A DNA stretch of 26,513 bases from a virus: the IMG/VR virus record IMGVR_UViG_3300042566_000207, positions 1 through 26,513 of that record. One strand, given 5' to 3'. The notes below the pieces were generated by a model. The model had not been told where the DNA came from, ran no database searches, and saw only the letters and a program-made list of their open reading frames with translations. How positions within the stretch are numbered: the stretch's first letter is position 1; every line of letters begins with the position of its first letter. Positions 1-26,513 of this stretch are shown here, piece by piece. The position numbers were made by a program, and so were the translations under genes.

Positions 1-107
1 CCAAGATCAAGTCTTAGTGATTGAAAATTTCCTAGATTTAATGTGTATCCAAGCGTTACAGATACCTTTGTTGGTTCATTCGTTACTACATAATTGCTGT
101 CTGACAT
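1..107 (-). CDS. Unidentified small protein, 3' part beyond the left edge
   Basis: An open frame starts at the ATG at 107 (MSDSNYVVTNEPTKVSVTLG, continuing YTLNLGNFQSLRLDL) with AAGGG upstream, 13 nt after the stop of the MerR-like gene. Only 35 codons are seen. The VSVTLGYTLNLGNFQSL strand pair looks like the start of a small beta-rich phage protein, but no family is assigned. Confidence 0.55.
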   Translation of the reverse strand, partial: MSDSNYVVTNEPTKVSVTLGYTLNLGNFQSLRLDL

Positions 108-120
108 TTCATACCCTTCG

Positions 121-663
121 TTAAATAGATTCAGACCAGATAGGAATGAATCGTCCATCTTCAGTTCTCGTATATGTAAGTATACCATCGCCCATTCTTC
201 GTGTCAACTCTTGTTTGCTTGGGGTGATATCGTTTGTTATTAAATTATCTTTTCTTGGTCTACCAATATGGTATGTAGCAAGTATATCACGAATCTCTCT
301 TACCTGTGATTCTGAGTAATATGATCTTACTTGAAATCCTCTTTCTCCACCTTTTTGAGATCCCGTTGGAAAAGGAATGACTCCTCGTCTCATTAATGAT
401 GGCATATACTTTTTATGACGATTAACTAAATCAGCAGTCTCTCTAACTGTGTATGCTCGTTCACGTTTCTTTTTAAAATCACTAATTAAACAACTTTCAA
501 TTTGATCTTTTGTTATATTATAAACAGACATTATTCCATTAGACTTATTAAGATGATGAATTCTTACAAGGTCTCCATTTAAAAACCAAACTTTTTTATT
601 CCCTGGTATTACAGGGAGGACATTGTAGCCTTCGCTCTCGATACTTCCCTTTTTAATAGCCAT
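121..663 (-). CDS. MerR/excisionase-like DNA-binding protein
   Basis: This 180-residue protein has GGAGGG immediately before its ATG. Residues 1-60 are beta-rich (NKKVWFLNGDLVRIHHLNKS). Residues 70-140 resemble a winged helix-turn-helix of the MerR/HTH_17 type: RAYTVRETADLVNRHKKYMP, LMRRGVIPFPTG, YYSESQVREIRDI. An AT-hook-like GRPRK lies at 134-138. These point to DNA binding, probably regulation of phage genes rather than virion structure. Its start lies inside the zinc-ribbon gene, with a 55-nt overlap. The target and sense of regulation are unknown. Confidence 0.65.
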   Translation of the reverse strand: MAIKKGSIESEGYNVLPVIPGNKKVWFLNGDLVRIHHLNKSNGIMSVYNITKDQIESCLISDFKKKRERAYTVRETADLVNRHKKYMPSLMRRGVIPFPTGSQKGGERGFQVRSYYSESQVREIRDILATYHIGRPRKDNLITNDITPSKQELTRRMGDGILTYTRTEDGRFIPIWSESI

Positions 664-800
664 AAACCCTCCGCAGAACTTGTTGGTGGATTAAAAAAAT
701 CTCTTGATCCGCAAGCCATACAGTATGTTTCAAGGTGCCCGACGGTACTGTATTGTCTATCAAGAAACATTCTTCCATTACACTTTTTACACTTCAGCAT
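609..800 (-). CDS. Zinc-ribbon miniprotein
   Basis: This 63-residue protein is coupled by TAATG to the lectin-like gene. Two CxxC pairs, Cys4/Cys7 (CKKC) and Cys27/Cys30 (CMAC), are spaced as in a zinc ribbon. The knuckle region is MLKCKKCNGRMFLDRQYS. The C-terminal 25 residues are basic/helical (GLWLLKREVSRAKATMSSL). Small zinc-ribbon proteins in phages are often transcription or nucleic-acid associated, but no specific function can be read. It overlaps the next gene by 55 nt, more than any other pair here. Confidence 0.65.
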   Translation of the reverse strand: MLKCKKCNGRMFLDRQYSTVGHLETYCMACGSRDFFNPPTSSAEGLWLLKREVSRAKATMSSL

Positions 801-1243
801 TAGTTAGGTACGCCAATAATAATAAGGTTAACATTTACTGTAGCAGTTCCAGATTCATTAAATCTTACAGTTCCTTCAATTCCAGAAGTTGTTGGGTCTT
901 TTAATATTACAGTAACATTTCCTCCAGCAGAACCTCCTCCTACATTTATTGCTGTAGCAGTTACAATTGGGGCAAACTTAAACTCACCATTAAATGAATG
1001 AGTAAATCCAATTTCTTCTGCAGCAGTAACTGTTTTACCTGCTGGTAACTTTTTAATAACTCCTAAAACTCTAACCTCAGACATTTTTTTATTTTGTGGA
1101 CCAGAATCTTTTGTATCAATAGTTATATAGTCATATCTTGCTGCTGAAGCATCTCTTGATAAATTATTTATTTCTTGAGCCAGCCTAGAAATGTATGCTA
1201 CATCTAGTGGTTGACCACGCTCAGGTAGAGGAATTTGTGCCAT
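800..1243 (-). CDS. Lectin-like small fibre protein, possible receptor-binding tip
   Basis: This 147-residue protein starts at an ATG with no Shine-Dalgarno, 6 nt after an extended -10 motif. Residues 1-40 (MAQIPLPERGQPLDVAYISR, then LAQEINNLSRDA) form a short attachment-like helix. Residues about 80-147 are a beta domain: FNGEFKFAPIVTATAINVGG, NVTVILKDPTTSGIEGTVRF, TATVNVNLIIIGVPN. This order, an aromatic strand with a PxV turn followed by alternating strands and a final IIIG strand, resembles H-type lectin or gp53-like phage fibre tips. It is the last clear virion-type gene of the run. Ligand binding is inference. Confidence 0.58.
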   Translation of the reverse strand: MAQIPLPERGQPLDVAYISRLAQEINNLSRDASAARYDYITIDTKDSGPQNKKMSEVRVLGVIKKLPAGKTVTAAEEIGFTHSFNGEFKFAPIVTATAINVGGGSAGGNVTVILKDPTTSGIEGTVRFNESGTATVNVNLIIIGVPN

Positions 1244-1249
1244 AATACT

Positions 1250-1258
1250 ATTATACCA
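1250..1258 (-). promoter_or_regulatory. Extended -10 motif (TGGTATAAT) 6 nt before a start codon
   Basis: TGGTATAAT on the minus strand is followed by AGTATT and the ATG of the lectin-like gene. The transcription start would fall on or beside the ATG, giving a leaderless mRNA. No Shine-Dalgarno is visible upstream. The motif overlaps the stop of the preceding gene, and matches the arrangement at 21820-21828. Confidence 0.5.
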
Positions 1259-1733
1259 CTAGGCTCAATGGGTCAGACTCAAAAAGCGTAGCCTTGGTAA
1301 ATCTCTTTTTTGGAAATGTTGGAACTTGAAGAGCAAACTCAACTGTGGTATATCCCGATAAAGTCTGAATAGTATATGAAGATGTCTGGATGGATGCAAC
1401 ATATTTGAAAGCATCTGATCCCCATTTAACATATAAATCAAAATCAGATTTTAAGTTTGCAGGAGGAGTCCAAACAACATTAATAATTTGTTTATTTTCA
1501 CTTAATACTAAAGAGTGTGAAATCCAGGGCTCTGGCGAAGGTGCTCCATCCACAATTCTTTCTCTATCTATCTCAGGAACAACATTAACCTCGTAGTATT
1601 GAGACCAATGAGATGTTCTATTTTTGTCTTCTGATACCACACGATATCTAACTAAATAGTTTTGTGATTCTCCGTTCAATGGTGGAAAATCTTCTTTTTT
1701 AATTATAGCCTTTTTTATTCCCTGGTCAGCCAT
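1251..1733 (-). CDS. Fibronectin type III-like tail protein
   Basis: This 160-residue protein starts at a TAATG overlap with the preceding fibre gene. Residues about 22-55 (SQNYLVRYRVVSEDKNRTSH, WSQYYEV) and about 70-150 (ISHSLVLSENKQIINVVWTP, DFDLYVKWGSDAF, SYTIQTLSGYTTVEFALQVP) read like FN3-type strands with the conserved Trp before PP and aromatic strand residues. Such domains are common on tail surfaces. No cleavage or catalytic site is seen. The stop codon overlaps the promoter-like motif of the following gene. Confidence 0.58.
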   Translation of the reverse strand: MADQGIKKAIIKKEDFPPLNGESQNYLVRYRVVSEDKNRTSHWSQYYEVNVVPEIDRERIVDGAPSPEPWISHSLVLSENKQIINVVWTPPANLKSDFDLYVKWGSDAFKYVASIQTSSYTIQTLSGYTTVEFALQVPTFPKKRFTKATLFESDPLSLVV

Positions 1734-2887
1734 TACAAAACATCCAGACCAAATCTAAACTCAATGTGGTTTGTGCTATTTGGAGCCTTTAGAATTGGTT
1801 TTGAGTTTGTGTTTTTAATAACTGAGTACCCAGTTAATCCATAAAGAGGGTTTGAAGATGTTGTATTTTCTAATCTCAAGGCATCAAGACAAACATAATA
1901 GTCGTCAGAGACTACTTCATCTTTTATTACTGATACATAAAATTTTACTACATCGACAACGTTCCAGGTAAACCCAGCACTCTTAGTCAACTCTTCAAAC
2001 TTTTTAACAGATACAAAATATCTTCCTGTAGCAAAGTCTACATCTAAATCAGAATCTTTTATAACTGTTTCAAATCTTGCATACTGGCTAGTGTTAGTTG
2101 CATCAAGGCCAGTGTTATGAGCATCTCCTTGAGCAAACTCTAACATTATTCTTATTTCATCTGGCTGGACATCAGACTGGCCATCTTTATTTATTAAAGA
2201 AAATGCTAGTCTTAACTCATCTTTAGGCGATGCCTTATCAAAATCTAACGATGCTCCTGTTAGATGTATATGCTTAGACGCTGGGCCAATTTCAAGTTTT
2301 CCGTTAGACACATTAATCGTTGACATGTCTCCACGTATAGCAACCATATTATTTAAAAATCTACATCTCTCTCCCCTTGCCTCACGGTTTTCAGTAGTAA
2401 AGATTGGGTTGTTTGCATTTGTTTGAAAAGCAATCTCTGTTTTATTTATAACGTTATTGCCTGAGTGTAACTCTTCTTCGTAAGATGGGATAGATGCTGG
2501 TTGACCCGCTCCATGATATTGCCAATTTTCAGCATCGCTAAATGAAAAAATTGTTCGGCTATCATTTGATCCTGCTGTTGGGTTTGACCCTGCCGACCAA
2601 AGACCTACCTCTGTTATTTCATATCTTTCTGATGTTGGAAGTTCTGCTGTAAAAACAATCTTATTAATATTGTTTTCATTAACATACCCTCTTGATGTTA
2701 TTGGTACACGAAACATTTCAAAATCTAAATTAGTTTTATTTTTTATAGAGTTATTTTCCTCAGTAGAAAAAACATGGTCCGAAGGAACGGGCTTTGCTCC
2801 ACAGCCAATAGCAATGTATGAAGCATAAGCAGGAGCCTGTCCTACAAGATACTTTGCTAAAATTTTTTGTCCGTCATTTGTTATCAT
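1733..2887 (-). CDS. Tail fibre/tail-tip protein
   Basis: This 384-residue protein has GTGAGGTG just ahead of its ATG. The N-terminal domain (about 1-130) carries MITNDGQKILAKYLVGQAPA, YASYIAIGCGAKP, TAELPTSERYEITEVGLWSA, a layout known in many phage tail-fibre and collar proteins where the VGLWSAG segment sits in an attachment domain. The middle contains NWQYHGAGQPASIPSYEEEL. The C-terminal part is beta-rich with LGPASKHIHL-type strands (GKLEIGPASKHIHLTGASLD) and VSVIKDEVVSDDYYVCLDAL, ending NHIEFRFGLDVL. This resembles a jelly-roll carbohydrate- or receptor-facing domain. The assignment as a fibre or tip component comes from the N-terminal pattern and gene order. Confidence 0.62.
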   Translation of the reverse strand: MITNDGQKILAKYLVGQAPAYASYIAIGCGAKPVPSDHVFSTEENNSIKNKTNLDFEMFRVPITSRGYVNENNINKIVFTAELPTSERYEITEVGLWSAGSNPTAGSNDSRTIFSFSDAENWQYHGAGQPASIPSYEEELHSGNNVINKTEIAFQTNANNPIFTTENREARGERCRFLNNMVAIRGDMSTINVSNGKLEIGPASKHIHLTGASLDFDKASPKDELRLAFSLINKDGQSDVQPDEIRIMLEFAQGDAHNTGLDATNTSQYARFETVIKDSDLDVDFATGRYFVSVKKFEELTKSAGFTWNVVDVVKFYVSVIKDEVVSDDYYVCLDALRLENTTSSNPLYGLTGYSVIKNTNSKPILKAPNSTNHIEFRFGLDVL

Positions 2888-2889
2888 AT

Positions 2890-3387
2890 CTACACCTCAC
2901 TAACCCTAATTGTATCATCAAAAGTCTCTCCCTGATTGATTATTTCTATATCAACCTGCTCCCCTTTTTCAAGGTTTACTAGGTTTATTACAAGGTTTCC
3001 TGTTGATTCTTCAATATAGATTATTTCTTTGTTGGGTCCTGTGCCATCTTTTGGCAACTTTTGCTCAAGCCTTATTGGAAAATTTTTAAAATAGTTGTCT
3101 GATGTTCCCTGAAGTTTAATAATATTATTAGAGTTATATTCAAGCAATACATTGTTTAAATTTTTTACAATGCTATAGATAATATCCTGACCATTAATTG
3201 CATCAGATCTTGATATACTTATTAATTCATGTCCTCCAATATCCTGAAAACCAATCTCAACCATTGCCTCATCTGACAATTTAGGATTACTTAACTGAAT
3301 CAAGGATGGTGATGCAACCTTTATTGCTTCTTTTGGATCTACTGGCTTATTTGCTGTAGCCTGGTTTGCTGTTGCATCAACTGCCAT
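2890..3387 (-). CDS. Small tail-tip-region protein of unknown function
   Basis: This 165-residue protein is joined by TAATG to the tail-tip gene. The N-terminus is Ala/Asn-rich and probably disordered (MAVDATANQATANKPVDP). A middle part has GFQDIGGHELISISRSD and a helix DIIYSIVKNLNNVLLEYN. The C-terminus is beta-rich: PNKEIIYIEESTGNLVINLV, QVDIEIINQGETFDDTIR. I do not recognise a family. Gene position and coupling indicate a minor tail protein, perhaps a linker or trimer-forming part of the fibre assembly. Confidence 0.6.
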   Translation of the reverse strand: MAVDATANQATANKPVDPKEAIKVASPSLIQLSNPKLSDEAMVEIGFQDIGGHELISISRSDAINGQDIIYSIVKNLNNVLLEYNSNNIIKLQGTSDNYFKNFPIRLEQKLPKDGTGPNKEIIYIEESTGNLVINLVNLEKGEQVDIEIINQGETFDDTIRVSEV

Positions 3388-6300
3388 TATACAACCTCAC
3401 TTAAAAATATTGACATTTCTGGACCGCTAACTGTTTTAGCATACTCTATATTATACACAACAAATCTGGATTCTTTAGGTGAAACCTTTTCAATACCATT
3501 TTCAACATAGTCTACAGACACGATGTCTCCCAATTGAATCATTGGGTTTGCAAATATTTTAAGACCTATGGACTTCCTTGGTTTTGTTATTTTATTGACT
3601 AGCCAAGACATTAAGTTTTCTGCATCATCCTGCGATTGAATGTATGGGACATCTAAAGAAAAATCTTTCTTGCCATAAAGCATTCTACTTGTTTTTATGT
3701 CTTGATAATTTCTTGCCACCTTGTTTACAGAAGTTATCAGCCCTGTTTCTTCAAACTGTGGATCTGAAAGATTGCTATTTTTTAAGAAATAATCATCTAC
3801 ACTATATGTGTTTGCTGATTGCTGAGTAAATGTTACACCTTGTATTCTTAAATAATTTCCGCTAGTTTCATCTAAGTTAAGAATTCTATCAGTAGCATTA
3901 AATACTAGGAACTCTGCCCCGTATGCTCCTGCTTTAAATCCAGAAATAACATATCCTCTTATGCTATTAAAAGTTGGTGCAATTGTTGCATAGAGTGCTG
4001 GATAAGCAATGTCATATTTAAAATCAAATGATGCAGCCTCTCTCATTATTGTTCCAAATTCATCAAAATACATACTAAACTTAGTTGGCTCTGAAGAACT
4101 TATTCCTGATAAATATGATGATTGTACTGCTCCGCTCATTGCATATTTTCTTAGTGATTCGTTTGCATTTATTTCACCATCACCAAATGCATTTGATATT
4201 GGTGTATTTAGTTTAAAGGATGTATTTTCTGAATAGTTATTTGCTAAAGCATAGACATTTTCAAACATAACTCTGGAAGATCCTCTTACAAAAAGTGCAA
4301 GATTGTTATATGTTGGAAGTGGTTTTTCATCAAAAACAGTAGCAATTAGATTTCCATTTATATATAAAAAGAATTTTCTTCTAGACCCAATATCTTGATA
4401 CTCTACAGAAAGGTCATAGACTGTTGGGTTTTGTTCTGCTGACAGTCTATACTTACCAGTGAATTTTCCGTCGTCTACAAGAATATTAGCAAGACCCTGA
4501 TACAAAGTAATTGGAACTGCTGTAGAGTTTGATGGCCCTTGCTCTATCTTATAAAAAATAACATTGTTAATATTTTCTCTTTCTTTTGTATTTAAACTTG
4601 TTGCGCCCAAGGCAATGATTTCAAAGTAGTATCCATTATTTGTTTCTGGATTAACCAGCACACCAAGCCCACCAGAACCACCAGATATTTTTATATCTTT
4701 GTCTGGTGTGGTTCCTGGCACAACAAAAAGATCTGTTGCTCCTACTGCAGTTTGACCACGCTGAGGGTTGTTATCAATTTTTCCTATAACTCTAAGTCTT
4801 GTTCCAAAATGCTTAAAACTATTTGATAATGGCTTATATACATAAGAAATAAAATCTGCTGGTGCATCTGTTGTTTTAAACGCTGGACCATTTATAACTA
4901 AAGCAGAAGACTGAACTGCTCCCACTTTTGTAGTTGTCATGCTATTAATATCAGACTCTGAAATATATTTTGATGAAAGCATGTTTTTTATAATTCCATT
5001 TCGTGATGATTTTTGAGCAAACACATTTGATGATAAAGTATCTGTAATATTAATTCCAGCAGGACCAACAGATGTTGTGGGCAGTGTTTGATCTTTTTTA
5101 AATAAATACTTAGATTCCATATTACAACCACGAAGATTGTCATTGTTTGACCAATAAGGATCTATTCCTGCTGAGTGACTAACAATAGGAGTTCCAAACT
5201 GACCTCTTCCATGTTTTGCTACCGCTCCATTTTTTAATTTGCTAAGACCATTAACATCTTCATAGTTTGGCTCAGAATAAATTCTTACTCTTCCAGTCGG
5301 ATAAATTTTTCCATTGAATGGTAGTGATGAAAAATACTTATCATACTCTTGAACGCTGTTTATCCAAACATCGTTAGACCCTGCTACGTTATACTCAACA
5401 GCATCATATTTTATAATTTCTCCATTAGAGTAAAAGTATCCATTGTATCTTGTTACCCAATAGACTGCCTCTCCAAGATCTATTATGTTGTCAATTACCT
5501 TACCACCAGATACGCTTGGAGGGTTAGAAGATAAATTAGAGTTTAGTGGAATTGCTGCAAGTGCATAACTTGACATATCATTAACTTCTGAGTTAATTGA
5601 CTTTGTATTTTCTGTACCCTGAACTTCCCAAAGAAGAACTGGCTTATATATCCAAGACTTTTCATTATCAACAAGTGATGCCTCTCTTATTGTTCCCACG
5701 CTTCTTTGCATGCTTCTTGTTGTATAGGATATTTTTCCATCATTATATACTTGATTGTCTTGTGAATTAACTTCTATTATGTTTGATAGTTTATCTTTTG
5801 TGTTTTTATTTTTAATTACCTCAAAATTTTCAGAGTCTGAAGATCCGTAAAGAGTTAGGTCTGTAGGTCTTTGAGTTTTTGTAGGCATCATATAGTCTTT
5901 GCTCATCATAACAAAGTTATTATATTCATCAAAGAACATTGCAGTCTGTGTAGATAGGGCTAGATCTTCTAGTATCTGGGCAACGCTCTTGTCTGGGGGA
6001 ATGAAGAAGTATGGAATAACAATTTCAGATTCCCCATCTACCCTCTTAAAAATATAATTAGAAAAGCCAATTGAGTCTAGCAGTATTGAAACTGCAACAC
6101 TTAGAGATACGTTAGACATCAAAATTTCTGGTGCTGTTTGTGATTCAAAATACAAGTATAAATCTCTTAGAGTCAAGCCAACTCTTTTAGACTGATTGTC
6201 TACTTTAGGAAAGCCATCTGAATACATTGTCTTAATTGGAACATAGTAGTTTGCATTTAAACTATCTTTTAATATTTCGTATATCTTTACCTGAATATTG

Positions 6301-7691
6301 TTTAAAACATATTTAGAGATAATACTATTTTTGTTTAAAGGATTAAATGAGTCCTCAAAATCAAAAAGTGAAAGATCTCCTGTAGATGCAAGCAATTGTC
6401 CAACTGGCATTCCGCTAACCCCAAGATCTGATGCGCTTTTGTTTATAGAAAATGACTCAACCATATCAGAAAGATCTGCAGCAAGTCTTGGAGAAAATTC
6501 TATTAAGTCAAAAGTAGAATCAAATTTTTTCATAGTGTCAATAACAATTCTTATTCCAGAAATATATTCAAACTCTTTATATTTTTTTGTTCCGTTATAT
6601 ATGTATGATGTTGGATTGCTTAACTCAGTAACAAAACTTGCAGAACTATCAGCCTCTGATTCTTTAAGTTGCCATGAGTAGTTTGGAATAAATGTTTTCC
6701 ATTCTTCTTTATACCATATATGATATGATCCAGCCTGTTCAGAATTTTCAATAATTAAAAAAGCATCACCTTCTTTATTTCCAAACTCTGGTATTAGGCT
6801 TGATGAAGAAAGTTCTCCGCAATCATTAAAGATGTCTGAGTATATCTTTGGAACAATTAAACCATAAGATAATTCGACATATCCGTCTGAGCCTATGATA
6901 GAACTTCCATCTTTTCTTTTTTCTTGACCAGAAAAAGATATTGCATCTAACCAACTATTATTTTTTAAAACTTGGATTTTCCATTTTTCTGGAGTGGTTT
7001 GGTTTGATTCTCCAAAATATGGGTCTGAGAAAGACTCGCTATTATTTGCATATGTACCAGAATTAAGATCTCCAACGTTAGTTTGCATCTTTACAACAAT
7101 TCTATTTGCTGGAACATTTTCTTTATAAACAACAAATGGAGCAGTGTCTTCAATTGCATGCTTTCCATTTATAGTTTTATTAGAAACACCATACTCTATT
7201 CCAGACTCTGTTCTAAAAGATGTCCAATATTTAAATGGATCTTTTTTATCTGCCATATAATATCTTGGTCTTCTTGCCATATTCATATTTGGACTGTGCA
7301 AAAACTTACCATTAAGAAAGGTTGCTTTATTAATTCCAGATCTTGGTCTAAAAGACTTTAAACAATCTTCCAATGAGTACAACATTTTTAGTTTATCTTT
7401 ATTAGCAGAAAGAAATACTGGAGTATTATTGTCTTCAAATCCTCCATCAACAAGCACATCTGCATCTGTTGCTCCATAATAAAATGCGGGAGAAGATGTT
7501 TTAGTTTCTTTAACAAAAGTATTAGGAATGGTTCTGTATATAGACTCAGCATTGTTTGGACGATATCTATAGTTTCCAAGTTCCAATATGTTTGTAGCAA
7601 TATTCATATTCCACTCAAGAGCAACTAAAGACTTTGTGCTAATAGATGAACTTGTTTCTATATGGTTTAGCAGATCTTTATCTTGAAACAT
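3387..7691 (-). CDS. Large tail-tip protein with carbohydrate-binding-like beta domains
   Basis: This 1434-residue protein is coupled by TAATG to the Dit-like gene. The N-terminal ~120 residues include ALEWNMNIATNILELGNYRY. Residues about 150-410 are beta-sandwich-like, ending in SGIRIVIDTMKKFDSTFDLI and EFSPRL, as in galactose-binding/discoidin domains. Residues about 410-640 resemble a Tal/gp27-like tail-hub segment (MVESFSINKSA, IQVKIYEIL, SVAQILEDLALSTQT). Residues about 930-1165 fit a LamG/concanavalin-like jelly roll, with RKFFLYINGNLIATVFDEKP. The C-terminus (DDAENLMSWLVNKITKPRKS; PMIQLGDIVSVDYVENG) resembles the end of hub proteins. It probably forms the tail tip and may contact the host surface. 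No peptidase or lysozyme motif is visible. Confidence 0.68.
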   Translation of the reverse strand: MFQDKDLLNHIETSSSISTKSLVALEWNMNIATNILELGNYRYRPNNAESIYRTIPNTFVKETKTSSPAFYYGATDADVLVDGGFEDNNTPVFLSANKDKLKMLYSLEDCLKSFRPRSGINKATFLNGKFLHSPNMNMARRPRYYMADKKDPFKYWTSFRTESGIEYGVSNKTINGKHAIEDTAPFVVYKENVPANRIVVKMQTNVGDLNSGTYANNSESFSDPYFGESNQTTPEKWKIQVLKNNSWLDAISFSGQEKRKDGSSIIGSDGYVELSYGLIVPKIYSDIFNDCGELSSSSLIPEFGNKEGDAFLIIENSEQAGSYHIWYKEEWKTFIPNYSWQLKESEADSSASFVTELSNPTSYIYNGTKKYKEFEYISGIRIVIDTMKKFDSTFDLIEFSPRLAADLSDMVESFSINKSASDLGVSGMPVGQLLASTGDLSLFDFEDSFNPLNKNSIISKYVLNNIQVKIYEILKDSLNANYYVPIKTMYSDGFPKVDNQSKRVGLTLRDLYLYFESQTAPEILMSNVSLSVAVSILLDSIGFSNYIFKRVDGESEIVIPYFFIPPDKSVAQILEDLALSTQTAMFFDEYNNFVMMSKDYMMPTKTQRPTDLTLYGSSDSENFEVIKNKNTKDKLSNIIEVNSQDNQVYNDGKISYTTRSMQRSVGTIREASLVDNEKSWIYKPVLLWEVQGTENTKSINSEVNDMSSYALAAIPLNSNLSSNPPSVSGGKVIDNIIDLGEAVYWVTRYNGYFYSNGEIIKYDAVEYNVAGSNDVWINSVQEYDKYFSSLPFNGKIYPTGRVRIYSEPNYEDVNGLSKLKNGAVAKHGRGQFGTPIVSHSAGIDPYWSNNDNLRGCNMESKYLFKKDQTLPTTSVGPAGINITDTLSSNVFAQKSSRNGIIKNMLSSKYISESDINSMTTTKVGAVQSSALVINGPAFKTTDAPADFISYVYKPLSNSFKHFGTRLRVIGKIDNNPQRGQTAVGATDLFVVPGTTPDKDIKISGGSGGLGVLVNPETNNGYYFEIIALGATSLNTKERENINNVIFYKIEQGPSNSTAVPITLYQGLANILVDDGKFTGKYRLSAEQNPTVYDLSVEYQDIGSRRKFFLYINGNLIATVFDEKPLPTYNNLALFVRGSSRVMFENVYALANNYSENTSFKLNTPISNAFGDGEINANESLRKYAMSGAVQSSYLSGISSSEPTKFSMYFDEFGTIMREAASFDFKYDIAYPALYATIAPTFNSIRGYVISGFKAGAYGAEFLVFNATDRILNLDETSGNYLRIQGVTFTQQSANTYSVDDYFLKNSNLSDPQFEETGLITSVNKVARNYQDIKTSRMLYGKKDFSLDVPYIQSQDDAENLMSWLVNKITKPRKSIGLKIFANPMIQLGDIVSVDYVENGIEKVSPKESRFVVYNIEYAKTVSGPEMSIFLSEVV

Positions 7692-8347
7692 TATGCCTCT
7701 TCCAGTGTTAAAGACACATTCCAGAAATCAAAGTTTAAGCCACTTCTTTTTACTACTGAGTAATTAAAGTCTGAGAAAAAAACCTCTATAACCTCATTGT
7801 ATTTGTTTGTATTATTAAATCTATCATCTTTTTCAGTTTGAGGATCATTATTAAAATTAGTATATTTATCATAAGCAAGGTAAACCCAAAAAGATCCTTT
7901 ATGGTTTTTATACCAATCAAGAATTTCTACTCCTCCTGCTCCTCCATCTGTTGTAAATTCTAATGGGCTCTGTCTTGTTACTGTCTTTGCAAGATCTGGA
8001 TTACCATTGGAATCAAACCCAGCATGTGTATCGTATGCTCTTGATGGTAACATATCCCAGGAAACATTAATTTGTAGTTTATCTGCAATATGGTATGACC
8101 TCATACGGCCATTAATCATTCTTTCCCTTTTTTCAATTCTGGTGGTACTAAATTCTATTGGTGACCTATTATCATCAGAGAGTATTAAAAACTCCCCAGA
8201 TCCCTCTGCAGAGGCTGCTAATGACCCTATCTCGTTTCCTTCTGGGATATGAAATCCATCTACCTTGATTCCCTGGTTATCTGCAAAGAGCATTGCCTGT
8301 GGTCTTTGATATTTCTTACGACCTGCCATGTATAGATTGGTTGCCAT
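7691..8347 (-). CDS. Dit-like minor tail protein
   Basis: This 218-residue protein starts at a TAATG overlap with the tape measure stop, with AGAGGAG upstream. It follows the tape measure gene and precedes the large tail-tip gene, the usual place for a distal tail protein that caps the tube and docks the tip. N-terminal residues are basic (AGRKKYQRPQAMLFADN). Later parts alternate strands and loops: GSGEFLILSDDNRSPIEFST, HIADKLQINVSWDMLPSRAY, DWYKNHKGSFWVYLAYDKY, and a closing EVIEVFFSDFNYSVVKR with NFDFWNVSLTLEEA. The final strands are the kind that build a belt domain. The assignment is mainly positional. Confidence 0.6.
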   Translation of the reverse strand: MATNLYMAGRKKYQRPQAMLFADNQGIKVDGFHIPEGNEIGSLAASAEGSGEFLILSDDNRSPIEFSTTRIEKRERMINGRMRSYHIADKLQINVSWDMLPSRAYDTHAGFDSNGNPDLAKTVTRQSPLEFTTDGGAGGVEILDWYKNHKGSFWVYLAYDKYTNFNNDPQTEKDDRFNNTNKYNEVIEVFFSDFNYSVVKRSGLNFDFWNVSLTLEEA

Positions 8348-11300
8348 TATACTCTAACTCCTCTAATCTTTTGTGAATCAATGCTCTTTATTTGAGTCAT
8401 TACTGCTCTTGCAATTTCGTCTGGGTTTGAATCAGACTTTACATTTACATTGATACTATAATTATACACTGAGTCGCCCACCGATGAACCATTGTTTATT
8501 GCCTTCATTGTGTCTGCCCCGTGAGATTCAACAGCATACTTACTCATTACAAACTCTCCTGGGGTGAGCATTGCAGGCACTATATCTGTTCCCGTTGCTA
8601 GACCACCTGATGCAAATGCTTGCAAGTCTCGTGGTCCGTTAAAGAATGATCGCAGATTTGGATTAGAAAAAATTCCAGGCAGGACTGGATTTGAAATTGG
8701 TTGCGGTATCGTATCACTTAAACTTGATGGTATTGCATCAATTGTCTCTTTGATGCTGTTCGACATAGTATTTAATTTGTCTTGAAGTTCTTTTCCTCTA
8801 AACCCTGAAGTTTTTAATATATCTTTAATCTCTGATAAGCGTAATCCTTCTAAAACATTTTTACCCTTTATTAATCCATCAATATATGCTTCAGCGATTG
8901 AGTTTGCATTAGGATTTGTTTGAACAATATCGTTTAGTGGTTCAAACATTCTTGTTGTAACAGGAGTCATTAAAGGCATTTGCTCGTACCAGTCTAAACT
9001 TCTTGAAAAGTCTATCAGTCCAGGCTGCAATGTATTTGGGTTTATTGTTAGGTTTCCATCATGGGTGTCTACATATCTAAGAGCAGACATCATGCTTGAT
9101 CTATATCCACTTGAAGCAGCGGTTAATGGATCTGAAACTTTATCATATGCTACTGGTACTCCTGCTGAATCAATAGTCCTTAAATCTCTTAATAGTGAGC
9201 CTCCCTCATTTGCTACATCTGGACTAAATATTCCATCTGCTTTCCCTTTTCCTGTTGGAACAACTGGTATATTTTTAGGAGCAAGGAGTCCTGCCTTTTT
9301 AGCAAATAAAGAACCAAAAACTTCTCTTCTTACATCTTCATATCCAATATTAGTTTTGTAGTAACCTTTAACTCCATTTAGTGTTGCTCTAAAGGTTGGG
9401 TTTATACCAGTCTCACCTAGCCCAAGTTGTTCTCCCTTTACTAAAGCACTTTCACGGATTTGGTTTGGTAGTCTTTTTGTAATAAGATCTGTTCCAGTTT
9501 GAGCAATTGGTTTAATTGTTTCAGCAAGTTTGCTATTTGTATTTTTTATCACTGCTCCTAAAATAGAAGCATAGTATCCAGGAGTTTTTGCTTCAACAGT
9601 TACACTACCTGATCCTCTGATTGCTCTTGTATACGCAACCACATCCCCCCATAAAGGATGGCTTTCGTCATGGATACCATCATCCCAATTCTTGCCCCCT
9701 ACTTTAAACCATCGATCTTTTGCTGGGCCACCGAGTTCATAACCTGCATCTTCTAATTTTTTTGTTGCTGTTGCTATCGCTTTTTCTGCACCGACACTGC
9801 CTGTTGTGTCTTTAACCCAACCCATTTTTGATTTTCCAGTTTCAAGGCCAGAAAGAAAACTGTTTTTTATGTTATAAGATTCATCTGCTGGAGGCATAAA
9901 GAATCGTTTGATTGGAGCAACTACATCAGACATCTTTTCTTTAAATCTTTTAGTAATGTTTGATACAATATTTGAAGATTCTTTTGGTGCTAGGCTAGAG
10001 TTTAGACTTTCTTCTAACAAACTTGGATTTTTAGTTGCTAATGATTTAGCACCAGAACTAGCCTTGCTTAATCCACGAACTCCAAGACTAATTCCTGGCA
10101 ATACTCCAAGTACGTCTGCTGCAGTTCCAAGTTTTTTGCTTCCAAATATCTCTGGGCTTGTATTGTTTTTTAAATTAAATGCTGACGTATATCCACTAAT
10201 CATTTGACCAGTTTGCAAAGCCATGTAGTCTTTTTCTTGCTGAGTTATTTTAGATTTAATATTAGTGCTTGTACCTAAAGTCTTTGATGCACCAACATTA
10301 AACATACCGCTTAGCATTGAAGAGAATGCATTTACTGGGTTAAACCTACTAAACCAATTACCATTTTTGTTTCCAGCCATGCCACCTTCTGAAAGCATCT
10401 GTAGGCCAGTGATTCCATATGCTCCGTTACCAATACCGCCCATAGATGCGCCAGATCCTGCATAGCGGTCTACAGGTTTGTCTATACCCATTCCTGGACT
10501 GCTGTAATCTTTTGGTTGCTCTGCTAACTGATGGAAGTAATCTGAGAAATTTGCTACCTTGCCACTAAATGGAAGTCCTGGAATTTCAGTTCCGCCCCAT
10601 GGGTCTTTACCCGTAGTGTTAAATATTGGCTTTCCTTTGCCATCAAACCCGATTGGAGATCCTTCGTATAGTCTTTCTAACTCTCCCCAGTATCTTCCAG
10701 TTGGGCTTCCAGTAGGTTGGTTGTTAGAATCATAAGCAGAAGTTGGTTTAACTGGTACTGAAGAACCAAGGTTTCTGATTATGTCAAGCACTTCTGTTGG
10801 AGTTATTGCTGCAGTCTTTTTTGGATACTTTTTGTCATTAAGGTTTTTAAAGAATTTTGGTCCGTACTTCTTTACCGCAGACTTTTTAACTACAAATTCT
10901 CCAGGTGTAAGCATTGCAGGAACTGTGTCTGTTCCCTTTGGCTTAAACTCTGGGTCAGTACTTCCGCCCTTTCTATATACAACTCCGCCATCTGCCCAAT
11001 AGCCCATACTCTTTAGGATGGATGCTGCTGATTCTTTGCCCATTCCATGAACCCAGGGATTTAATGACCAACCTGTTTCAAAAGAACCCTTGTGAGATGG
11101 ATCATTTGGATCATACATGTCTGTGACAGGTGACATGCCAAGCAGTTCTCTTTCTTGTGCTGTTAATAATTGACCGCTATTTAATCTTCTTAGAGCATCT
11201 GCAATTGCCTTAGCCTTTACATCTGCTGCATCTTTAACTGCTTTATCTGCTGCAGATGTATCTGCATCTCCACTTATTGAAAGCAGGGCTTTTTCTTCTG

Positions 11301-14300
11301 CTGTTAAGGCTTGTCCAGATGTTAATTTTCTTAGTGCTGCAGCAATTGCCTTAGCCTTTGCTTCTGCTTGTGCAGTTGCTGCGGTTGCTGCTGCTGCAGC
11401 AGATGCTGCGCTACCATCATCAGTATATGTTTTTTTAATATTCTGTGTTATATTCTCAATCTTCTCAACTATTAATTTTGTATCAACACTGTCAGGAATT
11501 TTATTAATAGAATCTAAAATTTCACCCCAGGATGTACTTGCTGCTGCTACTGCTGCCTGTGCTGCAAGTGTTGAGGCAGCATAGGCTGCTGCTAACTCTT
11601 CAACTGATTTTACCTTGTCTTCTGTGTCTGCCCAATCCTCAAGGGTCATTCCAGTAGTGTTATCAATTGCTACTGCTTCTTCTGCAATTGCGGTCAAATA
11701 TCCTTCTTGTGCCTCTAAAGCATCGGCTTCATCTTCTAATTTTTTCAATATATCTTCATTTTTCTTTACTGCAGCATCAAGTGGCTCAAGAGATTTAGTT
11801 AAATCATCAAGGATTTTTTGCTGGGCTGCAGAGGCAAGTGCTACAACATTTGCTCTTCCAGCCTCAATGTTATCAATTTCTTCTTGTTTTGCAGCAATCA
11901 ATTCTTGTACTGCTAAAATGCTTTCATTGAGTGCTAGTATTTCTGCTTCAATTGCCAATCTTGCAGGGTCTGTTTCTAGTTTATAGATTTCTTGGCTTAT
12001 CGCAAACTGTCTTTCTGAAATAGCCTCTGAAGTTAGCCCACTTTCTGCACCAGTTAAGGCTGACAAATCATTAGTTCTGGCAAGTTCAACACCTTGCATT
12101 ATTGTATCTGCTTGATTGTTTGCATAAGATGCTGACATCTCATTTGCAACTCTTGCTGCTGCAGCGATATCACCTTGAGAAAGGGCATCTGCTAGATCCA
12201 ACTGTTGTCCTTGTGAGTCAATAATTTCTTGGTTTAACTTATTTACTTCCTGTAAGGCTTCTACTTGCTTGTCATACTTTTCATTAATATCTTCTGCAGC
12301 CTTATCCATTATTGCAAGGTCATTGCTTAGCATCTGGTTTTCTTTATTGAATGCTTCTATCTTGTCAGTAAATCTCTTTTTTATTTCATCTTCTCTTGAC
12401 TTTATCTTTTTTTCTATTGACTTGATCTGATTTTCATATCCCTTTATTGTATCCTGAACTGCCTTAATTGCTTTATCAACCCCTGCGTTAGCATTGTCTA
12501 TTGCTTTCTGCAAAGCATTGTCTGCATCTGAAATTTGATCTCTTACTGCAGATGCTGTTGCTTGAGCCTTGCTAAGGTTTGAAGACGAAAGACTTATTTC
12601 TTTGGCTTTAGTTTCCATTGCTTTTTGAAGACTCTTTATGGTTGCGCCTTTTGATATTACTGGTATTGGAGTGTTTGTTGCTTTATACCTTGCATCTACA
12701 GTTGCTGTTGCAATCTTACCAACTTGTTGTGGGGCTTTGCTTGAATCTCTATAGTTTGATACCGCCGAAGTAAGTTTATCAGCAGTTAGATTATTGTAAA
12801 CAGTTCTCTTTGAGTCCATTATCTTTCTTGCTGCTGCTGCGCCTTGCTCAATTTGGCCTGTAACATTTGCTGTTGCAAATTTAAAAATTAACTCTATATC
12901 TGAGTTTGCCTTTATAGCATTAAGTCCATCAACAATTCTTTTAAGTGTCTCTGCAGCAAGACCAGCAGAAGAGTTGTATTGGTCCATAGCAGCAATTGCT
13001 TCTGATAATGAACCTGCATCTGCAAGGGCTGCTCTAACACCATCTTCTGAAACACCTTGACTACGTAAGAATTTTGCAGCCTGTCCTGCTCTTGACAGAT
13101 CTACTTGCCTTTGCAATTCTGATGTACCTCTAGAAAGCAGGCTATTTATTTTTTGTCTATTAGCAAGTTCTTTAGAAATTTCAACATTTTGCTTGAGTTG
13201 TCCATCTGTTATTTTACCTGAAGCAATTAACTGTGTAGTGTATTCATCTGTTAGCAAGCCTTCTATTGTTACAGAATCATATCCAGCAGCAACTAATTTA
13301 ATTCTTGCCTTCTCTTGATCTTTTATTGATGAAAGAGATCTGCCCATTGCAGCATTGAAATCTCCAATTACTTTTGCATCAAAGAAATTATTAATAAGTT
13401 TACCTTGTCCAGAAAGTACTACGTCTCCTTGCTTGGCTGTCTTTGCTAATAATTTACCCTTGTTATATGGATCTTCTATTCTTCCTTTGTTCTTACCACT
13501 TTTAATTTTTGGCCCTGCGGTAGTGAAAAGTTTTGCCTGCTCATCAGGGGATAGGCCCATAGCGTAATCAATAAACTGTTTATTACGTCCTTGAGCAACC
13601 ATTTGTTGGTCTATTCCTAAGAATTTATCTCCTACAGACTTAGGACCAATTTTTGCAAGTGCCCTTCTTAATTCATCAATTCCACCCTTTGCATCAATTG
13701 CAGCGTTTCTAACATTCTTTAATGCTGCTAACATCCATTCAAATGGATCAGTTTTAGTCCCGCCGTCTTCTTCTTCTGCTGCAAGTCTTGCTGCTTCTAT
13801 TGCTGCGAGTTCATTCTTAACTCCTTGTGCAACTCCTCTTTTCATATATGATGCTTTTGCTGCTTCTGTTCCTTCTGGTGTGTTTAGATATTCAGAATAT
13901 TTTGCGGCACCTGATGGATTTCCTTTATATCCTGCCAGCATTCTTTTCTTTTCTGCGTTAATTTGGTCTGGAGTAAGTGTTTCTTTTAAAACAATAAATT
14001 GTGAAAGAACTACTTTGTGTATAAAGTCTGGTTGATTTTTGTATTCTTCCATAATCTCATTAAGACCATCTAGGCTTGTTCCACCAACTTCTTTTGTTTC
14101 TGTTATAAACTGTAATACAGGAATATCTATGTTTTTAACTATTTCAAGTTTGTCTGCAATTTTTTGAAGTTTTCCAATTCCTGCTGCGCCACCGTCTTTA
14201 AAAAAGAAATCTATATTTATTTCTGGATTTAATTCTTTCATAAGATTAAAGGCAGACATTATTTTTTCTGCTTCTTTTGAACCCTTTTGTGTGAATGCTA

Positions 14301-17300
14301 CAACAATTTCCTTTTTTATCTTAGGGTCTGTTACAGCATCAATAGCATTTAAAAACTCTGTTGTTTTTCCAGGATCTGATAGGCTTGTTGTAACATTAAG
14401 AACTTTGTTTAATCCTGCTTCATCTCCAACAAACATCTCCATCAACTTTACTGCATTTACTACTGGCATTTGACCAGAACCAACAATGGTCATAATCTTT
14501 GCCTCTATTTCTTGGCTACCTGCATCTTTTGCGCCTTGAAAAAATTTGTCAACAAATGCGGTTTGTGTTGGATCATCTTTGTACTTTTCCCTAACCTGAG
14601 TTTTTAATCCCTCAAAGAATGCAGTTTCAACATCTGCTCGTGCACCTTGTTTGTTCTGTGTCTTTACATACTTAAGCGCTTTCATCTGTTCTTTTACAAT
14701 GTTTGTATTGTTTGCTCGTAATTTCTTTGTTCCTTCTAATCTTTCTATTTCAACGTTTTTAATTTTCTTATCAATCTCTAACTGTTTTTCCTTGTCAGTT
14801 GTTGCTCTCTTTTGTGCTTCAAGTATTTTTATTTTGTTGTCGTATTCATTATTTAAAGAATCAATGTTTGCTTGATTAAATTCTAAGTCTTGTATATTTG
14901 CTGCTGCTGCCTGTGCTGCAAAAATTTTTGCGTTTGGGGCTGCAAGTGCGCGGCCACTTCCAGCCGTATCTGGAAGATCGCCATATTTTTTTAACTCGTC
15001 CATAACTAATTTAGTATTTTCTTGTTGTTCTTTAACTAGTTTAACTCTTACCTCTAGTGGATTTTTTAATAAATCTTCTCCGTTTGGACCAACCAACTCT
15101 AATAGTTTTCCAGTAATGTCTGCACCAATTGTAGTATTTCCTAATTCAATTCCAATTTGATCAGCAATGCTGTTTGCTTGTTGTGCGGTTAGTACTCCAT
15201 CAGCAATATAGCCAGCAAGTTCTAATCCTACTTTGGATGCAACATTTTTAGAACCAGATTTTAAATCTTCTATAATCCCAGCAAACATATCCTTTCCAAC
15301 TTGCTCTTTTAAAAACTCTGAACCATACTGGCTTTTTCCTCTTTCAAAACCAAAAGAGTATCTATCAGATACCGACTCTTTTCTTTTTCTTGCGTAAATT
15401 TCAGATGCTCCGACTTTACCATTCATTACTCCAATGGCTTTCATTTTTTCTGTTGTTGCTCTTGTTGCATCAACTTGTTTAGACTGAGACTCTGCTGCCT
15501 TCTTTGCTGCCCTGTCTAGCATCCAAAGTCCTCCACCAACTGCTGCGACAGCAGTCAAGGCTATTCCTACTGGTCCCATACCAGCAAGCATTGGAGCCAT
15601 ACCAGCAAGTGCTGACAAGCCTGATACAGCCATACCAGCGTTTGTATTTCCAGACATCATGAGTCCCATACCAACAGTTCCAAGAGCCATAGATGCACCA
15701 CCAGAGAATCGACCAACCCTTTCTTGACGTGCTACTCTTGTTTGTTTAACCTTTATTTTTTCAGTTTGTTTTTGACTCTTTAGTTCTCTTTTTTGCCCCT
15801 CTTTTACTGCAGCATCATATGTTCTTGCTTGTGCAGCATTTAGTTGTGCTCTACGTTCATTTTCTACAAATGCTTTTCTTGCAGCATCTGTTTGTTTTTT
15901 CTGTATTGCTGCCTGCTCTTGTTGCCTTGCTGCTTCTGCTCTTGCTGCTTTTTCTGCAGCACGGACTTGGGACTGTTTATTCTTTAATTCATTTTCTGCA
16001 AACTTTCTAAGTGCTCTATCAATTTCTACCTGGTTATATCCTTTGCTACGTAACTGTAATGCTAGTTGTCCTTGTTTTACTGTAGGGTTTTTTAGTCTTG
16101 GATCTCCCTTAATCATTCCAGGCATAGAGAATCCAGGAGTCTTTGCAAAAGATCTACGGAAATTTAAAAGTTGGGCTCTTGTTGCAACTGTTTGGTTTTG
16201 TGATACTGGAGTTGATCTGCTATCTCTTTGACTTCGGCTGCTTGGAACTGCTCCAGCAGGCTTTGGACTAGTATTAGCAACTGTTAATCTTTCTTCTTTA
16301 ACTTTACCAGTCTTTGGATTAACAGTTACCTTTGTTTCGTTACCAGGATTTACCAAAACATCGTCTGCCTGTTGTGCTGCCAAGTTCATAATTCTTGATG
16401 GCTGCAGGTTTGTATCTCTAAGTATAGCAAGCAGTGCTTTGGCATTTACCCCAGCATTTCTAGGAAGTTTTACTCCAGGCATCTTGCCACCATTTGCTTT
16501 ATGGTCTGCTGCTTTTGCCTCTAGTTCTGCTGCTCTTGCTACAAGCGCTCTTTGTTCTGGTGTTTCTGGATGTCTTCCAGTTGACATAAATTCTGCTGCA
16601 TTTTTATATTCAGACAAAAGTGCTGTATCTAGTCTAAGAGGGTTTGCTCCGCTTGTGTTATTCCAATTTAAAATATCTTTAAATCTTGAAGAACCTTCTC
16701 CGATATACCTGTTAAGCCCAAACGAATCATACTGTCCAGTTCCAGTTACCCACTTTAAAGGATCTCTTCCACCAATTCCAGTATTTCCAACTATATGAGA
16801 TAACTCTGGTTTTAATTTTTCAATAATTTTAGCATCGGAAAGTCCTAAAGCCCTCATCTCTATTGCTGCTTTAGTCTTTAATGGGTCTCCCATTTTTCTT
16901 AAATATTCATCCTTGAGGTTTGCTGCAACTGGTCTAACAATCTTTGAAAGACGACCAGTGCCACCACCTGCTCCCTTATTAGATGATCTTAGATCTGTTT
17001 TAAATGCTGGTAAACTGCCATACCTGCTTCCCTCAAATCCTCCCTTATCAACAAATATTCCATCTGCATTTGGAATAGCGCCCATTCTGTAAAGAAGGTT
17101 ATTTACAACCTGCTCTCTTGTTCTTGCATGTTTTGCTCTACCATTAGGGTCTGACATAAATGAATCCATGTCATCTGGATGAAGATACTTTACTACACCA
17201 TCAACCTTGATTGGAACCATACTCTGAATTTCATTCATAAACTTTGTTTGTTTTGCATCAAATCTTTTATCTCTTCCAGAAGGAGGTATAGGAACTACAC

Positions 17301-20300
17301 CACCATTCCAGGCTGTCTTTATTATCTTTGCTCTATCTGGATCTATAGAGTCAAGAGTCTTTACAAAGTCAGCATTTACTTTTCTTACAAGGTCTGCTTT
17401 TTTTAATTGACTATCTTCCTCAGAAGAGAGTGCATACTTTTTGAGTTGTTCTTTAATTACAGAGTCTGAAGCGCCTGAATCAATACCTTCTTCTGCTTTT
17501 ATAACACCGTTGCCAGCACGAGCATGAATTGGTTGGAATTCATCCCAATCTACTTTTGCTCCAGCCTTGAGTCTTCCAAGCATATCATTATATACAACCT
17601 GTTCATCTGGTTCTAAGTCCCAAGACTTAATAACTTTTTCAAGCCTAGGAATAGATTTATTTATTTCACCCTTAATTGCAGCATCATATTCTGCTGGTGA
17701 CATCTTTGACGCAATGCCAGAAGTTTCTTGTGCAAAGAATTTTTTTGCTCCACCCTTAACGCCAAGTAAATTAACTATTGCTTGTTCTTTCATGCTTGGC
17801 ATAGACTTAGAAAAATCTCTAAAGCCAGATGCCCTATCAAATACTCCAGCAGTTCCAACATCTGCTAACACCTTACCAGATAGGTTTGGCTGCTGTAAAT
17901 CTTTATCTCCTCTTAATGTTGAAGCGACTAACTGCTTAACCATATCAGACTTACTAAATTTTCCATCCATTGCTGCTATTCGTGGATCATAAGGTGATTC
18001 AATTACAATAAACTTTCTTTGACCTGTAGGATCTGTTGGATCAATCATTGTTCTAATGCTTTGCTTTGGTGCTACCAAACCATGAACTTCTCTTGCAATC
18101 TCAGTAGCACGAACCTCTGCTAATGCAGTCTTTTCATCTATTGTTGGTTTTACTACTACGATCTTTCCGTTAGGCTTTCTGTATACCCCGCCAACTCCTG
18201 AGACTGGAAAACTTCTTCCAGAAAATGGCTGAAGTAAAGTTCCAAAATTTGAAGGAGGAAGTGTTCCAAATCTTCCAAGTGCTACCTGCTGTGATATCTT
18301 TTCTACTATTTGTCTTGACTGAGATGTCTTATCAGAAGACTTTGGCATGCCAACAAATACTGGACCTACTGGTGCTTCTGGGTGTGGCTCATTGTATCCC
18401 TGACGTGCATCATCTCTTCTTCTATACTTTGCTTGCTGTGCTTTTCTAACTGCTGCTGGACCATCAGACAGTGGAATGCCTCTACCTGGTCCACCAGGAA
18501 GTCTTCCAGCCATAAATCCTGGAACCTTATCCTGGAACATTGCAGAAATTAAACCTCTATACTTATTAGTTGTTTCTGTAGGAATAACTGCTTCTCCTGG
18601 AGAAAGCATTGCTGGAACAACATCTCCTGCACCCTTTGGACCTGGTACGCTTAAAACTCCTTCTTTGTACTTTCTAACTGGTGGTAATCCGCTTACTGCT
18701 TTCTTGGACCCACGAACTCCGCCTGCAAACAATGCTGGGTTTTGTGTTGCCATAGTTCTCATCTGTGTGCTTAATGAATTGTATGATGCAGCAAGAGCAT
18801 TTACAGAAGTTTTTTCAACATTAAAAACTTGTATTAATCTTGAATGTGTTTGATGAAGTTGTTCAGAAGATGCAGCATTTTCAATCTGCTCTTGTGTCAT
18901 ATAGTTAAATCCTGCACCCATTACACCCGTTTGTCCATTTAACTTAGCAATTCCTCCACGAAGCATTGCAAACAATTTGATAACGTTTGCAACACCATTC
19001 ATCAGAAGACCAAATGTCATAAGTAGTACTGGACCAAGACCTGCAACGGCTGCAACAATTATTGCAATAACCTTTTTTGTATTATCTCCAAGACCGTTAA
19101 ACTTTTCAAGAAGTCCTGAGAAAAACTTAACTACTGGTGTTAAAGCCTCAAGGAATGCTTTTCCTAAAGGCATAATTTCTTGCTTAAGGTTTTCTAGTGC
19201 TGCTTGGAATTTAGCACCAGTTGAGTCTTCTATCTTCTTCATTTCTCTTTCAGATAAAATTGCTAACTCTTCTATTGATGCCCCTGCTAATTGAAATGCT
19301 CTTGATGCCTGAGATCCATCTTTAGTTACATTCTGAAATAATGTGGATAGACGTGCAAACTGGAACTTACCAAACATTTGCTCAATTGCTCTTGCACGAT
19401 TAAGTGGGTCGAGTTCGTCAAGGGCTCTTGCAAATCCAACAACAATTCCTTTTATGTCACCTTTGTTTGCTTCAACAAGGCCTCTTACGTTAATTCCTAA
19501 GTTGCCAAGAAACTTTGCTGCTTTATCAGATGGATTAATTAATGAGGCTAGTCCAGACTTAAGTGCGTTAGCACCTTCTGATGCATTAATTCCACCTTCC
19601 TTCATTGCTGTAAGGAAGAATGCTAAGTCTTCAACAGAACCACCAAGTTGCTTTATAACTGGTGCTGCTTTTGGAATTGCAATAGTTAAATCTTCAATAG
19701 ATAGAAGTGTTTGGTTTTCTACTGCGTTAAGAAAGTTAATTTTCTTTGCAAGGTCTTCACTAGAAAGACCAAATGCAGTTTGCAAAGATATTGTTGTTTC
19801 AAGTGCTTGCTGTTGCTCTATCTGGCCAAGTACTGCTAACTTTGTTGCTGTTTCAACCTGTGTTGTAAGTGCTGATCCTTCAAAGCCTGCTGCTGCTGCT
19901 GTCGCAGCCATCTCCATAGTCTTTGTAACAGAGACTCCATACTTCACATATTCATTTGATAATTTTCTTATATTTTCAACTGCTGCATTAACCTCTGCAT
20001 CATTTGTAAATGCATTTCCATATACACGACGGAACTTAACAACTTCAGCATCAAATTCTTTAAATGCTTTTGCAGCAGCGGATCCAAACAAGGCAAGTGG
20101 CATTGTAAGACCAACCATCAACTGACGGCCTGCCCACTGAGTATTCTTACCAAAGTTTAGGAGTTGTGTTGATCCTTGCTTTAATAGTTGATTAAGGAAC
20201 TGCTGTCTTTGTGCAGCATACTGAATTCTTGTTCCAAGTTCTGTAAACTTTCCACTAGCCATTTGAAGGCTTTTTGGCATAATTCTAATTGCATCCATAA

Positions 20301-20724
20301 ACCCAGCATTGGATTTGTTCATCTGGATATATTGTGCTTGTAAGGCTTTTACTCTATCTCTGCGAGCACGATTTATAATCTCTCTTTCTTCTGCAAATGC
20401 CTTGCCCATTACACGAGTATTGGCAGTTGCTGCTGCCATAGTGTATCTGTAATACTCACGAAGAGATAGTTTATTTTTTTCTAATGCAGATGTAAAGGCC
20501 AGTGTGCTGCCAGCAACTTTAACTTGACTTGCTGAGAATTTTCCTGTGGCACCAACAGATTGTATAAGTTGTGCGTTTAAACCTTTTTGAGCATTTGCAG
20601 CAGCCAGGTTGCCCTCAGCAAGTGTTTGATGAAACCTGCTGAGGCCTGCCTGTAAAGAACGAAGTTGTGCAAGAGCGGCAGTTGTATCAAAATTAATATT
20701 TATATTAGAGTTTACATCTGCCAA
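8347..20724 (-). CDS. Giant tape measure protein (4125 residues) with embedded kinase-like domains
   Basis: It sets tail length and is probably ejected with the DNA. The start is TTG (MADVNSNINI) with AGAGGTG nine bases upstream. Order along the protein: a PhageMin_Tail-like core about 200-545 (GLTMPLALFGSAAAKAFKEF; GINASEGANALKSG); a hydrophobic segment about 555-578; kinase-like domain about 830-1000; unassigned 1100-1500; a basic Ala/Gln-rich helix 1579-1670; a hydrophobic Gly/Ala/Met-rich stretch 1672-1733; long helical regions; strong coiled coil about 2705-3015; a 28-residue repeat pair at 3124-3198; an unassigned patch about 3630-3730; a second kinase-like domain about 3760-3965; and a short beta C-terminus (YNYSINVNVKSDSNPDEIAR). 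Three VPAMLTPGEFV-type motifs lie near 700, 3265 and 4050. The identity is secure from the core, the length and the neighbours. The kinase-like calls are inference. Confidence 0.92.
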   Translation of the reverse strand: MADVNSNININFDTTAALAQLRSLQAGLSRFHQTLAEGNLAAANAQKGLNAQLIQSVGATGKFSASQVKVAGSTLAFTSALEKNKLSLREYYRYTMAAATANTRVMGKAFAEEREIINRARRDRVKALQAQYIQMNKSNAGFMDAIRIMPKSLQMASGKFTELGTRIQYAAQRQQFLNQLLKQGSTQLLNFGKNTQWAGRQLMVGLTMPLALFGSAAAKAFKEFDAEVVKFRRVYGNAFTNDAEVNAAVENIRKLSNEYVKYGVSVTKTMEMAATAAAAGFEGSALTTQVETATKLAVLGQIEQQQALETTISLQTAFGLSSEDLAKKINFLNAVENQTLLSIEDLTIAIPKAAPVIKQLGGSVEDLAFFLTAMKEGGINASEGANALKSGLASLINPSDKAAKFLGNLGINVRGLVEANKGDIKGIVVGFARALDELDPLNRARAIEQMFGKFQFARLSTLFQNVTKDGSQASRAFQLAGASIEELAILSEREMKKIEDSTGAKFQAALENLKQEIMPLGKAFLEALTPVVKFFSGLLEKFNGLGDNTKKVIAIIVAAVAGLGPVLLMTFGLLMNGVANVIKLFAMLRGGIAKLNGQTGVMGAGFNYMTQEQIENAASSEQLHQTHSRLIQVFNVEKTSVNALAASYNSLSTQMRTMATQNPALFAGGVRGSKKAVSGLPPVRKYKEGVLSVPGPKGAGDVVPAMLSPGEAVIPTETTNKYRGLISAMFQDKVPGFMAGRLPGGPGRGIPLSDGPAAVRKAQQAKYRRRDDARQGYNEPHPEAPVGPVFVGMPKSSDKTSQSRQIVEKISQQVALGRFGTLPPSNFGTLLQPFSGRSFPVSGVGGVYRKPNGKIVVVKPTIDEKTALAEVRATEIAREVHGLVAPKQSIRTMIDPTDPTGQRKFIVIESPYDPRIAAMDGKFSKSDMVKQLVASTLRGDKDLQQPNLSGKVLADVGTAGVFDRASGFRDFSKSMPSMKEQAIVNLLGVKGGAKKFFAQETSGIASKMSPAEYDAAIKGEINKSIPRLEKVIKSWDLEPDEQVVYNDMLGRLKAGAKVDWDEFQPIHARAGNGVIKAEEGIDSGASDSVIKEQLKKYALSSEEDSQLKKADLVRKVNADFVKTLDSIDPDRAKIIKTAWNGGVVPIPPSGRDKRFDAKQTKFMNEIQSMVPIKVDGVVKYLHPDDMDSFMSDPNGRAKHARTREQVVNNLLYRMGAIPNADGIFVDKGGFEGSRYGSLPAFKTDLRSSNKGAGGGTGRLSKIVRPVAANLKDEYLRKMGDPLKTKAAIEMRALGLSDAKIIEKLKPELSHIVGNTGIGGRDPLKWVTGTGQYDSFGLNRYIGEGSSRFKDILNWNNTSGANPLRLDTALLSEYKNAAEFMSTGRHPETPEQRALVARAAELEAKAADHKANGGKMPGVKLPRNAGVNAKALLAILRDTNLQPSRIMNLAAQQADDVLVNPGNETKVTVNPKTGKVKEERLTVANTSPKPAGAVPSSRSQRDSRSTPVSQNQTVATRAQLLNFRRSFAKTPGFSMPGMIKGDPRLKNPTVKQGQLALQLRSKGYNQVEIDRALRKFAENELKNKQSQVRAAEKAARAEAARQQEQAAIQKKQTDAARKAFVENERRAQLNAAQARTYDAAVKEGQKRELKSQKQTEKIKVKQTRVARQERVGRFSGGASMALGTVGMGLMMSGNTNAGMAVSGLSALAGMAPMLAGMGPVGIALTAVAAVGGGLWMLDRAAKKAAESQSKQVDATRATTEKMKAIGVMNGKVGASEIYARKRKESVSDRYSFGFERGKSQYGSEFLKEQVGKDMFAGIIEDLKSGSKNVASKVGLELAGYIADGVLTAQQANSIADQIGIELGNTTIGADITGKLLELVGPNGEDLLKNPLEVRVKLVKEQQENTKLVMDELKKYGDLPDTAGSGRALAAPNAKIFAAQAAAANIQDLEFNQANIDSLNNEYDNKIKILEAQKRATTDKEKQLEIDKKIKNVEIERLEGTKKLRANNTNIVKEQMKALKYVKTQNKQGARADVETAFFEGLKTQVREKYKDDPTQTAFVDKFFQGAKDAGSQEIEAKIMTIVGSGQMPVVNAVKLMEMFVGDEAGLNKVLNVTTSLSDPGKTTEFLNAIDAVTDPKIKKEIVVAFTQKGSKEAEKIMSAFNLMKELNPEINIDFFFKDGGAAGIGKLQKIADKLEIVKNIDIPVLQFITETKEVGGTSLDGLNEIMEEYKNQPDFIHKVVLSQFIVLKETLTPDQINAEKKRMLAGYKGNPSGAAKYSEYLNTPEGTEAAKASYMKRGVAQGVKNELAAIEAARLAAEEEDGGTKTDPFEWMLAALKNVRNAAIDAKGGIDELRRALAKIGPKSVGDKFLGIDQQMVAQGRNKQFIDYAMGLSPDEQAKLFTTAGPKIKSGKNKGRIEDPYNKGKLLAKTAKQGDVVLSGQGKLINNFFDAKVIGDFNAAMGRSLSSIKDQEKARIKLVAAGYDSVTIEGLLTDEYTTQLIASGKITDGQLKQNVEISKELANRQKINSLLSRGTSELQRQVDLSRAGQAAKFLRSQGVSEDGVRAALADAGSLSEAIAAMDQYNSSAGLAAETLKRIVDGLNAIKANSDIELIFKFATANVTGQIEQGAAAARKIMDSKRTVYNNLTADKLTSAVSNYRDSSKAPQQVGKIATATVDARYKATNTPIPVISKGATIKSLQKAMETKAKEISLSSSNLSKAQATASAVRDQISDADNALQKAIDNANAGVDKAIKAVQDTIKGYENQIKSIEKKIKSREDEIKKRFTDKIEAFNKENQMLSNDLAIMDKAAEDINEKYDKQVEALQEVNKLNQEIIDSQGQQLDLADALSQGDIAAAARVANEMSASYANNQADTIMQGVELARTNDLSALTGAESGLTSEAISERQFAISQEIYKLETDPARLAIEAEILALNESILAVQELIAAKQEEIDNIEAGRANVVALASAAQQKILDDLTKSLEPLDAAVKKNEDILKKLEDEADALEAQEGYLTAIAEEAVAIDNTTGMTLEDWADTEDKVKSVEELAAAYAASTLAAQAAVAAASTSWGEILDSINKIPDSVDTKLIVEKIENITQNIKKTYTDDGSAASAAAAATAATAQAEAKAKAIAAALRKLTSGQALTAEEKALLSISGDADTSAADKAVKDAADVKAKAIADALRRLNSGQLLTAQERELLGMSPVTDMYDPNDPSHKGSFETGWSLNPWVHGMGKESAASILKSMGYWADGGVVYRKGGSTDPEFKPKGTDTVPAMLTPGEFVVKKSAVKKYGPKFFKNLNDKKYPKKTAAITPTEVLDIIRNLGSSVPVKPTSAYDSNNQPTGSPTGRYWGELERLYEGSPIGFDGKGKPIFNTTGKDPWGGTEIPGLPFSGKVANFSDYFHQLAEQPKDYSSPGMGIDKPVDRYAGSGASMGGIGNGAYGITGLQMLSEGGMAGNKNGNWFSRFNPVNAFSSMLSGMFNVGASKTLGTSTNIKSKITQQEKDYMALQTGQMISGYTSAFNLKNNTSPEIFGSKKLGTAADVLGVLPGISLGVRGLSKASSGAKSLATKNPSLLEESLNSSLAPKESSNIVSNITKRFKEKMSDVVAPIKRFFMPPADESYNIKNSFLSGLETGKSKMGWVKDTTGSVGAEKAIATATKKLEDAGYELGGPAKDRWFKVGGKNWDDGIHDESHPLWGDVVAYTRAIRGSGSVTVEAKTPGYYASILGAVIKNTNSKLAETIKPIAQTGTDLITKRLPNQIRESALVKGEQLGLGETGINPTFRATLNGVKGYYKTNIGYEDVRREVFGSLFAKKAGLLAPKNIPVVPTGKGKADGIFSPDVANEGGSLLRDLRTIDSAGVPVAYDKVSDPLTAASSGYRSSMMSALRYVDTHDGNLTINPNTLQPGLIDFSRSLDWYEQMPLMTPVTTRMFEPLNDIVQTNPNANSIAEAYIDGLIKGKNVLEGLRLSEIKDILKTSGFRGKELQDKLNTMSNSIKETIDAIPSSLSDTIPQPISNPVLPGIFSNPNLRSFFNGPRDLQAFASGGLATGTDIVPAMLTPGEFVMSKYAVESHGADTMKAINNGSSVGDSVYNYSINVNVKSDSNPDEIARAVMTQIKSIDSQKIRGVRV
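8830..9447 (-). other. Kinase-like domain 2 inside the tape measure protein
   Basis: Residues about 3760-3965. FRATLNGVKGYYKTN carries Lys3790. Glu3801 is again eleven residues later, in EVFGSLFAKKAGLLAPKN, which matches the corresponding block of domain 1. The catalytic-loop-like DTHDGNLTI (Asp3886, His3888, Asp3889, Asn3891) is followed by GLIDFSRSLDW with Asp3905 as the metal-binding candidate. This is the clearer of the two kinase-like signatures, and its HDGN...IDF order recalls HipA/PI3K and actin-fragmin type kinases. Confidence 0.6.
11131..11355 (-). repeat. Two 28-residue tandem repeats in the tape measure protein
   Basis: Residues 3124-3151 (AKAIAAALRKLTSGQALTAE and following EKALLSIS) and 3171-3198 (AKAIADALRRLNSGQLLTAQ and following ERELLGMS) repeat at a 47-residue period. 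Each is a short helix, a turn containing SGQ, and a second short helix. The DNA copies span 11272-11355 and 11131-11214. The function is not known; a helical or peptidoglycan-binding-like module is possible but unproven. Confidence 0.75.
17725..18237 (-). other. Kinase-like domain 1 inside the tape measure protein
   Basis: Residues about 830-1000. A Gly-rich start (SGVGGVYRKPNGKIVVVKP) gives a beta hairpin with Lys859, Glu870 lies eleven residues on, and GLVAPKQ follows. A strand VIESPYDP fits a hinge. The block GDKDLQQPN with Asp940, Asp942 and Asn947, followed by VLADVGTA with Asp955, looks like the D-N and D of a kinase catalytic loop and metal site. The pattern fits the HipA/PI3K-like kinase fold, but domain limits and activity are inference. 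Confidence 0.55.
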
Positions 20725-20752
20725 TTCTCAAAACACCTCTTTTTATTTTATT

Positions 20753-21079
20753 TTATTTAGTCAACGAAGTTAGCACTGCGCTTGCTTCGTTGTTTTGAAC
20801 ACCCGATGCTGCATCAATAATTTCGTAAACTGTAGGAAGATCTAGAAGTTCTTCTAGTGCTGCCCTATCTTCTGCCAACTCTGGCTTGAATTGTTTCATT
20901 GCAATCTGTGCACACTCAATAAGGATATCCATTGACTTGTCATTATCTTCAGATACAGAAGAAAGCAGTGCGAACTTAGACATAAATGGTCTAAGCAATG
21001 ATAACTTGAGTGGTCTTACTTCGATTTCTGTTCCGTCTATTAGTTTGACGGTTCTATTTTTTAAAGGCTTATCAGCCAT
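20753..21079 (-). CDS. Tail assembly chaperone, short form (paralogue of the upstream gene)
   Basis: This 108-residue protein has a strong AAGGAGG ribosome binding site 8 nt before its ATG. It aligns along its whole length with the N-terminal domain of the long chaperone: LIDGTEIEVRPLKLSLLRPF against LFDGTEIYITPLKIKYLKLF, then IAMKQFKPEL against ITMRQYYPSI, and LDLPTVYEIIDAASGV against IDMPTIYKLLDFSAGI. It lacks the T-like extension, so it corresponds to the gpG-like short form. The gene directly precedes the tape measure gene, the standard place for chaperones that hold it during tail assembly. No slippery sequence is needed to explain it. Confidence 0.82.
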   Translation of the reverse strand: MADKPLKNRTVKLIDGTEIEVRPLKLSLLRPFMSKFALLSSVSEDNDKSMDILIECAQIAMKQFKPELAEDRAALEELLDLPTVYEIIDAASGVQNNEASAVLTSLTK

Positions 21080-21107
21080 AGTTTTCCTCCTTGTAGGTTA
21101 ACAATTA

Positions 21108-21116
21108 ATTATACCA
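21108..21116 (-). promoter_or_regulatory. Extended -10 motif (TGGTATAAT) overlapping the long chaperone stop
   Basis: TGGTATAAT on the minus strand overlaps the last codons and the TAA stop of the long chaperone gene. It lies 28 nt before the ATG of the short chaperone, leaving a short leader with the strong AAGGAGG ribosome binding site. A separate start here would allow extra short chaperone, as would be expected if the short form is needed in excess. Because TGGTATAA also encodes Val and stop, chance is possible. Confidence 0.45.
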
Positions 21117-21813
21117 CGCTGGATGGTGCAGATTCGTCTAATTTTTCATAGGTTAAACCCATACCAATTCCAAACCCTGCTTTTTGTGCATTGTATCCTT
21201 GAAGAGCAACAATATCTTTAGAGTCTGCTGCTTGACCACCACTAAATACCCTGGCTTTCATCTCTTCCCATGCATTGCCCTTGTTGCTTGCTTTGTCTAA
21301 ATCAACACCTTGCATTGCAGCAAGAAACTTTTTTTGAGAATAATCAAGATCTCTTTTTACTTTAAGCGTTGCCATTATTTCTGGCATTGACATAGATGAT
21401 TCTAGTTCATCGTAATCTTTCCATATCCCCAGCAAAAATACCTCTGACTCCAACTCTGCTAAATCTAGTTCATCCCACGAAGATCCGCTCTCTGTTGCTT
21501 GAGACTTTACTGGCTCTTCAGACTTTTCATTTATTTTTATACCTGCTGAAAAATCTAATAATTTATATATTGTTGGCATATCAATATTATCTTCTAATTG
21601 CTCTTGAGTCTTTATACTAGGATAATATTGTCTCATTGTGATTGTTGCACATTTAGCAAGATAGTACATGGCCTCATCATCATTTTTAGAGGTCTTTACA
21701 TTTTGAAATTCATCTAAGAATAACTTTAAGTATTTTATCTTTAATGGTGTAATATAAATTTCTGTGCCATCAAAGAGTTCAATGATTGAGGTTTTGTATA
21801 TTTCTGTAGGCAT
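21109..21813 (-). CDS. Tail assembly chaperone, long form with T-like extension
   Basis: This 234-residue protein starts at MPTEIYKTS. An ATG ten codons earlier lies inside the terminator stem and is rejected. Residues about 1-95 are a chaperone domain, with LFDGTEIYITPLKIKYLK, then MYYLAKCATITMRQYYP, and MPTIYKLLDFSAGIK. It is clearly paralogous to the next gene. A Ser/Glu-rich linker leads to a C-terminal extension: WDELDLAELESEVFLLGIWK, MSMPEIMATLKVKRDLDYSQ, KKFLAAMQGVDLD. This resembles the T part of gpGT-type products, which bind the tape measure protein and recruit tube subunits. In most siphoviruses the extension is reached by programmed frameshifting. Here it is read in one frame. Confidence 0.8.
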   Translation of the reverse strand: MPTEIYKTSIIELFDGTEIYITPLKIKYLKLFLDEFQNVKTSKNDDEAMYYLAKCATITMRQYYPSIKTQEQLEDNIDMPTIYKLLDFSAGIKINEKSEEPVKSQATESGSSWDELDLAELESEVFLLGIWKDYDELESSMSMPEIMATLKVKRDLDYSQKKFLAAMQGVDLDKASNKGNAWEEMKARVFSGGQAADSKDIVALQGYNAQKAGFGIGMGLTYEKLDESAPSSVV

Positions 21814-21819
21814 TATATA

Positions 21820-21828
21820 AGTATACCA
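21820..21828 (-). promoter_or_regulatory. Extended -10 motif (TGGTATACT) 6 nt before a start codon
   Basis: TGGTATACT on the minus strand is followed by TATATA and then the ATG of the long chaperone. A -10 element six bases before the ATG puts the expected transcription start at or next to the A of the ATG. No Shine-Dalgarno is visible, so the mRNA is predicted to be leaderless. The same spacing occurs at 1250-1258. Confidence 0.5.
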
Positions 21829-21860
21829 AACAGAAAGGCCCAACCCCGAAGGATTGAGCC
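21826..21860 (-). terminator. Terminator-like hairpin after the major tail protein gene
   Basis: On the minus strand GGCTCAATCC pairs with GGGTTGGGCC around a TTCG tetraloop. All ten positions pair, with two G:U wobbles, and TTTCTGTTT follows. The C-UUCG-G loop is an especially stable type. It lies 20 nt after the major tail stop codon and 13 nt before the start of the following chaperone, so it should lower read-through from the abundant tube transcript. Confidence 0.82.
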
Positions 21861-21879
21861 TCTCGTATATTAAGTTGTA

Positions 21880-22503
21880 TTATGCTGCTGGGATAGTGCG
21901 GTCTACGATCTTACCGTATGACGCATCATCATTTGGAAGAAGACGGAATGATACTTCGAACATTGTCGCTTCATCTCTCTTTGCAGATACTGTTACGCTT
22001 TCGATTGAAAGAGCACGGTATGCTACGTAAACTCTTTCGAGTTCGTCTCCAATTGCACAATCTCCAGTTCCTGGACCAACTGCTACCAAACCACGTTCGA
22101 CTGGGCATTCGCCGATGTCTCCTGCTGAAAGGTTAAGTGTTGGGTTTCCTGATACTGTATTTAGATCTCCATCCTTGCCTGCTAGTGCAAACAATAGGTT
22201 CTCTAGTGTTGATTCTGCGAATGTAGTATTTAGGTTTACCTGCATGCCTTGCTTGAACAACTTAGCAACGTCAAGTACCTGGTCTACTGCTACTTCACCA
22301 AAATCTGGCTGGAATTGAATTTCCAAACCATTCATTGTATAACCAACATTGCGGAAGTCTACATCGTTTGAGAGTGTCTCTCTGTATGATGTTCCTGCTA
22401 CATATGCTGGAAGTCCTGCGTCTGTGAGTACGCCGTCTTCATGTGTGAAGAGGGCTGCTGCTCCAACAATAATATTGTTGCTGCTACCACGTGTATATGC
22501 CAT
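21880..22503 (-). CDS. Major tail tube protein
   Basis: This 207-residue protein probably polymerises into the tail tube. The start chosen is the ATG at 22503 (MAYTRGSSNN), which has AGAGGTG at ideal distance. A GTG nine bases upstream would overlap that site and is rejected. Beta-rich features include NNIIVGAAALFTHEDG, VGYTMNGLEIQFQPDFGEVA, TFAESTLENLLFALAG (the helix seen in tube proteins), and ESVTVSAKRDEATMFEVSFR near the C-terminus, which reads like the closing strands of a tube beta-sandwich. It has its own promoter-like motif upstream and a strong hairpin downstream, and its DNA is GC-richer than the tail-tip genes, all fitting abundant production. Position directly before the chaperones and tape measure is the standard place. 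Confidence 0.88.
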   Translation of the reverse strand: MAYTRGSSNNIIVGAAALFTHEDGVLTDAGLPAYVAGTSYRETLSNDVDFRNVGYTMNGLEIQFQPDFGEVAVDQVLDVAKLFKQGMQVNLNTTFAESTLENLLFALAGKDGDLNTVSGNPTLNLSAGDIGECPVERGLVAVGPGTGDCAIGDELERVYVAYRALSIESVTVSAKRDEATMFEVSFRLLPNDDASYGKIVDRTIPAA

Positions 22504-22557
22504 ATTTTTCACCTCTTTTTTTTCTTTTGGATTAAAAGGGCTTGTTTCCTCAAGTTA

Positions 22558-22566
22558 ATTATAACA
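22558..22566 (-). promoter_or_regulatory. Extended -10 promoter-like motif (TGTTATAAT) for major tail protein
   Basis: TGTTATAAT on the minus strand matches TGnTATAAT exactly. It lies just after the stop of the tail terminator gene. Transcription starting about 7 nt downstream would leave an untranslated leader of roughly 45-50 nt containing an A-rich stretch and the AGAGGTG ribosome binding site. Within this leader CTTG-AGGAAA-CAAG can form a small hairpin, and AAAAGGG upstream can pair with CCCTTTT downstream. Their role is unknown. Confidence 0.5.
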
Positions 22567-22572
22567 CCCTTT

Positions 22573-23169
22573 TTAGATTGATCTTTTTACGATTGATTCG
22601 TGTTGGTGGTATTCAAAGTCTATAATTATCTTGTTTCCGCCATATGTTCTGGCTGTTCCGAAATCTATTATATCTCTGACCTCTTCTAGTTGATATACCT
22701 TAAATTTATGGAAATAAAATCTATTCTCCATGCCGTCGATAATTTTGCCTGCTGCCCAGCGATTAATATCTTCTGCTGTTTCGTCCTCATTATCCATCAA
22801 GCGTAGAACTGTTTCTTGGACTTGAACCATTGTTTCTGTAACGCCTTGCTCGGTTGCATAAAAATAATATAAAAGTTGTTCTTGCTTTATGTGTGGGAAA
22901 GGTGACCTACGCATACGAACAAGCCTATCCCATGTTGCCATAACACCAGCATATGGATATCTAGCATCATCAATAACAACCCACTGTTCTGTAATTTCAT
23001 CTATAGATGAAGGTCTTGATGGAAAAAATGGAACACCAATGCCTGGAGTATTTGTAAAATTAGTAATTTGATCGCCACTAGTTTGCTTTACCATTTCTGC
23101 AAGTTTTTCTTGAAGGTATGTATTAATCCATAGAACTGGAGTATTAAATGTTGATGTTGACTCTGCCAT
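22573..23169 (-). CDS. Probable tail terminator protein
   Basis: This 198-residue protein begins at a TAATG overlap with the gp10-like gene and is the last gene before the major tail protein, the usual place for the tail terminator that caps the tail tube and joins it to the head. It opens with a helix (TPVLWINTYLQEKLAEMVKQ) and contains VVIDDARYPYAGVMATWDRL, a YYFYATEQGVTETMVQVQET strand-helix unit, and a final strand GGNKIIIDFEYHQHESIVKR. This alpha/beta layout, a small sheet with amphipathic helices, fits the gpU/gp17-like fold. The sequence itself is not diagnostic. Confidence 0.6.
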   Translation of the reverse strand: MAESTSTFNTPVLWINTYLQEKLAEMVKQTSGDQITNFTNTPGIGVPFFPSRPSSIDEITEQWVVIDDARYPYAGVMATWDRLVRMRRSPFPHIKQEQLLYYFYATEQGVTETMVQVQETVLRLMDNEDETAEDINRWAAGKIIDGMENRFYFHKFKVYQLEEVRDIIDFGTARTYGGNKIIIDFEYHQHESIVKRSI

Positions 23170-23843
23170 TATCCGACCTTCCCTGCATCTGCTACCCAGC
23201 GATAACCAGTCTTTAGTCCTAAAGCCCTACCGCCTCTTTTTGCAGATGCCAAATTCTTTTTATAAACTTGTGGGGTGTTAAAGTACTGTAGTAGTCCACT
23301 TGAATTTAAAAATGATTGTCTAAAGTATACACCAAAAAACTTATCAACAATGTTTTCAAACTGACCCTTTGTTTTGCCTCCAGGATTATCTACTGTAACT
23401 GGAGATGATGTATAAACCTCTGTACCATCTATCTCAAATCTTAAAGCGTTTGCTCTCTTTGGTTCAATAGTAACAGACACTCCATCTTCCATAATTCTTG
23501 CCTTGTCATAAAATGGAACATTTGATCCATTCTTAATTGACGTTGACTGCTTTAGGGATGAAGTAAATGTTATTCCAATATTGCTAATCTTATAATCTAA
23601 ATCAAATAGTCTTGCCTGTGGGCTTCCAACTTTTTCCCACTCATAGATATGATGAAGTAATTCTGGGGACATCCTTGCATTTACATCAATGAATTGTGAT
23701 GCAAGTTCTGATATCTTTGGGGCTAGTGAAGCATATAGTTCTATCTTTCCTTTTTGTATTCCGTCCAAGAATCCAGCAGAGTACTCCATTATGTTATTTA
23801 TTTCTCTTTGAAATTGACGACTATCTATTCTTACGCTAAGCAT
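23169..23843 (-). CDS. HK97 gp10-like neck/tail completion protein
   Basis: This 224-residue protein is joined to its upstream neighbour by a TAATG overlap. It starts with a helical region (SRQFQREINNIMEYSAGFLD), and a long alpha segment includes ISELASQFIDVNARMSPELL and then HHIYEW. A beta part follows with ARIMEDGVSVTIEPKRANAL, FEIDGTEVYTSSPVTVDNPG, and a basic tail KRGGRALGLKTGYRW. The combination of an early helix, the AxxMExG segment and a PGG turn is characteristic of HK97 gp10-like proteins, which lie at the head-tail joint. Position between head closure and tail terminator supports this. Family assignment is by memory of the pattern, with moderate confidence. Confidence 0.65.
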   Translation of the reverse strand: MLSVRIDSRQFQREINNIMEYSAGFLDGIQKGKIELYASLAPKISELASQFIDVNARMSPELLHHIYEWEKVGSPQARLFDLDYKISNIGITFTSSLKQSTSIKNGSNVPFYDKARIMEDGVSVTIEPKRANALRFEIDGTEVYTSSPVTVDNPGGKTKGQFENIVDKFFGVYFRQSFLNSSGLLQYFNTPQVYKKNLASAKRGGRALGLKTGYRWVADAGKVG

Positions 23844-24289
23844 TAGACATCTACCGCCTGATTCTCAGATCTACGGATTACTAAATTGTAATACTCAATA
23901 CCGCCAAAAGGTCCGACGTATGGTTCTTGGGTTGCCACTTCAAAAATAGTAGACTTTCCTGCACGTGGACCAGATGTCTCTGTGTATATGTAGTTACAGT
24001 TCTTGTCACGAATGTTTGTTAATATAATGTTTGTTATTGAATGTGGAGCGTCTAAACTTGAAATTCTTAAATCTGTCTTTACTCTTCCAATTAAACTTGA
24101 TCTTTGTGTAATGTTTACATTTGGTCTTACTTCTTCATTACCTGCACTTCCTACAGCATTAAAGTTTGCTGCTATAGTTTTATCTATAATCCAAGTCTTC
24201 TTAACATTACCATAAGTTCCCTGCTCAACAATTGGATAATAGATATCTGCTTGCAATGGGAATATAAAGTCTGGCTCTTCGCATATCAT
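23843..24289 (-). CDS. Probable head closure (stopper) protein
   Basis: This 148-residue, mostly beta-strand protein (FIFPLQADIYYPIV, then KTWIIDKTIAANFNAV near residues 30-46). Its start overlaps the upstream stop as TTTAATG. Size, beta character, and the place between adaptor and gp10-like genes fit the head closure or stopper family (gp16 of SPP1, FII of lambda), which seals the packaged head and binds the tail. The C-terminal part carries FEVATQEPYVGPFGG and YYNLVIRRSENQAVDV. No catalytic motif is visible. A second in-frame-looking ATG lies 5 nt inside but in another frame, so the first ATG is kept. Confidence 0.6.
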   Translation of the reverse strand: MICEEPDFIFPLQADIYYPIVEQGTYGNVKKTWIIDKTIAANFNAVGSAGNEEVRPNVNITQRSSLIGRVKTDLRISSLDAPHSITNIILTNIRDKNCNYIYTETSGPRAGKSTIFEVATQEPYVGPFGGIEYYNLVIRRSENQAVDV

Positions 24290-25209
24290 TAAATTATCCC
24301 TGGCTTGACAATGGTCTTAACATATTTGTCAAGAATCTTATCTACTAAGAAGTTTCCAGTACCGCCAAGCATTGCCTTATCAAACTGAATTTTAAACTGG
24401 TCTGTATTATATGATGTTACATATCTCTTGTAATAGTCTAACTTGCCACACTTAAGATCTTCTATTAATAACTTGGCTGCGTACTCAACATCTTCAGGAA
24501 CTTTTAGATACCCGTGGTCTACAACAAATGTGTAGTCATATCCTGACGGAAAAGATATTCCTTCATATCCGTAGTAACCAAGATCTCCGCTTGCCACTGG
24601 TAGGTTTTGCGCTGTTGATTCATATCTATTTAATTCAAGAACATCTGCACTAACTCTTTGTATAGCAGTCTTATCTGGTGTTATTGTGTATTGATAGTCA
24701 CCCAATTCTGGGTTTGATCTATCGTAAACTAAGACATTGTTTTCATAAACCTTAAATACTCTATAAACTTTTTCCCATAAAGAAAAGTAGTCTGAGCCGT
24801 TACCAGTTCCAACTACTGTTATCTTTTTGTTATAAAATCCTTCTGGACAAAAAGTGTCTATCATTGATCTTGCTACTAATTCTAAAATTTTATATTCTGC
24901 AATCTCTGATGCAGTTGTTCCTAATGTGTTTGGGTCTACATATGGTCGGATTAGTTCATAATATTCTTCGTGAATTAATTCTTCACTCTCGCCAATTGTA
25001 AAAATCTCTACTCTATAGTTGTTGTCATATCTTCCAGGAAGTGAGATGTTAATGTTGTCTCCTGTTGACCATTCTAAAAACTCTAAAGTCTGTACTGAAA
25101 GATCCGCCATATCTGTTACTCTTGCATAAATATCTGCATCTACATACCCTGAAGGTACAACAAAATTTACAACAATGTCGTCGTATGGCGGAACTCTCAA
25201 TATCTCCAT
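24289..25209 (-). CDS. Probable head-tail adaptor (connector) protein
   Basis: This 306-residue protein starts 3 nt after the stop of the preceding gene and has only a weak Shine-Dalgarno, so it is probably translated by coupling. Residues 1-90 are predicted beta-rich (IVVNFVVPSGYVDADIYARV and NINISLPGRY). A helical core follows (ASEIAEYKILELVARSMIDTF), then a beta region with YRVFKVYENNVLVYD, and a helical C-terminal part (VEYAAKLLIEDLKCGKL). The helical core and its place directly before the head closure gene fit the gp6/gp15-type adaptor that sits below the portal. The N-terminal beta domain is an extra not found in the short classical adaptors. Function is inferred mainly from gene order. 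Confidence 0.6.
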   Translation of the reverse strand: MEILRVPPYDDIVVNFVVPSGYVDADIYARVTDMADLSVQTLEFLEWSTGDNINISLPGRYDNNYRVEIFTIGESEELIHEEYYELIRPYVDPNTLGTTASEIAEYKILELVARSMIDTFCPEGFYNKKITVVGTGNGSDYFSLWEKVYRVFKVYENNVLVYDRSNPELGDYQYTITPDKTAIQRVSADVLELNRYESTAQNLPVASGDLGYYGYEGISFPSGYDYTFVVDHGYLKVPEDVEYAAKLLIEDLKCGKLDYYKRYVTSYNTDQFKIQFDKAMLGGTGNFLVDKILDKYVKTIVKPGII

Positions 25210-25212
25210 GAA

Positions 25213-25662
25213 TTACTTACCGAATTCCTTGGCAACTTCTTCTGGTGTTGCTGTGCGGATGTGTGAACGAGTAAGCCACTTTTCAGCAGCATCCTTGTCA
25301 ACAATGTTATAGCCACGGTAAACTTTACCTACCTCTGACCATGTAACATTCTTTGTTGAATAAAGGGCTACCTTTTCTTTAACTTCTGCAGCCTTTTCCT
25401 TCTTTTTTCTTGGGGAAGCAACTGCTGCTGTAGTAGCACCAATAACGCCCTCTGCAACTGATCCAAGGGCCTGAACTTCTTCAGGTGCTTGATATGCAGG
25501 TGCTTCAACGACTGCCTGAGCAGCCTCTTCTACAACTGGAGTTTCTTCTACATGCTCAACCACTGGGGCTTCTACAACAGGTTCTTCTACAACTGGTGCT
25601 TCAAAAACTGGTGTTTCGTATGTTGTTTCTTCTACAATTGGATTTTCATTAATGTTTTCCAT
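25213..25662 (-). CDS. Virion-region accessory protein with Val/Glu/Pro-rich repeat tail
   Basis: This 149-residue protein starts at an ATG preceded by AAGGAGGAATT. Residues about 8-60 are a low-complexity tail built of EAPVVEEPVV-like repeats and almost certainly disordered. Residues 61-84 are Ala/Val-rich, and 85-93 are a basic PRKKKEKAA stretch. Residues 97-149 form a compact conserved-looking domain: KVALYSTKNVTWSEVGKVYR, then GYNIV and WLTRSHIRTATPEEVA. Small proteins with this kind of C-terminal domain occur between capsid and connector genes in actinobacterial phages. The role is unproven. Position next to the capsid gene suggests a head accessory or capsid-decorating protein, or part of the head-tail interface. 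The repeat tail may vary in length between relatives. Confidence 0.7.
   Translation of the reverse strand: MENINENPIVEETTYETPVFEAPVVEEPVVEAPVVEHVEETPVVEEAAQAVVEAPAYQAPEEVQALGSVAEGVIGATTAAVASPRKKKEKAAEVKEKVALYSTKNVTWSEVGKVYRGYNIVDKDAAEKWLTRSHIRTATPEEVAKEFGK
25501..25660 (-). repeat. Short imperfect repeats encoding the Val/Glu/Pro tail
   Basis: The DNA repeats the unit ttcttctacaactgg-like with small changes several times (for example near 25526, 25581 and 25626), giving the repeated PVVEE/APVVE segments. Such DNA can slip in replication and change tail length between relatives. Confidence 0.6.
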
Positions 25663-25679
25663 AATTCCTCCTTGTTAGT

Positions 25680-25688
25680 ATTATATCA
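25680..25688 (-). promoter_or_regulatory. Extended -10 promoter-like motif (TGATATAAT)
   Basis: On the minus strand TGATATAAT matches the TGnTATAAT extended -10 consensus exactly. It lies immediately after the capsid terminator and 17 nt before the ATG of the next gene, which has a strong AAGGAGG ribosome binding site. No convincing -35 is present, as is common for extended -10 promoters. It would restart transcription for the head-tail connector block. Confidence 0.55.
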
Positions 25689-25689
25689 T

Positions 25690-25732
25690 TATAAGTAATA
25701 AGGGGAGCAGGAGAACTAACTCCTACTCCCCC
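25690..25732 (-). terminator. Terminator-like hairpin after the capsid gene
   Basis: Read on the minus strand, GGGGAGTAGGAG pairs with CTCCTGCTCCCC across a TTAGTT loop. The stem is 12 bp with a single G:U wobble. TTATTACTT follows, a T-rich though not pure T tract. It lies 20 nt after the capsid stop codon and just before a promoter-like motif for the next gene, so it would reduce read-through from the capsid gene. Confidence 0.8.
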
Positions 25733-25752
25733 TAAAATGTACTGTTTACAGA

Positions 25753-26513
25753 TTATGCATCTGCTGCAGCGTCTGCGTATGAGATTGCATCCTGCTCTTC
25801 CCATTGAATACCGAAGCGAACGAAGACTGTATATTCTACAGTGTCCTTCTTTGGCTTGTATTCACGGTTTACAGTGATGTCTCTCTGGAATCCCCATACA
25901 CGGTTCTGTGGGAATGTCAAGTCGACATATCCTGCAGGGTAGTATGGAACTTCCTGAACATCAATTCCGAGAACACGTGTTGTACGTGCTCCACCGAATG
26001 TCTGTCCAGCGCCATCAAGGTATGCTTGACGGTTTGCAGCAGTACCTGCTGGACGATTAGCAAATGCTTCTGCTACTGCGTCTGCGAGTGTACCGTTGTT
26101 CTTGATGATTCCCTGGAATGCATCTGTACCAGCATAGAACTTCAAGTTAGACTTGATAGCACGATACTTACGTGGCATTGCAAGAATGATCTTCTGCATT
26201 GCGTCTGTTGACCAAGTGTCATTCTCAACTGTTACTACAGCCTCATGAGCATCTCCGTCTGTCTTAACGCGGTTTACGAAACCTTCCATGATTGAAAGGA
26301 ATGCGTCTGATCCTGTACCTGTTCCGTTAATTGCAAGGTCTTCGATATCATTACCGAAAGCATTTGTCATCAAACGAACGATGTGGTCTTCTAGTGCTGC
26401 ACCTTCGATGTTATCTTCTAGTGCTTCTGCAGATACTTCCCAGTCAAGACGAATCTTCTTTGTAGTCAATTCAACCTTTGAGAATGTTGCACCTGCGTTT
26501 GTGTAATCGCCAA
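25753..26513 (-). CDS. Major capsid protein, HK97-fold type (5' end beyond window)
   Basis: This is the C-terminal 252 codons of a gene that enters from the right edge. It probably forms the capsid shell. The open frame runs to the edge without a start: upstream of the apparent TTG at 26469 it continues as GDYTNAGATFSKVE, so that TTG is internal. The visible part has a mixed alpha/beta region with MPRKYRAIKSNLKFYAG, then an acidic/aromatic C-terminal strand region (FQRDITVNREYKPKKD, VEYTVFVRFGIQWEEQDA), typical of the P- and A-domains of phage capsid proteins. Base composition is much richer in GC than the tail-tip genes, with many CGT arginine codons, fitting very high expression. A terminator-like hairpin follows directly. 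The call rests on position (ahead of adaptor and neck genes) and general sequence character, not on a database match. Confidence 0.85.
   Translation of the reverse strand, partial: GDYTNAGATFSKVELTTKKIRLDWEVSAEALEDNIEGAALEDHIVRLMTNAFGNDIEDLAINGTGTGSDAFLSIMEGFVNRVKTDGDAHEAVVTVENDTWSTDAMQKIILAMPRKYRAIKSNLKFYAGTDAFQGIIKNNGTLADAVAEAFANRPAGTAANRQAYLDGAGQTFGGARTTRVLGIDVQEVPYYPAGYVDLTFPQNRVWGFQRDITVNREYKPKKDTVEYTVFVRFGIQWEEQDAISYADAAADA

Follow-up and report, generated by a model that had tools for sequence, protein, structure and literature searches.

The window, by which we mean the whole stretch of DNA analysed, is a virus record of 26.5 kb whose minus strand carries a gene for a tape measure protein (TMP). 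Its TTG start is preceded by AGAGGTG, and its product matches the PhageMin_Tail domain (2.7e-28) and PHROG tape measure families (down to 3e-99). As in Streptomyces phages, two paralogous chaperone-like ORFs lie upstream and a minor tail gene lies downstream, which places the gene after the tail chaperones and before the genes for distal parts of the tail. Two segments of the TMP, which we denote D1 and D2, contain residues arranged in the order found in kinases.

8347..20724, minus strand: TMP gene, 4125 amino acids, TTG start, carrier of D1 and D2
17485..18315, minus strand: D1, kinase-like domain, residues 804–1080 (65 distinct homologues; model pLDDT 72)
18148..18150, minus strand: K859, candidate ATP-binding Lys of D1 (65/65)
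18115..18117, minus strand: E870, candidate Lys partner of D1 (65/65)
17899..17901, minus strand: D942, candidate catalytic Asp of D1, five residues before N947 (65/65)
17884..17886, minus strand: N947 of D1 (65/65)
17860..17862, minus strand: D955, candidate metal-binding Asp of D1 (65/65)
8782..9408, minus strand: D2, predicted kinase-fold domain, residues 3773–3981 (model pLDDT 82; CtkA top match; 16 homologues)
9355..9357, minus strand: K3790 of D2 (16/16)
9322..9324, minus strand: E3801 of D2 (16/16)
9052..9069, minus strand: DTHDGN, predicted catalytic loop of D2, D3886 to N3891 (D, H, G and N invariant, 16/16)
9010..9012, minus strand: D3905, candidate metal-binding Asp of D2, in LIDF (16/16)

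The N terminus of the TMP is nearest to those of annotated Streptomyces phage TMPs (about 28–31% identity), and the late gene order of those phages is similar (major tail protein with an Ig domain, chaperone(s), TMP and minor tail proteins). WhiB, an actinobacterial protein family, is encoded by 7 of the 10 long relatives tested; among 14 control genomes it was found in Corynebacterium only. On the basis of WhiB, the TMP similarity and the late gene order, we consider the window virus and its D1- and D2-bearing relatives most likely to be actinophages. To judge by the kind of sample series, they may be of freshwater origin.

Kinase-like features of D1 and D2

The first-pass annotation of this DNA had read both segments as kinase-like domains that recall HipA/PI3K-like kinases. 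The residues on which it relied (K859, E870, N947 and D955 in one segment; K3790, E3801, N3891 and D3905 in the other) are exactly where it placed them, and GLVAPK or GLLAPK follows each Lys/Glu pair. In each domain all four named residues fall in invariant alignment columns, a coincidence to which simple counting gives a probability below about 1e-4. It did not name the candidate catalytic aspartates D942 and D3886. Searches of D1 and D2 against Pfam, NCBIfam, PADLOC and PDB sequences matched no kinase model or chain. No relatives were returned by tblastn of D1, D2 and the D2 of the related contig L151 against 50,697 phage records, or by pattern-based scans for both domains in 84,980 bacterial and archaeal species genomes.

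A first scan of viral contigs with D2 gave no relatives, and these were then sought with a DNA pattern for D-x-H-x-G-N-x13-I-D-F, which has a single match in the window and none in 100 shuffles. It matched 64 viral stretches, including one set that is close to D2 along its full length and another that is further removed. Because the pattern also picks up ordinary phage kinases, and iteration over pattern-selected hits inflates E-values, a match was counted as a relative only if it scored above 100 bits and covered the domain together with the K/E region, which the pattern leaves free. Together with one further scan, this yielded 16 D2-bearing contigs, the window's included, and an alignment of 16 sequences with 24–47% identity to the window's D2. 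Invariant positions (28 of 271 columns) include K3790, R3800, E3801, D3886, H3888, G3890, N3891, I3904, D3905 and F3906, and thus all four D2 residues named in the first pass. D3886, five residues N-terminal of N3891 (D-x4-N), is the candidate catalytic Asp. All D2-containing ORFs long enough to judge match the N terminus or the C terminus of a TMP.

The AlphaFold model of D2 (pLDDT 82, pTM 0.78) places K3790 on a strand and E3801 on the next helix; the D-x4-N loop follows a long helix, D3905 follows a short hairpin, and C-terminal helices are present. A Foldseek search of the PDB returned Helicobacter pylori CtkA, a HipA-like protein, as the first match (E 3.7e-5, probability 1.00, TM 0.51), and the best 50 matches listed are all kinases, PI3K gamma among them. 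In BFVD, the model matched phage PI3/PI4-kinase domain proteins (TM up to 0.57); one portal-annotated protein also matched. The position of the DFG Gly is a Ser in the window's D2, and the domain matches no curated kinase family model in Pfam or NCBIfam. The modelled fold and the conserved residues indicate that D2 very probably adopts a kinase fold and is likely to be catalytic. For D2 the original assignment holds up in its fold match, its conserved residues and its HipA/PI3K-type neighbours: the domain would work like a HipA/PI3K-like kinase, yet it falls outside any named family.

The search with D1 matched 77 viral contigs, and the most distant of the 65 distinct sequences is about 40% identical to that of the window. 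Invariant columns number 24 of 281, the four D1 residues of the first pass among them, and D940 is replaced by Asn in 3 of the 65 sequences. Many further residues are conserved among close relatives. The segment D942-L-Q-Q-P-N947 reads as D-x4-N, and the spacing from N947 to D955 is eight, short for a kinase. In the model, K859 lies on a strand and E870 on a helix, and two further strands and another helix lead to the D-x4-N segment; the N-lobe of the model is kinase-like, and its pLDDT (72 overall) falls below 50 over residues 944–974, the catalytic-loop region. The best 50 Foldseek matches listed for D1 are all kinases or kinase-like folds (p38, JNK, ERK2, SidJ and CylM), with marginal scores (E 0.0037 or worse, TM about 0.2); since the PDB is rich in kinases, we take this as moderate evidence. 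For D1, the kinase assignment is thus borne out in the identity and order of its invariant residues and is weaker in its fold: with a poor catalytic-loop model and a short N-to-D spacing, D1 only probably adopts a kinase fold. Free variation of the Lys, Asn and Asp among homologues, which would have spoken against kinases, is seen in neither domain (invariant in 65 of 65 D1 and 16 of 16 D2 sequences).

The variable region around D2

The first-pass annotation treated D1 and D2 as two of a kind, a view that comparison with relatives does not sustain. The idea that they are recent duplicates is rejected: BLASTP gave E 0.16, hhalign of a shallower D1 profile with D2 found no similarity, and the likeness is distant and confined to the N-lobe, where a deep-profile alignment pairs K with K and E with E and scores 29.5 (200 column shuffles gave at most 27.8). 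The position of D1 shifts among TMPs, from residue 804 in the window to about 992–1401 in others and 2834 in the relative L153, in which D1 sits between two copies of D2; some D2-bearing TMPs lack D1. D2 lies in a segment of variable content, which we denote the slot, in a region flanked by repeats of a short motif.

18586..18618, minus strand: VPAMLSPGEAV motif, residues 703–713, upstream of D1
10891..10923, minus strand: VPAMLTPGEFV motif, residues 3268–3278, N-terminal flank of the slot region
8635..10011, minus strand: putative exchangeable cassette with D2, about residues 3572–4030 (other domains or nothing in relatives)
8548..8580, minus strand: VPAMLTPGEFV motif, residues 4049–4059, C-terminal flank of the slot region

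The TMP of the relative L019 is 93.6% identical to that of the window over 172 residues up to about residue 3572 and 88% identical from residue 4025; between these flanks it has a domain that differs from the window's D2. We surveyed 52 distinct TMPs with a matching C terminus. The slot is absent from 33 of them; in the others it holds a GPG[LT]Y domain (nine), D2 (six), a YRGLS domain (two) or something else (two). In the relative L013, the slot has a clear OmpA domain (1.1e-12); its match to a metallopeptidase is weak (0.042). A by-eye idea that the GPGLYSxT and YRGLS cassettes are ADP-ribosyltransferases gained no support from profile searches of Pfam, NCBIfam and the PDB. The variation at the slot looks like cassette exchange, perhaps through recombination at the VPAMLTPGEFV repeats; the two repeats in the window share 78% DNA identity over 63 bases, and one motif is kept in most slot-less TMPs. 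Because slot content varies between near-identical flanks, and because 33 of the 52 TMPs have no slot, D2 seems to be an accessory that is dispensable for building the tail. These sequence comparisons indicate that D1 is a separate module, almost constant in this family of phage TMPs, and D2 cargo in an exchangeable slot.

Four cultured Streptomyces phages of the Stanwilliamsviridae (Tomas, Muntaha, Beuffert and MeganTheeKilla) resemble the window virus in late gene order and have a homologous TMP N terminus, but their TMPs comprise about 2090 amino acids and lack D1, D2 and the VPAMLTPGEFV motif, which rules out that TMPs generally carry kinase domains.

A possible role at infection

We favour a reading, to which we assign a probability of about 0.6, in which the TMP contains virion-borne atypical kinases, with D2 as cargo, that are delivered at infection and modify host targets. 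D2, HipA/PI3K-like and resembling CtkA, would be held in the exchangeable slot close to the TMP C terminus, which would be located at the tip of the tail and should be the first part to exit. The core of the baseplate houses the TMP C terminus in the siphophage JBD30, for which it has been proposed that this end exits before the remainder of the protein, which forms a channel (PMC11445458). D1, as a second, divergent kinase-like domain and a near-constant part of the TMP family, would, like D2, reach the envelope or cytoplasm as part of the TMP, and host targets would be modified there in an ATP-dependent manner, phosphorylation being the simplest case. The invariance of the catalytic positions in 16 D2 and 65 D1 sequences is more in keeping with active enzymes than with folds in decay, and the optional occurrence of D2 near the C terminus fits a delivered effector. 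The near constancy of D1 agrees with a function common to these phages, be it delivery, takeover or assembly. A tail tube is narrow for a kinase domain in its folded state, so delivery would require unfolding or placement at the tip. Points against this reading are the lack of a profile match to kinases, the weak D1 model, the short D1 spacing and the Ser in the DFG of D2. We lean slightly towards a role exerted mainly through delivery into the host, and the original suggestion that a kinase in the TMP could modify host targets at infection is plausible.

The domains could instead be active kinase-fold enzymes whose work is done in the cell that makes the virions, rather than in the next host, where they would modify tail proteins or chaperones during assembly, or alter the surface of the producing cell so as to exclude other phages. 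This would suit TMPs as late structural proteins and the near constancy of D1, as expected for an assembly function, and a late HipA-family kinase has been proposed for superinfection exclusion in the Gratiaviridae (PMC8008677). Most relatives, however, lack D2 and still have full TMPs, and the Streptomyces relatives lack both domains; we judge this explanation unlikely. Inactive kinase folds, whether pseudokinase scaffolds for a partner or a nucleotide, or plugs or spacers within the tail, would account for the Ser at the DFG Gly of the window's D2 and for the short, poorly modelled catalytic segment of D1. Pseudokinases, however, usually lose some catalytic residues, and the invariance of K, E, D, N and D across all 65 D1 and 16 D2 sequences makes this quite improbable.

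The chemistry might also differ, as in SelO or SidJ, where kinase folds carry out AMPylation or glutamylation. SidJ and the lanthipeptide synthetase CylM are indeed among the marginal fold matches of D1, but D2 is closer to canonical and HipA-like kinases, and we give such an alternative little credence. A rather doubtful explanation, which concerns D1 alone, is that it is an unrelated, non-kinase TMP domain with its conserved K, E, D, N and D in another role. The fruitless profile searches, the low confidence of the model in the catalytic region and the conservation of many other residues among close relatives would agree with this, whereas the kinase order of the invariant residues, the uniformly kinase-like fold matches listed and an N-lobe profile match to D2 that exceeds 200 shuffles argue for a kinase fold.

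Virion-borne kinases in a TMP would combine features of several known systems. The enzymes known from TMPs mostly serve to open the cell wall. In mycobacteriophage TM4, a peptidoglycan hydrolase motif of the TMP is dispensable for viability and helps infection; the TM4 domain is, as here, an enzyme within a TMP, but it is a cell-wall hydrolase rather than a kinase fold, and the available part of that report does not describe an exchange slot (PMC1796659). Injected ADP-ribosyltransferases and kinase-bearing polyvalent proteins are already known (PMC5512222), and the polyvalent proteins of phages and conjugative elements, like T4 Alt, bring virion-borne or co-injected host-modifying domains, kinases included. 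Polyvalent kinases are reported to have no C-terminal subdomain, in contrast to the D2 model with its C-terminal helices, and TMPs are not mentioned in that paper (PMC5512222). Exchangeable enzyme domains in a multidomain virion-borne protein would mark the polyvalent type; of this, the sequences of the window TMP and its relatives show the variability of the slot. Gratiaviridae gut phages likewise encode a HipA-like kinase among late structural genes, but as a protein of its own between the portal and capsid genes and not within the TMP (PMC8008677). With CtkA and other HipA-like and PI3K-like kinases, D2 shares the predicted fold, the Lys/Glu pair, the D-x-H-x-x-N loop and the ID(F) Asp; in contrast to these, D1 and D2 are embedded in a TMP and lack a sequence-profile match, and the N-to-D spacing of D1 is shorter. 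Searches of open full texts yielded no earlier case of a TMP with a kinase domain or HipA. New here are the carrier and the arrangement; the kinase fold and the idea of virion-borne effectors are already known.

More tentatively, and with slightly less than even confidence, the TMP of this actinophage clade may be a general delivery vehicle, comprising a near-constant kinase-like module and, close to the tip, a recombination slot between VPAMLTPGEFV repeats for different host-entering effectors, which would include CtkA-like kinases, a cassette with an OmpA-like domain and a possible metalloprotease, and several further domains. The idea of delivery is directly testable, as single domains can be expressed and assayed. 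The presence of two kinase-like domains in a TMP suggests that the ruler of a phage tail may bring enzymes along into the cell under infection; if this is true, it would double as an effector carrier that can act before any phage gene is expressed.

Domains occupying the slot

In ten related viral contigs (L008, L011, L013, L018, L019, L022, L024, L029, L033 and L034) the slot, an exchangeable cassette region near the C terminus of the tape measure protein (TMP), is filled by a conserved domain. Its motifs are GPG[LT]Y[SG][SA]T and TNW, and Pfam, NCBIfam and PDB profile searches returned no family for it. The L013 cassette combines a GPGTY segment with an OmpA domain, matched at 1.1e-12, and a zinc-protease-like AHEILH motif, whose Reprolysin_3 match is weak (0.042). 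A second slot domain, marked by a YRGLS motif, is 35% identical between contigs L045 and L059, and no family was assigned to it. Several slot domains are preceded by a short stretch that is hydrophobic and rich in Pro and Gly, such as ALFPLNF.G.GK; it may be a pre-cargo segment common to them.

L013:10693-13251, slot cassette with OmpA domain, AHEILH motif and GPGTY segment
L045:15830-16582 and L059:18599-19351, YRGLS slot domain
Window TMP residues 3535-3560, and corresponding places in L008, L013, L014 and L022, hydrophobic Pro/Gly-rich stretch

TMP layout in other relatives

The 4,557-residue TMP of L153 (the same contig as L114) carries three kinase-like domains in the order D2-D1-D2, named after the domains of the window protein that lie nearer its C terminus (D2) and nearer its N terminus (D1). 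The TMP frame is interrupted or short in the contig sequences of L012, L031 and L072, which may reflect assembly error or a real split; close relatives such as L013 have an intact frame.

Paired chaperone-like genes

Two adjacent chaperone-like open reading frames lie directly upstream of the TMP gene.

20753-21079, minus strand, chaperone-like
21109-21843, minus strand, chaperone-like

The two are paralogous (35.8% identity over 95 amino acids, 9e-22). They might represent short and long chaperone forms encoded as separate genes, in place of the programmed frameshift usual for tail assembly chaperones.
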